64,000 bases of DNA from Microcella alkalica (GTDB lineage Bacteria > Actinomycetota > Actinomycetes > Actinomycetales > Microbacteriaceae), in the NCBI RefSeq assembly GCF_014137945.1, contig NZ_JACGWX010000005.1:62001-126000 (forward strand). The letters are read 5' to 3'. The notes under the pieces were generated by a model that saw nothing but the letters and a program-made list of their open reading frames with translations, did no database searches and had not been told where the DNA came from. The position numbers and the translations under genes are program-made. Shown piece after piece: positions 1-64,000 of this stretch (its first letter is position 1; the number at the start of each line of letters is the position of its first letter).

Positions 1-515
1 ATCATGCCGCCGTACGTGTCGTAGAGGCCGAGCTGCTGGAGGATCAGGAAGCGCGGGATGAGCAGCACGACGCCCGGCACCGACAGGATCGCGATGAAGG
101 CGACGAAGACGACCGTCCGGCCGCGGAACTGAAGGCGTGACAGCGCGTACCCGGCGAGCGAGTCGAAGAAGACGCGACCCGTCGTCACGACGACCGAGAT
201 GAGCAGCGTGTTGCCCGCCCACTGCGGGAAGGGCACGTCGCCGAACAGCCGCTCGTACGCCGCGTAGGTGATCGTGTCCGGGATGAGCGACAGCGCGTTC
301 TGCGTCGCCTCGGCGTCGGTCTTGAGCGAGGCCGAGATCGAGATCAGGAACGGGTAGATGTAGATGAGCGCGAGTCCGATGAGGATCAGGTAGCCGAGCA
401 GGATGTTCGCGCGCGCCCGACCGCCGATCTGCTTCTTGCGGCGGAAGGGGCGCTCGGGGGTGCGGATGCTCGACCCGCTCTTCGTCCCGGTGGCGGGTGT
501 CACGGCGGCGGTCAT
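1..515 (-). CDS. Carbohydrate ABC transporter permease, MalG-type (partial, runs off window start)
   Basis: Inner-membrane subunit of a CUT1-family sugar importer. The N-terminal 171 residues are visible. After a short basic tail (RPFRRKKQ) there is a first membrane segment ending in YPFLISISASLK, the typical start of MalG-like permeases, followed by a periplasmic loop and membrane segments 2 and 3. The C-terminal half with the EAA loop lies outside the window. The ATG overlaps the TGA of the preceding permease gene (ATGA), so the two are translationally coupled. Last visible gene of the lacI-SBP-permease-permease operon. The substrate cannot be read from the permease; the neighbouring debranching enzyme suggests an alpha-glucan or oligosaccharide (inference). 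Confidence 0.9.
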   Translation of the reverse strand, partial: MTAAVTPATGTKSGSSIRTPERPFRRKKQIGGRARANILLGYLILIGLALIYIYPFLISISASLKTDAEATQNALSLIPDTITYAAYERLFGDVPFPQWAGNTLLISVVVTTGRVFFDSLAGYALSRLQFRGRTVVFVAFIAILSVPGVVLLIPRFLILQQLGLYDTYGGM

Positions 516-1627
516 CGGAGCCCTCCGGAGGTCGAGTCGTTCGCGGCGATCTTCTCGGTCGCCGCGACGCGATTGCGCTTGCGCGGCGTGCGCTCCTTCA
601 GCACCCAGCGCTGCACGAGCGTCAGCAGGATGATGAAGACGAAGAGGATGAAGGCGATGGCCGCGCCCTGGCCCCACTGCAGGTCGACGAACGAGCTGCG
701 GTAGGCGAGGAAGGCCGGGGTCGAGATCGTGCCGCCGGCGCTGCCGCCGCCGATCACGTAGATCTGGTCGAACACCTGCCACGAGCCGATGAGGCCGAGG
801 GTCAGGACGGTGAAGAGCGTCGGGCGGAGCATCGGCACCGTCACGGAGAAGAACTTCCGGAACGGCCCCGCTCCGTCCATGAGGGTCGCCTCGTCGATCT
901 CGGAGCCGATGCTCTGCAGCGCGGCGAGGAAGAGCAGCATGAACGTTCCCGAGGTCGTGAAGATCGCGAGGATGATGAGCGAGGTCATCGCGACCGAGGG
1001 GCCGGCGAGCCACTCCCAGCCCGAGATGCCGAGGAATCCGGGCTCGGCGAGGGCCGGCGACGGAGAGTCGATGCCGAACGCCGAGAGCGCGCCATGCACG
1101 AGCCCGGTCGAGTCGTTGAACCAGTCGGGCCCGCGGATGCCGAGCGCGCCGATCGCGGCGTTGACCGCGCCGGAGGCGGTGAAGAGGAACTGGAAGACGA
1201 CGACGATCGCGACGGTGCTCGTGACCGACGGGAAGTAGAAGGCGGTGCGGAAGAACCCGCGCCCGCGGAGGGCCGCCCGGTTCACCTGGATGGCGAGGAG
1301 CAGCGAGATGATCGTCTGCAGAGGAACGACGAGCAGAACGTAGTAGAGGTTGTTGCGCACGGCCGTGCCGAAGTTGCGCTGATCGAGGCCGTCCTCGACC
1401 GTGATCGCCGCGTAGTTCTCGAGCCCGACGAAGTTGACGCGCGGGTTGAGCGGCGACTGGAAGCCGTTCCAGTCGCTCATGCTGACCCAGAGCGCGAGCG
1501 CGATCGGGATCACCAGGAAGACAGCGGTGATGAACACGGCGGGGGCGATGAAGAGCCACCCCGCGCGGGCCTCGCCGCGGCGGATTCCTCCGCCGCGGCG
1601 AGGCCGTGGTGCGGCGTTGACGGCCAC
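512..1627 (-). CDS. Carbohydrate ABC transporter permease, MalF-type
   Basis: Membrane subunit (371 aa) that pairs with the MalG-type permease encoded next. The first membrane segment follows the GWLFIAPAV signature of this family. About six hydrophobic segments follow. The cytoplasmic EAA loop that contacts the ATPase is at residues ~244-263 (DEATLMDGAGPFRKFF then VPMLRP). No ATPase gene is in the operon, as is common in actinobacterial CUT1 systems that share one MsiK-like ATPase (family knowledge). A loop of ~60 residues between segments 3 and 4 (residues ~152-215) is longer than in short homologues. It starts 5 bp after the binding-protein stop. Confidence 0.93.
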   Translation of the reverse strand: MAVNAAPRPRRGGGIRRGEARAGWLFIAPAVFITAVFLVIPIALALWVSMSDWNGFQSPLNPRVNFVGLENYAAITVEDGLDQRNFGTAVRNNLYYVLLVVPLQTIISLLLAIQVNRAALRGRGFFRTAFYFPSVTSTVAIVVVFQFLFTASGAVNAAIGALGIRGPDWFNDSTGLVHGALSAFGIDSPSPALAEPGFLGISGWEWLAGPSVAMTSLIILAIFTTSGTFMLLFLAALQSIGSEIDEATLMDGAGPFRKFFSVTVPMLRPTLFTVLTLGLIGSWQVFDQIYVIGGGSAGGTISTPAFLAYRSSFVDLQWGQGAAIAFILFVFIILLTLVQRWVLKERTPRKRNRVAATEKIAANDSTSGGLR

Positions 1628-1632
1628 GGTGG

Positions 1633-2874
1633 TTATCCGTTCACCTCGTCGTAGGCGGCCTCGAGGTTGCCCTGGAGGGTTCCGAGAAGGCTCGCCGGCT
1701 CAGCACTGCCGATCGACTCGAGCTGGGTGTTGAAGTCGGCGAAGGCCGCGGCGGCGCCCTGGAAGGCGACCGGGCTCTCGGCGTACTCGACACCGGCGAC
1801 GAAGGCCGAGTTGTCCGGGAACTGCTCGGCGTAGGCCGCCGCGCCCGACTCGGTCGACGGGATGACGCCGAAGGCCTCGGCGAACGCGAGCTGCTGCTCG
1901 TCGCTCGTCAGGAACTCGATGAGATCCATCGTGGCATCCTTGGTCTCCGAGCCGACCGGCATGCCCCAGCAGTTGCTGAAGGCGTAGGTCGACGGGCCGG
2001 CGGGACCGGCGGGCAGCTCGACGGAGACGAAGCGGCGCTCGGGGAAGTCGTTCTTCATGGCGCCGTTGATCCACGGGCCCTCGATGACCATCGCGGCCTT
2101 GCCGAGACCGAAGGCCTCACCGCCCCATCCGGCTTCGAGCTCCTGCGGGAACTTGAGCGAACCCGCCTCGATGAGCTCCTGCAGGTAGGCGAGCCCCGCC
2201 TGGTTCTCCTCGCTGTCGGCGGCGATCGAGTCGCCGTCGACGAGCGTGCCGCCGGCCTGGTTCATGAACACGCCGACTCGCGCGTACTCGCGGCCCATCG
2301 ACAGGCCGACCTGCTCACCCGTGGTGAGCGTCTGCGCGACGGACGCGAGCTGGTCCCAGTCGGTGGGGATGTCGGCGTCGGTCAGACCGGCGGCCTCCCA
2401 CGCGTCGAGGTTGATCTGCAGGCCGAGCGTCGAGAAGTCCTTCGGCGCGCAGTAGAACTCGCCGTCGTAGCTGAACTGCTCGGCGAGCGCCGGCAGGAAG
2501 TCGCCGGAGTTCTCGAGCTCGGACGCGTAGGGCTCGATGAAGCCCTGCGCCGCGTAGGTCTGGAACTGGTCCCACGGCATATAGAAGATGTCAGGCGGGT
2601 TGTTGCCCGAGAAGCCCTGACCCAGCTGCTGCACCAGGTCGTTCGCGGCGATGACCTCGACGGTGTTGCCGGTCTCCCCGCCCCACGCGTCGGCAGCGGC
2701 CTGCACGGCCGACGTCTCGGCGTCACCGGACGAGCCGATGAGCATGGTGAGCTCGAGGCCCTCCTCGACGGCGCCGCCGTCTCCGCCGCCGCCTTCCGAG
2801 CCGGCGGAGCAAGCCGTTAGAGTGACGGCGAGCGCGCCGGCCAGCCCGAGCGCACTCCATTGTGATGTCCTCAC
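1633..2874 (-). CDS. Extracellular sugar-binding lipoprotein (SBP family 1)
   Basis: Solute receptor of the ABC importer (413 aa). Residues 1-21 form a lipoprotein signal ending in lipobox LTAC with Cys22, followed by a Gly/Ser/Glu-rich linker, so it should be lipid-anchored outside the membrane. The mature part has the cluster 1 binding-protein pattern: LTMLIGSS, then NDLVQQLGQGFSGNNPPDIF, and later a WGMPVGSETKDATMDLIEFL segment. GTG start with AAAGGA about 7 nt upstream. The gene lies 33 bp after lacI and is transcribed with it. The ligand is not identifiable from sequence. Confidence 0.93.
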   Translation of the reverse strand: MRTSQWSALGLAGALAVTLTACSAGSEGGGGDGGAVEEGLELTMLIGSSGDAETSAVQAAADAWGGETGNTVEVIAANDLVQQLGQGFSGNNPPDIFYMPWDQFQTYAAQGFIEPYASELENSGDFLPALAEQFSYDGEFYCAPKDFSTLGLQINLDAWEAAGLTDADIPTDWDQLASVAQTLTTGEQVGLSMGREYARVGVFMNQAGGTLVDGDSIAADSEENQAGLAYLQELIEAGSLKFPQELEAGWGGEAFGLGKAAMVIEGPWINGAMKNDFPERRFVSVELPAGPAGPSTYAFSNCWGMPVGSETKDATMDLIEFLTSDEQQLAFAEAFGVIPSTESGAAAYAEQFPDNSAFVAGVEYAESPVAFQGAAAAFADFNTQLESIGSAEPASLLGTLQGNLEAAYDEVNG

Positions 2875-2907
2875 GATGATTCCTTTCGATGTGTGATTGC
2901 CGGAGCC

Positions 2908-3963
2908 TCAGGCGCCGGGATTGCCGTCGAGCGCGAGGTGGCTAGACCTGCGCTCGACGAGTCGAGGCACGAGGAGCCGGTGACCCGGCTCCTCGTCGCT
3001 GTCCGGATTCGGCCGCACGTCGTCGCCGTGCTCGCCGAACAGGAGCGTCAGTGCCGCCGCGACGACCTCGTCGAGGGGCTGCTCGATGCTCGAGAGCCCG
3101 ACGGCGGCGGCGACCGGGGTGTTGTCGAAGCCCACGATGGGCAGTCGGGCGAGGCCAGCGGCCTGCGCGGCCATCGTCGCGCCGAGGGCGAGCGAGTCGC
3201 TCGCGCACACGATCGCGTCGGGCGGCTCGGGCAGCTCGAGCAGGGCCGCGGCGGCACGGCGGCCCTCGCTCACGCCGTCCTCGGTCGCGACGGCGAGGGT
3301 GATGCGATCGGCACCCTCGAGCCCGCACGACTCCTCCCACCCGGCGCGGCGCTCGTCGCCGGTTCCCGACGGGCTCGGCCAGCCGATCCAGGCGACCCGG
3401 CCGGCGCCGTTGGCGCGCAGGTGCTGCACCGCATCCCGAACGCCGGCTCGCCCGTCGACGTCGACCCACCGGTGATGCGGGTCGGGCGTCTCCGCCCCCC
3501 ACGGGCGGCCGAACGACACGAAGGGCACGCGGTTCTCGACGAGCCACGCGATGCGTGAATCGCCGTGATCGGTGCCGATGAGAACGAAGGCGTCGACGTC
3601 GCTGCCGTCGCGCAGGCGGCGGATGTGCGCGAGCTCGTCCGCGTGGCCGTCCGCGGTGAAGATCATGACGCGCAGGTCGCGCGCATCGGCCTGCTCGGCG
3701 AGCTTGTGCACGAAGCGGTCGAGCACTGCTCCGGAGATGCCGTCGCGCAGCGGATCGAGGCGCACGCCGATCGTCGACGACTTGCGAGTGCGCAGTCGCC
3801 GGGCGGATGCGTGCGGCCGGTACCCGAGGCGATCGATCGCCTCCTGCACGCGCTGCCGCGTCGTCTCGCGCACGATCTCGGGCGAGTTGATGACGTTCGA
3901 CACCGTCTGGCGCGAGACCTGGGCGGCGAGGGCGACGTCGTCGACTGTCGGCATCCGTCCCAC
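2908..3963 (-). CDS. LacI-family transcriptional regulator
   Basis: Sugar-responsive DNA-binding repressor (351 aa). The N-terminal HTH reads VDDVALAAQVSRQTVSNVIN, followed by the hinge helix (RPHASARRLRTRKS) and a periplasmic-binding-protein-like sensor domain. I chose GTG 3963 because AAAGGAGG sits 5 nt upstream of it; an in-frame ATG three codons later (3954) is the alternative. First gene of the ABC operon and divergent from the debranching enzyme, so it probably represses itself, the transporter and perhaps the glucosidase through the operator-like palindrome at 4032-4045. The effector sugar is unknown. Confidence 0.93.
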   Translation of the reverse strand: MGRMPTVDDVALAAQVSRQTVSNVINSPEIVRETTRQRVQEAIDRLGYRPHASARRLRTRKSSTIGVRLDPLRDGISGAVLDRFVHKLAEQADARDLRVMIFTADGHADELAHIRRLRDGSDVDAFVLIGTDHGDSRIAWLVENRVPFVSFGRPWGAETPDPHHRWVDVDGRAGVRDAVQHLRANGAGRVAWIGWPSPSGTGDERRAGWEESCGLEGADRITLAVATEDGVSEGRRAAAALLELPEPPDAIVCASDSLALGATMAAQAAGLARLPIVGFDNTPVAAAVGLSSIEQPLDEVVAAALTLLFGEHGDDVRPNPDSDEEPGHRLLVPRLVERRSSHLALDGNPGA

Positions 3964-4021
3964 CCGTGCCTCCTTTGGCCAAGCGTGCTGCGCTGCTCCC
4001 CTGCCGTTCGGCGAGGAATTG

Positions 4022-4045
4022 GATCGTTCATTTTGAACGTTCGAA
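4022..4045. promoter_or_regulatory. Candidate LacI-family operator
   Basis: The palindrome TTTGAACGTTCGAA (4032-4045) has a central CG and only one mismatched pair in 7-bp arms, the typical geometry of LacI-family operators. A weaker second site, GATCGTTC (4022-4029), is centred 13 bp away. Both lie between the divergent lacI operon and the debranching-enzyme gene. A TAGTGT -10-like box for the rightward gene follows at 4054-4059, so a bound repressor would cover its -35 region. Assignment to the adjacent LacI protein is inference. Confidence 0.55.
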
Positions 4046-4129
4046 TTATTCGGTAGTGTGTCCGACACCGACAGCGGTGTCAAGCCCCGACGACGCCGCC
4101 CAGCACCAGCGACGGGAAGCTCACAGGAC

Positions 4130-6127
4130 ATGACCGCACCGCTCCAGCCCCTCCTCCACGACGCGCTCGTCGTGCTGCGCGCGCCGACACAGGTCTGGTC
4201 GGGGGCCGACGGCTCGCTCGGCTCCTCCGCGATCCACGGCGTGTACTTCTCCGACGTGCGTCTTGTCCGCGGTCTCCGCGTCCGCATCGGCGGGGCGGAT
4301 GCCGAGCACCTGTCGACCGCGACGCCCACCGCCGACCGCGCCCTCCTGCACTCCCTGCTCCGGCACCTCGACGACCCGACCCCCGACCCCGGCGTGCGGC
4401 TCGAGATCGAGCGCGTCGCGACCACCGCGGGCTGGAGCGAGCGACTCACGGTCGTCAACCGACGCGACGTCGCCCTCGAGACCGCCCTCGAGATCGACAT
4501 CGACCTCGACGCCCGCTCGCTCGACGAGATCAAGCAGGGCCACGGCGACCCGGTGGCCCTCGAGCCCGAGCTCGGCGACGGCTCCGTGGCCTGGGAGGGC
4601 GAGGGCGTGAGCGCGCGCCTGCGCGCCGGCGGGTTCGACGTCGAGCGCACGGCGACCGGCGTCCGCCTGCAGGCGGCGCTCGCGGTGCCCGCGCGCGGCT
4701 CGGCCACGCGCACCCTCGGCCTCGAGGCGCACGACAGCATCGGCGTCATCGGCGGAGCCGCTCAGCCCGTGCCGTGGAGCACGCCCGAGGTCGTCGCCCC
4801 CGACAGCCGCCTGACGCGCTGGGTCGAGCGGTCGCTCGCCGACCTCGACTGCCTGCGCATGACGACGGCGCAGCATCCCGATCGCCAGTTCCTCGCCGCG
4901 GGAGCCCCCTGGTTCTTCACGCTCTTCGGGCGCGACTCGCTGTGGGCCGCGCGCTTCCTCCTGCCGCTCGGCACCGACCTCGCGCGCGACACCCTGCACG
5001 TGCTCGCCGGGCTCCAGGGCACGGCGATCGTCGACGACACGGCCGAGGAACCGGGCAAGATCATGCATGAGCTGCGGCGTCAGACGCTCGTGATCGACGA
5101 CGGCACCTCACTGCCGCCGCTCTACTACGGCACCGTCGACGCGACCGCGCTGTGGGTGTGCCTGCTGCACGACGCGTGGCGCTGGGGCATGGCCGACGAC
5201 GAGGTGCGCGCGCTGCTGCCGGCCCTTCGCGGCGCCCTCTCCTGGATGCGCGACCACGGCGACGCCGACGGCGACGGGCTGCTCGAGTACGTCGACCGCT
5301 CGGGGCACGGCCTCGCCAACCAGGGCTGGAAGGACTCGGGCGATAGCGTGCAGTGGCGCGACGGCTCGCTCGCCGATGGACCGATCGCGCTGTGCGAGGT
5401 GCAGGCCTACGCGTATGAGGCGGCCGTGCATGGGGCGGAGCTCCTCGAGGCGCTCGACGAGGGCGCCGACGCCGACGAAGCGACCGAGTGGCGGGCATGG
5501 GCCGAGCGGCTCAAGACCCGCTTCCACGAGAGCTTCTGGGTGCACGACCCGGCGGGCGCCTACCCGGCGATCGCCCTCGACGCCGCCAAGCGCCGCGTCG
5601 ACACGGTGACCTCCAACCTCGGGCACCTGCTCGGCACGGGCCTGCTCGATGCCGAGCAGTCGGAGCTCGTCGCGCGTCGCCTCGGCTCGCCCGCGATGAG
5701 CTCGGGCTACGGTCTGCGCACCATGTCGACGGAGTCGAGCGGGTACTGGCCGCTGAGCTACCACGGCGGCTCGGTCTGGACCCACGACACGGCGATCGCC
5801 GTGCTCGGCCTCGCCCGCGACGGCCACGAGACCGTCGCCGCCCAGCTCATCGACGGGCTGCTCGCTGCCGCGGAGGGCTTCGACTACCGGGTGCCCGAGC
5901 TGCACAGCGGCGACGCGCGCGCCGAGGTCGGAGTGCCGGTGCCGTATCCGGCCGCGTGCCGCCCGCAGGCGTGGTCGGCGGCGTCGGCCGTCGCGGTGCT
6001 CTCGGCGGCGCTGCGCCTGAGCCCGGATGCCCGTGGCGGCGCGATCGCGCACGCCCCGCTCCCCGGCTTCGAGGGCCTCCGCGTCGCGGGACTCCGCCTC
6101 GGCACGGCCTCCCACGACGTCGGCTGA
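4130..6127 (+). CDS. Glycogen debranching-type amylo-alpha-1,6-glucosidase
   Basis: Predicted cytoplasmic glycoside hydrolase (665 aa) acting on alpha-glucan branches or oligosaccharides. The N-terminal beta-rich domain (residues 1-~210) matches the debranching-enzyme N-terminal family (LRAPTQVWSG, GVYFSDVRLVRGL). The C-terminal (alpha/alpha)6 barrel carries WFFTLFGRDSLWAARF, EEPGKIMHELR, LPPLYYGTVDAT and NQGWKDSGDSVQW, with Asp/Glu residues where GH133/MGH1-like enzymes have their active site. ATG 4130 is preferred (GGGAAG ~10 nt upstream). A GTG at 4058 in the same frame would add 24 low-complexity residues and overlap the promoter. Divergent from the LacI/ABC operon, so probably part of the same sugar-use regulon. 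Confidence 0.85.
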   Translation: MTAPLQPLLHDALVVLRAPTQVWSGADGSLGSSAIHGVYFSDVRLVRGLRVRIGGADAEHLSTATPTADRALLHSLLRHLDDPTPDPGVRLEIERVATTAGWSERLTVVNRRDVALETALEIDIDLDARSLDEIKQGHGDPVALEPELGDGSVAWEGEGVSARLRAGGFDVERTATGVRLQAALAVPARGSATRTLGLEAHDSIGVIGGAAQPVPWSTPEVVAPDSRLTRWVERSLADLDCLRMTTAQHPDRQFLAAGAPWFFTLFGRDSLWAARFLLPLGTDLARDTLHVLAGLQGTAIVDDTAEEPGKIMHELRRQTLVIDDGTSLPPLYYGTVDATALWVCLLHDAWRWGMADDEVRALLPALRGALSWMRDHGDADGDGLLEYVDRSGHGLANQGWKDSGDSVQWRDGSLADGPIALCEVQAYAYEAAVHGAELLEALDEGADADEATEWRAWAERLKTRFHESFWVHDPAGAYPAIALDAAKRRVDTVTSNLGHLLGTGLLDAEQSELVARRLGSPAMSSGYGLRTMSTESSGYWPLSYHGGSVWTHDTAIAVLGLARDGHETVAAQLIDGLLAAAEGFDYRVPELHSGDARAEVGVPVPYPAACRPQAWSAASAVAVLSAALRLSPDARGGAIAHAPLPGFEGLRVAGLRLGTASHDVG

Positions 6128-6193
6128 CCGCGCGCTCCCCGCCCGCCGCCCCGCCACCCCGCCACGCGTCCCCCGCTCCCCGCGAAGTTCGTA

Positions 6194-6255
6194 AGGCGCG
6201 GGTTTGGCGACAGGGCGCCACATCGATCTCGCGCCCTGTCAGCGAACCTGCGCCT
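6194..6255. repeat. Imperfect 25-bp inverted repeat (REP-like or terminator)
   Basis: Arms 6194-6218 and 6231-6255 pair at 21 of 25 positions, including a perfect 10-bp inner stem (GACAGGGCGC / GCGCCCTGTC), around a 12-nt loop. It lies 67 bp after the debranching-enzyme stop, so it could terminate that transcript, but no T-run follows. The 10-mer CAGGGCGCCA at the apex also occurs in the inverted repeat at 31416-31460, hinting at a dispersed repeat family. The remainder of 6128-6369 shows no gene. Confidence 0.55.
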
Positions 6256-6369
6256 CCTCAGCGCGCGACACCTCCTCGCGCGGTGTCTCGGCGCACGTCG
6301 CTCCGAGGTGCGGCGTGCAATGGGAGTGCGGCTTGCTCCCTGCGGTGTTCACGCCCCGTCTGTCCCGCC

Positions 6370-6801
6370 CTCGGTGACCTCGACATCGACTTCCGCGGAA
6401 GCACGCGGGTCGCGCGTCCGATCGAGGGCGGCCAGGACTGGTCCGCCGCCGGCGGGCTCTCGTTCTGAGTGCGCAGCACGAAGGCCAACCAGCGCATCAC
6501 GGTCGGCATCGCCGACAACGGTGCGCGGGACGCCGGACCGGACAGCTGGGGCGAGGTCTGGAGCGATGACTTCGACGGCGCCGCCGGCGAGTCCGCCGAC
6601 CCCGACAACTGGACGTACGAGACCGGCGGTTGGGGCTGGGGCAACGACGAGCTCCAGTACTACACCGACTCGACCGACAACGCCGCGCTCGACGGCGAGG
6701 GCAACCTCGTCATCACGGTGAAGGAGATCGACCCGGCCACGACCGACCTCGAGTGCTGGTACGGCCAGTGCGAGTACAGCTCGGCCCGACTCATCGGAGC
6801 G
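6370..6801 (+). pseudogene. Remnant of a carbohydrate-binding module plus GH16 beta-glucanase
   Basis: One reading frame reads DLDIDFRGSTRVARP, DWSAAGGLSF, then an in-frame TGA (6466-6468) exactly where this type of module usually has Trp (FWV), then VRSTKANQRITVGIADNG. It continues into an unmistakable GH16 beginning: EVWSDDFDG, DNWTYETGGWGWGNDELQYY, EGNLVITVKE and EYSSARL. Homology stops abruptly near 6801, before the catalytic ExDxxE motif, and the following sequence is the terminator of the opposing gene. No start codon or signal peptide is found upstream. It is therefore a decayed internal fragment, lacking both ends and carrying a nonsense codon. It may once have belonged with the polysaccharide-use genes to its left. 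Confidence 0.75.
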
Positions 6802-6825
6802 GGGCAGCCTTCGGGTCGCCCCGCT
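6798..6825 (-). terminator. Stem-loop after the minus-strand small membrane protein gene
   Basis: AGCGGGGC (6798-6805) and GCCCCGCT (6818-6825) form a perfect 8-bp stem with a 12-nt loop. It starts about 30 bp beyond the stop codon of the minus-strand gene ending at 6857, consistent with a terminator for that transcript. Confidence 0.5.
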
Positions 6826-6856
6826 TCGCTGTGCGCCTGCGGTGCGGATGCCCGCC

Positions 6857-7153
6857 TCAGTCGCCGTCGCCGCCGCGCGCGCCGCTCGCGCTGCCGCCCT
6901 CGCCTCCGGCACCGTTCGGCGCGTCCGCGTCGGCGTCGGTCGGGGTGGGATGCCCGCCGTCGTCGTCGGCGCCCGTCCAGCTGTCGCGTCCGCCGCTCAG
7001 CCGCTCGGCCTCCTGCTGCGCGCGGCGCTGCGCGAGAGCGTCGCGCGTGGGCTTGCGCAGCGCGCGGAAGAACAGCAGGCCGATGACGAGGATGATGACG
7101 GCCATCACGATCGGCGTCACGATCAGTACGAGCCACAGCAAGTCGATGTCCAC
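6857..7153 (-). CDS. Small single-pass membrane protein, function unknown
   Basis: A 98-aa protein starting at GTG 7153. Residues ~5-28 form one strong hydrophobic helix (LLWLVLIVTPIVMAVIILVIG), followed by a basic stretch (FFRALRKPTRDALAQRRAQQEAER) and an acidic, Gly/Ala-rich disordered tail. The positive flank after the helix suggests N-out/C-in topology. It lies 35 bp downstream of the flavoprotein gene on the same strand and is probably co-transcribed. No family recognised. Confidence 0.65.
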   Translation of the reverse strand: MDIDLLWLVLIVTPIVMAVIILVIGLLFFRALRKPTRDALAQRRAQQEAERLSGGRDSWTGADDDGGHPTPTDADADAPNGAGGEGGSASGARGGDGD

Positions 7154-7188
7154 GGCTCCACCCTGGCACCTGCGCGGTCCGTGCGCCG

Positions 7189-8289
7189 CTATCGACCCAT
7201 GCGGCTGAGCACCGCGACCACCTGTCGCGCGATGTTGCGGCCGGCGCGCGCGGCGCCGATCGTCGAGGCCGAGGGGCCGTAGCCGGCGAAGAAGATCCGC
7301 GGGTCGCGCTCGGAGTGGTGGCTCGCGACCGTCACGCCGCCCTCGCGCTCGCGCAGCCGCAACGGGGCGAGGTGGCGCAGCTCGGGCCGGAATCCGGTCG
7401 CCCAGACGATCGCCGAGGCGGGACTGAACGAGTCGTCCTCCCAGCGCACGCCGTCGGGCTCGATGCGCTGGATGACCCCGCGCGAGCTGAGCACCCCGCG
7501 ATCGAGCGCGGCCTGGATCCGGCGGGTGCGCGGCACGCCCGTTCCCGAGACGATGGAGGGGAGCGCACGGCCCGCCCTCGCGGCCTCGTCCTGCATTGCC
7601 ACCGCCGCCACGGCATCCTCGAGATTGAGGCTCGGGCCGTCGATGAACTGCGTCTCGCGCCGCGTCGACCAGGCGATCGAGCGGGCGACGTTCTCGAGCT
7701 CGATGATGAATCCGATCGCGCTCGTGCCGCCGCCGACGACGATGACGTCCTGGTCGGCGAAGTCGCTCGCTGCCGCATAATCGGCCGTGTGCACGTGCCG
7801 ACCGGCGAAGTCGCGCAGGCCCGGGTACCAGGGGACGAAGGGCGCGCCCCACGTGCCGGTCGCGTTGACGACGGTCGAGCCGAGCAGCTCGAGGTCGCCG
7901 CCCTCCGTGCTGATCCGGACGAGCAGAGGCCCGCCGGTGTCGGTCACGCGGGTGACGGTCGCCGGGCGCACGACCTTGAGGTCGTAGTGCTCCTCGTAGC
8001 GGCGGTAGTAATCCATGACGACCTCGCGCGCGGGGGTGTCACGATCGGCGGTGCCGAAGCTGATGCCGAGCTCGTCCATGCCGGGCAGATCGTTGACGCG
8101 GTGCGCCGAGCCGAGTCGCAGCGAGGCCCACCGATGCTGCCAGGCGCCGCCCGTCGCGGGGCCGCGATCGAGGAGCACGAACTCCTCGCCGGCCTCGAGC
8201 CCGAGCCGCTGCAGATAGTAGGCGGCCGAGAGCCCGGCCTGACCGGCGCCGATGACCACGCACTTCGTCGCGAGGGCGGATTCGGTCAC
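7189..8289 (-). CDS. FAD/NAD(P)-dependent flavin monooxygenase-like oxidoreductase
   Basis: A 366-aa flavoprotein of the CzcO/flavin-containing monooxygenase type. FAD-binding Rossmann motif VIGAGQAGLSAAYY at residues ~12-25; a second nucleotide-binding motif VVGGGTSAIGF near residue 180 for NADPH; a conserved ATGFRPEL segment near the C-terminus. Substrate cannot be predicted; members are often annotated as putative potassium-transport flavoproteins. GTG start at 8289. Followed on the same strand by the small membrane protein. Confidence 0.85.
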   Translation of the reverse strand: MTESALATKCVVIGAGQAGLSAAYYLQRLGLEAGEEFVLLDRGPATGGAWQHRWASLRLGSAHRVNDLPGMDELGISFGTADRDTPAREVVMDYYRRYEEHYDLKVVRPATVTRVTDTGGPLLVRISTEGGDLELLGSTVVNATGTWGAPFVPWYPGLRDFAGRHVHTADYAAASDFADQDVIVVGGGTSAIGFIIELENVARSIAWSTRRETQFIDGPSLNLEDAVAAVAMQDEAARAGRALPSIVSGTGVPRTRRIQAALDRGVLSSRGVIQRIEPDGVRWEDDSFSPASAIVWATGFRPELRHLAPLRLREREGGVTVASHHSERDPRIFFAGYGPSASTIGAARAGRNIARQVVAVLSRMGR

Positions 8290-8447
8290 GCATAGAGGCT
8301 AGTCGTTCGCTCCCAGCGAGCGGCTCGAGCGACGCTCGCGAAGGGGCCTGCATGGTAGACTGAGCTCCAGTTTTTCCACCGTTCCCGATTCGGCGTTCCC
8401 GGGATTTCCGACAGTCCTGAGTCGACACACTTGTGAGGGGGTCACGC

Positions 8448-8666
8448 ATGGGGCGCGGTCGTCAGAAGGCGAAGCACACCAAGGTGGCACGCGAGCTGAA
8501 GTACTTCACTCCCGACACCAACCTGAGCGCTCTCGAGCGCGAGCTCGCAGCGAAGGCCGCGGCGGAGGATGCGTACGTCGACAAGTGGGCCGACGACGAG
8601 GACGACGACGAGGTGGACGAGGCCGACGCCTACGGTCTGCCGAGCGAGGCTCCGCGCACCGCGTAG
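8448..8666 (+). CDS. DUF3073 domain protein
   Basis: A 72-aa actinobacterial protein. The basic N-terminus GRGRQKAKHTKVARELKYF is the DUF3073 hallmark, followed by TDTNLS-like spacing, a short helix (ALERELAAKAA) and a very acidic tail (DDEDDDEVDEAD). Function unknown. Start at ATG 8448 with GAGGGGG about 6 nt upstream. A TAGACT -10-like box lies at 8357-8362. Charge-segregated layout suggests a nucleic-acid-associated protein (inference). Confidence 0.9.
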   Translation: MGRGRQKAKHTKVARELKYFTPDTNLSALERELAAKAAAEDAYVDKWADDEDDDEVDEADAYGLPSEAPRTA

Positions 8667-8683
8667 CTCCTCCCCACTTCGAC

Positions 8684-8726
8684 CGAGCCCGCCACCGCTG
8701 AGCCTGACCTCGCGAGGGCGGGCTCG
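8684..8726 (+). terminator. Stem-loop terminator after DUF3073 gene
   Basis: CGAGCCCGCC (8684-8693) and GGCGGGCTCG (8717-8726) form a perfect 10-bp stem around 23 nt, 18 bp beyond the DUF3073 stop codon. No U-tract, as is usual for actinobacterial terminators. Confidence 0.5.
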
Positions 8727-8833
8727 TCGCATGTCCGGGCGGCGTGCGCCGCGATCGAGGGCCGCGGATGCGCGGTGCGCGCCGGCGCGCCCGCCCCTTC
8801 CGGGCATCCGCCCCCGGGTCTAGCGTGGGCGTC

Positions 8834-10054
8834 ATGCCGTTCGATCTCGAGGATCTCTACCGCGACCTGCATTCCCACCCCGAGCTGTCGTTCGCCGAGA
8901 CCCGCACCGCAGGTCTAGCCGCAGCGCGTCTGCGCGAGCTGGGCCTCGACGTCACGGAGGGCGTGGGCCGCACGGGCGTCGTCGGCGTGCTCGCCAACGG
9001 CGCCGGCCCGGTCGTGCATCTGCGCGCCGACATGGACGCGCTGCCCGTGACCGAGGCGACCGGCCTCGACTACGCGAGCACGCAGCGGGCCGTGGGGCCC
9101 GACGGCGTCGAGGTCGGCGTCATGCACGCGTGCGGCCACGACATGCACGTCACGTGGCTGCTCGGGGCGCTCGAGCGGCTCGTGGCGACGCGCGATCGGT
9201 GGTCGGGCACGGTCGTCGCGGTGTTCCAGCCGGCGGAGGAGACGATCGGCGGCGCGCGCGAGATGGTCGCCGACGGGCTCGTCGACCGGTTCCCGCACGC
9301 GGACGTCGTGCTCGGCCAGCACCTCGCGCCGCTGCCGGCGGGCGTCGCGAGCGTCACGAGCGGCCCCGCGATGGCGGGGGCCGACACCCTCACGATCACG
9401 ATGCACGGTCGCGGCGGGCACGGATCGCGCCCGCAGTCGACGATCGACCCCGTGCTCGCCGCCGCCTCCGCGGTCGTGCGTCTGCAGTCGATCGTCTCGC
9501 GCGAGGTCGCGCCCGGCGCGCTCGCCGTCGTCACCGTCGGCTCACTGCACGCGGGTACGAAGAGCAACATCATCCCCGCCGAGGCGACGATGGGCGTGAG
9601 CGTGCGCTCGGTCGACGCGGATGTCCGCGCGACGCTGCTGGACGGCATCCGCCGCATCGTGGCGGCCGAGGCGACCGCGAGCGGCATGACGGAGCCTCCG
9701 ACCGTGGTGGTCGACGAGACCGTCGCCGCGACCGTCAACGACCCCGAGGCGACCGCGCGCGTGCGGGCCGCGCTCGAGACTCGGTTCGGCGCCGAGCGCG
9801 TCATCGACATCGGAACGCTCACGGGCAGCGAGGACGTCCACGAGCTCGCGACCGCGGCCGGAGCGCCGCTCGTCTACTGGTTCGTCGGCGGCGTCGACCC
9901 GGAGACCTTCTCCCGGGCGGCCGCGGCGGGCCGCGTCGAGCAGGAGATCCCGACGAACCACTCCCCGTTCTTCGCGCCCGTGCTGCACCCGACGATCGAG
10001 CACGGCGTGGAGACGCTCGTGACGGCGGCGATGGAGTGGGTCGGGCGGCGCTAG
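8834..10054 (+). CDS. M20-family amidohydrolase
   Basis: Metal-dependent hydrolase (406 aa) of the amidohydrolase/aminoacylase branch of peptidase family M20, cleaving N-acyl or peptide-like amides. Metal ligands are recognisable: HLRADMDALP near residue 60, HACGHDMH (Cys/His pair) near 100, QPAEE near 135. The dimerisation domain GRGGHGSRPQ is near 195, and a C-terminal NHSPFF carries the last His. ATG 8834 lies 7 nt after a TAGCGT -10-like box, fitting a leaderless transcript. Its TAG overlaps the TAG of convergent purM in a shared CTAG. Confidence 0.9.
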   Translation: MPFDLEDLYRDLHSHPELSFAETRTAGLAAARLRELGLDVTEGVGRTGVVGVLANGAGPVVHLRADMDALPVTEATGLDYASTQRAVGPDGVEVGVMHACGHDMHVTWLLGALERLVATRDRWSGTVVAVFQPAEETIGGAREMVADGLVDRFPHADVVLGQHLAPLPAGVASVTSGPAMAGADTLTITMHGRGGHGSRPQSTIDPVLAAASAVVRLQSIVSREVAPGALAVVTVGSLHAGTKSNIIPAEATMGVSVRSVDADVRATLLDGIRRIVAAEATASGMTEPPTVVVDETVAATVNDPEATARVRAALETRFGAERVIDIGTLTGSEDVHELATAAGAPLVYWFVGGVDPETFSRAAAAGRVEQEIPTNHSPFFAPVLHPTIEHGVETLVTAAMEWVGRR

Positions 10055-11154
10055 TTCGCGTAGGCGCCGACGAGGCGCACTGCCCCGCCGTCGACGCCCT
10101 TTGCGCCCTGCTCGAAGCCTGCGAGATCGCGCGCGTGCGTCGACACCGCACCTGCCACCCACGACGGGATGCCCCGCGATTCGAGGGCGCGGATCACGGT
10201 CGACGCGCTGTCGTGCGCGACGACCGCGAGCATCCCGATGCCCAGATTCCACGTGCCCTCGGTCGATTCGAGGGTGTCGCCCGCGAGGTCGGCGAGCACG
10301 CGGAAGACGGGCGTCGGGCTCCAGGAGGCGCGATCGAGCTCGACCCAGCTGCCGACGGGGAGGACGCGCGCGAGGTTCGCGGCGATGCCGCCGCCCGTGA
10401 CGTGGCTGAGGGCGTGGACGGCTCCGGGCAGCTCGGCGAGCACGTCGAGCAGGGGCGCGGTGTAGAGGCGGGTCGGCTCGAGCAGGGTCTTGCCGACTGT
10501 GCCGCCGAGCTCGGCGAGGTCGTCGTGGTAGCCGATGCCGCGCTTCGCGAGGATGTGCCGCACGAGCGAGAATCCGTTGGAGTGCAGGCCCGAGCTCGCC
10601 ATCGCGATGACGAGGTCGCCGTGCTGCACGCGCTCCGGGCCGAGGACCTCGTCGGCCTCGACGACGCCCACCGCGGCGCCCGCCACGTCGTAGTCGTCGA
10701 CGCCCAGAAGTCCCGGGTGCTCGGCGGTCTCGCCGCCGACGAGCGCGGTGCCGGTCGCGGTGCAGGCCTCGGCGATGCCGCGCACGATGTCAGCGATGCG
10801 CTGCGGGTGCACCTTGCCGCACGCGATGTAGTCGGTCATGAACAGGGGCTTCGCGCCGACGACGATGATGTCGTCGACGACCATCGCGACGAGATCCTGA
10901 CCGATCGTGTCGTGGATGTCGAGGGCCTGCGCGATCGCGACCTTCGTCCCGACGCCGTCGGTGCTCGTCGCGAGCAGCGGCTTGCGGTAGGCGGTGAGGG
11001 CGGAGGCATCCCACAGGCCGGCGAATCCGCCGACACCGCCGAGCACCTGGGGCCCGTGGGTCGCGCCGACGGCGGACTTCATGAGCTCGACCGCCAGGTC
11101 GCCCGCGGCGGTGTCGACTCCGGCAGCGGCGTAGCTCGATGCGTTCCCTGTCAC
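10051..11154 (-). CDS. purM: Phosphoribosylformylglycinamidine cyclo-ligase (AIR synthetase)
   Basis: Fifth step of de novo purine synthesis: ATP-dependent ring closure of FGAM to AIR in the cytoplasm. The 367-aa protein is full length. It shows SYAAAGVDTAAGDLAV, the DGVGTK nucleotide/substrate loop, VVDDIIVVGAKPLFMTDY, GGETAEHPG and SSGLHSNGFSLVR, all typical of PurM. Divergent from purF with about 100 bp between. The stop codon shares CTAG with the convergent amidohydrolase gene. Confidence 0.97.
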   Translation of the reverse strand: MTGNASSYAAAGVDTAAGDLAVELMKSAVGATHGPQVLGGVGGFAGLWDASALTAYRKPLLATSTDGVGTKVAIAQALDIHDTIGQDLVAMVVDDIIVVGAKPLFMTDYIACGKVHPQRIADIVRGIAEACTATGTALVGGETAEHPGLLGVDDYDVAGAAVGVVEADEVLGPERVQHGDLVIAMASSGLHSNGFSLVRHILAKRGIGYHDDLAELGGTVGKTLLEPTRLYTAPLLDVLAELPGAVHALSHVTGGGIAANLARVLPVGSWVELDRASWSPTPVFRVLADLAGDTLESTEGTWNLGIGMLAVVAHDSASTVIRALESRGIPSWVAGAVSTHARDLAGFEQGAKGVDGGAVRLVGAYAN

Positions 11155-11257
11155 CCGCTCAGGCTACCGGCCGCGGCGCGCGCGGATGAGCACGTATGTC
11201 AGACTGGAACCGGCCCGATCGGGCCGTTCCACCACCCCTTTGGGAGCTCGCTCGCGC

Positions 11258-12715
11258 ATGTGCGGCATCGTCGGAGTCGTCTCGTCCAGCCCCGTCAACC
11301 AGCAGGTCTACGACGCGCTGTCGCTGCTGCAGCACCGCGGACAGGACTCGACCGGCATCGCCACCGCCGAGGGCCGCGTGATGCACATCCAGAAGGCGAA
11401 GGGGCAGGTGCGCGAGGCGTACCGCACGCGCGACATGCGCTCGCTGCTCGGCACGATGGGCCTCGGCCACGTGCGCTACGCGACCCGCGGCTCGGCCTCG
11501 AGCGAGGAGGAGGCGCAGCCGTTCTACGTGAACGCGCCGTACGGCATCATCCTCGTCCACAACGGCAACCTCACGAACACGCGCGAGCTCACGCGCGAGC
11601 TGCACGAGATCGACCGCCGCCACCTCAACACGAACTCCGACACCGAGCTGCTCGTCAACGTGCTCGCCCACGAGCTGCAGCAGCAGGTCACGGGCGACGA
11701 CCTCGACCCCGACCAGCTATTCGCGGCGATCACGCGCCTGCACGAGCGCGTCGAGGGCTCGTACGCGGCGATCGCCCTCATCGCCGGCCACGGCCTGCTG
11801 GCCTTCCGCGATCCGTTCGGCATCCGGCCGCTCGTGCTCGGCCGCCGATCGACGGGGCTCGTGGGCGACGAGTGGGTCGTCGCGAGCGAGTCGCTCGTGC
11901 TCGAGCACGGCGGCTACGAGATCGTCCGCGACCTCGCCCCCGGCGAGGCGGTCTTCATCTCGATGAGCGGCGAGATGGTCTCGAAGCAGTGCGCGGCGAA
12001 CCCGCGCCTGATCCCGTGCTCGTTCGAGTACGTCTATCTCGCGCGCCCCGACTCGATCATGAACGGCATCTCGGTGTACGAGGCGCGACTGCGGCTCGGC
12101 GACCGGCTCGCGACGACCATCCAGCGTCACGCCCCCGCGGGCGACATCGACGTCGTCATGCCGATCCCCGACTCCTCCCGCCCCGCGGCGATGCAAGTCG
12201 CGCAGAAGCTCGGAATCGAGTACCGCGAGGGCTTCTACAAGAACCGTTACATCGGCCGGACGTTCATCATGCCGGGGCAGGCGGAGCGCAAGAAGAGCGT
12301 CAAGCAGAAGCTCAACGCGATGTCGAGCGAGTTCCAGGGCAAGAGCATCCTGATCGTCGACGACTCGATCGTGCGCGGCACAACGTCGAAGGAGATCGTC
12401 GAGATGGCGCGGCAGGCGGGCGCGGCGAAGGTCACGTTCACGTCGGCCGCTCCGCCGGTGCGCTACCCGCACGTGTACGGCATCAACATGCCGACCTCGC
12501 GCGAGCTCATCGCGCACGGTCGCAAGATCCCCGAGATCGCGCAGGAGCTCGCGGCGGACGCCCTCATCTACCAGGAGGTCGCCGACATGGAGTCGGCAAT
12601 CCTCGAGGGCACCGACATCGAGGGGCTCGAGATGAGCTGCTTCACGGGCGAGTACGTCACCGGCACCGTGTCACCCGAGTACCTCGACTGGGTCGAGCGG
12701 AACCAGAACAGCTGA
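11258..12715 (+). CDS. purF: Amidophosphoribosyltransferase
   Basis: First committed step of purine synthesis: PRPP plus glutamine to phosphoribosylamine. Class II glutaminase domain starts MCGIVGVV, so Cys2 becomes the N-terminal nucleophile after Met removal, which fixes ATG 11258 as the start (GGGAG about 9 nt upstream). QHRGQDSTGI and the phosphoribosyltransferase PRPP loop ILIVDDSIVRGTTSKEIV are intact. 485 aa, normal length. An upstream in-frame ATG at 11186 would bury the catalytic Cys and is rejected. Confidence 0.97.
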   Translation: MCGIVGVVSSSPVNQQVYDALSLLQHRGQDSTGIATAEGRVMHIQKAKGQVREAYRTRDMRSLLGTMGLGHVRYATRGSASSEEEAQPFYVNAPYGIILVHNGNLTNTRELTRELHEIDRRHLNTNSDTELLVNVLAHELQQQVTGDDLDPDQLFAAITRLHERVEGSYAAIALIAGHGLLAFRDPFGIRPLVLGRRSTGLVGDEWVVASESLVLEHGGYEIVRDLAPGEAVFISMSGEMVSKQCAANPRLIPCSFEYVYLARPDSIMNGISVYEARLRLGDRLATTIQRHAPAGDIDVVMPIPDSSRPAAMQVAQKLGIEYREGFYKNRYIGRTFIMPGQAERKKSVKQKLNAMSSEFQGKSILIVDDSIVRGTTSKEIVEMARQAGAAKVTFTSAAPPVRYPHVYGINMPTSRELIAHGRKIPEIAQELAADALIYQEVADMESAILEGTDIEGLEMSCFTGEYVTGTVSPEYLDWVERNQNS

Positions 12716-12718
12716 GCG

Positions 12719-13111
12719 CTACTGCTCGAGCTCGCCCTCTACGGGGGCCGGGTCGACCGTCTCGCGCTCGGCCTGCAGGGTGCGGGCGCGCTTGCGGGAG
12801 CGTCGGTCGAGCACGACGCCGAGGATCGCGCCGATCAGCACGCCGATCGTGATGCCGTAGATCGAGAAGTAGGCGACGAGAGTGGCGAAGCCGACGTTCT
12901 CGTCCGAGGGGAAGAGCCCCGTGACGATGAGGGTGGCGAAGAAGCCGAGCACGGCGCCAACGGCGATGAAGGCGGGGATCTTCGGCGCACGGCGCACGGT
13001 CACCTGCTCGGGCTGCGGTCGCGGTCGCGGCTGCTCGGGCTGGCGCGGGGCCGGGCGCTGCGCGGCGGGGCGCTGCGGGGCCGCGTCGCCGGCGGGGGTG
13101 CTGTCGCTCAC
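12719..13111 (-). CDS. Pro-rich two-helix membrane protein
   Basis: A 130-aa protein, GTG start at 13111. The first ~55 residues are Pro/Gln/Arg-rich and disordered. Two hydrophobic helices follow (PAFIAVGAVLGFFATLIVTG and VAYFSIYGITIGVLIGAILG), then a basic stretch (DRRSRKRAR) and an acidic tail. Similar small membrane genes are commonly found next to purF in this group and some are labelled potassium-transporter-like, but nothing in the sequence supports a channel. Function unknown. It ends only 3 bp from the convergent purF stop. Confidence 0.75.
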   Translation of the reverse strand: MSDSTPAGDAAPQRPAAQRPAPRQPEQPRPRPQPEQVTVRRAPKIPAFIAVGAVLGFFATLIVTGLFPSDENVGFATLVAYFSIYGITIGVLIGAILGVVLDRRSRKRARTLQAERETVDPAPVEGELEQ

Positions 13112-13145
13112 GGTGCCATTCTCGCGCACGAGGGTGAGCGTCGGC

Positions 13146-13535
13146 TCACCACGCGACGGGCAGGAGCGACGACAGGTCGGAGCGCGCACCCGAGGCCTGG
13201 ATGCGCCCCTCGGCGAGGGCCTCCCCCCACCGGCCGCCGCCCGTCGCGAGAGCGAGGAAGGTGGGCGCGTCGAGCTCGACGACGTTCGGCGGAGTGCCCC
13301 GCGTGTGCCGTGGGCCCTCGACGATCTGCACGGCCCCGAACGGCGGAACGCGCACCTCGACGCTCTTCCCGGGAGCCGCGTCGCTCAGGCATTGGAGCAG
13401 ATAGCGTACGGCCGTCGCGAGCTCGTGGCGCGCCGGGGGCGGAGAGCTCGGGTCGTCGCCGCGGGCGGCGAGCGCCGCGGTCGCGGACCGCACGGCCGCT
13501 CGGCCGGCGGTCTCGTCTATGCGGGCGCGGGGCAT
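13146..13535 (-). CDS. Sterol-carrier-family (SCP2-like) protein
   Basis: A 129-aa protein with the layout of the actinobacterial sterol carrier family: an N-terminal helix (ATAVRYLLQCLSDAAPGKSVEVRVPPFGAVQ), a central PNVVELDAPTFLALATG, and WGEALAEGRIQASGARSDLSSLLP, the SCP2-type strand-helix ending. Presumed to bind a hydrophobic ligand. Same strand as the membrane protein gene 34 bp downstream and divergent from purD. This purine-cluster location is typical of actinobacteria. Confidence 0.8.
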   Translation of the reverse strand: MPRARIDETAGRAAVRSATAALAARGDDPSSPPPARHELATAVRYLLQCLSDAAPGKSVEVRVPPFGAVQIVEGPRHTRGTPPNVVELDAPTFLALATGGGRWGEALAEGRIQASGARSDLSSLLPVAW

Positions 13536-13619
13536 CCCCCGAGCGTACGCCGACCGCCCCGGGACCGGCCCTCCGGTGCGCCCGCCTGGCAGGGTTCACG
13601 AGCGCCGCGCTCAGGATGC

Positions 13620-13654
13620 GGAGGAGTGACGTAATCCACTTTCGTCACTCCTCC
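13620..13654. promoter_or_regulatory. Perfect 12-bp inverted repeat in the divergent SCP2/purD region
   Basis: GGAGGAGTGACG (13620-13631) and CGTCACTCCTCC (13643-13654) are exact reverse complements separated by 11 nt. The site lies between two divergent starts (13535 and 13784), where a terminator would be out of place, so a protein-binding operator or an intergenic REP element is more likely. The rest of 13536-13783 is purine-rich, with no gene. Confidence 0.55.
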
Positions 13655-13771
13655 ACATCGCGAGTGCCGCGGGAGAGAGAAGGGAGCGCGCGCAGGGCAG
13701 GCAGGGCGGGCGGCCCACGCAGGGAGCGCGGGCGAGCGGGATGCCCGGACTGCGCATCCGCGCACGCTGGG

Positions 13772-13777
13772 TAGGCT
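13772..13777 (+). promoter_or_regulatory. -10 box of a leaderless purD promoter
   Basis: TAGGCT ends 7 nt before the G of the purD GTG, so transcription would start on the start codon itself. No Shine-Dalgarno sequence is present upstream of this start, which supports leaderless translation. The same geometry recurs at many starts in the window. Confidence 0.5.
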
Positions 13778-13783
13778 GTGCGG

Positions 13784-15037
13784 GTGAGAATCCTCGTCCT
13801 CGGATCGGGCGCGCGCGAGCACGCCATCATCACGGCGCTCCTTCGCGAGAACGCGGGCCACGAGATCACCGCCGCCCCCGGCAACGCGGGAATCGCGCAG
13901 GCCGTCGAGACCGTCGCGCTCGACCCTACCAAGGCCGCGGTCGTCGCCGACTACGCCGTCGACAACGACATCGAGCTCGTCGTCATCGGCCCCGAGGCTC
14001 CGCTCGTCGAGGGCGTCGCCGACGCCCTGCGCTCGCGCGGCATCGCGACTTTCGGGCCGGGCAAGGCGGCCGCGCAGCTCGAGGGCTCGAAGACCTTCGC
14101 CAAGCGCATCATGGACGCAGCCTCGGTTCCGACCGGTCGCGCGGTGCGCGCCGGCACCCTCGCCGAGGCGGATGCCGCCCTCGACGACATGGGCGCCCCC
14201 TACGTCGTGAAGGCCGACGGCCTCGCCGCCGGCAAGGGCGTCATCGTCACCGACGACCGCGCCGCCGCTCGCGCGCACGCCGAGCACTACCTCCAGCAGG
14301 GCGGCGTGCTCATCGAGGAGTTCCTCGCCGGTCAGGAGGTCAGTCTCTTCCTGCTGAGCGACGGTCACACCGTCGTGCCGCTCAGCCCCGCGCAGGACTA
14401 CAAGCGCATCGGCGACGGCGACACCGGCCCCAACACCGGCGGCATGGGCGCCTACTCGCCCCTCCCGTGGGCCCCGGTCGGCTTCGTCGACGAGGTCATC
14501 GAGACCATCGCGCAGCCGACCGTGCGTCAGCTCGCCGAGGAGGGCACGCCCTTCATCGGCCTCCTCTACTGCGGGCTCATCGTGACCGACGCGGGCATCC
14601 GCGTCATCGAGTTCAACGCGCGCTTCGGCGACCCCGAGACGCAGGTCGTGCTGCCGCGCCTCACCACTCCGCTCAGCGGCCTCCTCTTCGCCGCGTCGAC
14701 CGGGCAGCTCGGCGGCGTCCCGCGCCCCGAGTTCAGCGACGAGGTCGCCGTGACCGTCGTCCTCGCGAGCGAGGGCTACCCCGACACCCCGCACACCGGC
14801 CGCGCGCTCACGGGCCTCGCCGAGGCCGAGCAGGTCGAGGGCGTCCACCTCTGCCACGCCGCGACCGCGCGCACGGGCGACGGCTTCGTGGCCACCGGCG
14901 GGCGCGTGCTCAGCGTCGTCGCGACGGGCGCCGACTTCACCGAGGCCCGCGCCCGCGCCTACGATGCGATCGGCCGCATCGGGCTCGAGGGCGGCCAGTA
15001 CCGCTCCGACATCGCCGCGCGCGTCGTCGAGGCCTGA
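13784..15037 (+). CDS. purD: Phosphoribosylamine-glycine ligase (GAR synthetase)
   Basis: Second step of purine synthesis; ATP-grasp ligase joining phosphoribosylamine and glycine. 417 aa from GTG 13784 ([13 protein letters not shown] directly follows; a GTG two codons earlier at 13778 is the alternative). ATP-grasp features: [39 protein letters not shown] and [12 protein letters not shown]. All diagnostic motifs intact. Five nt before purC and co-transcribed with it. Confidence 0.97.
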
Positions 15038-15042
15038 GCGAC

Positions 15043-15954
15043 GTGAGCGAGCAGGCCGCCGGGCTCGACGTCGACGCGCAGCACCTGCCGGGATGGCGGC
15101 GCGCGTACTCGGGAAAGGTGCGCGACCTCTACGTCCCGCAGGACGCATCCGACCTCGCGAGCGCCCACAGCGTGCTCATGGTCGCGAGCGACCGCGTGAG
15201 CGCGTTCGACCATGTTCTCGAGCCGGGTATCCCGGGCAAGGGGGCCCTCCTCACGCAGCTCACGCGCTGGTGGTTCGACCGGCTCGGGTTCCCGACGCAC
15301 CTCGACCCCGTGCAGGACGTCCCCGCCGAGGTCGCCGACCGCGCGGTCATCGCCCGCCGGCTCGACATGCACCCGATCGAGTGCGTCGTGCGCGGGTACC
15401 TCTCCGGCTCCGGCTGGGCCGAGTACCAGCAGTCGCAGAGCGTGTGCGGCATCCCGCTGCCCGCCGGCCTCACCGACGGCGACCGGCTCCCCGAGCCGAT
15501 CTACACGCCCGCGTACAAGGCTCCGCTCGGCGAGCACGACGAGAACGTCACCTTCGAGCGGACCGTCGAGCTCGTCGGCGAGCCGACCGCGACGGCGCTG
15601 CGGGATGCTTCGCTCGACCTCTTCCGCCGCGCGAGCGCGATCGCCGAGGAGCGCGGGGTGATCCTCGCCGACACCAAGTTCGAGTTCGGCGACGACCCTG
15701 CCACGGGCGTGCTGACCCTCGCCGACGAGGTGCTCACCTCCGACAGCTCGCGATACTGGGATGCGGAGCTCTACGCCGCGGGCGGCCCCGACCGGCTCGC
15801 GAGCTTCGACAAGCAGATCGTGCGCGACTGGCTCGCCGCGCACTGGGACAGGCACGGCACGCCCCCGTCCCTGCCGGACGAGATCGTCGAGCGCACCGCG
15901 GCGCGCTACCGCGAGCTCATCGAGCGGCTGACCGGCGGCGCCGGCGGCGCCTGA
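15043..15954 (+). CDS. purC: SAICAR synthetase
   Basis: Phosphoribosylaminoimidazole-succinocarboxamide synthase, adding aspartate to CAIR with ATP. 303 aa from GTG 15043, 5 nt after the purD stop. Motifs: YSGKVRDLY near the N-terminus, VASDRVSAFDHVL, ECVVRGYLSGSGW, LADTKFEFG and EVLTSDSSRYW, then SFDKQIVRDWL. Complete and of normal length for the single-domain bacterial form. Confidence 0.97.
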   Translation: MSEQAAGLDVDAQHLPGWRRAYSGKVRDLYVPQDASDLASAHSVLMVASDRVSAFDHVLEPGIPGKGALLTQLTRWWFDRLGFPTHLDPVQDVPAEVADRAVIARRLDMHPIECVVRGYLSGSGWAEYQQSQSVCGIPLPAGLTDGDRLPEPIYTPAYKAPLGEHDENVTFERTVELVGEPTATALRDASLDLFRRASAIAEERGVILADTKFEFGDDPATGVLTLADEVLTSDSSRYWDAELYAAGGPDRLASFDKQIVRDWLAAHWDRHGTPPSLPDEIVERTAARYRELIERLTGGAGGA

Positions 15955-15994
15955 GCCGCGGAATGCCGCCCGGCCCGTGTCGGTTGAGAGTCGC

Positions 15995-16915
15995 ATGACC
16001 GCCGCCCCGCGCCTCGCCCCCGACACATCGATGGGGGCCGTGACGCTCGACGTCGCCGACCTCGACGCGATGACCGCGTACTACCGCGACGGCGTCGGCC
16101 TCGAGGTGCTCACGACCCAGCACGCGCGCGACGGCGAGCCCCCGATGGCGACGCTCGGGCGCACGCGGCGCGACGCCGACGGCGGAGCGGCCGCGGGCAT
16201 CCCCCTCGTCGTTCTGCGGCACGCGCCGACACTGCGCCATGCCGGGCCGCGCGAGGCGGGGCTGTTCCACACGGCGATCCTGTTCGAGACGCAGGCGGCG
16301 CTCGCCGCCGCCGTCGCGACCGTCGCCCAACGGCACCCGGGCACCTTCACCGGATCGAGCGACCACCTCGTGAGCCAGGCGTTCTACTTCGACGACCCCG
16401 AGGGCAACGGCGTCGAGCTGTACTGGGATCGCGACCGCACCGAGTGGAGCTGGACCCACGGCCAGGTCGAGATGTCGACCCTCTACCTCGACCCGAACGC
16501 GTTCCTGCAGCAGCACCTCACCGAGGCCGCGCTCGCCGAGCACTCCTCCGCCCCCGCCGTCATCGGGCACGTGCACCTCTCGGTCGGCGATGTCGCCACC
16601 GCGAGGCGCTTCTACGTCGACGAGCTCGGCTTCGACCTCACGACGAGCTACGGCGGGCAGGCGATCTTCGTGAGCGCGGGCGGCTACCACCACCACATGG
16701 CGATGAACGTGTGGCGCAGCCAGGGCGCGGGCCGCCGGCAGCCGGCGCTCGGGCTCGGGCGCGTCGACATCGTGCTGCCGCACGCCGACGAGATCGGCGC
16801 ACTCGGCGAGCGCCTCGGGCACTTCGGTCACGAGGTGCGCGACGACGGGCGGACGGTGCACGTCGACGACCCGTGGGGGAACCTGCTGCGGGTGACCGTG
16901 GCCCCCACGGCGTAG
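15995..16915 (+). CDS. Two-domain VOC (glyoxalase/extradiol dioxygenase-like) protein
   Basis: A 306-aa protein with two vicinal-oxygen-chelate modules of the CatE type. The first begins GAVTLDVADLDAMTAYYRDGVGL and includes FYFDDPEGNGVELY. The second begins IGHVHLSVGDVATARRFYVDELGF and includes GGYHHHMAMNVW, ending DDPWGNLLRV. His and Glu positions fit metal ligands. Likely a catechol-2,3-dioxygenase-like or glyoxalase-like enzyme; substrate unknown. ATG 15995 with GAGAG just upstream is chosen over GTG 15977. Confidence 0.82.
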   Translation: MTAAPRLAPDTSMGAVTLDVADLDAMTAYYRDGVGLEVLTTQHARDGEPPMATLGRTRRDADGGAAAGIPLVVLRHAPTLRHAGPREAGLFHTAILFETQAALAAAVATVAQRHPGTFTGSSDHLVSQAFYFDDPEGNGVELYWDRDRTEWSWTHGQVEMSTLYLDPNAFLQQHLTEAALAEHSSAPAVIGHVHLSVGDVATARRFYVDELGFDLTTSYGGQAIFVSAGGYHHHMAMNVWRSQGAGRRQPALGLGRVDIVLPHADEIGALGERLGHFGHEVRDDGRTVHVDDPWGNLLRVTVAPTA

Positions 16916-16932
16916 CGACCTAGGCTGAACGG

Positions 16933-17691
16933 GTGACCGAGACCCGCCGCCCGCGCGCGCTGCGGCTGAGTCGCGCGATCGCGGTCGCGCAGGCGCCGGT
17001 CATCCTGCGTCAGGGGCGGCGTCTGCGCCGCGAGACGCCGCGCCTGCCCGACGCGCCGACGCCGTGGGAGGGCGTGACCGGCGACGGCGAGCGCCCCCTG
17101 CACCTGCTCGTCCTGGGCGACTCGACCGCCGCGGGCGTCGGGGTCGACCATGCCGAGCTCGGGCTCGCTGGCCGACTGGCCGAGGCGCTCTCCGCTCGCA
17201 CGGGCCGCCCGGTGCACTGGCGCGCCCGCGGTCGCAACGGCGCGACGGCGCGCGATGTGGTCCGCCACCACCTCGGCGAGGCGCTCGACGCCGAAGTCGA
17301 TCTCCTCTTCCTCACCGTAGGAGCGAACGATGCGCTCGCCCTGCGGTCGGCGAGAGCCTTCGAACGGGATGTCCGGCGCATCCTCGATCGCACCGAGCGC
17401 GCTCATCCGCACGCGGTCGTGCTCATGTCGTCCCTTCCGGCGTTCTTCCGGTTCCGACTGCTGCCCGAGCCCCTGCGCGGGACCCTCTACCGTCACTCGC
17501 AGGCGCTCGAGTCGGCGGCCCGCCAGCACGTGCTCCGTCGCGAGCGGGCCCACATGTCGCCGCCCCCGCCCCCGTACACGGAGGGCTTCTTCGCGAGCGA
17601 CGACTTCCACCCCAGTGCGCTCGGATACCGCGATTGGGCCGACTTCGCCATCGAGGATGCCGCGCTCGCGGGCATGATGGAGCTCCTATGA
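16933..17691 (+). CDS. SGNH/GDSL hydrolase
   Basis: A 252-aa lipase/esterase-like protein. Block I LLVLGDSTAAGVG carries the nucleophile Ser, block III is VGANDAL, and block V is DDFHPSALGY with the Asp-His pair. There is no clear signal peptide, only a basic N-terminus, so it may be cytoplasmic. GTG 16933 lies 7 nt after the last base of TAGGCT (16921-16926), suggesting a leaderless mRNA. The stop overlaps the next start (ATGA). Confidence 0.88.
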   Translation: MTETRRPRALRLSRAIAVAQAPVILRQGRRLRRETPRLPDAPTPWEGVTGDGERPLHLLVLGDSTAAGVGVDHAELGLAGRLAEALSARTGRPVHWRARGRNGATARDVVRHHLGEALDAEVDLLFLTVGANDALALRSARAFERDVRRILDRTERAHPHAVVLMSSLPAFFRFRLLPEPLRGTLYRHSQALESAARQHVLRRERAHMSPPPPPYTEGFFASDDFHPSALGYRDWADFAIEDAALAGMMELL

Positions 17692-18563
17692 CGTCCTCCG
17701 CCCCCTCCGCTCCGGCCCCGGGCGACGCCGTCCCCGCCGGAAAGCTCCACGTCGACGAGTCCGGCCCGCGCGGCGCGGAGACGGTCGTGTTCCTGCACGG
17801 CGGGAACGTCTCCGGGTGGATGTGGGGCCCGCAGCGCGACGCGATGCCCGACCACCACCAGCTCGTGCCCGACATGCCGGGCTTCGGACTCTCGAACGCC
17901 GTGCCGTGGCGCTCCATGGCCGAGACGGCCGACCGCATCGCGAGCATCATCCGCGAGCGCGCGCACGGCGGCCACGCTCACGTCGTCGGCCTCTCTCTGG
18001 GCGCGCTCGTCGGAGCGATGCTCGTCGCCCGCCACCCCGGCGTCGTGCGCAGCGCGGTGCTCAGCGGCGCCCCGCTGCGCGGCCTCGGGCCGTTCATGTC
18101 GTGGCTCGCGCGCGTGCAGCTGAAGCTCTGGCAGAGCGCCGCGTACTGGTCGACGATGGGCAGGGGCTACCACCTCGACCCCGACGCGTTGAAGGCGTTC
18201 GTGGAGGGCGGCGTCGGCATCAACCCGCGCAGCGCACGCCGCATGACCGAGCAGGTCAACGCCGGCATCCTCGGCGAGCTGGGCGGCTTCGACGGCAACC
18301 CCGTCGCCATCCTCGGCGTCGCGGGAGGCGCCGAGTCGCGCGTCGTGACGGGCGCGCTCCGCCACTTCCTCCGCGCGCCGAACGCCGAGGTGCGCCTCGC
18401 CCCCGGTATGCACCACGTGTGGAACGTCGAGAATCCGGACCTGTTCACCGACATGGTGCGGGCGTGGATCGTCGAGGGCCGCGCGCACGAGGAGCTCGAA
18501 GCCGTGCCGCCTCACCTGCTCGCCGCGCCTCGTCGTGAGCGCCGGCAGGAGCAGCGCGGCTGA
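17688..18563 (+). CDS. Alpha/beta-fold hydrolase
   Basis: A 291-aa alpha/beta hydrolase. Oxyanion-hole motif VVFLHGGNVSGWMW, nucleophile elbow VVGLSLGALVG (Ser), cap region rich in Trp/Leu, and catalytic His in GMHHVWNVENPD. ATG overlaps the SGNH hydrolase stop, so the two esterase-type enzymes are translationally coupled, and its own TGA overlaps the next ATG. Substrate unknown. Confidence 0.88.
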   Translation: MTSSAPSAPAPGDAVPAGKLHVDESGPRGAETVVFLHGGNVSGWMWGPQRDAMPDHHQLVPDMPGFGLSNAVPWRSMAETADRIASIIRERAHGGHAHVVGLSLGALVGAMLVARHPGVVRSAVLSGAPLRGLGPFMSWLARVQLKLWQSAAYWSTMGRGYHLDPDALKAFVEGGVGINPRSARRMTEQVNAGILGELGGFDGNPVAILGVAGGAESRVVTGALRHFLRAPNAEVRLAPGMHHVWNVENPDLFTDMVRAWIVEGRAHEELEAVPPHLLAAPRRERRQEQRG

Positions 18564-19207
18564 TGCCTCGCCCCACCGTCACCGATATCGAGGCTCTCGC
18601 CGAGACGATCGGGGGGATGCGCGGGGCGGCGACCGCCGCATCCGGTCGCCTTCTCGTCGGCATCGCCGGCGCTCCCGGCGCGGGCAAGTCGACGGTCGCC
18701 GCCGCGCTAACCGCCTCGCTGCCCGGGTCGGTCGTGCTGCCGATGGACGGATTCCACCTGCCGCAGGCGCAGCTCGTCGCGCTCGGCCGACGCGGCCGCA
18801 TGGGCGCGCCCGACACGTTCGACGTCGACGGGTTCGTCGCTCTGCTGCGGCGGCTGCGCGAGCCCGCGAGCGCCGGGGAGGTCGTGCTCGCCCCCGGGTT
18901 CGATCGCACGATCGAGGAGCCGATCCCCGACGCGATCGCGCTCGCGCCCGAGCACCCGATCGTGATCGTCGAGGGCAACTACCTCCTGCTCGAGAGCGAC
19001 GGCTGGGCGCCGATCGTCGGTCTGCTCGACCTGCGCGTCGGTCTCGTGGTCGACGACGCCGTCCGCCGGGAGCGGCTCATCGCTCGACACATCGCCTTCG
19101 GCAAGAGCGCGGATGCGGCGACGGCTTGGACCCTCGGGCCCGACGAGCGCAACGCCGTCGCGATCGCGGCGACGCTCGATCGCGCCGACGTGGTGCTCGT
19201 CCTCTGA
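18563..19207 (+). CDS. Nucleoside/nucleotide kinase family protein (P-loop)
   Basis: A 214-aa P-loop kinase related to uridine kinase and pantothenate kinase-like sugar kinases. Walker A GAPGAGKST is near residues 35-43, followed by VVLPMDGFHLPQ (Asp for catalysis), the lid PDTFDVDGF, APGFDRTIEEPIPD, and IVIVEGNYLLL as the Walker B-like strand. Often annotated as a fructose/nucleoside kinase; exact substrate undetermined. Last gene of the SGNH-hydrolase-kinase operon (TGATG overlap). Confidence 0.85.
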   Translation: MPRPTVTDIEALAETIGGMRGAATAASGRLLVGIAGAPGAGKSTVAAALTASLPGSVVLPMDGFHLPQAQLVALGRRGRMGAPDTFDVDGFVALLRRLREPASAGEVVLAPGFDRTIEEPIPDAIALAPEHPIVIVEGNYLLLESDGWAPIVGLLDLRVGLVVDDAVRRERLIARHIAFGKSADAATAWTLGPDERNAVAIAATLDRADVVLVL

Positions 19208-19306
19208 GAGCGGCGCTCCCTCCGCTGCGGCTCGCCCGAGGCCGGGTGCGCGCATGAGCACGCGTAGACTGGAGGCAATCCACCCCTGAGCCGAACGGGA
19301 GTCGCC

Positions 19307-19579
19307 GTGCCCACCATCGTCGTCGAGGTCATGCCCAAGGCTGAGCTGCTCGACCCTGCGGGCAAGGCCGTCGCGGGCGCCCTGCACCGTCTGGGCCACA
19401 CCCGCATCAGCGACGTCCGCCTCGGCAAGCGCTTCGAGCTGCACGTGGACGGCGACGTCGACGCCGAGCTGCTCGCCGACGTCGAGAAGGTCGCCTCCGA
19501 CATGCTCGCCAACACCGTCATCGAGGACGTTGTGACGGTCGAAGTGCAGGGCTCGAGCGTCGCGGGCGAGACCCACTGA
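19307..19579 (+). CDS. purS: FGAM synthase subunit PurS
   Basis: Small structural subunit (90 aa) of the three-part PurSQL formylglycinamidine synthase; it bridges PurL and PurQ and helps ammonia transfer. The sequence shows [25 protein letters not shown] and VRLGKRFEL, the PurS signature. GTG 19307; a TAGACT -10-like box lies at 19265-19270. Its TGA overlaps the purQ ATG. Confidence 0.96.
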
Positions 19580-20274
19580 TGCGCGTCGGCGTCATCACCT
19601 TCCCCGGCTCGCTCGACGACCGGGACGCCATGCGGGCGATCCGCCTCGCGGGCGCCGAGCCCGTCGCCCTCTGGCACGGCGAGCACGACCTCCACGGTGT
19701 CGACGCGATCGTGCTGCCGGGCGGCTTCAGCTACGGCGACTACCTGCGGTGCGGCGCGATCGCGGCCCGCTCGCCGATCATGGCTGAGGTGGTCGACGCC
19801 GCGAACGGCGGGATGCCCGTGCTCGGCATCTGCAACGGCTTCCAGATCCTCGTCGAGACGCACCTGCTGCCGGGCGGGCTGATCCGCAACGATCACGGCG
19901 ACTTCATCCGCCGCGACCAGCGCCTGCGCGTGGAATCGACCGATTCCGCCTGGACGAACGGCTTCACCGCCGGCCAGGAGATCACCATCCCGCTGAAGAA
20001 CGGCGAGGGCGGGTACATCGCCGACGAGTCCACGCTCGACCGCCTCGAGGGCGAGGGCCTCGTCGCCTTCCGCTACCTCGACGTGAACCCCAACGGCTCG
20101 CTGCGCGACATCGCGGGTCTGCGCAACGAGCGCGGCAACGTCGTCGGCCTCATGCCGCACCCCGAGCACGCCGTCGAGCCGGGCTTCGGCCCCGACACCC
20201 GCGACGCGATGCGCTCGGGCGTGGACGGCCTGACGTTCTTCACATCGGTGCTGAAGTCGAGCGTGCTGAGCTAG
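19579..20274 (+). CDS. purQ: FGAM synthase glutaminase subunit PurQ
   Basis: Class I glutaminase (231 aa) supplying ammonia to PurL. Catalytic Cys in [10 protein letters not shown], oxyanion strand [13 protein letters not shown], and His/Glu in MPHPEHAVE. The last 24 codons plus the stop are duplicated 4.4 kb downstream (24596-24669), showing that an accessory cassette was inserted at this 3' end while leaving purQ intact. In the uninterrupted arrangement the next gene would be the DUF3817 gene (stop-to-start gap of 4 nt at the far copy). Confidence 0.97.
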
Positions 20275-20275
20275 C
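20202..20275 (+). repeat. Left copy of 74-bp direct repeat (purQ 3' end)
   Basis: Identical to 24596-24669 at 72 of 74 positions (differences at 20235 G/C and 20257 T/G). It covers the last 24 purQ codons, the TAG and one further base. Together the copies bracket the low-GC restriction-modification cassette, as attachment sites or a long target duplication would. Confidence 0.9.
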
Positions 20276-20389
20276 TCACTGGGCCGGCAGCGCGTGGGCT
20301 AACCCGAATGTCTGTTCGAGCTGTTAGCCTCGCCTCGTGGTCGCTACCGTGACCGTCAGATCTCGACTCGTTGCACCCGCGGCGCTGAA

Positions 20390-21520
20390 ATGGATGGAAC
20401 CTTGGGCAGCCAGATCCCCATCATTGACCTTTTTTCCGGGGCAGGAGGCCTCGGACTCGGTGCCAAGCAGGCGGGCGGAAGCCTCGTCCTCTCCATGGAC
20501 AATGACCGGTTCGCGCATTCCACGATGGTCGCGAATCCATCACTTCATGGTGGGATCGCGACGCTTGCCGACGTGACCGCCGTCCGCGGCAGCGACCTCC
20601 GGGCTATGGCCGGTATCGGTCGAGGGGACGATCTGATTGTGGTGGGCGGTGCCCCCTGCCAACCCTTCAGCAAGGCGGCCTACTGGCTCGATGAGGGAAA
20701 GGATGCCGCTTACCGTCGCGCCAGGGCTCGGGGAGAAGTAGCCGCCCGGCCGGACGAGCCCACTGAGGCTCGTCCAGACGAGCGCCGCACTCTCGTGTCG
20801 GAGTACTGGAGGCTCGTTTCTGAGTCCAACGCGAGTGGATTTATTTTCGAGAATGTCCCGAGCATTCTCCATCCCAGAAATCGTCCGGTTTTCGACGCAC
20901 TGTATGCGCAAGCACAGGCCTCCGGCTATCACCTCACGCGCGTAGTTGCGAAAGCAACTGAGTTCGGGGTCGCCCAGTCAAGACAGCGGGTTTTCCTGCT
21001 CGGTTCGCGGTACGCGCAGCCAGTCCCCCCGTCTCCAACTCACTCGAACACTGATCCAACTCTCCCGAGTTTCGTAACGGCGGGACAGGCCATCGGCCAT
21101 CTGGACACAATCGATCGACACGAGCCAGAAGAGGTGGTCAAGGGGACCTGGGCAGAACATCTTGCAGAAATCCCGCCGGGGATGAACTACAAGCATCACA
21201 CCGCCTGGGCTGGCCACCCGCACCCGACCTTCGTGACCGAAACGCGGTACTGGAACTTTCTTCTCAAGCTGTCGCCCGATAAGCCGTCCTGGACCATTCC
21301 AGCGAGCCCCGGCCCCTGGACCGGACCCTTCCACTGGACAGGACGGCGACTGCGTACCGTCGAATTAGCTGTATTACAGGGCTTCCCCGAAGACTACGTA
21401 TTCAGCGGTTCTCGTCGGGAACGCGTTCGGCAGATTGGAAACGCCGTGCCCGCACCAATGGCACGTGCAATGGCGCAGTCAGTGTTGCGTACGTTCACGA
21501 CTAGCGCCCTCGCAGCATGA
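20390..21520 (+). CDS. DNA (cytosine-5) methyltransferase 1 of the RM cassette
   Basis: A 376-aa m5C methyltransferase using S-adenosylmethionine. Motif I DLFSGAGGLGLG (residues ~13-24), motif IV GGAPCQPFSKA with catalytic Cys90, motif VI FENVPS (~153-158), motif VIII QSRQRVFLLG, and motif X RQIGNAVPAPMA are all intact. The target-recognition region lies between VIII and X (YWNFLLKLSPDKPSWTI). A TAGCCT -10-like box at 20325-20330 would give a 5' leader of about 53 nt. ATG overlaps nothing upstream; its TGA overlaps the start of the second methyltransferase (ATGA). Confidence 0.95.
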   Translation: MDGTLGSQIPIIDLFSGAGGLGLGAKQAGGSLVLSMDNDRFAHSTMVANPSLHGGIATLADVTAVRGSDLRAMAGIGRGDDLIVVGGAPCQPFSKAAYWLDEGKDAAYRRARARGEVAARPDEPTEARPDERRTLVSEYWRLVSESNASGFIFENVPSILHPRNRPVFDALYAQAQASGYHLTRVVAKATEFGVAQSRQRVFLLGSRYAQPVPPSPTHSNTDPTLPSFVTAGQAIGHLDTIDRHEPEEVVKGTWAEHLAEIPPGMNYKHHTAWAGHPHPTFVTETRYWNFLLKLSPDKPSWTIPASPGPWTGPFHWTGRRLRTVELAVLQGFPEDYVFSGSRRERVRQIGNAVPAPMARAMAQSVLRTFTTSALAA

Positions 21521-22593
21521 CGCCGCGACTGAAGGCCGTCAGCCTCTTCTCTGGTTGCGGCGGTCTCGACCTCGGTATCGAAGACGCGGGCTTTGAGATG
21601 GCGCTTGGAACCGACTCCGATCCCTGGGCCGCGAAGAGTCACCAGGCGAACTTTCCGGGCAGCAAGTTCTTCACTGGATCGATAGAAGACTTCAGTCAGG
21701 AACGAGCAGCCGAGACCGCTGGCCAGGACCTGAAAGACATTGATCTGCTTGTTGGTGGTCCTCCCTGTCCGCCATTCTCGAAAAGCCGTTTCTATCGGAC
21801 CGAGATGCCCAGAGCGATGGAAGATCCAGTCGGGGAAGTGACGATCAACGGCTACCTTCGCACTCTTTCTTGGCTCCTGCCCCGGGCTTTTCTTCTGGAG
21901 AACGTTGCAGGGATGGCCTTCAATGTGCACCGTCCAACGCTGGATTACATCAAATCCACAGCGGAGGGTCTTGGTTACACATGCGAGTGGCGCGTGCTTA
22001 ATGCCGCAGATTTTGGTGTTCCGCAGATTCGCCAGCGCTTCTTCCTAGTTGGTATCCGGGACGGCTCGTTCAGTTGGCCCGAACCTACCCATGTCGATCC
22101 GAAGAAGGAGGCCGACGGCCTTTTGCCCTGGGCGACAGCTGGAGAGGCCATCAGCGATCTGGACACGGAAGAGAACGCAAACGACGCAGGGCATGTTGCT
22201 GGAGGAAAATACAACCACCTCCTCCGACAAATCCCCCCGGGCGACAATTACCTGTTCTTCACCAAGGAAAGAGGCCACCCGAGCCCTGAGTTTGGCTGGC
22301 GCAAGAGGTACTGGTCGTTCCTTCTGAAGCTCAGCCCCGATCTTCCGTCATGGACCATCCAAGCTCGCCGCTCCAACAACATGGGTCCTTTGCATTGGCG
22401 AAGCCGGATTCTTCGCATCGACGAGGTCAAACGTCTCCAGACTTTCCCTGACGATTGGCATCTCGAAGGCACGATCGAGAGGCAGTGGAGGCAAATCGGC
22501 AACGCGGTCCCGCCTCGGCTGGCGCTCGCTCTCGGCTCTCAGTTGCGCGACGCCCTAGCAATACGTGAAGATGACTTAAGTCGGGTCGCATAG
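21517..22593 (+). CDS. DNA (cytosine-5) methyltransferase 2 of the RM cassette
   Basis: A 358-aa m5C methyltransferase. Motif I SLFSGCGGLDLG, motif IV GGPPCPPFSKS with catalytic Cys84, motif VI LLENVAG (~126-132), motif VIII PQIRQRFFLVG, motif X RQIGNAVPPRLA. The recognition region (RYWSFLLKLSPDLPSWTI ... GPLHW) resembles that of the first enzyme closely, so the two are paralogous and probably recognise the same or complementary sequence. Two methyltransferases with one nuclease is the usual set-up for an asymmetric target, each modifying one strand (inference). Coupled to the upstream gene. Confidence 0.95.
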   Translation: MTPRLKAVSLFSGCGGLDLGIEDAGFEMALGTDSDPWAAKSHQANFPGSKFFTGSIEDFSQERAAETAGQDLKDIDLLVGGPPCPPFSKSRFYRTEMPRAMEDPVGEVTINGYLRTLSWLLPRAFLLENVAGMAFNVHRPTLDYIKSTAEGLGYTCEWRVLNAADFGVPQIRQRFFLVGIRDGSFSWPEPTHVDPKKEADGLLPWATAGEAISDLDTEENANDAGHVAGGKYNHLLRQIPPGDNYLFFTKERGHPSPEFGWRKRYWSFLLKLSPDLPSWTIQARRSNNMGPLHWRSRILRIDEVKRLQTFPDDWHLEGTIERQWRQIGNAVPPRLALALGSQLRDALAIREDDLSRVA

Positions 22594-22622
22594 GCGCATC
22601 CGGCTTCCGACGGAAGGCGCAT

Positions 22623-23627
22623 GTGGTTGACCGATTGAGCTCACGCGAGCTGCGCGAAAGATTCTTCTCGGCCCTAGAGAATTCCGGCGTTGAGATCGTG
22701 CATCTCACTGCTCCCTCGGAAAAGCCCATCCGCGTCGCACTCTCCGCTGGAACCTTCGGGGAGCCCGTTGTCTTTCGCGTCTTCCTGTGGAATATCACAC
22801 ATGGCGGAGCGACCCGCAGCGAAGATGAGTTCCGAATTCAGTTGACAGGCAGCCTTCCAGATGACGTCGCCGGCGAGACGACGATCGTACTCGGCTGGAG
22901 TCCAGCATTTGAGGTTTTTGCGGGTTGGTCGGCCAGGGATCATCAAAACCGCGTCTCGCGGTCTCCTTCCTTGCAGGTTAAGAAGACCACCCTTGTGGCG
23001 GCGTACGACCTGGGCCTAGCAGCGGCCTCACGGGGCGGAGGCGACGTCGTTGTTGCTTTGAAACCTGAGCTCCTCGCGGCCTACCTCGTGAACGCAGACA
23101 AACTGCACATGGCCGATCCAGAGGAAGTCTTGGCCGAGATCGAACTCATCACGCCGGCTTCCAATGTGCCTGAGCCAGGTGCGCCGATGACTCCGTCGCC
23201 GTGGGTCCGGCCGACACACGTGCGGGAGATAGCCGTCCAACTGAGGGCATGGGATTTCTCGAAGCGAGTGCTAGACGCCTACGATCACGGCTGCTGTATC
23301 TGCGGTATCGAACTGATGGTCATCGAAGCTGCTCACATTGTGCCCGTCGCCTGGCCGGGAAGCACCGATGAGACTTCGAATGGCCTGGCACTTTGCGCCG
23401 TTCACCACAAGGCGTACGACAAGAAGTTAATCAGCGTGAATCCTGACTACACCGTTGCCGTCTCTGCTAACCGCCTTTCCCAATTACGGGCGCTCAACAG
23501 ATCCGCAGGGGAAGACGAGTTGATACAACTCGACGGCGCTCCGTTGCTTCGCATTCCCGCCGCAACCGAGGATCGGCCAACTCCTGCAAACCTTCTGCTA
23601 GGTCAGGTGGCGCGGAACTGGGACTAG
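22623..23627 (+). CDS. HNH restriction endonuclease of the RM cassette
   Basis: A 334-aa protein, GTG start with GGAAGG 5 nt upstream, 29 bp after the second methyltransferase. The C-terminal HNH domain has a zinc knuckle (CCICG, residues 224-228), the catalytic stretch IEAAHIVPVAW (His238), NGLALCAVHHKAYD (Asn253, Cys258, His261/262). The N-terminal ~190 residues, with LGWSPAFEVFAGW and SPSLQVKK, resemble the DNA/methylation-sensing half of HNH restriction proteins. Given its place after two m5C methyltransferases it is most likely the restriction subunit. Its TAG stop is part of the CTAG target of the IS element inserted directly behind it. Confidence 0.85.
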   Translation: MVDRLSSRELRERFFSALENSGVEIVHLTAPSEKPIRVALSAGTFGEPVVFRVFLWNITHGGATRSEDEFRIQLTGSLPDDVAGETTIVLGWSPAFEVFAGWSARDHQNRVSRSPSLQVKKTTLVAAYDLGLAAASRGGGDVVVALKPELLAAYLVNADKLHMADPEEVLAEIELITPASNVPEPGAPMTPSPWVRPTHVREIAVQLRAWDFSKRVLDAYDHGCCICGIELMVIEAAHIVPVAWPGSTDETSNGLALCAVHHKAYDKKLISVNPDYTVAVSANRLSQLRALNRSAGEDELIQLDGAPLLRIPAATEDRPTPANLLLGQVARNWD

Positions 23628-24566
23628 GGCGTGTCTCGTAACCTCTGCGGGATGTTGCGGCAGGCTGGGAGCGTGACGCGTACTCGTACTTTGTCGGATT
23701 CTGCTTGGGCTCGGATCGAGCCTTTGATGCCGATCGCTTCCCGCAAGGGCGGGCGACCGTTTCAGGAGCATCGTCGGGTGCTGGAGGGGATCGTGTGGCG
23801 GTATCGGACGGGTTCGCCGTGGCGTGATCTGCCCGCCGAGTTCGGGCCGTGGCAGACCGCGTGGAAGCGTCATCGCCGGTTCAGCGGAGACGGCACTTGG
23901 GATCGTATCTACGCCGAGATCCTCGCTGACGCGGACGCAGCGGGCGAGATCGAATGGGCCGTCAGCGTGGACTCCACCATCAACCGTGCGCATCAGCACG
24001 CAACGAACCTCCCGCGCGACACAGGGGGCTCTATCGAGTTACAAGAATTTGCGGGAGGAGCCGCCTGACCACGCGATTGGCAGGTCACGCGGAGGGTTGA
24101 GCACGAAGATCCACCACCTCGTCGACGGCCGCGGGCTACCGCTGGTCGTGCTGGTCGGCCCCGGGCAGGCCGGCGATGCCCCGATGTTCCCCGTGCTCAT
24201 GGACCACCTCAAAGTTGGCCGGCGTGGCCCGGGCAGGCCCCGCTCGAGACCGGACCGCGTCCGCGGCGACAAGGCGTATTCCTCGCGTGCCATCCGCACC
24301 CGCCTGCGCGAACGCGGGATCGTCGCCGTGATCCCCGAGCCCTCCGACCAGCAGGGACACCGGCAGCGTCGCGGCTCCCGTGGCGGGCGACCAGTCAGCT
24401 ACGACGTCGAGGACTACAAGGGTCGCAACGTTGTCGAACGCGGCTTCAACGAAGACAAGCAATGGCGTGGGCTCGCCACCAGATACGACAAACTCGCGCT
24501 CACCTACCGCGGCGGCGCGGTCCTGCGAGCCATCACACTCTGGCTCAAACGCTTAGGAGACACGCC
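23628..24566 (+). mobile_element. IS5-family (IS427-like) insertion sequence
   Basis: A 939-bp element. Left end GGCGTGTCTCgTAAcC and right end (reverse complement) GGCGTGTCTCcTAAgC form terminal inverted repeats of about 11 exact bases with further matches. It is flanked by the 4-bp direct repeat CTAG (23624-23627 and 24567-24570), the target preference of IS5 relatives. The left CTAG contains the HNH gene stop; the right CTAG supplies the stop of the transposase frame. Transposase is in two overlapping frames. Codon use matches the high-GC host rather than the cassette it interrupts. Confidence 0.92.
23673..24068 (+). CDS. IS5-family transposase, N-terminal frame
   Basis: Encodes the N-terminal part of the transposase: LSDSAWARIEPLMP, GRPFQEHRRVLEGIVWRYRTG, PWRDLPAEFGPW and the first catalytic Asp in SVDSTINRAHQHA. 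GTG 23673 is the likely start; the open frame reaches back to 23631. The frame ends at 24068 and the rest of the protein continues in the +1 frame, so either programmed frameshifting near 24030-24065 joins them or the copy is broken. Confidence 0.85.
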   Translation: MTRTRTLSDSAWARIEPLMPIASRKGGRPFQEHRRVLEGIVWRYRTGSPWRDLPAEFGPWQTAWKRHRRFSGDGTWDRIYAEILADADAAGEIEWAVSVDSTINRAHQHATNLPRDTGGSIELQEFAGGAA

Positions 24567-24570
24567 CTAG
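24037..24570 (+). CDS. IS5-family transposase, C-terminal frame
   Basis: Continues the transposase in the +1 frame: HAIGRSRGGLSTKIHHLVDG, the second catalytic Asp in RVRGDKAYSS, IPEPSDQQGHRQRRGSRGGR, and the catalytic Glu in NVVERGFNEDKQW before GLATRYDKLALTYRGG. No independent start is evident, so it is probably expressed by frameshifting from the first frame. The TAG stop lies in the target-site duplication, outside the element itself. Coordinates mark where similarity to the family resumes. Confidence 0.8.
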   Translation, partial: SYKNLREEPPDHAIGRSRGGLSTKIHHLVDGRGLPLVVLVGPGQAGDAPMFPVLMDHLKVGRRGPGRPRSRPDRVRGDKAYSSRAIRTRLRERGIVAVIPEPSDQQGHRQRRGSRGGRPVSYDVEDYKGRNVVERGFNEDKQWRGLATRYDKLALTYRGGAVLRAITLWLKRLGDTP

Positions 24571-24595
24571 CTCCAACTTCTCACCGATTTCGGCA

Positions 24596-24669
24596 CGACG
24601 CGATGCGCTCGGGCGTGGACGGCCTGACCTTCTTCACATCGGTGCTGAAGGCGAGCGTGCTGAGCTAGC
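24596..24669 (+). repeat. Right copy of 74-bp direct repeat (displaced purQ 3' end)
   Basis: Second copy of the purQ tail (see 20202-20275). It still reads in frame as a PurQ C-terminus with one substitution (LKASVLS instead of LKSSVLS) and is followed after 4 nt by the DUF3817 gene. This copy therefore probably marks the original chromosomal junction, while the left copy keeps purQ functional. Confidence 0.9.
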
Positions 24670-24672
24670 CGC

Positions 24673-25191
24673 GTGACCGCACAACCCGAGACGCCGAACT
24701 CCGCCGCCGCTCCCGCCCGAACCGTGACCCCGAAGCGACTCTACCGCGTCGTCGCGATCGCTGAGGCGATCACCTGGACTCTCCTGATCGGCGGCCTCAT
24801 CACGCGCGCCGTCGTCGGCGGCGAGACCGGCGACCTCGCCGTGCGGGTCGGCGGGAGCATCCACGGATTCGTTTTCCTCGCCTACGGGGCGACTGCCGTG
24901 CTGACGGCGATTAATCAGCGCTGGGGAGTCGACCTCGGCCTCCTCGCGGTCGTCACCGCGGTCATCCCCTACGCGACCGTGCCCTTCGACATCTGGGCGC
25001 ACCGCTCGGGCCGCCTCGAGGGCGACTGGCGTCGCGAGGCGACGGACGACCCGAGGGACGCCGTCTGGTTCGACCGCCTGGTGCGGTGGATGCTTCGCCA
25101 CCCGTACCTCCTGGGTGCACTGCTGCTCGCCGCCGTCGTCGTGATTTTCGTCGTGCTGCTGCAGCTCGGCCCGCCGGTGCCGAAGGGCTGA
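24673..25191 (+). CDS. DUF3817 membrane protein
   Basis: A 172-aa integral membrane protein, GTG start. KRLYRVVAIAEAITWTLLIGG is the DUF3817 opening, followed by segments VGGSIHGFVFLAYGATAVLTAIN, LGLLAVVTAVIPYATVPFDIW and a C-terminal helix (LLGALLLAAVVVIFVVLLQ). Function unknown; common beside purSQL in actinobacteria. Four nt after the displaced purQ tail, so originally in the purSQ operon and now separated from it by the cassette. Confidence 0.9.
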   Translation: MTAQPETPNSAAAPARTVTPKRLYRVVAIAEAITWTLLIGGLITRAVVGGETGDLAVRVGGSIHGFVFLAYGATAVLTAINQRWGVDLGLLAVVTAVIPYATVPFDIWAHRSGRLEGDWRREATDDPRDAVWFDRLVRWMLRHPYLLGALLLAAVVVIFVVLLQLGPPVPKG

Positions 25192-25200
25192 GGCTCTGAC

Positions 25201-25296
25201 TCAGACGCCGCCGTCGACGGCGAAGCCCAGGAGGGCCGCCCCGGCGAAGACCAGCAGGGCGAAGCCGAGGAATAGGAGGAGCTGCCGCTTGGCCAT
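25201..25296 (-). CDS. Possible 31-aa single-helix membrane peptide
   Basis: ATG 25296 opens a 31-residue frame: MAKRQ then a hydrophobic helix (LLLFLGFALLVFAGAALLGF) and AVDGGV. GAGG lies 8 nt upstream. Such Lys/Arg-capped single-helix peptides are common, but chance is possible at this length. It ends 10 bp from the convergent DUF3817 gene. Nothing else is recognisable in 25297-25417, which marks the transition into lower-GC DNA. Confidence 0.35.
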   Translation of the reverse strand: MAKRQLLLFLGFALLVFAGAALLGFAVDGGV

Positions 25297-25417
25297 GCTG
25301 CGAGCCTCAACGAGCAGTGACTCGGGGCAGTTTCGGGCCCGCGCTCTCCCGATCGGGGGCGGGGAGTTGGCGCGTCGAAGGTTCGGCGCGCGCCTTACCG
25401 CTCCTCCCGCGTATCGG

Positions 25418-26536
25418 CTAACTCTCGGTTTCGTTGACTCGAAGCGATACAAAGAGGTCGGGTACGCCAAAGGTGTGCTGTGCCCGGTCATGTTGGATTC
25501 GCCCAGCGATGATCCCAGGGTGCACACCCAATTCCGTAGCTAGCTTCTTCGCGTCCGAATAGTTGCTCACCGCTTCCAGCTTCGAGTGAGCGGACGGAGG
25601 GATCAGCGTGTTCCCTGCGAAGTCGTTTGCTTCTTTTTCCTGTTTCGCTCTACCACCGTCGGCGCCGAGCCTATTCTCAACGAAAACTTCCTTCTTCCCG
25701 TGGAGCAGAACGTGTCCAAGCTCGTGGAACAGCGCAAACCACAGGTGGTCGTTGCGCTTATGCCGAACACTCAATTGAACAAGGGCTTTCGTGGGAGACA
25801 GCCAGCGTGTTGCTCCGTGCGCTCGAGCCCCTGTAACTTCCGGCACGAGCACGACCGCCACACCAGCGTTGGCGCAGATCTCCACAACTCTTGGCCAGAA
25901 TTCCACTGGGGCTAGCACAGTGAGTTCTCGGAGCTCCGGGATCGCAGCCCTCAGTCGCGCCTTGTCGAAGGGCGCGGTTTCTACTTCCTTTGCAGCTTGC
26001 TCGCCAAGACGCAACCAGGCCGCAACCGCGCCTGGATCTGCCTTGAAAGCTGATGATTGCAAGAACGCCGCCGAGGGCTTCGCCCAAGCTTCCTCCCATG
26101 CATCGATCGAGGACACACCGAAGAATTGGAGAATCTCCTGAAGCAGCGTGCCGGGATCGTGCAGAGTCGCGGTCACTACCCCCCTCTTTCGGAGTGCTGC
26201 GACGGGCATGTGTCGCAGCCATTCCTTGGAAGCAGACAGCGACTCGCGTTCGGAGGTTCGCGAGAGGGCATCACGGTAGTTCGCTTCGAGCGTGTTCCAC
26301 ACTTTCGCGGGTACGCCAGTTGCCCGCTCGAGTTTGATGGCGGTTTCATGGGTCAACGCGGCGGCGCCGCTGACAATCTGGTTTATGTGCTTGATCGATA
26401 GTCCTGTCCGCGTGGCGAGATCGGTCTGTGACAGGGGGAGGGCGTCCAAGGTTTCTCGCAACGTGGCCCCTGGTGAGCTCACCTGGTCTGGCGCGTATGG
26501 CGTCCAATTTGCGTCGGTTCGAGATGCGGTAGTCAT
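25418..26536 (-). CDS. HigA-type antitoxin fused to an ImmA/IrrE metallopeptidase
   Basis: A 372-aa two-domain regulator. Residues ~20-80 form a HigA/XRE helix-turn-helix (LSQTDLATRTGLSIKHINQIVSG). Residues ~205-330 form an ImmA/IrrE-type zinc peptidase with HELGH at 271-275 and a downstream EKEANDFAGNTLIP. Expected to neutralise the preceding HigB-like toxin and bind its promoter; the peptidase may cleave a regulator after a stress signal (family knowledge). Starts 18 bp after the toxin stop. Lower GC than surrounding housekeeping genes; divergent from the ubiquitin-like operon. Confidence 0.9.
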   Translation of the reverse strand: MTTASRTDANWTPYAPDQVSSPGATLRETLDALPLSQTDLATRTGLSIKHINQIVSGAAALTHETAIKLERATGVPAKVWNTLEANYRDALSRTSERESLSASKEWLRHMPVAALRKRGVVTATLHDPGTLLQEILQFFGVSSIDAWEEAWAKPSAAFLQSSAFKADPGAVAAWLRLGEQAAKEVETAPFDKARLRAAIPELRELTVLAPVEFWPRVVEICANAGVAVVLVPEVTGARAHGATRWLSPTKALVQLSVRHKRNDHLWFALFHELGHVLLHGKKEVFVENRLGADGGRAKQEKEANDFAGNTLIPPSAHSKLEAVSNYSDAKKLATELGVHPGIIAGRIQHDRAQHTFGVPDLFVSLRVNETES

Positions 26537-26554
26537 CGTGTATCCCAGCTCCGT

Positions 26555-26890
26555 CTAGTGGGTGTCTGCGATCTCGAGCACGCGTACGCGCGTGACGAGG
26601 GTGAGGTCAATGCCGCCGTCGGCTAGACGAGGCATCGGGGTTGTGGCTGCTTCAAAGATCAGCCGGTACGGGCCGTCGAGGTCAGCCGAGAACTGTTCAT
26701 CCCTGTCTCCGGTGAGTTGGTGACATCGGGCCTGCGGCAGCTTGTGGAACTCCGCGAGATTGTCCGAGGCGACCAGCTGATCCAGTCGCATCAGAACCTT
26801 GTCGGCTCGTTCCTGCCCAAGCTTCCGGGCTCGCAAGGAGGCGCTGTTGCACATGCGTGCGAGTCGTGAGTTGGCGAAGCCGACGTCCAT
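26555..26890 (-). CDS. HigB-like toxin (RelE/ParE superfamily)
   Basis: A 111-aa protein with the HigB pattern: FANSRLARMCNS, LGQERADKVLMRLDQLVASDNLAEF, ARCHQLTGDRDEQFSADLDGPYRLIFE and a C-terminal VRVLEIADTH. In the family it acts as a ribosome-dependent mRNA interferase. ATG 26890 is chosen because GGAGG lies 5 nt upstream; an ATG 4 codons earlier (26902) is less well placed. Toxin-first order with the HigA-ImmA gene downstream is the usual HigBA arrangement. Confidence 0.85.
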   Translation of the reverse strand: MDVGFANSRLARMCNSASLRARKLGQERADKVLMRLDQLVASDNLAEFHKLPQARCHQLTGDRDEQFSADLDGPYRLIFEAATTPMPRLADGGIDLTLVTRVRVLEIADTH

Positions 26891-26910
26891 GTCGACCTCC
26901 AATAATCATA

Positions 26911-26953
26911 CACCAAGTAGGTGTGCTAGAATGTTTGATGTACCAAGTCGGTC
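26911..26953. promoter_or_regulatory. Paired operator-like boxes between toxin-antitoxin and ubiquitin-like operons
   Basis: ACACCAAGTAGGTGT has 5-bp inverted arms (ACACC/GGTGT) around AAGTA. A related box, TACCAAGTCGGTCT, follows about 30 bp to the right, sharing ACCAAGTnGGT. Minus-strand TATGAT (26905-26910) is a good -10 for the toxin operon, and plus-strand TAGAAT (26927-26932), between the boxes, is a candidate -10 for the rightward operon. The HigA-type protein is the obvious candidate ligand (inference). Confidence 0.5.
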
Positions 26954-26995
26954 TGAAAAATACTTCCGGCTTCGCCCGGAGAAGGGTTGCACCTC

Positions 26996-27295
26996 ATGAG
27001 TAACACTATTTCAGCAGACCAGGCTGACTCCCGCGCCGCGTCGGCGGGCAAGCCTCAGAGGAGCTACGAGATCGCTGTCAACGGAGAGCTGTCCGAGGTT
27101 CAGAACGAGCGCATGACTTTCGATCAGGTCGTGGCGATCGCCTACCCGGTTCCGCCTGGCCCTGACACCGTCTACACCGTCACCTTCCGTGGCGCTAAGG
27201 GGCGCCATCACGAAGGAGAACTGGCGGCCGGCGAATCCGTGATCGTGAAGAAGAAGGGCACGGCGTTCGATGTCACGCCTACGGGAAAGTCCTAG
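26996..27295 (+). CDS. Ubiquitin-like (multiubiquitin-family) modifier protein
   Basis: A 99-aa protein; a ~22-residue flexible N-terminus is followed by one beta-grasp domain: RSYEIAVNGEL, RMTFDQVVAIAYPVPPG, TVYTVTFRGA, GELAAGESVIVKKKGTAFDV. This is the strand-strand-helix-strand-strand pattern of the bacterial multiubiquitin family. The tail ends VTPTGKS, so a Gly is two residues from the end and trimming would be needed to expose it. ATG 26996 is preceded by GAAGGG at 9 nt. It overlaps the E1-like gene by 26 bp. Expected to be adenylated and attached to a target by its neighbours (inference from gene context). Confidence 0.8.
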   Translation: MSNTISADQADSRAASAGKPQRSYEIAVNGELSEVQNERMTFDQVVAIAYPVPPGPDTVYTVTFRGAKGRHHEGELAAGESVIVKKKGTAFDVTPTGKS

Positions 27296-28445
27296 CCCCG
27301 ATCTCGCGAGGCTCGTCGCGGACGGATACGAAGTATCGATTCGCCATGGGCACCTCGTGATCAGCAATGTTCCCTACCTGACTGCAGCGGGCGATATCGC
27401 GAAGGGTGAGGTGGTTTCCGAGCTCAACGTCAGCGGTGACACCACCGTGCCGCCCGAACCTCATACCGTCTACTTCACCGGAGTGCCACACAAGGCAGCA
27501 AGCGTTCCGGTGGACGAAATACTCGCCGGTACGGGCACCCAGGAGCCAATCCCGGGGCTCTTCGCCGAATCATATTTATCGACGAAGCCGGCCAGTGGCC
27601 ATTATGCCGACTACTACGAGAAGATCTCTCAGTATGTTCGGGTGATCGCCGGGTATGCCAGAACGGTAGATCCCCGAGCTACCGCCCGCACATTTCGCCC
27701 TATCGAGACGGAAGACGACGAGTCCCCGTTCGTGTACCTGGACTCGGCCTCAGCACGCGCCGGCATCAGCGCGCTCAGCATGCGACTGGCCGCTGGGCCG
27801 ATCGGCATCATCGGCCTCGGGGGGAGTGGTTCCTACATCCTCGACCTCGTGTCCAAGACACCCGTCCCAGAAATCCACCTCTGGGATCCCGACGACTTCC
27901 TCACGCACAACGCATTCAGGGCGCCGGGTGCCGCTAGCCTGGCTCAGTTGAGCGAGAGGCCGACCAAGGTTGAGTACTTTGCCTCGCAATACTCCGCCGT
28001 GCACCGCGGAATCGTGGCTCACCCGGAGATGATCGATAACAGCACGCTGGAGCGCCTCGACGGACTGCACTTCGTATTCGTAGCGATCGATACAAGCCCT
28101 CTCAAGCGGGAGATCATTCTGTGGCTGACGAAACACGGCATCCCGATCATCGACGTGGGAATGGGTGTCATTCGGCAGCAGGACGCGCTCGGCGGGATCG
28201 TGCGCACCACCACTGTCACCCCGGCCGACCACGCGCACGTGGAGCGAAGGATTTCATTCACTGACGAACGCGAAGACGAGTACGAGCGGAACATCCAGCT
28301 GGCTGATCTGAACGCACTGAATGCTGCCATCGCCGTGATCAAGTGGAAGAAGCTCATGGGGTTCTACCGCGACGACCTCAAGGAGCTTCACACGACCTAT
28401 ACGATCGCCACCGGACAGCTGATCCATTCGGAAAAACCCTCATGA
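27270..28445 (+). CDS. DUF6791-ThiF E1-like adenylyltransferase
   Basis: A 391-aa activating-enzyme homologue. Residues ~1-165 match the DUF6791 region preceding such E1s (VISNVPYLTAAGDIAKGEVVS, HTVYFTG, STKPASGHYADYYEKI, VYLDSASARAGI). Residues ~175-391 are the ThiF/E1 fold: nucleotide loop GIIGLGGSGSYILDLV (179-194), acidic strand LWDPDDFLTHNAFRAPG (204-220), FVAIDTSP, and IDVGMGV. NIQLADLNALNAAIAVIKWKK closes the domain. The whole protein contains no cysteine, so a classical E1-thioester cannot form on it. Start overlaps the modifier gene; its TGA overlaps the DUF6527 ATG. Confidence 0.88.
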   Translation: MSRLRESPSPDLARLVADGYEVSIRHGHLVISNVPYLTAAGDIAKGEVVSELNVSGDTTVPPEPHTVYFTGVPHKAASVPVDEILAGTGTQEPIPGLFAESYLSTKPASGHYADYYEKISQYVRVIAGYARTVDPRATARTFRPIETEDDESPFVYLDSASARAGISALSMRLAAGPIGIIGLGGSGSYILDLVSKTPVPEIHLWDPDDFLTHNAFRAPGAASLAQLSERPTKVEYFASQYSAVHRGIVAHPEMIDNSTLERLDGLHFVFVAIDTSPLKREIILWLTKHGIPIIDVGMGVIRQQDALGGIVRTTTVTPADHAHVERRISFTDEREDEYERNIQLADLNALNAAIAVIKWKKLMGFYRDDLKELHTTYTIATGQLIHSEKPS

Positions 28446-28852
28446 GTCAGCATCACTTCGACGCGGAAATCGTCGAGACGATCCCGGCAGTCCGCGACCC
28501 CGGCGTGTTGTACATCTCGTTCGCACATCGAACGGCTGTGCACACCTGCGCCTGCGGGTGCGGGAATAAGGTCGTGACCCCATTGAATCCATCCGCATGG
28601 AGTGTCCGGATGGCCGGCTCCGCAGCAACACTTCACCCTTCGATCGGCAACTGGGGATTCACCTGCCGCTCTCACTACTTGATTCAGAACGGTCAAGTTG
28701 TGTGGGCAAAGGACTGGACGAGCGATGAGGTGAGCCACGGCGCAAACCGTGACCAGCGCGACCGACGCGAATACTTCACCTCCCGGACGTTGCGCGGGCG
28801 GGTCTCAAAGTTCCTCCGAGCTATGCGCGACCTGATTTGGCTGCGTAGGTGA
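28442..28852 (+). CDS. DUF6527 family protein of the ubiquitin-like operon
   Basis: A 136-aa protein. Key residues are HTCACGCG (34-41; possible metal-binding or disulfide cluster), VVTPLNPSAW, LHPSIGNWGFTCRSHY (64-79) and VVWAKDW, the conserved core of DUF6527. In related bacterial conjugation operons this family is thought to act as the modifier-processing peptidase; I recall this but cannot verify it here. The invariant Ser and His in PSIGNW/CRSHY would suit a catalytic pair (inference). Basic C-terminal tail (SKFLRAMRDLIWLRR). Coupled to the E1 gene by ATGA overlap and last gene of the operon. Confidence 0.8.
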   Translation: MSQHHFDAEIVETIPAVRDPGVLYISFAHRTAVHTCACGCGNKVVTPLNPSAWSVRMAGSAATLHPSIGNWGFTCRSHYLIQNGQVVWAKDWTSDEVSHGANRDQRDRREYFTSRTLRGRVSKFLRAMRDLIWLRR

Positions 28853-28873
28853 CCTAACAGCAGTCATCTTTCA

Positions 28874-28923
28874 GCGCTCGATCATCCGATTCTGTTGGGC
28901 TCTGTCGTGCACAGATCGAGCGC
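28874..28923. repeat. 10-bp inverted repeat behind the ubiquitin-like operon
   Basis: GCGCTCGATC (28874-28883) and GATCGAGCGC (28914-28923) are exact reverse complements with a 30-nt spacer. It is located 21 bp after the DUF6527 stop and before the purL promoter. It may be a terminator or mark the right edge of the accessory block, since the sequence returns to high GC immediately after. Confidence 0.4.
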
Positions 28924-29021
28924 CGCAGGCCAGCGCGTACGACTCCACGCCGCGGCTCGCTCATCCGCGCGGGTAGGCTGAGAGCATCCGGCACGCCCTC
29001 GACACAGGAGCCCTCGCCACC

Positions 29022-31400
<2,379 letters not shown>

Positions 31401-31415
31401 GTCTTCCGACCCTTC

Positions 31416-31460
31416 AGGGCGCCAGTTCAATGTCATGGCGTCACATTGATGTGCCGCCCT
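31416..31460. repeat. 18-bp imperfect inverted repeat after purL
   Basis: Arms 31416-31433 and 31443-31460 match at 15 of 18 positions (AGGGCG...CAATGT / ACATTG...CGCCCT) around 9 nt. It starts 15 bp beyond the purL stop. Shares the 10-mer CAGGGCGCCA with the repeat at 6194-6255, so it may belong to the same REP-like family, or serve as purL terminator. Confidence 0.5.
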
Positions 31461-31535
31461 CACACCAAACCGCAGCCCCAGCGACGCGCGACCCGCTCCG
31501 CCGGCCGCACGAACCGCGCCGAGCATCCGCGCATG

Positions 31536-31574
31536 ACGGACGGCCCCCGCCTCCACCCGACGAGGGCCGTCCGT
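31536..31574. terminator. Bidirectional terminator between purL and the acetate symporter
   Basis: ACGGACGGCCC (31536-31546) and GGGCCGTCCGT (31564-31574) form a perfect 11-bp stem with a 17-nt loop, in the gap between two convergent transcription units (purL ending 31400, symporter ending 31680). Nothing else is recognisable in 31461-31679. Confidence 0.6.
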
Positions 31575-31679
31575 GTCGTTCCGGGGCGGGCGGACCAGGC
31601 TTCCGTCCGCCCCGAACCTTCAGCCGGGATGCCGCGCGGCGGGCGACGAGCCCGGCGCGCGGCCATCCGATGCCGCGTT

Positions 31680-33290
31680 CTAGTGCGCGACCGACTTCTC
31701 GGCGCCGACGCCCGTGAGCGACCGCACCTCCATCTCGGTCTGCTTCTCGAGGCTCTCCTTCTGCCTGTCGAGCACCGACCCGAGCCAGCCGAGGAAGAAC
31801 GCGAGCGGGATCGAGACGATGCCGGGGTTCGACAGCGGGAAGATGGCGAAGTCGACCCCCTGCAGCATCGACTTCTCGCCTCCCGAGACGACGGGCGAGA
31901 GCGAGATGAGGATGATCGCCGAGATGAGACCGCCGTACATGCTCCACAGCGCGCCCTGGGTGGTGAAGTTGCGCCAGAACAGCGAGTAGACGATCGTCGG
32001 CAGGTTCGCCGACGCCGCGACCGCGAAGGCGAGCGCCACGAGGAAGGCGACGTTCTGCCCGTTCGCGCCGATGCCGCCGAGGATCGCGACGATGCCGATG
32101 ACGAGCACCGTGCGGCGCGCGACCTTGACCTCGGCCCCGGGAGCCGGGTTCCCCTTCTTGACGACGCTCGCGTAGATGTCGTGCGAGAAGGATGCCGCGG
32201 CCGTGATCGTGAGGCCGGCGACGACCGCGAGGATCGTCGCGAACGCGACCGCCGCGATGATGCCGAGAAGCACCGACCCGCCGAGCTCGAACGCGAGCAG
32301 CGGGGCCGCCGAGTTCGCGCCCCCGGGCGCCGCGGCGATGCGCTCGGCGCCGATGAGCGCGGCCGCTCCGTAGCCGAGCACGAGCGTGAAGACGTAGAAG
32401 ATTCCGATGAGCCAGATCGCCCAGACGACGCTCTTCCGGGCCTCCTTCGCGGTCGGCACCGTGTAGAAGCGCATGAGCACGTGCGGCAGAGCCGCCGTTC
32501 CGAGCACGAGCGCGAGGCCGAGCGACAGGAAGTCGAGGCGCGTGATGTCGCTCAAGCCGTACTGCAGGCCGGGGGCGAGGATCGCGGGGTTGCCCGAGGT
32601 TTCGACCGCGCTGTCGAGCAGCGTCGAGAGGTTGAAGCCGTTGATCGCGAGCACCCAGACCGTCATGACGCCGGCTCCGGCGATGAGCAGGCCGGCCTTG
32701 ATGATCTGCACCCACGTGGTGCCCTTCATGCCGCCGACGAGCACGTAGAGGATCATGAGGGCGCCCACGACGGCGATGACGATCGACTGGCCGACGCGGT
32801 CGTTGATGCCGAGGAGCAGCGCGACGAGGCCGCCCGCTCCCGCCATCTGCGCGAGCAGGTAGAAGAAGCAGACCACGAGCGTCGAGATCGCCGCGGCGAT
32901 CCGCACGGGGCGCTGCTTCAAGCGGAAGGCCAGCACGTCGGCCATCGTGAACTTGCCCGTGTTGCGCAGCAGCTCGGCGACGAGCAGCAGGGCGACGACC
33001 CACGCGACGAGGAAGCCGATCGAGAACAGGAAGCCGTCGTAGCCGTTGATCGCGATCGCGCCGACGATGCCGAGGAAGGACGCGGCTGAGAGATAGTCTC
33101 CGGCGATCGCCGCGCCGTTCTGCCCGCCCGAGAACGAGCGGCCGGCGGCGTAGTAGTCGGCGGCGGTCTTGTTGTTCCGCGAGGCGCGGAACACGATCAC
33201 CATCGTGATGGCGACGAAGATGCCGAAGATCGCGATGTTGAGGATGGGGTCACCCGGGGCGGCCGGGGCGGTGACAGCGAGGTGCAGCAT
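31680..33290 (-). CDS. actP: Cation/acetate symporter (SSS family)
   Basis: Sodium:solute symporter (536 aa) with about 13-14 membrane helices, ActP/MctC-like. Typical features: NNKTAADYYAAGRSFSGGQNG, AGDYLSAASFLG, LVGGMKGTTWVQIIKAG, LPHVLMRFYTVPTAKEARKSV, and a short cytoplasmic C-terminus. Imports acetate or other short monocarboxylates (family knowledge; the exact substrate is uncertain). Start overlaps the DUF485 gene stop by 1 bp (TGATG), so the two are coupled. Divergent from a LytS-type sensor gene. Confidence 0.9.
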   Translation of the reverse strand: MLHLAVTAPAAPGDPILNIAIFGIFVAITMVIVFRASRNNKTAADYYAAGRSFSGGQNGAAIAGDYLSAASFLGIVGAIAINGYDGFLFSIGFLVAWVVALLLVAELLRNTGKFTMADVLAFRLKQRPVRIAAAISTLVVCFFYLLAQMAGAGGLVALLLGINDRVGQSIVIAVVGALMILYVLVGGMKGTTWVQIIKAGLLIAGAGVMTVWVLAINGFNLSTLLDSAVETSGNPAILAPGLQYGLSDITRLDFLSLGLALVLGTAALPHVLMRFYTVPTAKEARKSVVWAIWLIGIFYVFTLVLGYGAAALIGAERIAAAPGGANSAAPLLAFELGGSVLLGIIAAVAFATILAVVAGLTITAAASFSHDIYASVVKKGNPAPGAEVKVARRTVLVIGIVAILGGIGANGQNVAFLVALAFAVAASANLPTIVYSLFWRNFTTQGALWSMYGGLISAIILISLSPVVSGGEKSMLQGVDFAIFPLSNPGIVSIPLAFFLGWLGSVLDRQKESLEKQTEMEVRSLTGVGAEKSVAH

Positions 33291-33649
33291 CAGCGCACGC
33301 CCTCCTTGGTCTCGAGACGGTCGCGGATGGCCGCCGCGTCGGGGTCGAGGTGCTTATTGGCGTACGAGACGTAGCTCATCGTCACCGCGAAGGTCGTGAC
33401 GACCTGCGACAGCCCGAGAAGGATCCCGACGTTGACGCTGCCGAACACGGGCGTGGCCATGAACTCGGGCGCGTAGCCGGCGAGGAGCACGTAGGTGAAG
33501 TACCAGAGCAGGCAGGCCGCGGTCACGGGGAGCACGAAGCTGCGGTGCTTGCGCTTGAGCCGACGGAACTGCTCCGACTCCTGTGTCTCTCGGAACACCG
33601 CGGCCGAATGGCCGGACGAGTGCTCCACGTTCAGGGCGTCATTGCCCAT
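33290..33649 (-). CDS. DUF485 membrane protein, symporter partner
   Basis: A 119-aa protein with two membrane helices (FVLPVTAACLLWYFTYVLLAGY and VNVGILLGLSQVVTTFAVTMSYV). The motif FRRLKRKHRSFVLP before helix 1 and YVSYANKHLDPDAAAIR after helix 2 are DUF485 signatures; such proteins are encoded directly ahead of acetate symporters. ATG 33649 has GAGGAG 6 nt upstream; longer frames upstream lack support. Confidence 0.9.
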   Translation of the reverse strand: MGNDALNVEHSSGHSAAVFRETQESEQFRRLKRKHRSFVLPVTAACLLWYFTYVLLAGYAPEFMATPVFGSVNVGILLGLSQVVTTFAVTMSYVSYANKHLDPDAAAIRDRLETKEGVR

Positions 33650-33850
33650 GGGATCTCCTCGGGAGGTCGCGGCAGCGACGACGGCGACGCTGCCGATTGG
33701 TGGCGGAACGCCCGCCAGCATCCCCCGTTCCAGGGGGCGCGTCACGAGGATGCGCGCTCATCGTCGGCGGGCGGCGTCGCCCGTGCGACGAACGGCGATC
33801 CCGTGCCGCTGAGCGCGCTCGCCGGGCCCCGCATCGCCTACCGTGGTGCC

Positions 33851-35074
33851 GTGACCGAGTCCGTGCTGCTCGCCCTCGCCATCGGCGTGCTCGTCGGCGT
33901 CGCCGCCGCGGTGCTGCTCGTCGTCGCCTGGCGCGTCGTCCGGCTCTCGCGCGAGATGGGCACGGCAGCCGAGCGCGCGACCTACTCGACCCTCCACCTC
34001 GCGAGCCAGGCCGCGACGCACGTGCGCGGCGGACTCGACACGGGCGACCCGCAGCGCGCCGTCCGCCCCCTCCGCCAGCTGCTCGACTGCCGCGTGCTCG
34101 CGCTCGCCGACGACCACGGAATCCTCGCGATCGACGCCGGCCCCGCCGACCAGCGCCTCGCCGACCAGCTGCGCGCGACGGCCGAGCGGCTCGCCGCCGA
34201 GGTGCGCGCGGGCGACCGGCCGCAGGTGTTCCGCGGCATCGACCCGACCGGCCGCGGCACCCAGGCGACGGATGCCGTGGCCGCCCCGATCATCGCGGGC
34301 GACCGCACCGCGGGCGCGATCGTCGCCTTCTCTCCCACGGTCCGTCCGGGGCTCGTGCGCGCGACGGGCGAGGTGGCCGAGTGGCTCGCGGCGCAGCTCG
34401 AGCTCGCCGAGCTCGACGCGAGCCGCGCCGCGCTCGCCGAGGCCGAGGTGAAGGCGCTGCGCAGCCAGATCAGCCCGCACTTCATCTACAACGCCCTCAC
34501 GGCGATCGCGTCGACGATCACGACGAACCCGCCGCGGGCGCGCGACCTCGTGCTCGAGTTCGCCGACTTCACACGGTACTCCTTCCGCCGGCAGGGCGAC
34601 TTCACGACCCTCGCCGACGAGCTCCGCAGCGTCGACAGCTACCTGCAGCTCGAGCGGGCGCGCTTCGGCGAGCGCCTGACCCTCACGCTGCAGGTCGCGC
34701 CCGAGGTGCTCAGCACGGTCATCCCGTTCCTCAGCGTGCAGCCGCTCGTCGAGAACGCCGTGCGGCACGGGCTCGAGCCCAAGCCCGACGGCGGGCGCAT
34801 CACCATTCGCGCGAGCGACGCGGGCGCGTTCGCGCTCATCGAGGTCGAGGATGACGGGGTCGGCATCGATCCCGAGCGCCTGCGGGGCATCCTCGCCGGG
34901 CGGCCGTCGGCCGATCACGTGGGGGTGCGCAACGTGGATGCCCGCCTCAGGCAGCTCTACGGCGACGAGCACGGCCTCGTGGTCGAGACGAACCTCGATG
35001 CGGGCACGCTCGTGCGCATGCGCGTGCCGAAGTCGCAGCCCCAGAACACGACCGCCCCGCTCTCGAGGAATTGA
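33851..35074 (+). CDS. LytS-type sensor histidine kinase
   Basis: A 407-aa membrane sensor. One N-terminal helix (LLALAIGVLVGVAAAVLLVVAW), a GAF-like sensor region (~70-185), then the His_kinase domain with phospho-acceptor His in LRSQISPHFIYNALTAIAS, and an HATPase with VQPLVENAVRHGLEPK and VEDDGVGID. GTG 33851 follows TACCGT (33839-33844) by 6 nt, suggesting leaderless expression. Pairs with the LytTR regulator 39 bp downstream. Its position between two acetate-type symporters suggests it senses or regulates monocarboxylate uptake (inference). Confidence 0.9.
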   Translation: MTESVLLALAIGVLVGVAAAVLLVVAWRVVRLSREMGTAAERATYSTLHLASQAATHVRGGLDTGDPQRAVRPLRQLLDCRVLALADDHGILAIDAGPADQRLADQLRATAERLAAEVRAGDRPQVFRGIDPTGRGTQATDAVAAPIIAGDRTAGAIVAFSPTVRPGLVRATGEVAEWLAAQLELAELDASRAALAEAEVKALRSQISPHFIYNALTAIASTITTNPPRARDLVLEFADFTRYSFRRQGDFTTLADELRSVDSYLQLERARFGERLTLTLQVAPEVLSTVIPFLSVQPLVENAVRHGLEPKPDGGRITIRASDAGAFALIEVEDDGVGIDPERLRGILAGRPSADHVGVRNVDARLRQLYGDEHGLVVETNLDAGTLVRMRVPKSQPQNTTAPLSRN

Positions 35075-35113
35075 CGCCGTGCGTCGACCCGCCGCAGTGC
35101 GAGGATGTGACCC

Positions 35114-35920
35114 GTGACCGACCCGATGACCGTGCTCGTCGCGGACGACGAGCAGCCGGCGCTCGACGAGCTCGCGTTCCTGCTCGGGCACGACGAGCGC
35201 ATCGGCACGATCCATCGCGCGTCGAACGGGGCCGATGCGCTGCGCATCCTCACGCAGGAGGCGATCGACGCCGTCTTCCTCGACATCCACATGCCGGGCC
35301 TCAGCGGCATCGACCTCGCCCGGGCGCTCGGCCACTTCGACCGTCGCCCCCCGTTCGTCTTCGTCACCGCCGACGAGGAGCGCGCCATCGAGGCCTTCGA
35401 CCTCTCGGCGGTCGACTACGTGCTCAAACCCGTCCGGGCCGAGCGGCTCGCCCGCGCGGTGGGGCGCCTGCTCGAGGCACGGGCGGCCGGCGGCGCCGAC
35501 GCCACGAGCGCACCGCCGGTCGCCGCGGCGCCCGCCGCCGCTCCGGCCGCGTCAGCCGCACCGCCCACCGCGAGCACCCCCGCGCTCGTCGCCGTGAGCC
35601 TCGGCGGCACGACGCGCATGATCCGGCAGGACTCGATCCAGTTCGTGCAGGCGCAGGGCGATTACGCGCGCCTGCACACCGAGGACGGCAGCTACCTCGT
35701 GCGCGTGCCGATGAGCGACCTCGAGCGGCAGTGGTCGGCCGCCGGCTTCGTCCGCATCCACCGCTCGTACCTCGTCTCGCTCGCGCACGTGTCGCGCCTG
35801 CGCCTGAGCGCGAGCAGCCCCACCGTGCTCGTCGGCGCGACGGAGCTGCCCGTGAGCCGCCGCCTCCTCCCCGCGCTGCGCGACCGCGTCGCCGCCAACC
35901 GCATCCGGCCCCGGGCGTGA
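35114..35920 (+). CDS. LytTR-type response regulator
   Basis: A 268-aa regulator. Receiver domain with VLVADDEQPALDEL, phospho-acceptor Asp in AVFLDIHMPGLSG, and conserved Lys in VDYVLKPVRAERL. A long Ala/Pro linker (~125-160) leads to a LytTR DNA-binding domain (IQFVQAQGDYARLHT, FVRIHRSYLVSLAHV). Acts with the upstream LytS kinase. Likely targets are the adjacent symporter genes; no binding repeats were identified with confidence. Confidence 0.92.
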   Translation: MTDPMTVLVADDEQPALDELAFLLGHDERIGTIHRASNGADALRILTQEAIDAVFLDIHMPGLSGIDLARALGHFDRRPPFVFVTADEERAIEAFDLSAVDYVLKPVRAERLARAVGRLLEARAAGGADATSAPPVAAAPAAAPAASAAPPTASTPALVAVSLGGTTRMIRQDSIQFVQAQGDYARLHTEDGSYLVRVPMSDLERQWSAAGFVRIHRSYLVSLAHVSRLRLSASSPTVLVGATELPVSRRLLPALRDRVAANRIRPRA

Positions 35921-36297
35921 GCGAGGAGGCTCGCCCGCAGCGCGTGCGGGTGACGGCGCCGAGACCCGGTGAGCCCATCGCGGCCCCGGCCGAGCATCCG
36001 TCCATCGAGCGCACCGACACCGCGACCGTCTACGTGCGGTCGCTCATCCGATCGCAGCTGCGTCTCGCGATCATCTGCGCGAGCGGCTTCGTCGTGAGCC
36101 TCGGGATGCTCTGGCTCGTCCTCGCCGCCGCCCCCGACCTCGACGCCATCGTCATCGCCGGCGCACCCGTGTCGTGGTTGCTGCTCGCGTTCGGCGCCTA
36201 CCCGGCGATCCTCGCGTTCGCGGTCATCTTCGTCGTCGCGAGCAGGCGGAACGAAGCCGGCTACCGCTCGCTCATGAGCGCTGGGGGCGAGTCGTGA
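35917..36297 (+). CDS. Two-helix membrane protein, DUF485-like partner of symporter
   Basis: A 126-aa protein from GTG 35917, overlapping the regulator stop (GTGA). A charged N-terminal ~45 residues is followed by two helices (LAIICASGFVVSLGMLWLVLAA and SWLLLAFGAYPAILAFAVIFVVA) and a short RRNEAGYRSLM tail. Layout and position directly ahead of the symporter match DUF485-type partners, although sequence similarity is weaker. Its own TGA overlaps the symporter GTG. Confidence 0.8.
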   Translation: MSEEARPQRVRVTAPRPGEPIAAPAEHPSIERTDTATVYVRSLIRSQLRLAIICASGFVVSLGMLWLVLAAAPDLDAIVIAGAPVSWLLLAFGAYPAILAFAVIFVVASRRNEAGYRSLMSAGGES

Positions 36298-37769
36298 ACC
36301 CCGTGCTCGGGTACATCGCGATCGCCGCGGTCACCCTCGCGACGGCGCTCATCGGCTTCTTCGGCCTGCGGATCTCACGCACCACGCAGGACTTCTACGT
36401 CGCCTCGCGCACCGTCCGCCCGTGGTGGAACGCCTCGGCGATCGGCGGCGAGTACCTGTCGGCGGCGAGCGTGCTCGGCATCGCGGGGCTGATCCTGCTG
36501 CAGGGGGCGGGCGGGCTGTGGTTCCCGATCGGGTACACGGCCGGGTACCTCATGCTGCTGCTGTTCGTCGCGGCGCCGCTGCGGCGATCGGGCGCCTACA
36601 CGATCCCCGACTTCACGGGGGCGCGTCTCGAGTCGCGGCTCGTGCGGCGGCTCACGACCGTGCTCGTCATCCTCATCGGCTGGTTCTACATCGTCCCGCA
36701 GCTGCAGGGCGCGGCGCTCACGATCCGCATCACGACGGGGCTGCCGTCGTGGATGGGCGCCGCCGCCGTGTCGATCATCGTCGGCCTCATCGTCGCCGCG
36801 GGCGGCATGCGCTCCATCACGTTCGTGCAGGCGTTCCAGTTCTGGCTCAAGCTCACGGCGATCGCCGTGCCGGCCGTCCTGCTGCTCATCACCGTGGGGC
36901 GCGATGGCGGGCCGAGCGTCGACCCGGCGGTCGCGTTCCCGGCGGCGCTGGGCCCCGCATCCCTCGACGTGTACTCGACCGTGTCGCTCGTCATCGCACT
37001 GCTGCTCGGAACGATGGGCCTGCCGCACGTGCTCGTGCGCTTCTACACGAACCCCGACGGCGCGGCCGCGCGGCGCACGACGCTCATCGTGCTCGGGCTG
37101 CTGTCGGTGTTCTACATCTTCCCGACGGTCATCGGGCTCCTCGGCCGGGCGCTCGCCCCCGAGCTCGCGAGCCCCGGCGAGGCCGACGCGCTCGTGCTGC
37201 TGCTGCCCGGCATGGTCATCGGCGGGCTGCTCGGCGACGTGCTCACCGCCCTCGTCATCGCCGGAGCCTTCGGCGCCTTCCTCTCGACCTCCTCCGGCCT
37301 CGTCGTCTCGCTCGCTGGCGTCATCTCGCAGGAGCTCGCCGGCGGCTCGGTGCGCGGATTCCGCATCGCGGCGATCGCCTCCTCGCTCGTGCCGCTCGCC
37401 GTCGCGCTCGTGCTCGAGCCGGGCGGGCTGGCCGGCAGCGTCGGGCTCGTGTTCGCCTTCACGGCGTCGACCCTGTGCCCGGTCCTCGTGCTCGGCATCT
37501 GGTGGCGGGGGCTGACGGCGCGCGGGGCGGTGGCGGGGATGCTCGGCGGCGGCCTCTTCTGCGGAGCGGCCATCCTGCTCGGGCCGCTCCTGGCGGCCGC
37601 CGGGGGCTGGCCGTCCTGGCTGCAGGCCGCGCTCGCTCAGCCCGCGGCGTGGACGGTGCCTCTCGCGTTCGCCCTCACCGTGGTCGTGTCGCGCCTCGAC
37701 CGGCGCCGCGCGCCCCGCGGAGCCGACCGCGTGCTCGCGCGCCTGCACGCGCCCGAGGCTCGCGCCTAG
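36294..37769 (+). CDS. Second sodium:solute symporter (SSS family, ActP-like)
   Basis: A 491-aa transporter with about 13 helices: TTQDFYVASRTVRPWWNASA, GGEYLSAASVLG, AAGGMRSITFVQAFQFW, GTMGLPHVLVRFYTNPDG and ISQELAGG. A diverged paralogue of the symporter at 31680-33290. GTG 36294 overlaps the upstream stop. The last 9 codons and the stop lie in a 43-bp unit that is duplicated immediately downstream. Confidence 0.88.
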   Translation: MNPVLGYIAIAAVTLATALIGFFGLRISRTTQDFYVASRTVRPWWNASAIGGEYLSAASVLGIAGLILLQGAGGLWFPIGYTAGYLMLLLFVAAPLRRSGAYTIPDFTGARLESRLVRRLTTVLVILIGWFYIVPQLQGAALTIRITTGLPSWMGAAAVSIIVGLIVAAGGMRSITFVQAFQFWLKLTAIAVPAVLLLITVGRDGGPSVDPAVAFPAALGPASLDVYSTVSLVIALLLGTMGLPHVLVRFYTNPDGAAARRTTLIVLGLLSVFYIFPTVIGLLGRALAPELASPGEADALVLLLPGMVIGGLLGDVLTALVIAGAFGAFLSTSSGLVVSLAGVISQELAGGSVRGFRIAAIASSLVPLAVALVLEPGGLAGSVGLVFAFTASTLCPVLVLGIWWRGLTARGAVAGMLGGGLFCGAAILLGPLLAAAGGWPSWLQAALAQPAAWTVPLAFALTVVVSRLDRRRAPRGADRVLARLHAPEARA

Positions 37770-37826
37770 TCGGTGCACCGCACGCCTGCACGCGCCCGAG
37801 ACTCGCGCGTAGTCGGTGCACCGCAC
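37741..37826 (+). repeat. 43-bp tandem duplication of the symporter gene 3' end
   Basis: Units 37741-37783 and 37784-37826 agree at 41 of 43 positions (GAGGCT/GAGACT, CGCCTAG/CGCGTAG). Each contains a LHAPE-coding stretch, a TAG and the palindromic GGTGCACC. The second unit is non-coding and repeats the end of the gene including a stop codon. Confidence 0.9.
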
Positions 37827-37829
37827 GCC

Positions 37830-38094
37830 CCGGCCTGTCACACTCAGCTCCGCCCTCCCCCGTCCGGCCGCGCGCGGCGCCCACGTCGAGCCGTTTCGGG
37901 CGCGGGCGGCTGGCGGGGGATCGGGCGCTCGAGTCGCCCGGAAGGATGCGAGTCGACGGTGGAACGCGAGCCGCGGCGCCCCCCGAGCGGCAACTCGTCC
38001 TGTTCGGGGCAGCCCGGATGCCCCCGGGCGCACGGATTGCCCGGATCAGTGCGGAGTGCGAGGCAACGCGGCTCGGCGACGCCGCTCGGCCCCC
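37830..38094. other. Non-coding gap between symporter and DMT exporter genes
   Basis: Between the tandem repeat and the minus-strand exporter gene I find no supported gene in either strand. The only open frames are GC-rich shadows without a ribosome-binding site or recognisable product. No clear terminator stem was found apart from short G/C-rich inversions. Confidence 0.5.
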
Positions 38095-39078
38095 TCAGCC
38101 GGTGCGGCTCAGGTGGTGCGGCTCCGCCTGCGCGGCTCCGCCTGCGCGGCGCGGCCAGCGCAGGCGCCGCTGCGCGAGCAGCACGCCCACGATGACGAGC
38201 GCAGCCCCGACCGGCTCGTTCCAGACGAGCACCTCTCCGAGCACGAGAATGCCGAGCACGACACCGACGACCGGCGTGATGTAGGTGACCGTGGCGGCCC
38301 TGGTCGCCCCCCACGCGCGCACGACGTTCTGGTTCCAGACGTAGGCGAAGCCCGTGCCGAAGGCGCCGAGCAACACGACCGCGACGATCACCGTCGCGTC
38401 GAGCCGCAGCGGCGTCGGGCTCGCGAGCGGCGCGAGCACGAGCAGCAGCACGGCCGCGATGGCGATGTAGACGAACGTGAACGACACCGCCGAAACGCCC
38501 GAGCTCGCGAGGAAGCGACGCATGTACGACAGGCTGAACCCGTAGCAGGCGGTCGCGCCGAGCATCGCGAACTGCGGCACGAGGTCGCCGCCGAGCTCGA
38601 CGCCCTGCCACGGCCCGATGATGACGATCACCCCGACGATGCCGATCGCGATGCCGACCACCTGCGCGCGCGTGAGCCTCTCGACCCGCAGCACGAGCGC
38701 GGCGATGATCGCCGTCATGATCGGCGTCGTCGCGTTGTAGACGCTCGCGAGCCCCGAGGCGACGTGCTGCTGCGCCCACGCGAATAGCAGGTACGGCAGC
38801 ACGCAGAAGGTTACGCCGACGACGGCGAGGTGCGCGTAGATGCGGCCCCACGCTGGCAGCCGGTCGCGCGTGACGAGCACGATGAGGCCGAGCGTGACGG
38901 CCCCGAGCGTCGCGCGGCCCGCGGCGACCTGCACAGGAGTCATCCCCGTGAGCGCGATCGCGATGAACAGGAAGCTCGCACCCCACACGAGCCCGCTGAG
39001 TGCGAACTGCGTCGCGACCCAGCCGTCGCGCGACGTCGTCCCGGCGGATGCGGCCTCAGGCGTCACGGTCGCGAGCAC
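38095..39078 (-). CDS. EamA/DMT-family transporter
   Basis: A 327-aa ten-helix exporter of the drug/metabolite superfamily with two EamA repeats. The first starts GLVWGASFLFIAIAL and includes RATLGAVTL and YNATTPIMTAIIAALVL. The second includes YGFSLSYMRRF and ends AATVTYITPVVGVVLGILVLGE, the typical EamA signature. The C-terminal ~20 residues are Arg/Ala/His-rich. GTG 39078 overlaps the chorismate mutase gene by 23 bp; a slightly later start would reduce this. Substrate unknown. Confidence 0.88.
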   Translation of the reverse strand: MLATVTPEAASAGTTSRDGWVATQFALSGLVWGASFLFIAIALTGMTPVQVAAGRATLGAVTLGLIVLVTRDRLPAWGRIYAHLAVVGVTFCVLPYLLFAWAQQHVASGLASVYNATTPIMTAIIAALVLRVERLTRAQVVGIAIGIVGVIVIIGPWQGVELGGDLVPQFAMLGATACYGFSLSYMRRFLASSGVSAVSFTFVYIAIAAVLLLVLAPLASPTPLRLDATVIVAVVLLGAFGTGFAYVWNQNVVRAWGATRAATVTYITPVVGVVLGILVLGEVLVWNEPVGAALVIVGVLLAQRRLRWPRRAGGAAQAEPHHLSRTG

Positions 39079-39370
39079 ACCCCGTCGAGGCGATCTGCTC
39101 GTGGTGGTGGATCACCTCGGCGACGATGAAGGTCAGGAACTTCTCCGCGAACGCCGGATCGAGCTCGGCCTCCTCCGCGAGGGTCCGCAGTCGCGCGATC
39201 TGGATGCGCTCGCGGTCGGGGTCGGACGCCGGCAGCCCGACGGCGGCCTTGAGGCGTCCGACGGTCTGCGTGCATTTGAACCGCTCGGCGAGCAGATGCA
39301 CGAGCGCCGCGTCGATGTTGTCGATGCTCTTGCGCAGCGAGTTCAGCTCGTCGAGTGCCGCATCATCCAT
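39056..39370 (-). CDS. Chorismate mutase (AroQ-type)
   Basis: A 104-aa all-helical enzyme of the AroQ class converting chorismate to prephenate for Phe/Tyr synthesis. LNSLRKSIDNIDAALVHLLAERFKCTQTVGRLKA carries the conserved Arg, Asp and Lys residues of helix 1, followed by ASDPDRERIQIARLRTLAEE and the C-terminal FLTFIVAEVIHHHEQI. No signal peptide, so cytoplasmic. Same strand as and overlapping the EamA exporter gene. Confidence 0.92.
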   Translation of the reverse strand: MDDAALDELNSLRKSIDNIDAALVHLLAERFKCTQTVGRLKAAVGLPASDPDRERIQIARLRTLAEEAELDPAFAEKFLTFIVAEVIHHHEQIASTGCARDRDA

Positions 39371-39415
39371 GCTCCGAGCGTAACCCGCGAGACGCGCGAC
39401 CGCGCCAGCGGGGGC

Positions 39416-39715
39416 TCAGTCGTCGGCGAGCTCACGCTCGGAGCGCTGCACCCACACATCGAGCTCGTCGCGCTCGATCGCTCGGATCGCCTCGTCGACC
39501 TCTGCCGGCGTGACGAGCCCGTCAGCGACGCCGCGCTCGACGTCGCCCTCGCTCAGCAGCACGGCGGCGATCAGCACGCCGCGCGCCGTCAGATCGCTCG
39601 GCAGCTCGCGCTCGAGCGTCGGGTGGGGGCTGGGCGCGGCCTCGGTCGCGCTCGCGCAGCCGGCGAGAGCGACGAGCAGCGCGATCGGTGCGGCGAAGGA
39701 TGCCCTCGCCCGCAT
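39416..39715 (-). CDS. Small lipoprotein, function unknown
   Basis: A 99-aa protein with a lipoprotein signal (hydrophobic AAPIALLVALAGC; lipid-bearing Cys in LAGC at residue ~20). The mature part has Thr/Ser/Pro, then a helical acidic region (GDVERGVADGLVTPAEVDEAIRAIERDELDVWV). Its ATG overlaps the stop of the upstream gene (TGATG), so it is co-expressed with the acidic secreted protein. No family recognised. Confidence 0.7.
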   Translation of the reverse strand: MRARASFAAPIALLVALAGCASATEAAPSPHPTLERELPSDLTARGVLIAAVLLSEGDVERGVADGLVTPAEVDEAIRAIERDELDVWVQRSERELADD

Positions 39716-40512
39716 CACCGTCCGCCGGGCTTGCCGGCGTGGTCGGGCTTGCCTCCCCCGCCGCCGTTGCCCGATCCGAGGGGCTTCCCGGCCGTGTCCG
39801 GCTTGCCGATGCCCTCGGGCTTGCCGGCCTTCTCGGGCTTGCCGTCGTCCGTCGGCTCGACGTCGGCCGACTCCTCGTCGCCGCCCTCGAGCTTCGCCAT
39901 AGCGCGCTCCAGTCGGCCCGCGTCGCGGGTGGCGACGCGCTCCTCCGTGCGCTCGAGCTGGTCGAGCGCCTTCTCCAGGCGCCGGTCGAGCTCCTCCTGG
40001 GCTGCCGCGCGCTCCTCCTCGGGAAGCGCGGCGACGGCCTCGCTCTGCGACTCGAGGAACTCCACGAGCGTCTCGGCGAAGGCGACCTGCAGTCGGCCGG
40101 AGAACGCGACGGCGCAGTCGCCCTTCCCGCCCTCGGTCTCGGCCCGGCACGCGTCGAACTCCGTCTTGACCTCGGCGAACGCGGTGCGCCACAGGTCGGC
40201 GCGCTCGTTCCAGGCGAGGAAGGACTCCTCGAGCACCTCGTCGGTCGCTCCTTCGACGTCGTCGGCTGCGGACTCGTCCTCGGCGCCATCCTCCGAGCCG
40301 TCGTCGTCGGGCTGCTCGAGGGCGTCGTCGAGGAGCTCGTCCTCGACCAGGTCATCGACGAGCTCGTCGCTCGCGTCGACGCCCAACGATTCGAGTGCGG
40401 TCGCGACGGTGGTCCGCACGTCGGATGCGAATGCAGCGGTGCCGATGCCGCCGATGACGAGCACGGCCGCAGCGGTGCCCGCGGCGAGCGCAGTGAGTCC
40501 CCGATTCCCCAT
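39715..40512 (-). CDS. Secreted acidic protein with C-terminal Gly-Lys-Pro repeats
   Basis: A 265-aa exported protein: signal peptide residues ~1-28 (LTALAAGTAAAVLVIGG, cleavage after AFA), a very acidic segment (DELVDDLVEDELLDDALEQ, then a DDDGSEDGAEDES stretch), a helical Glu-rich centre likely to form a coiled coil (ERAAAQEELDRRLEKALDQLERTEERV), and a tail of GKP repeats (GKPEKAGKPEGIGKPDTAGKP) ending in a Gly run. Start at ATG 40512; longer frames extend past the obvious signal peptide. Looks like a cell-envelope protein; function unknown. Confidence 0.75.
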   Translation of the reverse strand: MGNRGLTALAAGTAAAVLVIGGIGTAAFASDVRTTVATALESLGVDASDELVDDLVEDELLDDALEQPDDDGSEDGAEDESAADDVEGATDEVLEESFLAWNERADLWRTAFAEVKTEFDACRAETEGGKGDCAVAFSGRLQVAFAETLVEFLESQSEAVAALPEEERAAAQEELDRRLEKALDQLERTEERVATRDAGRLERAMAKLEGGDEESADVEPTDDGKPEKAGKPEGIGKPDTAGKPLGSGNGGGGGKPDHAGKPGGR

Positions 40513-40636
40513 GGCCGAACTGTACGCCCGTCGGTGCGAGGCGCGCGGTCCCGCGAACGGGGGGGCACGGTAGTCGCGGGTGGCGGCTTCGGCAACGGGG
40601 TGGGGGCGGCGGATGCCCGGGGTTACGGTTCCGCGC

Positions 40637-41080
40637 ATGACTGATCACGCCGAATCCCCCGACCCGTCCACCGGCTCGACCCTCATCGAGCGCATCTCCC
40701 TCAGCCACCCGCGCTCCGGCGCAGAAGGACGCCTCTACGCCGAGGCGTTGCAGGCCCTCGCCGACTGCGCGACCGCGTGCACGGTGTGCGCCGACGCGTG
40801 CCTGAGCGAGGAGGATCCGCGCACGATGCTCGAGTGCGTGCGCGTCGACCTGCTGTGCGCGGCCGTGTGCGTCGCGACGACGCAGGCGGTCGCGGGCGCG
40901 CCGGAGTCGCACTCCTCGATCATGCGCGCGCAGCTGCAGGCCTGCATCGAGGCCTGTCGCTCGTGCGCGGAGGAGTGCGAGCAGCACGCCGGGCACCACG
41001 AGCACTGCAAGCTGTGCGCCGAGGCGTGCCGCCGCTGCGAGCAGGCCTGCGAGGCGCTGCTCGCCGTCATCGGGCGTTGA
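40637..41080 (+). CDS. Four-helix-bundle copper-storage-like protein (Csp/DUF326)
   Basis: A 147-aa protein with 16 cysteines, nearly all in CxxxC helical spacing (CATACTVCADAC, LECVRVDLLCAAVC, CIEACRSCAEEC, HCKLCAEACRRCEQAC). This is the pattern of Csp proteins that line a helix bundle with Cys to store Cu(I). No signal peptide, so it resembles the cytosolic Csp3 type. ATG 40637 lies 7 nt after TACGGT (40624-40629), suggesting a leaderless transcript. No copper exporter or regulator is adjacent. Confidence 0.9.
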   Translation: MTDHAESPDPSTGSTLIERISLSHPRSGAEGRLYAEALQALADCATACTVCADACLSEEDPRTMLECVRVDLLCAAVCVATTQAVAGAPESHSSIMRAQLQACIEACRSCAEECEQHAGHHEHCKLCAEACRRCEQACEALLAVIGR

Positions 41081-41131
41081 CCGACCTCGGCGCGCGGCAC
41101 GATGACGTCGGCCGCCGCCTCCCGCAGCACA

Positions 41132-41169
41132 AACGGCGCGGACCCCGGGCGATCGGGGTCCGCGCCGTT
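41132..41169. terminator. Strong bidirectional terminator
   Basis: AACGGCGCGGACCCC (41132-41146) and GGGGTCCGCGCCGTT (41155-41169) make a perfect 15-bp stem with an 8-nt loop. It sits between the convergent copper-storage gene and the minus-strand gene ending at 41187, with A- and T-flanks on either side suited to termination in both directions. Confidence 0.8.
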
Positions 41170-41186
41170 CGCGGTGGGGGCCGGTC

Positions 41187-42143
41187 TCAGTGGGCGTTCT
41201 CGAGCTCGCGCGCGCCGGTCGGGGCGACAGCCTCGGCCTCCGAGCGCGCGCCGCGCTCGTCCTCCTGCACGTCGACGTCGCGCAGAGCGAGGGCCGCGGC
41301 GCTCAGCACGCGGTCCTGCTCGATCACGTCGCACGCCCGCAGCGCGCTCTCGGCGTGCATCCACGCATCGAGCGTTTGGGCAGCCGCGAGGTGGTCGACG
41401 AGGCGCCGGGCGTCGCGGGCGAAGCGGCGGGCATCGGTGCGCACGGGACCGCTCGCGTCATCGAGGGGAACCTCGACGTCGAAGCGGGCGGCCGCGGAGG
41501 CGATGCACCCCGCGAGCGGAGGTAGCTGCGCGACGACGGCCGCGCGGCCGCGAGGCGCCGTGGCGGCGAGCATCGTGGCGGTCGTCCGCGCCGTGATGAC
41601 ACGGACGTCGACGGCGTCGAGGTAGTGGCCGGGTGCGCAGTCGAGGCCCGCGCGCTCGAGCGCGGTCGCGAGCTCCGGGGTCGAGGCGCAGCTCGCGGAG
41701 ACCGCGGAGATCGCGAGGAACTCGTCGAGCTCGGCGGTCGTCGCCTCCTCGGCCAGGAAGGCCGCGAGCCGGTCCGTTGCGTCGGAGACGATGGGCGCCC
41801 GCGAGAGCCGCTCGCGCAGCGCCTCATCCAGAGCGGTCTCGAGCGTTCGCCGCACCTCGGCGAGGATGCCGTCGGCGGCCCAGCGCGAGTCGACGCCGAC
41901 GATGCCGCCGTCGGCGAGGGCGTGCAGGAAGAACAGCGCGAGCTGCAGATCGTCGTCGGTGAGGATGTCGCGGCTGTTGATCACGGCGCGCTCGACCTGG
42001 GCATCCAGCGACGAGACGATCGGGGGGAGGTCGATCGGTCCGGTGACGACGGCGACGACCGCGGCGCTCACGGGACCGCGAGGAGTGGGGATGGCCATAG
42101 GGGCGCGCTCGGAGCGAGCGGTGGTGGCGATGCGGGTGGTCAT
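41187..42143 (-). CDS. Uncharacterised protein, possible haem-oxygenase-like redox enzyme relative
   Basis: A 318-aa, Ala-rich, helical protein without signal peptide. The segment ILTDDDLQLALFFLHALADG, followed by VDSRWAADGILAEVRRTLETALDEALRERL, resembles the N-terminal part of the iron-containing redox enzyme family (haem-oxygenase fold; its members have a ...LALyxxYELHY... stretch). The His/Glu metal ligands expected there are not all present, so the relation is tentative. Later sequence includes DRLAAFLAEEATTAELDEFLAI and a repeated RRFARDARRLVDHLAAAQ helix. Divergent from the glycosyltransferase gene. Function not assigned. Confidence 0.6.
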   Translation of the reverse strand: MTTRIATTARSERAPMAIPTPRGPVSAAVVAVVTGPIDLPPIVSSLDAQVERAVINSRDILTDDDLQLALFFLHALADGGIVGVDSRWAADGILAEVRRTLETALDEALRERLSRAPIVSDATDRLAAFLAEEATTAELDEFLAISAVSASCASTPELATALERAGLDCAPGHYLDAVDVRVITARTTATMLAATAPRGRAAVVAQLPPLAGCIASAAARFDVEVPLDDASGPVRTDARRFARDARRLVDHLAAAQTLDAWMHAESALRACDVIEQDRVLSAAALALRDVDVQEDERGARSEAEAVAPTGARELENAH

Positions 42144-42268
42144 GTTAGCGACCGTAGGCGCGAGCAGGAATCGCGGACAGGGGATTGACAGGCATGCACC
42201 GGTTCGATGAGGTCGTGGGTGCGCGCGAGCGAGAACCGACGCCCGCGCCCCGATTGGAAGGACGCTGG

Positions 42269-43042
42269 ATGCCCGAGCCCGCCGCGCGAGCGGAGCCCAC
42301 CGTCTCGGTCGTCATCCCCGTCCGCGACGACGCCGAGTACCTCGAGCGATGCCTGCGGGCGCTCGACGAGCAGTCGTCGCCTCCGCTCGAGGTGATCGTC
42401 GTCGACAACGGCAGCTCCGATGCGAGCGCGGCCGTCGCGCGCCGGTACGGGGCGCGCGTCGTCGAGCAGCACGAGGTGGGCATCCCCATCGCGAGCGCGA
42501 CCGGCTACGACGCGGCGCGCGGCGACATCATCGCGCGCCTCGACTCCGACAGTCGGCCAGGGCCGGAATGGGTCGCCACGGTGCAGCGGCTCTTCGCCGA
42601 GCATCCGGAGGCGGATGCGCTCACCGGCAGCGGGCTCCTCGAGACCGACGACGGCGAGACGCAGCCCGTCAGGTCGCGCCTCTACCTCGGGCCGTACTTC
42701 ACGCTCGTGCGGTGGGCGCTCGCGAACCGCCCCGTCTTCGGGTCGGCGATGGCGCTGCGGCGCTCGACGTGGGAGCGCGTCGGCGACGATGTATGCCGCC
42801 ACGACCCCGACGTGCACGACGACATGGATCTCAGCGTGCACCTCGGGCCCGACGCGGTCGTGCTGTTCGACGACCGGCTCACGCTACCGGTGTCGGCGCG
42901 GCCCCTGCAGCACGTGCCGTCGATGCTGCGCCGCGGCTGGCGCGGCATGTACACGCTCGCCCGCCACTGGCCGCGCGAGCACCCCCTCGGTCGGCACGCC
43001 CGGCGCCTGCGGGCGCGACGGATCGCGGCCCGTTCGGACTGA
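42269..43042 (+). CDS. Family 2 glycosyltransferase
   Basis: A 257-aa GT-A-fold transferase: VSVVIPVRDDAEYLERCLRAL, VIVVDNGSSDASAAVAR, ARGDIIARLDSDSRPGPEW (DxD metal site), and a C-terminal GSAMALRRSTWERVG and VHDDMDLSVHL region with acceptor-side Asp residues. ATG 42269 with GGAAGGA 8 nt upstream is preferred; ATG 42194 in the same frame would add 25 residues. Likely makes a cell-envelope glycan or glycolipid; sugar donor unknown. Divergent from the preceding unknown gene. Confidence 0.88.
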   Translation: MPEPAARAEPTVSVVIPVRDDAEYLERCLRALDEQSSPPLEVIVVDNGSSDASAAVARRYGARVVEQHEVGIPIASATGYDAARGDIIARLDSDSRPGPEWVATVQRLFAEHPEADALTGSGLLETDDGETQPVRSRLYLGPYFTLVRWALANRPVFGSAMALRRSTWERVGDDVCRHDPDVHDDMDLSVHLGPDAVVLFDDRLTLPVSARPLQHVPSMLRRGWRGMYTLARHWPREHPLGRHARRLRARRIAARSD

Positions 43043-43059
43043 GCCGGCGGCTCGCCGCT

Positions 43060-44346
<1,287 letters not shown>

Positions 44347-44419
44347 GCTGGTCCCTTCGATGGAATGGGGATTACACCCCACCCTATCGGGCGGGCGCGA
44401 GGTGCGGAGGGGGCGCGGC

Positions 44420-45046
44420 TCAGCCGAGCCACTGGCCGCGCGCGGGCGCGCGGTCGGCCGCCGCGAGCGTGCCCGGCGCGATCGCGAGGCGGGCCTCGAC
44501 GGCGCCGAAGACGACCTCGTCGGCGGCCGCGGCATCCACCATGCCCATCGCGTGGTGCTGCACCGCCATGCCGTCGGCGAGCGCCGTGAGCATGCGCGAG
44601 TCGGCGTCGACGTCGACGCTGGATGCGGCTCCCGCGGCGACCGCGCGCCGGATCACGGCGGCGAGGATCCGCTCGCAATCGCGATGGTGACGCGCCACGG
44701 CCGCGGCGAGCGCCGGGTTGCGCGGAGCCTCGCTCCACGCGTCGATCCAGACGAGGTAGTGATCCTCCGGCGTGGTCTTGAACCAGGCGGCGAGGGCGGC
44801 GATCGGGTCGACGCCGGAGAGCATCGCCTCGTCGCTCGCGAGCTCGGCGGTCACGGCGTGGTCGAAGGCCGCGGCGACGAGCTCGTCGCGGCTCACGAAG
44901 TAGTGGCGGATGAGCCCGTGCACGATACCCACCTCGGCCGCGACGTCGCGTAGCGTCACGCTCGCGAAGCCCTTACGGGCGACGAGGCGCATCGTCGCGC
45001 CGATGATCTGCTCGCGACGCTCCTCGGAACTCTTCCGTTCGGCCAC
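44420..45046 (-). CDS. TetR-family repressor
   Basis: A 208-aa regulator. [34 protein letters not shown] then [17 protein letters not shown], resembling BetI-type members. The C-terminal ligand domain is helical and variable. Divergent from an MFS transporter gene, with two operator-type palindromes in the 82-bp gap, so it almost certainly controls both genes and responds to a transported compound (inference). Confidence 0.92.
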
Positions 45047-45066
45047 GCGACGAGCATAGGCGGTCG

Positions 45067-45113
45067 TTGTCCGCGCGGATAAGGCGTGCTAGCGTCGTTG
45101 TCCAGTTGGATAA
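45067..45113. promoter_or_regulatory. Two palindromic TetR operators
   Basis: TTGTCC-GCGC-GGATAA (45067-45082) and TTGTCC-AGTT-GGATAA (45098-45113) are near-perfect 16-bp palindromes with identical arms and different spacers, centred 31 bp (three helical turns) apart. Each is preceded by GTCG, giving a longer direct repeat. A TAGCGT -10-like box (45090-45095) for the MFS gene lies between them, so occupancy would block the promoter. Confidence 0.8.
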
Positions 45114-45128
45114 CATTGGAGCGGGAGA

Positions 45129-46508
45129 ATGGCGACCATGGAGCGGGCACGCGGAGGAGCGAGCGTGAGCGGCGACGCCGGCGGCGACCCCGACCGGCGC
45201 CTCGTGCCGAGCGTCGTCGCGGCGATGGCGCTGCTGTCGTCGGCGTCGTTCGTGATCTTCCCGCTCATCCCCGAGCTGCAGGGCTCGCTCGGCGTCAGCA
45301 CCGCCGAGATCGGCTACCTCGCCGCGGCCGGATTCGCCGCGGCCCTCGTCGCCGAGCTGCTCGTCGCGCCCGCCGCCGATCGCGGGCACGCGCGCCTCAT
45401 GGCCGTCGTCGGCGTCTTGCTGGTCGCCGGGTCGCTCGGGCTCAGCGCCGCCGCCACCGACGGCTGGCAGCTCATCGCGGGTCGCGCCGTCGGCGGATTC
45501 GGCTTCGGCATCTTCGTCATCGCCGCGAGCGCCCTCATCGTGCGCCACGACCATCGCCGAAGCGGCGAGCTGCTCGGCCGCCTCGGTGCCGCCGAGCTCG
45601 CCGGCATCGCCATCGGGCCGCTCGGCTCGGGCCTCGCGCTGTCGTTCGCCGGGCCGTCGGCGATCCTCGCCGTGTCGGCCGCCGTCGTGCTCGTCGCCCT
45701 CGTGCCGGTTCTGGTCGGGTTCCGCGAGGCGACCGCCTCAGGGGGCGGCGCTCGCGGCCTCGGGGCGGGCGGACATCCACGCGCCATCGACGCTGACGGC
45801 GACGCGATCGGCTCAGACGGTGACGACGCATCGCTCGGCGACGACCCGCACCCGCGCACCGGCGGCATCGCCGCGGGCGTGCTCGGCTTCGACGGCACCG
45901 ACGCCGACCGGTCGCTGCGGTTCGGTTCGAGTGCCCCGCGCACGAGCATCGACCTGCTGCGCAGCCCCCGCATCGTCGGAATCGTGCTGCTATACGCGGC
46001 CGTCATGGTGCCGACCGGCGCCTACGACGGCGTCTGGCCCCGCTTCATGGCCGACATCGGTGCGGGCCCCGTGCTGACGGCGCTCAGCTACGCGCTCTTC
46101 GCCGTGCCCTACGTGCTCGTCGCCGGCTGGGCCGGACGCCTTGCCGACCGCCGCGGAGGCGTCTCGGCGTACGCGCGCGGGATGCTGATCCTCCTGCCGA
46201 TCGTGACCCTCTACGGGTTCGTGACGAACCCCTTCATCGCCACCGGAATGGGCTTCGTCGAGTCGACGGGGCAGGCGCTCGCCTTCATCGGAGCCGCCGC
46301 CGCGATGGCGCACGCCGTCGACCCGGCCCGTGCGGGCTCGGCGCAGGGGCTGCTGCGCGGCATCGGCCTCGCGGCAGCGACCGTGGCAGCCGCCGTGTCC
46401 GGGCTCGCGTACGAGGCGGGCGGGGCGCTGCTACTCTTCGGCGGCACGGCCGTAGCCGTGTCGGCGATCGCCGCGGTCGGGCTGCTGCTCGCACGTACGC
46501 GTCGCTGA
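45129..46508 (+). CDS. MFS transporter (drug-efflux type)
   Basis: A 459-aa permease with about 12 helices. N-half: VVAAMALLSSASFVIFPLIPELQ, ADRGHARLMAVVGVLL (motif A-like) and GRAVGGFGFGIFVIAASALIV. A long hydrophilic Asp/Gly-rich central loop (~205-265) separates the halves. C-half: AGRLADRRGGVSAYARG repeats motif A, then FVESTGQALAFIGAAAAMAHAV. ATG 45129 with GGGAGA upstream. Regulated by the divergent TetR protein; substrate unknown. Confidence 0.9.
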   Translation: MATMERARGGASVSGDAGGDPDRRLVPSVVAAMALLSSASFVIFPLIPELQGSLGVSTAEIGYLAAAGFAAALVAELLVAPAADRGHARLMAVVGVLLVAGSLGLSAAATDGWQLIAGRAVGGFGFGIFVIAASALIVRHDHRRSGELLGRLGAAELAGIAIGPLGSGLALSFAGPSAILAVSAAVVLVALVPVLVGFREATASGGGARGLGAGGHPRAIDADGDAIGSDGDDASLGDDPHPRTGGIAAGVLGFDGTDADRSLRFGSSAPRTSIDLLRSPRIVGIVLLYAAVMVPTGAYDGVWPRFMADIGAGPVLTALSYALFAVPYVLVAGWAGRLADRRGGVSAYARGMLILLPIVTLYGFVTNPFIATGMGFVESTGQALAFIGAAAAMAHAVDPARAGSAQGLLRGIGLAAATVAAAVSGLAYEAGGALLLFGGTAVAVSAIAAVGLLLARTRR

Positions 46509-46609
46509 GTGCCGCTGCTCGCCCGCCGCCGCCACTGAGCCGCGCAGCTGTGAGCTGGAGGGCGCGGGCGGTTGCGGCGCCCTCGGCCGGCACCCGCGGC
46601 TCCAGCATG

Positions 46610-46711
46610 CGCAACTCAGGAACATCGCCCGTGGACGCCGTCCGCAGTCCTCCTGCGGCCGGCGATTCCGGGGAGCACGCGCTGCGGGCGGCGGCTGCTC
46701 ACTGAGTTGCG
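46610..46711. repeat. 10-bp inverted repeat enclosing a small hairpin
   Basis: CGCAACTCAG (46610-46619) and CTGAGTTGCG (46702-46711) are exact reverse complements 82 nt apart. A smaller hairpin, CCGCAG-TCCTC-CTGCGG, is nested between them. Could form a long structured RNA or be a degenerate repeat element. Confidence 0.5.
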
Positions 46712-46784
46712 GACGTCGCCGTCGAGCGATCGCCGCCCGCGCGCTCCGACGACGACCGGCAAGGCCCTCGGCGCAGCCGTCCGT

Positions 46785-46868
46785 TGCCAAATGCAGGCAC
46801 CAGCCGGCCCCGGCGACGTTTTACCGGTCGCAGCGCGGGAGATCCGGCCGTGCTGCCTGCATTTGGCA
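46785..46868. repeat. Perfect 15-bp inverted repeat, 84-bp MITE- or REP-like unit
   Basis: TGCCAAATGCAGGCA (46785-46799) and TGCCTGCATTTGGCA (46854-46868) are exact reverse complements around a 54-bp spacer. A nearby GCCCTCGGC occurs on each outer side. Size and symmetry fit a miniature transposable or palindromic repeat element, but no target duplication is certain. Confidence 0.6.
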
Positions 46869-46887
46869 CAGCCCTCGGCCGAGAGAC

Positions 46888-46922
46888 GGGCAGCGGGCAG
46901 CGGGCAGCGGGCAGCGGGCAGC
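46888..46922 (+). repeat. Five tandem copies of GGGCAGC
   Basis: The heptamer GGGCAGC occurs five times head to tail, just before the DUF2256/DUF3253 gene. A simple repeat like this can change copy number by slippage; whether it affects expression of the next gene is unknown. Confidence 0.9.
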
Positions 46923-46960
46923 GGCGGATGCTGGGCGCGCGTTCGGCCGCGCCGCCGAGA

Positions 46961-47431
46961 ATGGCGGGCATGGGCCGACAGCGCGAGCCGCGCGACTCCG
47001 GGCACGACCCGCGCCACCCCGGCGGGCGGCGCCACCCCGCCCGCGAGCGCGCCGACAAGGTGTGCCGCTCGTGCGGGCGCCGCATCGAGTGGCGCGCGGC
47101 GTGGGCGAGGAACTGGGACGACGTGGCCCACTGCAGCGACGCCTGCCGGGCTCGCAAGGTGCGACCGGTCGATCGCGAGCTTGAGGAGAGCATCCGAAGC
47201 CTGCTCGGAGAGCGCACAGCGACCGCGACGATCTGCCCGAGCGAGGCGGCGCGTGCCGTCGCCGCGCAGCGAGGCGACGCGGGCGACGACGGGTGGCGCG
47301 CGCTCATGGAGCCCGCCCGCCGCGCCGCCCGACGACTCGTCGCCGGGGGCGAGGTCGAGATCACGCAGGGCGGTCGGGTCGTCGATCCGTCGACGGCGAA
47401 GGGGCCGGTCCGCATCCGGCGCGCGCGCTGA
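46961..47431 (+). CDS. DUF2256-DUF3253 fusion protein
   Basis: A 156-aa protein. An Arg/His-rich start leads into a small zinc-ribbon-like DUF2256 region (KVCRSCGRRIEWRAAWARNWDDVAHCSDACR; four Cys). The DUF3253 domain follows (RSLLGERTATATICPSEAARAVA, WRALMEPARRAARRLVAGGEVEITQGGRVVD), a winged-helix-like fold. Function unknown; nucleic-acid binding is plausible. ATG 46961 or 46970 may be the start. Sits behind the inverted-repeat-rich gap. Confidence 0.82.
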   Translation: MAGMGRQREPRDSGHDPRHPGGRRHPARERADKVCRSCGRRIEWRAAWARNWDDVAHCSDACRARKVRPVDRELEESIRSLLGERTATATICPSEAARAVAAQRGDAGDDGWRALMEPARRAARRLVAGGEVEITQGGRVVDPSTAKGPVRIRRAR

Positions 47432-47450
47432 ACGCGCGGCTGGGAACCGT

Positions 47451-47819
47451 CTACCGGATGCGCGTCTGCTGGTGCGCCGCGACCCGCCAGCGGCCCTCGA
47501 CGTACGTGTAGGTCGTCGCCATGCGCCGCTCGAAGACCTGGCTGCCGCGGTGCGCGACGACCCGGTAGACGAGCACCGCGGCGCGCTCGCCGAGGCGCAC
47601 GATGCGGTGCTCGCTCATCGTGTACGAATCCCATGTCTGGCCCTCGAGAGCGGCGATCGCGGCGTCGCGCTCGATGATGCCGTCCTCGACGATGAGCACG
47701 CCGTCGGGGGTCATCGCGTGGTGGTAGAAGGTTCCGCCGTCGCCTCGACAGACTGCATCCCACCCCTCGTGCTCCTGGTGGATGAGCTGGGCGGGCAGAT
47801 CGTCGGTGATCGCGGTCAT
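47451..47819 (-). CDS. NTF2-like (DUF4440/SnoaL-type) protein
   Basis: A 122-aa single-domain protein with the cone-shaped NTF2 pattern: an N-terminal helix (AQLIHQEHEGWDAVCRGDGGTFYHHAMTPD), then strands GVLIVEDGIIERDAAI, TMSEHRIVRLGERAAVLVYRVVAHR and ATTYTYVEGRWRVAAHQQT. Such proteins bind or convert small molecules. No partner is evident; convergent with the DUF2256/DUF3253 gene and 9 bp from the methyltransferase gene upstream. Confidence 0.82.
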   Translation of the reverse strand: MTAITDDLPAQLIHQEHEGWDAVCRGDGGTFYHHAMTPDGVLIVEDGIIERDAAIAALEGQTWDSYTMSEHRIVRLGERAAVLVYRVVAHRGSQVFERRMATTYTYVEGRWRVAAHQQTRIR

Positions 47820-47828
47820 GCCGACAGG

Positions 47829-48485
47829 CTACGGCTCGACGCGACCCGCGTGCTCCCCAACCGCCGCGTGCACCCGCACCCACTCGTGCATGACGACCGC
47901 GGCGGCGGCGCTCGCGTTGATCGACCGCGTCGACCCGAACTGCCGAATCTCGATGACTCGGTCGGCGGCCGCCAGCGCCTCGACGCTGAGTCCCGGGCCC
48001 TCCTGCCCGAACAGCAGCACGCACGCTCGCGGCAGGGGCGCGGCATCCACCGGATGCGAACCGGCCACGTTGTCGACCGCGACGATCGGCAGAGAGGATG
48101 CCCGGGCGAAGGCCACGAGGTCGGCGATCGTCTCGTGGTGGGTCACGTGCTGGTAGCGGTCGGTGACCATCGCGCCGCGCTTGTTCCAGCGGCGGCGTCC
48201 GACGATGTGCACCTCCGCGGCGAGGAACGCGTTGGCGCTCCGCACGATCGAGCCGATGTTCATGTCGTGCTGCCAGTTCTCGATCGCGACGTGGAAGGGG
48301 TGCCGGCGGGCGTCGAGGTCGGCGACGATCGCGGCCATGCTCCAGTAGCGGTAGCGGTCGATGACGTTGCGTGTATCGCCGTCGCGCAGGAGCTCGGGGT
48401 CGAACTCGGGGCCGGTCGGCCACGGCTCGGGGTGCGGGCCGACGCCGTGCGTCGTGCGCTCGGGGTGCGGCTCGGGGTCGGTCAC
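47829..48485 (-). CDS. SpoU/TrmH-family RNA methyltransferase
   Basis: A 218-aa SPOUT enzyme that 2'-O-methylates RNA with S-adenosylmethionine. The three motifs are clear: NIGSIVRSANAF (motif 1), VLLFGQEGPGLS (motif 2), and RQFGSTRSINASAAAAVVMHEW (motif 3, trefoil knot). The N-terminal ~45 residues are a Pro/His-rich variable extension. The tRNA or rRNA target is not predictable. Upstream of the NTF2-like gene on the same strand. Confidence 0.92.
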   Translation of the reverse strand: MTDPEPHPERTTHGVGPHPEPWPTGPEFDPELLRDGDTRNVIDRYRYWSMAAIVADLDARRHPFHVAIENWQHDMNIGSIVRSANAFLAAEVHIVGRRRWNKRGAMVTDRYQHVTHHETIADLVAFARASSLPIVAVDNVAGSHPVDAAPLPRACVLLFGQEGPGLSVEALAAADRVIEIRQFGSTRSINASAAAAVVMHEWVRVHAAVGEHAGRVEP

Positions 48486-48627
48486 GGCTCCAGGCTAGAG
48501 CCGTGCGAGCCGCACGCTCGCTCCTCCCCATCTCGAAGCGGGAGCAGGTTGTAAGTGGGTCGCGCCGGTCCAGGGGCAGTGTCGCCGCTCAGCCGTACAC
48601 TGACAGCACGTCGATCGAGGAGTGGGC

Positions 48628-48885
48628 ATGAGCACGTCGGCAGCAGATGACCGTTCAGAAGCTGAGGTCTCGCGCGAACGCGCTCTCGGCGAGATCAGCG
48701 ACGTTCTTCTGAACCTCGAGCACACCCTCGCTCGCGCCAAGAAGGCACTCGTGCGTGTGAAGAAGTCCGGTGGCGACCACAACGTCGAGCTCGCCCTTAC
48801 CGAGCTGATCGCCGACCTCGAGCGCAACCACAAGCGGTTCATGCACGACACCTACTACGCCGGCGACACGCTGCGACTCATCTGA
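48628..48885 (+). CDS. Small helical protein coupled to the type IIL RM enzyme
   Basis: An 85-aa protein that is almost entirely helical and charged: SRERALGEISDVLLNLEHTLARAKKALVRVKKSG then NVELALTELIADLERNHKRFMHDTYY, probably a helical hairpin or coiled coil. ATG 48628 with GAGGAG upstream; TACACT (48595-48600) is a -10 candidate. Only 2 nt separate its stop from the restriction-modification gene start, so the two are co-translated and functionally linked. No family recognised. Confidence 0.8.
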   Translation: MSTSAADDRSEAEVSRERALGEISDVLLNLEHTLARAKKALVRVKKSGGDHNVELALTELIADLERNHKRFMHDTYYAGDTLRLI

Positions 48886-48887
48886 CC

Positions 48888-51596
48888 GTGCGCAGCGGTC
48901 TCGAGATTCAGGCGGCTCTCGCTGCCTTCGTGAAGAAGTGGTCGGGGTTCTCCGGCACAGAGAAGGCCGAAGCGCAGACCTTCCTCAACGAGCTCTTCGC
49001 CTGCTACGGCAGCGACCGCGGTGAGGTCGGTGCGCTGTTCGAAGACTTCGCCACGTCGGCCGGCTTCATGGATCTGCACTGGCCCGGGGTGCTGATCGTC
49101 GAGATGAAGGCGCCGACGGTCGACCTCGAGAAAGCTCGAGACCAGCGCCAGCGCTACTGGCTCGAGTCGTCCAATCCCGCGACTGACACGCCCGCCGCTC
49201 GGTGGGTGATCGCCTGCAACTTCCGTGAGTTCGAGATCTGGGAACCGGGGCGCTACCCCGGTGAAGCCCGTGCACGATTCGCCCTGCACGAGTTGCCCGA
49301 CCGCTACGACGCTCTGCTCTTCCTGCAGAGCGAGACGATCGAACCCGTCTTCGCCGAGCACCGGCGAGAGCTCACGACCGACGCCGCTCGTCATATCGCC
49401 GACCTCTACACCGCGCTGGCCGACCGCGCCGCGGCACCGATCGACGAGATTCAGCGCTTCACGATGCAGCTCGTCTGGTGCCTCTTCGCCGAAGACCTCG
49501 GCATGCTCGAGGGCTACCCCCTGCAGGCGACGATCCTCGACCTTCTCGCGTCGCCCGACCCCGATAGCGCTCGCGACATCGGGTATCTGTTCGAACTGCT
49601 CAATCAGAAGGGAAACCACAACCGCCACGGACGCTACGAGGGCACGCGGTATGTGAACGGCGAGCTCTTCGCGCGCCCGGCGAAGGTCTACATGACCAAG
49701 CCCGAGCTCGAGCACCTGCGGCGGGCGTCGGAGTTCGACTGGCGCGCCGTCGACCCGACCATCTTCGGCTCGTTGATGGAGGGCATTCTCGGCGACGAGC
49801 GCCGTGAGCGACTGGGAGCGCACTACACGCACGAGGCCGACATCATGAAGATCGTCGCGCCGACGATCGTGCGTCCGTGGCGCGAGCGCATCGATGCGAC
49901 TTCGACCCCCGCCGAGGTGCGCGCCCTGCTCGACGAGCTCGTAGCCTTCCGCGTGCTCGACCCTGCGTGCGGGTGTGGCAACTTCCTCTACGTCTCGTAC
50001 CGCGAGCTCCGCGGTCTCGAGCACGAGCTCAAGCAGCGCTACGCGCGCCTCTGCGCCGAGCACGGCGAACCTGCGACCTCCGACCTGCCCTACTACCCGC
50101 TGAGCAACATCAAGGGCATCGACATCGAGCAGGTCGCGGTCATGGTGGCTCGCGTCACGCTGTGGATGGGCCATCGGCAAATGGTGGAGCGCTACGGGCC
50201 CGCCGAGCCGGTGCTGCCCCTCACCGACCTGTCGGGAGTTCGCGCCGCCGATGCGCTCCAGGCGGCGTGGCCAGAGGTCGACGCGATCGTCGGCAATCCG
50301 CCGTTCCTCGGGTCGCAGCTGCTGCGCGCGAGCCTCGGAGACGGCTATCTGAAGTGGCTCACGTCGACGTTCGGTGTGGGCATCAAAGACCTCTGCGTGT
50401 ATTGGTTCCGCAAGGCGCACGACCATTTGAAGCCCGGCCAGCGGGCGGGTCTCGTCGGAACGAACTCGGTCTCGCAGAACACCGCTCGAGACGCTTCGCT
50501 CGACTACATCGTCGAGAAGGGCGGCGTCATCACCGATGCCGTCTCGTCGCAGCGGTGGCCGGGAGACGCGAAAGTTCACGTCAGTCTCGTCAACTGGGTC
50601 AAGCAGCCGCCTGCTGCGGTTGAGCAGTTCGTGCTCGACGGCGACGAGGTTTCGGGCATCACGAGCTCGTTGCGCGTGGGCGGTGCTGATGCTTGGAAGC
50701 CGCAGCCGCTCGCCGCGAACCGCAACAGGTGCTTCCAGGGGCCGATTCCCGTTGGCAAGGGGTTCATCGTCACCGAGGTCGAGGCGAAGGGGATGCTCGC
50801 TGACAACTCTGCCGACTATGAGCAGGTAGTTCGGCCTTTCTTGACTAGCGACGACATCGCCTCACGACCCGACCAGTCGCCGAGCCGGTGGATCATCGAC
50901 TTCGCCCAGCTTGGGCTGGAGTACGCAGCAAAGTTCCCGAAAGCGCTCTCGATCGTTCGAGACCGAGTCAAGCCGGAGAGAGACAAGAACCGCGATCCAG
51001 GCTTCCGAGAGCGTTGGTGGCAGTTCGGGCGGCCGCGTATCGAGATGCGCGATGCGGTCTCGACGCTTCAGCGCTATTTTGCAGTTGGTCGCCACGGTAA
51101 ACGCGTTGCCATCGCCGCAGTCGCGCCCGGGGTCATCGCAAGTGACGCCACGAACGTCTTTGCCTTCGACGACGACTACAGCATGGGCATCCTGCTCTCG
51201 AGGGCGCACGATGCGTGGGCCTGGGCGCAGTCGTCAACGCTCAAGGGCGACCTCCGCTACACGCCGACCACGGTATTCGCCACGTTCCCCTGGCCCGACC
51301 CCGTGACTGATGCGCAACGGCAGGCAGTTGCGAACGCAGCATCCGCCCTTTACGTCCGCCGCAGCGAGCTCTGCCTCGAGCACACCATGGGCCTCACCGC
51401 GCTCTACAACCTCATGGACGACGGCGGCTTCGCCGACCTCGCCGCCCTGCACAAGAAGCTCGATGTCGCGGTGGCCGCCGCCTACGGGTGGCCTGGCTCC
51501 GTCGCGCAGAACTCCGCCGAACTCGTCGCGCGCCTCACGGAGCGGAACCGCCTCATCGCCACGGGGCAACGCGACTACTCACCGTTCACCGACTGA
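48888..51596 (+). CDS. MmeI-like type IIL restriction-modification enzyme
   Basis: A 902-aa single-chain enzyme combining nuclease, methyltransferase and target recognition. The N-terminal nuclease has an Asp62-x9-Glu72-x-Lys74 active site (MDLHWPGVLIVEMK). A helical spacer follows (~150-300), then the gamma-class N6-adenine methyltransferase: motif X LGAHYT (309-314), motif I LDPACGCGNFL (357-367), motif IV IVGNPPF (467-473). The target-recognition domain lies at ~620-820 (RPFLTSDDIASRP, RPRIEMRD), and the C-terminal helix bundle ends the protein. Length is close to MmeI. All catalytic residues seem intact, so it should be active. GTG start, 2 nt after the small helical protein gene. Confidence 0.92.
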   Translation: MRSGLEIQAALAAFVKKWSGFSGTEKAEAQTFLNELFACYGSDRGEVGALFEDFATSAGFMDLHWPGVLIVEMKAPTVDLEKARDQRQRYWLESSNPATDTPAARWVIACNFREFEIWEPGRYPGEARARFALHELPDRYDALLFLQSETIEPVFAEHRRELTTDAARHIADLYTALADRAAAPIDEIQRFTMQLVWCLFAEDLGMLEGYPLQATILDLLASPDPDSARDIGYLFELLNQKGNHNRHGRYEGTRYVNGELFARPAKVYMTKPELEHLRRASEFDWRAVDPTIFGSLMEGILGDERRERLGAHYTHEADIMKIVAPTIVRPWRERIDATSTPAEVRALLDELVAFRVLDPACGCGNFLYVSYRELRGLEHELKQRYARLCAEHGEPATSDLPYYPLSNIKGIDIEQVAVMVARVTLWMGHRQMVERYGPAEPVLPLTDLSGVRAADALQAAWPEVDAIVGNPPFLGSQLLRASLGDGYLKWLTSTFGVGIKDLCVYWFRKAHDHLKPGQRAGLVGTNSVSQNTARDASLDYIVEKGGVITDAVSSQRWPGDAKVHVSLVNWVKQPPAAVEQFVLDGDEVSGITSSLRVGGADAWKPQPLAANRNRCFQGPIPVGKGFIVTEVEAKGMLADNSADYEQVVRPFLTSDDIASRPDQSPSRWIIDFAQLGLEYAAKFPKALSIVRDRVKPERDKNRDPGFRERWWQFGRPRIEMRDAVSTLQRYFAVGRHGKRVAIAAVAPGVIASDATNVFAFDDDYSMGILLSRAHDAWAWAQSSTLKGDLRYTPTTVFATFPWPDPVTDAQRQAVANAASALYVRRSELCLEHTMGLTALYNLMDDGGFADLAALHKKLDVAVAAAYGWPGSVAQNSAELVARLTERNRLIATGQRDYSPFTD

Positions 51597-51743
51597 GGCG
51601 CAGTCGAGTCGACGCCGATGAACTCGGCCGTGTGAGGGGTCTGCCGCACCTCCCGGAAGGCTAGGTCAGACGGCGTGTAGTGGTCGAACCGCGCTCGCTC
51701 GACGAGGGTCAAGAATGTCGGTGGTACGCGGTTCAATCGCTGT

Positions 51744-53057
51744 ATGCCCACCCCACCCGCTGCGATCCTCGAGCCGTCGCCGACCGGCGCTCGCCCGGTG
51801 TCCTCGGCCGCCGTGACCGACGGCGCGATGGGCGCGGTAATCGACGTGATCACGGAGTTGGATCGGCTCGCATCGTCACTGCTGGCAGCGCGGGCAGTCG
51901 CGATCGACGAGCTTCATTCGCTCGCGCTCGCGGCGAACGCGCCGACTGCGAGCGGTGACGCATGGTCCGCGCAGCGCCTCGCACATCGCGTCGCCTCGAC
52001 CGAGCTCGCCGCGGCGGTGCGCATCAGCGAGCGCGAGGCCGAACAACTCGTTGTCGACAGCTCGGCGCTCGTGCACGATCTGCCGCTGACCCTCGGCGCG
52101 CTTCGCGAGGGGCGACTGAGCTACCGGCACGCGAGCATCCTCGCGGACGAAGTGCGCTCCCTCCCGCGAGAGTCATGGCATTCGTTCGAGTCCGCCGCAT
52201 TGCCGCAGGCCGAGACTCGCAGCCCCGCGGGGTTCCGTCAGTGCGCCCGAGCGCTGCGCGAGCGACAGCATCCCTCGTCGGTCGAAGAGCGGCGACGGGA
52301 GGCCGAATGCTCGCGCTCGGTGCGCCTCGAGCCCGCCCGGGACGGCATGGCGTGGCTCACCGCGCTGCTGCCGGCCGAGCAGGCGATCGGCGCCTTTCGT
52401 CGGCTCACCGAGATCGCCGCGGGCCTCGAGGACGACCGCGGGGCGCGCGGGTGTGACGGCTCCACCGATGTCGACGGCGAGCGTCGCACGCTCGCGCAAC
52501 GGCGAGCGGATGTCTTCGCCGATCTGCTCATCGACGGCGTCGTTCCCGACTCGGGCGTCGGTCGCGGAGTACGGGCGACCGTTCTCGTCTCCGTCCCCGT
52601 CATAACGCTGCTCGATCGCGACGCCCGTGCGACCCTGCCCGCCACGCTCGAGGGTTACGGCCCGATCTCGGGCGAGGTCGCGCGCGGGCTTGCCGGGCAT
52701 GCCCCGAGCTTCACCCGACTGCTCACGCACCCCGAGACCGGAACCGTGCTATCGGTCGGGCGCGAGCGCTATGCGGTGCCACGCGATCTGCGCCTCTGGC
52801 TGCGCCTTCGCGATGAAACCTGCCGATTCCCGGGCTGCGGGCGAGCGGCGGCGACATCCGACATCGACCACACCATCGACTGGCAGCACGATGGCGAGAC
52901 TCGACATGACAATCTCGCGCACCTCTGTACCAGTCACCACCAGCTGAAGCACCGATCGGCATGGCGCGTCAGCCAGGTCGGCGGCGGCACCCTCGAGTGG
53001 CGATCACCGAGCGGGCACCGATATCGAACCGAGCCTGCACTTCGACTCGCAGGCTGA
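51744..53057 (+). CDS. DUF222 / HNH endonuclease signature protein
   Basis: A 437-aa protein of the abundant actinobacterial DUF222-HNH (13E12-type) family. N-terminal DUF222 region (~30-330) with LRLARRVASTELAAAVRISERE-like helices and LPLTLGALREGRLSYRHASILADE. The C-terminal HNH reads RDETCRFPGCGRAAATSDIDHTIDWQHDGETRHDN, then LCTSHHQLKHRSAW. Role uncertain: nuclease or mobile-DNA-associated protein. Its neighbourhood of DNA-modification genes is suggestive, but this family is also scattered elsewhere in such genomes. Confidence 0.9.
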   Translation: MPTPPAAILEPSPTGARPVSSAAVTDGAMGAVIDVITELDRLASSLLAARAVAIDELHSLALAANAPTASGDAWSAQRLAHRVASTELAAAVRISEREAEQLVVDSSALVHDLPLTLGALREGRLSYRHASILADEVRSLPRESWHSFESAALPQAETRSPAGFRQCARALRERQHPSSVEERRREAECSRSVRLEPARDGMAWLTALLPAEQAIGAFRRLTEIAAGLEDDRGARGCDGSTDVDGERRTLAQRRADVFADLLIDGVVPDSGVGRGVRATVLVSVPVITLLDRDARATLPATLEGYGPISGEVARGLAGHAPSFTRLLTHPETGTVLSVGRERYAVPRDLRLWLRLRDETCRFPGCGRAAATSDIDHTIDWQHDGETRHDNLAHLCTSHHQLKHRSAWRVSQVGGGTLEWRSPSGHRYRTEPALRLAG

Positions 53058-53105
53058 AGCGGCAGCGGGTCATCGCCGCCGCGGCACCCTGTTAATCTGA
53101 CGCGC

Positions 53106-54047
53106 ATGGGCGACGACGCGGCAGCATCCGGGGCAGTCGCACCGACGCAGACACCAACGCCGACACCGTCACCGACACCGCTGTGGTCGCCCGGCTCGCC
53201 CGACCTGCTCATCCACGCCGACAACCTGACCGCGATGCGGCGGATGCCCGACGCGATCATGCGCATGGCCTACCTCGACCCGCCCTTCAACACCGGCCGA
53301 GCCCAGCTGCGCCGCACGACGAGCCACAGCCGGGCATCCGCCCCCGACGGCGAGAGCGCGCCGACCCCGACCACCTGGCAGGGCTTCGGCGGCGAGTCCT
53401 ACGTCCGCACCGTCGAAGCGCTCACGAGCTACGACGACCGCTTCGCCGACTACTGGGCCTTCCTCGCCCCGCGCCTGCAGGAGGCGCACCGCCTCCTCGA
53501 CGACCGCGGAACCCTCTACCTGCACCTCGACTACCGTGAGGCGCACTACGCGAAGGTCGCCCTCGACGCGCTGTTCGGCCGCGACTGCTTCCTCAACGAG
53601 ATCATCTGGGCCTACGACTACGGCGCCAAGTCGCGCAGCCGCTGGCCGACGAAGCACGACACGATCCTCGTCTACGTCAAGGACCCCGACCGGTACCTCT
53701 TCGACTCGACCGAGGTCGACCGCGAGCCGTACATGGCGCCGGGCCTCGTGACGCCCGAGAAGGCGGCGCGCGGCAAGCTGCCGACCGACGTCTGGTGGCA
53801 CACGATCGTGGGCACGACGAGCCGCGAGAAGACCGGCTACCCGACGCAAAAGCCCGTCGGCATCCTGCGGCGGATGATCCAGGCGTCGACGGCTCCGGGC
53901 GACTGGGTGCTCGACCCCTTCGCCGGGAGCGGCACGACGGCGGCGGCCGCGCGCGCCCTCGGGCGCCGCAGCGTGAGCATCGATTCCGGCGCGGATGCTG
54001 TGGCCGTGATCGAGCGCCGCCTCGCGATCGCGGCGACGCGCCTCTGA
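53106..54047 (+). CDS. Beta-class site-specific DNA methyltransferase
   Basis: A 313-aa N6-adenine or N4-cytosine methyltransferase. Motif IV DPPFNTGR (58-65) precedes motif I DPFAGSGTTAAAARALGR (~271-288), the beta-class order. YPTQKPVGILRRMI is the conserved segment before motif I. The N-terminal ~25 residues are Thr/Pro repeats. TAATCT (53093-53098) is 7 nt from ATG 53106, suggesting a leaderless transcript. No nuclease partner is coupled, so it may be an orphan regulator-type methyltransferase. Confidence 0.92.
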   Translation: MGDDAAASGAVAPTQTPTPTPSPTPLWSPGSPDLLIHADNLTAMRRMPDAIMRMAYLDPPFNTGRAQLRRTTSHSRASAPDGESAPTPTTWQGFGGESYVRTVEALTSYDDRFADYWAFLAPRLQEAHRLLDDRGTLYLHLDYREAHYAKVALDALFGRDCFLNEIIWAYDYGAKSRSRWPTKHDTILVYVKDPDRYLFDSTEVDREPYMAPGLVTPEKAARGKLPTDVWWHTIVGTTSREKTGYPTQKPVGILRRMIQASTAPGDWVLDPFAGSGTTAAAARALGRRSVSIDSGADAVAVIERRLAIAATRL

Positions 54048-54105
54048 GCGCCGCCCGGGCATCCGCCCCCTGCTCTGCCCTCGCCTGCTGACTAGGCTGG
54101 ACCGC

Positions 54106-54903
54106 ATGCGAGACCGACGAGAGATCGAGTGCTGGCTCACCGACATGGACGGAGTGCTCGTTCACGAGAACACCGCTCTTCCGGGGGCCGCGGCGCTCAT
54201 CCAGCAGTGGCGCGACGCCGGGACGCCGTTCCTCGTCCTGACCAACAACTCGATCTTCACGCCCCGCGACCTGGCCGCGCGCCTGCGCGCGAGCGGCATC
54301 GACGTGCCGGAGGACGCGATCTGGACATCGGCGCTCGCGACCGCCGACTTCTGCGCGAGCCAGATGCCCGGAGGCAGCGCCTTCGTCATCGGCGAGGCGG
54401 GCCTCACGACCGCCCTCCACGAGGCGGGCTTCATCATGACCGAGACGAGCCCCGACTACGTCGTCGTCGGCGAGACCCGCAACTACTCGTTCGAGGCGAT
54501 CACGAAGGCTATCCGCCTGATCAACGCCGGCGCGCGCTTCATCGCGACGAACCCCGACGCGACCGGCCCGAGCGCCGACGGCCCCCTGCCGGCGACGGGC
54601 GCGATCTCGGCGCTCATCACGAAGGCGACCGGCCGGAACCCGTACGTGGTCGGCAAGCCGAACCCGATGATGTTCCGCTCGGCGATGAACCGCATCGGCG
54701 CCCACAGCGAGAACACCGGCATGATCGGCGACCGCATGGACACCGACATCATCGCCGGCATCGAGGCGGGACTGCACACCGTTCTCGTCATGACCGGAAT
54801 CGCCGATGAGCGCGAGATCGCCCGCTACCCGTTCCGCCCGAGCGAGATCCTCGCGGGCGTTCACGAGCTCGTGAGCCCCGAGCCGGTCGAGGCCGAGCTC
54901 TAG
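54106..54903 (+). CDS. HAD-IIA family phosphatase (NagD-like)
   Basis: A 265-aa HAD hydrolase. Motif I WLTDMDGVLVHE (nucleophile Asp and acid Asp), motif II VLTNNS, a C2-type cap (~80-180), Lys motif GKPNPMMF, and motif IV MIGDRMDTDIIAGIEAGL. Dephosphorylates sugar or nucleotide phosphates; substrate undetermined. TAGGCT (54093-54098) is 7 nt upstream of ATG 54106. The stop shares CTAG with the convergent gene. Confidence 0.93.
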   Translation: MRDRREIECWLTDMDGVLVHENTALPGAAALIQQWRDAGTPFLVLTNNSIFTPRDLAARLRASGIDVPEDAIWTSALATADFCASQMPGGSAFVIGEAGLTTALHEAGFIMTETSPDYVVVGETRNYSFEAITKAIRLINAGARFIATNPDATGPSADGPLPATGAISALITKATGRNPYVVGKPNPMMFRSAMNRIGAHSENTGMIGDRMDTDIIAGIEAGLHTVLVMTGIADEREIARYPFRPSEILAGVHELVSPEPVEAEL

Positions 54904-55736
54904 CCCGTCGGGGCGACGGAGCCCGTGAGGGGCTCGCCGGATGAGCGCGTGACGAAGCAGAAGTAGTCGCGCTCGCCAGCCTCCCACGCCTCGGCCGAGA
55001 CGGGGTAGGCCGCCTGGACCTGCAGGTCGGCGTACGCACCGGCGGTCGCGAGGTCGAGACCGGTCGGCGCCCCGCAGATCACCGGGACCTGCGATGCGAT
55101 GGCCTCCTCGCCCGGGTACTCGGCCGCCGGATCGGTCGACAGCGGCCCCCGGAAGGTCAGCTGGGCGGGGTGCGGCTCGGCGCAGTCGACGACCGTGAAC
55201 TCGAGCTGCCACGGGTCGAGGTACTCGCTGAAGCACTCGCCGCCGAAGAGCGCCGTCCACTCGTGCACGCCGGGCGACGCGGGCGCCGTCGGTCGCGCGA
55301 TCGGGGTGGGCGTCGGGGTGGGGGCGGGCGACGGCGTGACGAGCGTCGGCTCGGGGGTGGGCTCGGCGGAAGGCTCGGCCGTCCACTCCGAGATGCGCGT
55401 GCCGAGCACGAACAGCCCGATGAGCACGAGCACGGCCGCGAGCGCCCCGGCGACGATGACGAGGATGCCCGGCCGGCGCGGCGCCTCGGCGCGCGCCCGC
55501 GAGCGGCGGCTCTCGATCGCGGCCTCGCCCTCCACGGGGGCCGCGGCCGCGCCTCCCGCGCTCCCCGCACCGAACGGTCCGGAGATGAGCTCGGTGATCG
55601 AGCCGGAGGCGTGGGGTGTGGGCTGATCGGCGACCGAGAGAGCCTCGGTGGGCGCATCCACCGCGTCGACCGGCTGCGTCGGCACGTCGACGGCGTTGAG
55701 AGCCTGCATCTCGAGGTCGTCGTCGCGCTCGCTCAT
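54900..55736 (-). CDS. Septum-formation-like single-pass membrane protein
   Basis: A 278-aa protein: a disordered cytoplasmic N-terminus (~1-88) with Asp/Ala-rich repeats, one membrane helix (ILVIVAGALAAVLVLIGLFVLG), a Pro/Thr linker (PEPTLVTPSPAPTPTPTP), and an extracellular domain (~160-270) with paired Cys (GGECFSEY, VVDCAEPH, VICGAP, YFCFV). The HxxQ-like CAEPHPAQ motif and Cys pattern match the actinobacterial septum-formation family. Function probably at the envelope; not verified. Confidence 0.75.
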   Translation of the reverse strand: MSERDDDLEMQALNAVDVPTQPVDAVDAPTEALSVADQPTPHASGSITELISGPFGAGSAGGAAAAPVEGEAAIESRRSRARAEAPRRPGILVIVAGALAAVLVLIGLFVLGTRISEWTAEPSAEPTPEPTLVTPSPAPTPTPTPIARPTAPASPGVHEWTALFGGECFSEYLDPWQLEFTVVDCAEPHPAQLTFRGPLSTDPAAEYPGEEAIASQVPVICGAPTGLDLATAGAYADLQVQAAYPVSAEAWEAGERDYFCFVTRSSGEPLTGSVAPTG

Positions 55737-55748
55737 GCGAGAGGAGGC

Positions 55749-56297
55749 CTACGCGAGCCCGAGGTCGGTGAGCCCGATCGCGGCGCGGTACTCGTAGCCG
55801 GCATCCTCGATGATCTGCTGCGCGCCGGTTGCGCGGTCGACGACGACCGCGACGGCGACGACGATCGCGCCGACCTTCTCGAGAGCGAGAGCGGCGGCGA
55901 GCGGTGAGCCGCCGGTGGTCGAGGTGTCCTCGAGCACGATGACGCGCTTGCCCTCGAGGTCGGGGCCCTCGACCTGCTTGCCGCGGCCGTGGTCCTTCGG
56001 CTCCTTGCGCACGACGAACGCGTCGTAGCTGTGGCCGAGAGCGGCTCCCTGGTGGAGCACGGCCGCCGCGATCGGGTCGGCGCCCATCGTGAGTCCGCCG
56101 ACGGCGGCGATGTCGGGGATGTCGGCGATGAGGTCGACCATGACTCGGCCGATGAGCGGGGCGACCCGGTGGTCGAGGCTCACCTTGCGCAGGTCGATGT
56201 AGTAGCTGGCCTTCTTGCCGCTCGTCAACGTGAAGTCGCCGTGGAAGACGGCCTCGTCGCGGATGAACTGGATGAGCTGCTCGCGCGCGTCGGTCAC
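55749..56297 (-). CDS. pyrE: Orotate phosphoribosyltransferase
   Basis: Converts orotate and PRPP to OMP in pyrimidine synthesis. 182 aa from GTG 56297. FHGDFTLTSGKKASYYIDLR at the N-terminus, AAVGGLTMGADPIA, the catalytic loop RKEPKDHGRGKQVEG, and the PRPP-binding motif VIVLEDTSTTGGSPL are complete. Single-gene unit here, divergent from exonuclease III and 12 bp before the septum-formation-like gene. Confidence 0.95.
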   Translation of the reverse strand: MTDAREQLIQFIRDEAVFHGDFTLTSGKKASYYIDLRKVSLDHRVAPLIGRVMVDLIADIPDIAAVGGLTMGADPIAAAVLHQGAALGHSYDAFVVRKEPKDHGRGKQVEGPDLEGKRVIVLEDTSTTGGSPLAAALALEKVGAIVVAVAVVVDRATGAQQIIEDAGYEYRAAIGLTDLGLA

Positions 56298-56381
56298 GCC
56301 CGTCAGCCTACCCAGCACGACTGCTCGGCCCGTGCGGAGCATCCGCCTCGCCCCGTCGGCGACGCCGCCTACGCTTGCTGC

Positions 56382-57218
56382 ATGCGCATCGCCACCTGGA
56401 ACGTGAACTCGATCCGCACCCGCCATGGCCGCGTCGTCGACTGGCTCGTGAACGCCGACGTCGACGTGCTGGCGATGCAGGAGATCAAGTGCAAGGACGA
56501 GCAGTTCCCGCGCGAGGGCCTCGAGGCCGCCGGCTACGAGGTCGTCACGTGGGGCCTGAACCAGTGGAACGGCGTCGCGATCGCGAGCCGACTGCCGATC
56601 ACCGACGTGGAGGTCGGCTTCCGTGGCCAGCCCGGCTTCGCGAAGGGGCATGAGGGTCCGGATGCCCCGCTCGAGGCGCGCGCGCTCGGCGCGACGATCG
56701 ACGGGGTCCGCGTCTGGAGCCTCTACGTGCCCAACGGCCGCGCCCTCGGCGACCCGCACTACGACTACAAGCTGCGCTGGCTGTCGGCGCTCGCCGACGA
56801 TGCGCGAGCATGGATGGCGGCGAACCCCGGCGCCCCGATGGCTCTAACCGGCGACTTCAACGTCGCGCCGACGGACGCCGACATGGGCGACCCGAGCTTC
56901 GTGCCCGGCGTCTCGACTCACATCTCGCCCCCGGAGCGCGCCGCCTTCGCGCACCTCGAGTCGATCGGCCTCACAGACGTCGTGCGCCCGATCCAGCCCG
57001 ACGGGTACACCTTCTGGGACTACAAGCAGCTGCGGTTCCCGCGCGATGAGGGCATGCGCATCGACTTCATCCTCGGCACGCCCGGCTTCGCCGACAGGGT
57101 GGTGGATGCTCGGATCGAGCGCGAGCAGCGCAAGGGCGACGCCCCGAGCGACCACGTCCCCGTGCTCGTCGAGCTCGCGAGCGACGAGGACGACGATGAC
57201 CGCCCGATGATCTTCTAG
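56382..57218 (+). CDS. xthA: Exodeoxyribonuclease III
   Basis: AP endonuclease and 3' exonuclease of base-excision repair (278 aa). MRIATWNVNSIRTRHGRVVDWL, LAMQEIKC (metal Glu), SLYVPNGR, ALTGDFNVAPTDAD (Asp/Asn), MRIDFILGT and SDHVPVLVEL (catalytic Asp-His) cover the whole active site. TACGCT (56370-56375) lies 6 nt before the ATG, so the transcript is likely leaderless. The stop shares CTAG with the convergent transglutaminase gene. Confidence 0.96.
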   Translation: MRIATWNVNSIRTRHGRVVDWLVNADVDVLAMQEIKCKDEQFPREGLEAAGYEVVTWGLNQWNGVAIASRLPITDVEVGFRGQPGFAKGHEGPDAPLEARALGATIDGVRVWSLYVPNGRALGDPHYDYKLRWLSALADDARAWMAANPGAPMALTGDFNVAPTDADMGDPSFVPGVSTHISPPERAAFAHLESIGLTDVVRPIQPDGYTFWDYKQLRFPRDEGMRIDFILGTPGFADRVVDARIEREQRKGDAPSDHVPVLVELASDEDDDDRPMIF

Positions 57219-58009
57219 CCGAGCGACACGAGGCGGTCGAGGTCGTCAGAGGGGAGCTCATCGACGACGGCGGTGACGCTGAGCTCGTCGAGCGAGACGA
57301 GCGCTCCGCTCACCGTGAGGAAGGCGGTGTCGGCCGCGTCCCGCCCGGTGGCGATGCGCAGCAGCGAGTCGCGAGGGGCGAGGGTCGTCGCGTCGACGAC
57401 GCACCACCGCCCGTCCATCGCCGCCTCGGCGACGGCGTGGAAGTCCATCGGGAAGAGCCCGGGGGCGTAGACCGAGACCAGGCGGGCGGGGACGTCGAGC
57501 GCGCGCAGGAGCGCGACGACGAGGTGGGTGTAGTCGCGGCACACGCCCTGCCTAGACAGGAGCGTGCGCACCGCGCCGTCGGTGGGGAGGCTGGAGCCGG
57601 GCACGTAGTCGAGCCGGTCGCCGACCCACGAGCTCACGCCGAAGAGCAGCTCGGCTCCGGAGAGCCCCCGGAACTCGCGCAGCGCCGTCGGGGCGAGCGA
57701 GTCCGACTCGCAGTACCGGCTCGGGCGCAGGTAGAGAACCTCGTCGATCGGCGAGACGGAGAGCGGGTCGGCTCGGCCGTCGACGCTCGCGCGGTACGAC
57801 ACCCGCACCTCCCCCGCGGCGACGTCGACCAGATGCAGGCGAGTGCCGTGCGCGTCGACGATCTCGGTCACGGGGAGGGGTCGGCCTTGCTGGACCACGT
57901 CGAGCTGCTCGTCGACCGCGAGCGTCGGTGCATGCGCGGCGACCGAGAGCACGAGCCGGGCATCCCCCGTCGCGGTGAGCGCCATGGCGGCTGTGGAGTG
58001 TCTGCGCAT
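57215..58009 (-). CDS. Transglutaminase-like cysteine peptidase family protein
   Basis: A 264-aa protein. An N-terminal beta region (~1-110) precedes the transglutaminase core: Cys in LSRQGVCRDYTHLVVALLRALDVPAR, His in FPMDFHAVAEAAMDGRW, and Asp in CVVDATTLAPRDSLLRI. Complete Cys-His-Asp triad. No signal peptide. Acts as an amidase/protease or cross-linker in the family; role here unknown. Confidence 0.9.
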   Translation of the reverse strand: MRRHSTAAMALTATGDARLVLSVAAHAPTLAVDEQLDVVQQGRPLPVTEIVDAHGTRLHLVDVAAGEVRVSYRASVDGRADPLSVSPIDEVLYLRPSRYCESDSLAPTALREFRGLSGAELLFGVSSWVGDRLDYVPGSSLPTDGAVRTLLSRQGVCRDYTHLVVALLRALDVPARLVSVYAPGLFPMDFHAVAEAAMDGRWCVVDATTLAPRDSLLRIATGRDAADTAFLTVSGALVSLDELSVTAVVDELPSDDLDRLVSLG

Positions 58010-58072
58010 GGGGGCATCCTGCCAGGGTCGCTCGGTAGGGAAGCGGAGCGTGCCGCGTTAGGCTCGTTGCCC

Positions 58073-58717
58073 ATGGGTATCGATGACTGGGCCGTTGCCA
58101 TCATGGAGGCCCTCGGGCTGTTCGGGGCCGGACTGCTGGTCGCCGTCGAGAGCATCTTCCCGCCGATCCCGAGCGAGATCATCCTCCCCCTCGCCGGCTT
58201 CACCGCGAGCCAGGGTTCCTTCAGCCTCGCCGGTGCGATCATCGCCACGACGATCGGCTCGGTCGTCGGCGCGATCGTGCTGTACTACCTCGGCCAGTTC
58301 GTCGGGGTGGTCCGGCTGCGTCGGTGGGCCGACAAGATGCCGCTGATGAGCTCGGACGATGTCGACAAGTCGATGGCGTGGTTCGGCAAGTACGACAAGA
58401 TCGCCGTCTTCACCGGTCGCTTCGTGCCCATCGTCCGCAGCCTCGTGTCGATCCCCGCCGGCGTCGAGCGCATGAATCTCGGTATCTTCCTGCTGCTGAC
58501 CACCATCGGATCAGGCCTCTGGAACACCCTGTTCATCGTCCTCGGATTCGCGCTCGGCGAGAACTGGGATCTCGTCGAGAGCTGGATGGGCCAGTACTCG
58601 CGCGTCGTCCTGGTGATCGCGATCGTCGTCTTCCTCGTCATCGTGGGGCTGCGCATCCGCCGCGTGAGACGCGACCGCCGCGCGCAGCAGGGCGACCTCC
58701 TTCCCGACGGCGACTAG
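58073..58717 (+). CDS. DedA-family membrane protein
   Basis: A 214-aa polytopic protein: FGAGLLVAVESIFPPIPSEIILPLAGF at the start is the DedA re-entrant signature, followed by GSVVGAIVLYYLGQFVG and FTGRFVPIVRSLVSIPAGVERM with the conserved Arg and Pro. Members act as lipid (undecaprenyl phosphate) flippases or in membrane homeostasis. TAGGCT (58059-58064) lies 8 nt upstream of ATG 58073. Confidence 0.92.
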   Translation: MGIDDWAVAIMEALGLFGAGLLVAVESIFPPIPSEIILPLAGFTASQGSFSLAGAIIATTIGSVVGAIVLYYLGQFVGVVRLRRWADKMPLMSSDDVDKSMAWFGKYDKIAVFTGRFVPIVRSLVSIPAGVERMNLGIFLLLTTIGSGLWNTLFIVLGFALGENWDLVESWMGQYSRVVLVIAIVVFLVIVGLRIRRVRRDRRAQQGDLLPDGD

Positions 58718-58776
58718 TCGGCGTGCGGAAAGGCGCGCACAATAGATTCCTGCGCTGAATACTTCTACCGCGCAGC

Positions 58777-58788
58777 TTACGTGCGTAA
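58777..58788. promoter_or_regulatory. Palindrome upstream of the DUF6421 gene
   Basis: TTACGTGCGTAA has 5-bp inverted arms around TG, in an unusually AT-rich 145-bp gap between DedA and DUF6421. A TACCCT -10-like box follows at 58818-58823. It could be an operator for the DUF6421-SDR operon. Confidence 0.4.
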
Positions 58789-58862
58789 AGCGCAACCATA
58801 AGCGGCGGTTTCCCGCGTACCCTCGAATCACTGCGCCCGCGCGATCTCGAAGGAGGGGAACC

Positions 58863-60353
58863 ATGACCGACACCGCACGCACCGCCGCGCCCGTCATCGG
58901 AGAGCCCGAGGTCGTCGAGGACGCCCGCACCGCTGCGACCGGGTCGGCCCCGACCGCCGCCGGGATCGTCGCTGACCCCGCATGGGCGGCCCTGAAGACC
59001 GATGTCGAGGCGATCCGCCCCCACCAGATCAAGGACGGCTCGATCCCCGACGGGACCGTGCACACCGAGGCGGCCTTCCACGTCGGCCGCATCGTCGACG
59101 CGCTGCGGCACTTCGCCCCGCGCATCCCCCATGACACCGAGTACCTGCTCACCGCCGCTCGTGATTTCGAGGCCTGGCGCGACGGCGGATTCGGCGTGCC
59201 CGACTTCTACGACGCGCTCGACGCGTTCCGCCCGGCGGCCGAGCGCCGTGATGGCGTCGCCCACCTCGTCGTGTTCCCGATGTACACGCAGAACGGCTCG
59301 ACCGACCGCCTCGTCGAGGCCGTCGTGTTCGAGGTGATCTGGCCCGACTTCATCGCCGAGCTCGAGGCGACCGAGTACGGCAACGCCCTGTACCTCGGGC
59401 TGCGGTTCGCCGACTTCACCCCGGGGTACGACACCAACTCGGCGGTGCTCTTCCCCGAGTCGGTCGCCGTCACGCCGCGCGTGCCCGCCGGCGCTCCCGA
59501 GGGCACGCCCGCACAGCTGCCCGTCTTCACGTGGGGTGCGATCTTCGCCGATCGCGAGGCCGCGCGCTTCCGTCGTGTCGTGCGCGCCGCCGCCGAGATC
59601 ACCAAGCTCGACCTGCCCGCGGGCGCCCGCGCGATGCTCGACGACCAGCAGCTCACCGAGCGCACGTTCGTGATGTGGGACATGATCCACGACCGCGCCC
59701 ACATGCGCGGCGACCTGCCTTTCGACCCGTTCATGATCAAGCAGCGCATGCCGTTCTTCCTCTACGCGCTCGAGGAGCTGCGCTGCGACCTCACCGCCTT
59801 CCGCGAGGCCGTGCGCCTTCAGCGCGATGAGGCGACGGATGCCGTCACGCGCGAGCACGCCCAGCTGGTCCAGTACGCGGTCATCTTCGATCGCATCTTC
59901 CGCTTCTCGATCACCGGCACCCGCGTGCGGAACTACGACGGAGTCGGCGGCCAGCTGCTCTTCGCATGGATGCACCAGAAGGGCGTCCTGCACTGGACGG
60001 ACACGCAGCTCGCGATCGACTGGGACGCCGTGCCCGATGTCGTCGTCGCGCTGTCGGACGCGATCAACGAGCTCTACTGGTCCTCGATCGATCGCCCGAA
60101 GGGCGCGCACTGGCTCGCCGCCTACGAGCTCGTCTCCTCCACGCTGACCCCGCACCCCGCGTCGCAGTGGGCGGCCGGCCTGCCGCGCGAGGTGCTAGAG
60201 GGTCACCTCAAGGGCTGGACGGACCTCGTGATGGACGACGAGTTCCCGCTGTCGATGTTCTTCGAGGCGCTCCAGAAGAAGATGGCGGTCGTGATCGAAT
60301 CGACCGCCGGCATCACGGGGTCTACGGACACCGCCGCGACCGACGCCGAGTGA
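58863..60353 (+). CDS. DUF6421 family protein
   Basis: A 496-aa cytoplasmic protein with a disordered Ala/Thr-rich N-terminus (~1-35). Conserved-looking segments include IRPHQIKDGSIPDG, LVVFPMYTQNGSTDRLVEAVVFEVIWPDF, WGAIFADREAARFRRVVRAAAE, MWDMIHDRAHMRGDLPFDPFMIKQRMPFF, and a C-terminal DEFPLSMFFEALQKKM. Characteristic of DUF6421, whose function is unknown. His/Asp clusters (MIHDRAHMRGDLPFD) could bind metal. GGAGGGG is 5 nt upstream of ATG. Followed closely by an SDR gene, a pairing often seen in actinobacteria. Confidence 0.88.
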   Translation: MTDTARTAAPVIGEPEVVEDARTAATGSAPTAAGIVADPAWAALKTDVEAIRPHQIKDGSIPDGTVHTEAAFHVGRIVDALRHFAPRIPHDTEYLLTAARDFEAWRDGGFGVPDFYDALDAFRPAAERRDGVAHLVVFPMYTQNGSTDRLVEAVVFEVIWPDFIAELEATEYGNALYLGLRFADFTPGYDTNSAVLFPESVAVTPRVPAGAPEGTPAQLPVFTWGAIFADREAARFRRVVRAAAEITKLDLPAGARAMLDDQQLTERTFVMWDMIHDRAHMRGDLPFDPFMIKQRMPFFLYALEELRCDLTAFREAVRLQRDEATDAVTREHAQLVQYAVIFDRIFRFSITGTRVRNYDGVGGQLLFAWMHQKGVLHWTDTQLAIDWDAVPDVVVALSDAINELYWSSIDRPKGAHWLAAYELVSSTLTPHPASQWAAGLPREVLEGHLKGWTDLVMDDEFPLSMFFEALQKKMAVVIESTAGITGSTDTAATDAE

Positions 60354-60376
60354 CCGGCGCGACTAGCCTCGACGGC

Positions 60377-61048
60377 ATGACCGAGCCCGCCGCCGCCCCC
60401 TCCTCCGCCCACGACCGCACCGTCGTCGTCGCAGGGGCGGGCGGCGCGGCAGGCCGCGAGGTCTGCGCGGCGCTGACCGCCGCCGGCGCCTACGTCGTCG
60501 CCGTGAGCTCGCGTCCCGACACGATCGAGGAGATCGCGGCGGCCGAGACGCACGCGCTCGACCTCGCCGATGCGGATGCCGTGACCGAGTGGGCGGCGGC
60601 GCTCCGCGCTCGACGCCCCTCCATCGACGGCCTCATCCACCTCGTCGGAGGGTGGCGACCCGGATCCTCGGACGAGGACTGGGAGTGGCTGGAGAAGCGC
60701 GTGCTCAGCACCCTGCGGGTGAGCTCGCGCGAGCTGCGCGATGACCTCAACGCGTCGAGCGCGGGGCGCCTCGCCATCGTGAGCAGCGCATCCGTCGCCG
60801 CACCCCGCTGGGGCATCGTCAACTACGTCACCCTGAAGACGGCGGCCGAGACGTGGGTGCAGGCGCTCGCGAACGGCTGGCGGGTGAAGGGCACCCCGAC
60901 CGCCGCCGTGACGTTCGTCGTCGGGTCGCTCGAGGGCGAGGGCGTCATCGACGCGCTCGCGCAGTCGGTCGCCGCGCTCTGGGACCTCCCGCACGAGAAG
61001 CTGAACGGCGTCGTGGCGACGCTCGGCGACGACTCGCCCGTCGAGTAG
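60377..61048 (+). CDS. Short-chain dehydrogenase/reductase
   Basis: A 223-aa SDR with a Rossmann fold. VVVAGAGGAAGREVCAAL is the cofactor loop (GxxGxxG type), DGLIHLVGGW replaces the NNAG motif, VSSASV holds the catalytic Ser, and YVTLKTAAETWV gives the YxxxK pair. Substrate unknown; probably works with the DUF6421 protein. TAGCCT (60364-60369) lies 7 nt upstream of ATG 60377, suggesting its own leaderless promoter. Confidence 0.88.
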   Translation: MTEPAAAPSSAHDRTVVVAGAGGAAGREVCAALTAAGAYVVAVSSRPDTIEEIAAAETHALDLADADAVTEWAAALRARRPSIDGLIHLVGGWRPGSSDEDWEWLEKRVLSTLRVSSRELRDDLNASSAGRLAIVSSASVAAPRWGIVNYVTLKTAAETWVQALANGWRVKGTPTAAVTFVVGSLEGEGVIDALAQSVAALWDLPHEKLNGVVATLGDDSPVE

Positions 61049-61108
61049 CGGCACGGATCCGTCGAGCGACGGATGCCCTGCCGAGGGCGCGGCGGCTACG
61101 GTGCTGAG

Positions 61109-62425
61109 GTGACCGCCTTCCCGACCGACGCCGATGGGCACTGGATGCGGCCAGGACCCGGCCCCGACGGCAGGCGCGCCGACGGGCTGCTCGCCCTCGC
61201 GATCGCCATCGGCGCGACGTTCGCGATCGTGCTGTACGCCTCTGCCGGCTTCTTCGACGAGCCGCCCGTGCCGTGGCACGCGGCCTTCATGGTGCTCGGG
61301 GTGTCGGGCCCGCTCGTCTGGCGGCGCACGCATCCGATCACCGTCACCGTCGTCATCTCGATCGTGTACTTCCTCGGCATCCTCAATCAGGTGCCCGAGG
61401 TGCTCTTCAGCAACATCGCGCTGTTCTCGGCGATGTACTCGATCGGCGCGTGGGGACGCGGCAGACGCGCGGCGCGCATCAGCCGCATCGTGATCGTCAT
61501 CGCCATGTTCATCTGGCTGTTCTGGAGCGTCACGCAGGCCGCATTCGACACGAGCCTCGTGCCCGAGGACTCCGGAGTCGGCCCCATCGCCCCTGGCGTC
61601 GCCGTCGGGCTCATCACGCTCATCACCAACGTGCTCTACTTCGCAGGGGCGTGGGCGTTCGGCGACCGGGCGTGGATCGCCGCACGCGAGCGGGCGGTGC
61701 TCGAGGCGCGGACCGAGGAGCTCGCCCGCGAGCGCGAGCTGACCGCCTCGCAGGCAGTCGCGCTGGACCGCGTCCGCATCGCGCGCGAGCTGCATGACGT
61801 CGTCGCTCACCACGTCTCGGTCATGGGGATCCAGGCGGGAGCCGCGAGACGGGCCCTCGGGGTCGGCGGCTCCGAGGCGGAAGAGCTCGCGACGGCCGCG
61901 CTCGGCGCGATAGAGCAGTCGGCGCGCGACGCGGTCGACGAGCTGCACCGGCTCGTGTCGACGCTCCGCGGTGCGGACGGCCTCGCCGGCGACCCCGGCG
62001 ACGGCCCGAGCACCCGCGGCGTCGCGCACCTCGCATCCCTCGCGGAGGATGTCAGGGCCGCGGGCCGCACCGCGCGATTCCAGGTCGTCGGCGAGCCCCA
62101 GCATCTCTCGCCGCTCGTCGACACGACCATGTACCGAGTGGCTCAGGAGGCCGTGACGAACAGCCTCAAGCACGCGGGTGCGAGCGCGACGATCGAGCTG
62201 CGCGTGCGGTACTCCGACGACGCCGTCGAGCTCGAGGTGGCCGACACCGGCCTCGGCGAGCGCCGCGGGACGGGCGCCCCCGGCACCCCGGGCGGCCTCG
62301 GCCAGGTCGGCATGCGCGAGCGCGTCGCTGCCGTCGGCGGCACACTCGACGCCGGGGCGCGGAGCCGCGGCGGCTATCTCGTGCGCGCCCGCGTGCCCCT
62401 CCTCGTCGCCGAGGCGGCGCCGTGA
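61109..62425 (+). CDS. NarL-type sensor histidine kinase
   Basis: A 438-aa membrane kinase with about five helices (61200-61680), then a HisKA_3 dimerisation domain (DRVRIARELHDVVAHHVSVMGIQAG, phospho-His in ELHD) and an HATPase (MYRVAQEAVTNSLKHAG, LEVADTGLG, GQVGMRERVAAVGG). GTG 61109 starts 7 nt after the last base of TACGGT (61097-61102), again a leaderless layout. Overlaps the response-regulator start. Confidence 0.93.
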   Translation: MTAFPTDADGHWMRPGPGPDGRRADGLLALAIAIGATFAIVLYASAGFFDEPPVPWHAAFMVLGVSGPLVWRRTHPITVTVVISIVYFLGILNQVPEVLFSNIALFSAMYSIGAWGRGRRAARISRIVIVIAMFIWLFWSVTQAAFDTSLVPEDSGVGPIAPGVAVGLITLITNVLYFAGAWAFGDRAWIAARERAVLEARTEELARERELTASQAVALDRVRIARELHDVVAHHVSVMGIQAGAARRALGVGGSEAEELATAALGAIEQSARDAVDELHRLVSTLRGADGLAGDPGDGPSTRGVAHLASLAEDVRAAGRTARFQVVGEPQHLSPLVDTTMYRVAQEAVTNSLKHAGASATIELRVRYSDDAVELEVADTGLGERRGTGAPGTPGGLGQVGMRERVAAVGGTLDAGARSRGGYLVRARVPLLVAEAAP

Positions 62426-63132
62426 GCCCGGCACCGGCGATCCGGGTCCTGCTCGTCGACGATCAGGATCTCGTGCGCGCGGGCTTCCGCGTCATCCTGC
62501 AGTCCGAGCCCGGCATCGAGGTGGTCGGGGAGGCGCGCGACGGCGGCGAGGCGGTCAGGCTCGCGCGCGAGCTGCGGCCCGATGTCATCTGCATGGACGT
62601 CCAGATGCCGGGGGTCGACGGCCTCGAGGCGACCCGGCGCATCCGCGCCCTCGAGACGGATGCCGAGGCCGGGTCGGCAGCGCACCCCGGCGTGCTGGTG
62701 CTCACGACCTTCGATCGCGACGACTACCTGTTCGCGGCTCTCGAGGCCGGCGCCAGCGGGTTCCTCCTCAAGACCGCGAGCCCCGAGAAGCTCGTGGAGG
62801 CCGTGCAGGTGATCGCCGCGGGCGACGCCCTGCTGGCCGCCGACGTGACGCGCCGCGTCATCGAGCGGGCGGCGCGCGCCGACGGCGACGGCGCCGCGGG
62901 GCGAGTCGCCGACTCGCGCCTCGCCGAGCTGACCGAGCGCGAGACGGAGGTGCTCGGGCTGCTCGCCCGCGGCCTGAGCAACGCTGAGATCGCCGCCGCC
63001 CTGTGGCTCGGCGAGGCGACCGTGAAGACGCACGTGTCGAAGATCCTGCTCAAGCTCGAGCTGCGCGACCGCGTCCGCGCGGTCGTCTTCGCCTATGAGA
63101 ACGGCGTCGCCGTTCCCGGCATGACCGCCTGA
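62422..63132 (+). CDS. NarL/LuxR-type response regulator
   Basis: A 236-aa regulator coupled to the kinase (GTGA overlap). Receiver with VLLVDDQDLVRAGFR, Asp in DVICMDVQMPGVDG, and Lys in FLLKTASPEKL. C-terminal LuxR HTH: LTERETEVLGLLARGLSNAEIAAALWLGEATVKTHVSKIL. The adjacent ABC-transporter gene is a likely target, as in LiaR/DesR-like modules (inference). Confidence 0.95.
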   Translation: MSPAPAIRVLLVDDQDLVRAGFRVILQSEPGIEVVGEARDGGEAVRLARELRPDVICMDVQMPGVDGLEATRRIRALETDAEAGSAAHPGVLVLTTFDRDDYLFAALEAGASGFLLKTASPEKLVEAVQVIAAGDALLAADVTRRVIERAARADGDGAAGRVADSRLAELTERETEVLGLLARGLSNAEIAAALWLGEATVKTHVSKILLKLELRDRVRAVVFAYENGVAVPGMTA

Positions 63133-63244
63133 CTCGCCGACGCTCCCCCGCGGGGATGACCCGCGTCGCTCGCGAACCACCCGTGCGGCGGATGCCGCGG
63201 ATCGCTCGACTTCGTAGCGTGGGGGGCGAACGGAAGGGGCATCC

Positions 63245-64000
63245 ATGCTCGAGATCAGGGGCGCGACCAAGCGCTTCGGCGACCGCACCGTGCTCGACGA
63301 CGTGACCTTCGGCGTCGGCGCGGGCCGACTGACCGGATTCGTCGGCGGCAACGGCGCCGGCAAGACGACGACCATGCGGATCCTGCTCGGGGTGCTGTCC
63401 GCCGACGCCGGCGAGGTGCTCGTCGACGGCCGCCCCATCACGGCCGACGACCGCCGGGGCTTCGGCTACATGCCGGAGGAGCGCGGCCTCTACCCCAAGA
63501 TGCGCGTCCACGAGCAGCTCGTCTACCTCGCCCGCCTGCGCGGCATGCGCGCCGCCGACGCGAGCGCCGCTGCTGACGAGCTCATCGAGCGCCTCGAGCT
63601 GACGGAGCGCCGCGATGAGCCGATCGAGAAGCTCTCCCTCGGCAACCAGCAGCGCGCGCAGATCGCCGCCGCGCTCGTGCACGATCCGAGCGTGCTCGTT
63701 CTCGACGAGCCGTTCTCCGGGCTCGACCCGATGGCCGTCGAAACGGTGCTCAGGGTGCTCGCCGAGCGCGCGGCCCGCGGCGTGCCCGTCCTGTTCTCCA
63801 GCCATCAGCTCGACCTCGTCGAGCGCCTGTGCGACGACGTGGTCGTCATCGCTGACGGTCGCATCCGCGCGGCGGGCACGCGCGACGAGCTGCGCGCGCG
63901 CGGCGCCGGGCGCCAGTGGGAGCTGCAGGTCGGCGACGACGCCGGCTGGGTGCGCGGCCTCCACGACATCGCGGTCATCGACTTCGACGGCGACTACGTC
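63245..64000 (+). CDS. ABC-transporter ATP-binding protein, exporter type (partial)
   Basis: The first 252 residues are visible; the gene runs past the window end. ATPase motifs: Walker A FVGGNGAGKTTTMRILLG, Q-loop region GYMPEERGLYPKM, signature LSLGNQQRAQIAAALVHDP, Walker B VLVLDEPFSGLDP, and H-loop FSSHQ. The YMPEERGLYPKM form is typical of NatA/CcmA-like exporters. A permease gene presumably follows outside the window. Downstream of and probably regulated by the two-component pair. Confidence 0.93.
   Translation, partial: MLEIRGATKRFGDRTVLDDVTFGVGAGRLTGFVGGNGAGKTTTMRILLGVLSADAGEVLVDGRPITADDRRGFGYMPEERGLYPKMRVHEQLVYLARLRGMRAADASAAADELIERLELTERRDEPIEKLSLGNQQRAQIAAALVHDPSVLVLDEPFSGLDPMAVETVLRVLAERAARGVPVLFSSHQLDLVERLCDDVVVIADGRIRAAGTRDELRARGAGRQWELQVGDDAGWVRGLHDIAVIDFDGDYV

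Follow-up and report, generated by a model that had tools for sequence, protein, structure and literature searches.

Described ubiquitin-like conjugation operons

Type II CBASS operons combine an E2 that has a catalytic cysteine with a JAB peptidase. The Bil operons (BilABCD) are anti-phage and, like the operon described here, of the bacterial ubiquitin-like conjugation type. Excerpts of PMC11354881 name BilB as their E2, which has a catalytic Cys, and BilC as their JAB.

The nearest solved E1 comes from a Bub operon, BubA/BubB/BubCD of Citrobacter. We take BubA to be a member of the PF14452 Multi_ubiq family and BubB to be the E2 of this operon. CapH together with CapP, and also CapW, are known beside Bub operons, and anti-phage protection has not been demonstrated for Bub (PMC13373217). 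The available text of PMC12687455 credits Bub operons with a complete set of E1, E2 and protease, and that of PMC4963859 calls the order 'Multiubiquitin; E2; E1; metal binding protein' typical. Both are in line with the initial annotation of our locus, according to which related operons usually carry an E2.

E1s with an unnamed 'domain X' instead of JAB were already listed in a 2006 survey as part of operon type 6e (PMC1779556). The sections of that survey on which we draw describe a modifier of 1-3 beta-grasp domains, an E1 whose N-terminal domain is not a JAB, a small metal-binding protein that has paired Cys/His, and an optional E2. A literature search by family names (DUF6791, BubCD, PRK06153, polyUbl, multiubiquitin domain), whose reach did not extend to Ye et al. 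2026 and Gong et al. 2025, returned no account of a DUF6791-type E1. In the literature covered we found no demonstration of activity for any DUF6791-type system.

A three-gene operon in Microcella alkalica

The window, the whole stretch of 64,000 nucleotides that was analysed, contains three forward-strand open reading frames where the initial annotation had placed them. The first (26996..27295, +) encodes a single-domain ubiquitin-like modifier of 99 aa that ends in VTPTGKS, with no diglycine. It contains one copy of PF14452 Multi_ubiq (Pfam, E=4.4e-15, 56.1 bits against a cut-off of 24.5), the profile on which the initial annotation had staked its reading of the small protein. It also matches, weakly (E=0.47), a chain of PDB 9cd2 that bears the name multi-ubiquitin domain protein. 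The second gene (27270..28445, +) encodes an E1-like enzyme of 391 aa without any cysteine. Its N-terminal DUF6791 domain (PF20590, E=7.7e-44) spans residues 10-159 by the Pfam limits (27297..27746, +), and a ThiF/E1 adenylation domain follows. The third gene (28442..28852, +) encodes a DUF6527 protein of 136 aa (PF20137, E=1.1e-23). PADLOC and NCBIfam returned no name for the modifier or the DUF6527 protein. The proposed trio of beta-grasp modifier, DUF6791-ThiF E1 and DUF6527 protein stands.

So does the overlapping arrangement of the genes. Modifier and E1 genes overlap by 26 bp, E1 and DUF6527 genes by 4 bp. Of the 32 loci measured (L017, L026 and L029 from annotation), 29 have a modifier/E1 overlap of 26 bp and the other 3 one of 41 bp. 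Because it is kept across these loci, the overlap is not due to chance. A gene overlooked between the three can be ruled out, since the junctions overlap or sit within 5 bases. To the right, the operon is followed by purL; this name, like purQ and DUF3817, was assigned by eye.

Compared by description only, the window operon and the domain-X subset of type 6e very probably belong to the same family. The window has a modifier of one domain, a non-JAB E1 and a Cys/His protein. The metal-binding motif in the available survey text is C-x3-C-x35-38-H-x2-C, as against C-x3-C-x34-C-x2-H in the DUF6527 protein. Matched on the same descriptive grounds, domain X would be DUF6791 and protein Y would be DUF6527.

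The cassette also appears to be mobile. At this site another genome of the same genus contains 178 bp, against 3750 in the window, and the cassette has a GC content of 60% compared to 71-72%. By these two signs the cassette is an insertion, and its genes are to be regarded as horizontally acquired.

No detectable E2 in the class as surveyed

Neither an E2 nor a JAB turned up in a Pfam scan of the seven proteins of the operon and its left neighbours. A home-made E2 profile, run over every DUF6791-type locus examined at that stage, matched none at E<0.5. Thus the initial annotation was right that neither gene is nearby. By Pfam and PADLOC, the window operon differs from Bil and type II CBASS in having no detected catalytic-Cys E2 and no JAB, and from Bil also in an E1 without Cys.

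The initial annotation went on to call the system stripped-down and suggested a survey of homologous operons for an E2. The survey does not support a reduced version: three genes without a detectable E2 are the layout of the class, found in all 41 DUF6791-E1 loci that were opened and not cut by a contig end. They come from Actinomycetota, Pseudomonadota, Cyanobacteriota, Bacteroidota, Bacillota, from MAGs labelled Nitrospira and Dehalococcoidia, and in addition from two viral contigs. Loci cut by contig ends (L134, L009, L013, L035, which equals L039, and L042) lie outside the 41; L043 represents the same contig as L036, and L026 and L133, 99.8% identical, count as two loci. The flanks covered were up to 6 kb for genome and viral contigs, 4 kb for plasmids and about 1.5 kb for L010-L012. 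Plasmid loci were opened for 21 of 114 matching records, and three further records (H110, H119, H120) contain split or partial E1 matches.

Multi_ubiq loci with a JAB-like E1 look different. By the same E2 profile or by Pfam, 4 of 6 have an E2, and L135 and L141 have no significant match; L135 has a small ORF at the right place. Wherever an E2 was found, it adjoined this different, JAB-like E1 and never a DUF6791 E1. Fusions of modifier and E2 do occur in the JAB class (L131, L139). Such a hidden E2 is ruled out for the window modifier, which at 99 aa has a single Multi_ubiq domain.

The E2 could instead be supplied in trans from another locus of the cell. A search of 11 genomes for PF14462 and PF14461 gave no match, but the controls were likewise silent, so that this search, which covered two E2 families, leaves room for an unlinked, diverged E2. 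Against it, Multi_ubiq and DUF6791 each occur once in this genome, and the operon is a self-contained block across several phyla as well as on many plasmids. A mobile system that leans on the E2 of unrelated hosts seems implausible, and we regard an E2 in trans as quite improbable.

A cysteine-free E1 and a serine-terminated modifier

The ThiF match of the E1 (Pfam, E=2e-5, 24.3 bits) falls below the cut-off of 28.1. It is backed by Citrobacter BubCD, which tops the PDB matches both in a profile search (E=1.1e-11) and in Foldseek (E=2.7e-12, 17% identity). By both profile and fold, BubC is the nearest solved E1 (PDB 9ea4, 9ea5, 9ea8, 9eae, 9eav). PADLOC E1-E2 models match weakly (best E=7.2e-4). 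The protein exceeds the equivalog cut-off of NCBIfam PRK06153.1-4 (NF004805; 460.9 vs 352 bits), an entry named only 'hypothetical protein' with no function given. In the E1 alignment, G182, G184, G185, G187, D206, R217 and K233 are present in 42 of 42 sequences and D274 in 40; we take these to be the adenylation-site residues.

A thioester E1 that works through a conserved cysteine is ruled out, as no cysteine column exceeds 29 of 42 sequences. The E1s of the window, L002 and L010 lack cysteine altogether; the window E1 thus cannot form a thioester. Tyr338 (codon 28281..28283, +) is present in 41 of 42 E1s; in L029, the one exception, a Tyr follows one residue later. HHalign (probability 99.1) sets Tyr338 opposite a Tyr shared without exception by six JAB-type E1s, in a match that adjoins an alignment gap. 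At exactly this position the chain of PDB 9eav has F where the D104A chain has Y, which identifies the residue as BubC Tyr370 (the Y370F site). As far as alignment can tell, Tyr338/Tyr370 is therefore a conserved tyrosine common to both systems, and the cysteine-free E1 that carries it is new here.

Also new is the end of the modifier. In the DUF6791 class the C-terminal residue is Ser in 41 of 41 modifiers and Gly in none. Free modifiers of the JAB type end in Ser in L135 and L141 and otherwise in L138 and L140. Terminal Ser is thus not universal in the wider family.

These data bear on a reading in which no protein is conjugated and the E1 activates the modifier for small-molecule or sulphur-carrier chemistry, as ThiF and MoeB do for ThiS and MoaD. 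MoeB, ThiF and MccB are among the Foldseek matches of the E1, and the absence of an E2 would fit. Yet no modifier of the class ends in Gly, the 21 plasmid neighbourhoods listed name neither a rhodanese nor a sulphur-carrier partner, the E1 has its best relative in the Bub E1, and the regulators are of a defence type. We consider this reading very improbable.

DUF6791 sits where BubCD has its JAB domain. His65 (27462-27464, +) and Ser104 (27579-27581, +) are invariant in 42 of 42 E1s, and Lys106 (27585-27587, +) is present in 41. This His65/Ser104 pair, seen in the alignment, is new here. A PDB profile search matched no solved structure to DUF6791, and among the 50 Foldseek matches of the E1 that were listed, none is to this domain alone. 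Ye et al. 2026 reportedly name a serine protease as a deconjugating protease of Bub operons, and reportedly describe oxyester rather than thioester intermediates. A cysteine-free E1 is consistent with such oxyesters. The invariant pair and the abstract of Ye et al. together suggest a Ser-His enzyme, which would make DUF6791 a candidate member of that serine protease family. More tentatively, DUF6791 may take over the roles that E2 and JAB play in Bub operons. It would then be a Ser-His(-Lys) acyl-transferase that takes the serine-terminated modifier from the tyrosine oxyester on the E1 domain of the same polypeptide, either for ligation to a target or for hydrolysis. This is a possibility on which we would not bet.

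The DUF6527 protein

The DUF6527 protein has a Cys/His-rich beta domain (C36, C38, C40, C75, H78) and two C-terminal helices, the last cationic and putatively amphipathic. An alignment of 34 sequences has eleven invariant residues, which include C36, C40, C75 and H78; C38 is replaced once, by Ser in L010. In a set of 44 sequences that includes phage versions, C38 is invariant and C75 is not. AlphaFold predicts a compact domain (pLDDT 92) with a C-terminal helix. Foldseek found no PDB match at E<=0.001 (best E=1.2), so the treble-clef that the available survey text guessed for the metal-binding protein (PMC1779556) is neither confirmed nor excluded. Among 32 C-terminal tails, tested without the L021 protein (86 aa), 17 reach p<0.1 for an amphipathic helix. 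This is suggestive of a helix that is often amphipathic, which together with the lack of a PDB fold match is new here. A literature search for DUF6527 found no paper.

Could this protein be the missing transfer factor, a disguised E2/E3 that receives the modifier from the E1 on C38, one of its clustered cysteines, and passes it to targets? It is present in all 41 uncut operons, its Cys/His count exceeds the need of one zinc, C38 is nearly invariant, and its compact domain has no known fold match in the PDB. However, DUF6527-like proteins also occur in JAB-type operons that have an E2 (L131, L138, L139, L140), and 55 of 59 viral DUF6527 loci lack an E1 or modifier in the stretch examined. Replacing an E2 is thus not its general job, and the Ser at C38 in L010 also speaks against the idea, which we hold to be unlikely.

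A divergent regulator pair

A divergent gene pair (25418-26902), absent from the initial annotation, is part of the conserved block. A HigB-like toxin gene (26555..26902, -) scores 24.4 bits (E=4e-5), below the cut-off of 27. The gene beside it (25418..26536, -) encodes a fusion protein that combines a HigA-like HTH with an M78 (ImmA/IrrE) peptidase and matches PD-Lambda-2_B (6.6e-36) and capP (1.7e-8) in PADLOC and antidote_HigA (7.9e-14) in NCBIfam. The fusion is probably a regulator. Pair and operon are separated by a putative shared promoter/operator region (26903..26995) with the motifs ACACC-N5-GGTGT (26910-26924), conserved in Arthrobacter and Cryobacterium relatives, and ACC-N5-GGT (26942-26952), which may serve as operators.

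A HigB-like gene lies at the same place in L002 and L003, with a weaker match in L021 (6.6e-7) and an annotated RelE/ParE gene in L023. New here is that the pair, judged by these similarities, travels with the operon in actinobacterial relatives. It resembles components A and B of PD-lambda-2, an abortive defence system whose third component, in the accessible part of PMC9519451, is P4 phage antitoxin-like; in the window the pair instead faces a ubiquitin-like operon. A relative of the HTH-peptidase also occurs in the JAB-type locus L140 (E=1.2e-73), so the protein is not peculiar to the DUF6791 class.

The three genes might then be cargo of a toxin-antitoxin unit that alone gives defence or maintenance. 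The PD-Lambda-2_B match and the abortive defence by PD-lambda-2 would agree with this, as would the 70% of PF14452 proteins that adjoin potential toxin-antitoxin loci with a DUF955 component, for which excerpts of PMC4963859 suggest stabilisation. But the company of the trio changes. Upstream of the 21 plasmid loci there are separate HTH and ImmA genes in 7, WYL in 2 and an HTH-ImmA relative of the window protein in 2, and some other relatives have CopG or MarR genes. The three genes hence do not need HigB, and their being mere cargo is unlikely as well. CapH/CapP- or CapW-type regulators near the operon in many relatives are a further likeness to Bub.

A proposed mechanism and its meaning

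From the observed gene content, homology, conserved residues, lack of detectable E2 and linkage to the regulator pair we infer how the system may work. The ThiF domain would adenylate the C-terminal serine carboxylate of the modifier and hand the modifier to Tyr338 as an oxyester. From there it would reach its target without a dedicated E2, either by direct transfer from the E1 or by way of Ser104 in DUF6791. DUF6791, in place of JAB, would be a Ser-His hydrolase by which the modifier is trimmed or taken off again. By means of its Cys/His domain and its amphipathic C-terminal helix, which probably binds a membrane or a partner, the DUF6527 protein may tether or direct the reaction. The divergent HTH-peptidase, similar to CapH/CapP and PD-lambda-2B, would hold expression down until stress or DNA damage relieves it. 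That the window holds a mobile, Bub-like operon of the E2-less DUF6791-E1 class working along these lines seems to us reasonably probable.

The cassette seems capable of joining a small ubiquitin-like protein to targets with no E2 involved. This layout is common to relatives in many bacterial groups and no reduced oddity. The missing E2 becomes a family-wide question: a class that spans several phyla and many plasmids has a Ser-terminated modifier, no detectable E2 and no conserved E1 cysteine. Tyr338, Ser104, His65 and the terminal Ser of the modifier are named residues that make the mechanism testable. If DUF6791 is indeed an acyl-transferase, it would be a one-enzyme ubiquitin-like ligase without cysteine chemistry. 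If such a system conjugates, transfer from E1 to target needs no E2, which bears on the origin of ubiquitin cascades.

A three-gene operon and its class

In the window, three overlapping reading frames on the + strand encode a single-domain Multi_ubiq modifier (26996-27295; 99 aa), a DUF6791-ThiF E1 (27270-28445; 391 aa) and a DUF6527 protein (28442-28852; 136 aa), all assigned with Pfam. By eye, the first ATG (26996) follows a purine-rich stretch that resembles a ribosome-binding site, and the right neighbour of the operon is purL. Coordinates and domains bear out the initial annotation on these three genes. It also reported no E2 or JAB peptidase nearby, and a Pfam scan of the operon proteins and four left neighbours found neither (0/7 proteins). 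Across the window's genome, DUF6791 and Multi_ubiq are each matched once, at the operon.

The description of this layout as stripped-down does not hold. The identical three-gene set, without a detectable E2, occurs in 41/41 uncut loci (not interrupted by a contig end) whose E1 carries an N-terminal DUF6791. These loci are the window's own, 21 on plasmids, 7 on genome contigs, 3 found in genome searches, 2 on viral contigs and 7 from a Pseudomonadota sample. The plasmid loci were opened among 114 matching plasmid records, and all 21 have the order multiubiquitin, ThiF, DUF6527. In Arthrobacter (L024), the three genes are annotated as hypothetical proteins and were assigned by sequence; the L029 modifier was counted by its annotation. 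An E2 profile searched against 7743 ORFs from 110 loci, of which many are phage loci, gave no match at E<0.5 in any DUF6791-type locus. PF14462 and PF14461 had no match genome-wide in 11 genomes, and the control genomes likewise had none. For the DUF6791-E1 class, the E2-less layout is the rule. The window operon belongs to a known but little-described class, which resembles the bacterial ubiquitination-like (Bub) operons and is E2-less.

DUF6791-type records span Actinomycetota, Pseudomonadota, Cyanobacteriota, Bacteroidota and Bacillota, and include MAGs titled Nitrospira and Dehalococcoidia. Modifier and E1 genes overlap by 26 bp in 29/32 measured loci and by 41 bp in the other three. The latter (L031, L032, L033) are alphaproteobacterial, with the E1 start shifted upstream and the tail motif F-R-V instead of F-[DN]-V. 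A single-domain modifier is not unusual, because 22/41 modifier ORFs are at most 110 aa long (longest ORF taken, a rule that probably places the L002 start too far upstream).

The E2 in the JAB-type class

Do relatives usually carry an E2, as first claimed? A passage in PMC4963859 calls the E2-bearing gene order typical, whereas our Pseudomonadota sample holds eight E2-less operons versus six others. In that sample Multi_ubiq matched at E<=0.001 in 15/398 genomes, 13 above the family cut-off. Eight have uncut DUF6791-type operons (one is the genome of L006), one has an operon truncated at a contig end, and the E1 of the other six is of a different, JAB-like type. Five of these six E1s were Pfam-scanned, leaving out that of L141; Prok-JAB matched four, two above cut-off, and gave no match in L135. 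All six E1s contain the JAMM-like pattern H-x-H...S-x-x-D.

An E2 was found in four of the six JAB-type loci. L131 and L139 carry it as a fusion with the modifier, L138 as a separate gene (Prok-E2_E); in L140 it was detected (E=5.5e-21) with the above E2 profile, which was built from these three. Neither L135 (E=0.81) nor L141 gave a significant E2 match. The E2 goes with the JAB-type class rather than with the DUF6791 class.

A kinase-like gene (TCAD9/APH matches) lies near the E1 in L138 (1943-3451) and L140 (4740-6233). On the 143-kb viral contig L038 (5003-6822), an E2-like ORF (E=1.3e-8) lies directly upstream of a ThiF-like ORF (E=8.7e-16), possibly a phage-borne ubiquitin-like pathway.

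A mobile cassette

Divergent from the operon lie a HigB-like gene (26555-26902) and an HTH-M78 peptidase gene (25418-26536). This pair and the operon form a mobile cassette. Its GC content is 60% versus 71-72% in the surrounding DNA, and the site measures 178 bp in a same-genus genome (G020) versus 3750 in the window (25194 to 28945). Arthrobacter ruber aligns with the five-gene block from 25437 to 28801 at 77% DNA identity, Cryobacterium in two pieces; their E1s are 83% and 55% identical to the window's. Counting the window's own genome, DUF6791 occurs in 2/60 relatives and 3/396 genomes of the phylum; it occurs in 0/25 other same-genus genomes.

In G002, also of the same genus, DUF3817 and purL (both named by eye) are separated by about 2.4 kb of different DNA (L149:2778-5221). 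This DNA occupies the cassette's site, which is perhaps an insertion hotspot.

Nearby, a 74-bp direct repeat (20202-20275 and 24596-24669; 72/74 identical), by eye the purQ 3' end, flanks a module (20276-24595) of two cytosine-methylase-like ORFs, an MTaX1-HNH gene and, by eye, an IS-like transposase. Its restriction-modification-like gene set (20390-23627) comprises a methylase named by eye (20390-21520), a C5 DNA methylase (21517-22593; Pfam 3e-57) and an MTaX1 + HNH_2 protein (22623-23627). The module probably represents an insertion of its own at the end of purQ.

The divergent pair is equally placed in Arthrobacter ruber and Cryobacterium. A Streptomyces plasmid has it in the same place with a weaker HigB match (6.6e-7), and a Micrococcus plasmid by annotation and an HTH-M78 match (3.1e-27). 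An HTH-M78 protein is also present in JAB-type L140. Upstream of the 21 plasmid operons, seven loci have separate HTH and ImmA genes, two have WYL and two encode a protein related to the window's HTH-peptidase fusion; the remainder differ. Within the 93-bp divergent gap, an ACACC-N5-GGTGT element is conserved across three loci.

The HTH-peptidase protein matches PD-Lambda-2_B, capP and antidote_HigA. PD-lambda-2, in the part of PMC9519451 that describes it, combines a HigB-like protein, a HigA-like HTH fused to a peptidase and a third part; the window pair resembles the first two. According to an excerpt of PMC4963859, 70% of PF14452 proteins adjoin potential TA loci that include a DUF955 component.

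Conserved features of the proteins

All 41 DUF6791-class modifiers end in Ser, none in Gly (0/41). Position -4 is Thr in 37/41 and Ser in 3/41, and position -7 is Val in 38/41. The overlap alone does not explain the terminal Ser, because the three 41-bp-overlap loci keep it despite their differing overlap. Among the four unfused JAB-type modifiers, a terminal Ser is present in L135 and L141 and absent from L138 and L140. PDB chain 9cd2, which matches the modifier weakly, also ends in Ser.

In DUF6791, His65, Gly71, Pro73, Ser104 and Tyr122 are present in 42/42 E1s and Lys106 in 41/42. Ye et al. are said to have reported in 2026 that Bub operons contain a new family of Ser-His proteases. DUF6791 fits this family, and we infer that the two may be the same. 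DUF6791 has no sequence match among solved structures in the PDB. PMC1779556 (2006), in the section concerned, describes a JAB-replacing domain with conserved charged residues that might act like JAB.

Eleven DUF6527 residues are invariant among 34 operon-type sequences, including C36, C40, C75 and H78. In a set of 44 sequences that includes phage versions, C36, C38 and C40 are invariant and C75 is not. The AlphaFold model (44 sequences; pLDDT 92) shows a beta domain followed by two C-terminal helices, and Foldseek found nothing in the PDB at E<=0.001 (best E=1.2). The C-terminal stretch is more amphipathic than its own shuffles (p<0.1) in 17/32 proteins, where about 3 are expected, and the best segment is net positive in 31/32. 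Among the phage-contig relatives listed, all except operon-bearing ones end directly after the beta domain. Within the stretch examined, neither an E1 nor a modifier was matched in 55/59 viral DUF6527 loci. These relatives (L040-L096) are mostly about 90-100 aa long, and the 12 neighbourhoods inspected among the 55 were varied. They could be a phage counter-measure or serve an unrelated phage function.

The AlphaFold model of the E1 (11 sequences) has a mean pLDDT of 80.9. Block means are 84-95 in residues 11-130, whereas the linker at 143-165 is poorly modelled. Among the Foldseek matches listed, the Citrobacter BubCD entries are best, with UBA5, MccB, ThiF and MoeB below. The likeness to BubCD extends to a common tyrosine. 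Tyr338 is present in 41/42 E1s (in L029 it lies one residue later), and HHalign aligns it with a Tyr invariant in the six JAB-type E1s. That Tyr is BubC Tyr370, because in PDB alignments the 9eav chain, compared with the D104A chain, changes Y to F just there; the PDB title of 9eav is a D104A/Y370F mutant complexed with BubB and BubA(155-229). The D104A change sits on the JAMM aspartate.

The nucleotide-site residues are invariant among the 42 E1s except D274 (40/42). No cysteine is conserved across the alignment, and three E1s, the window's among them, are entirely without cysteine. The point of interest in these operons is how the modifier would be transferred with neither an E2 nor a conserved cysteine.
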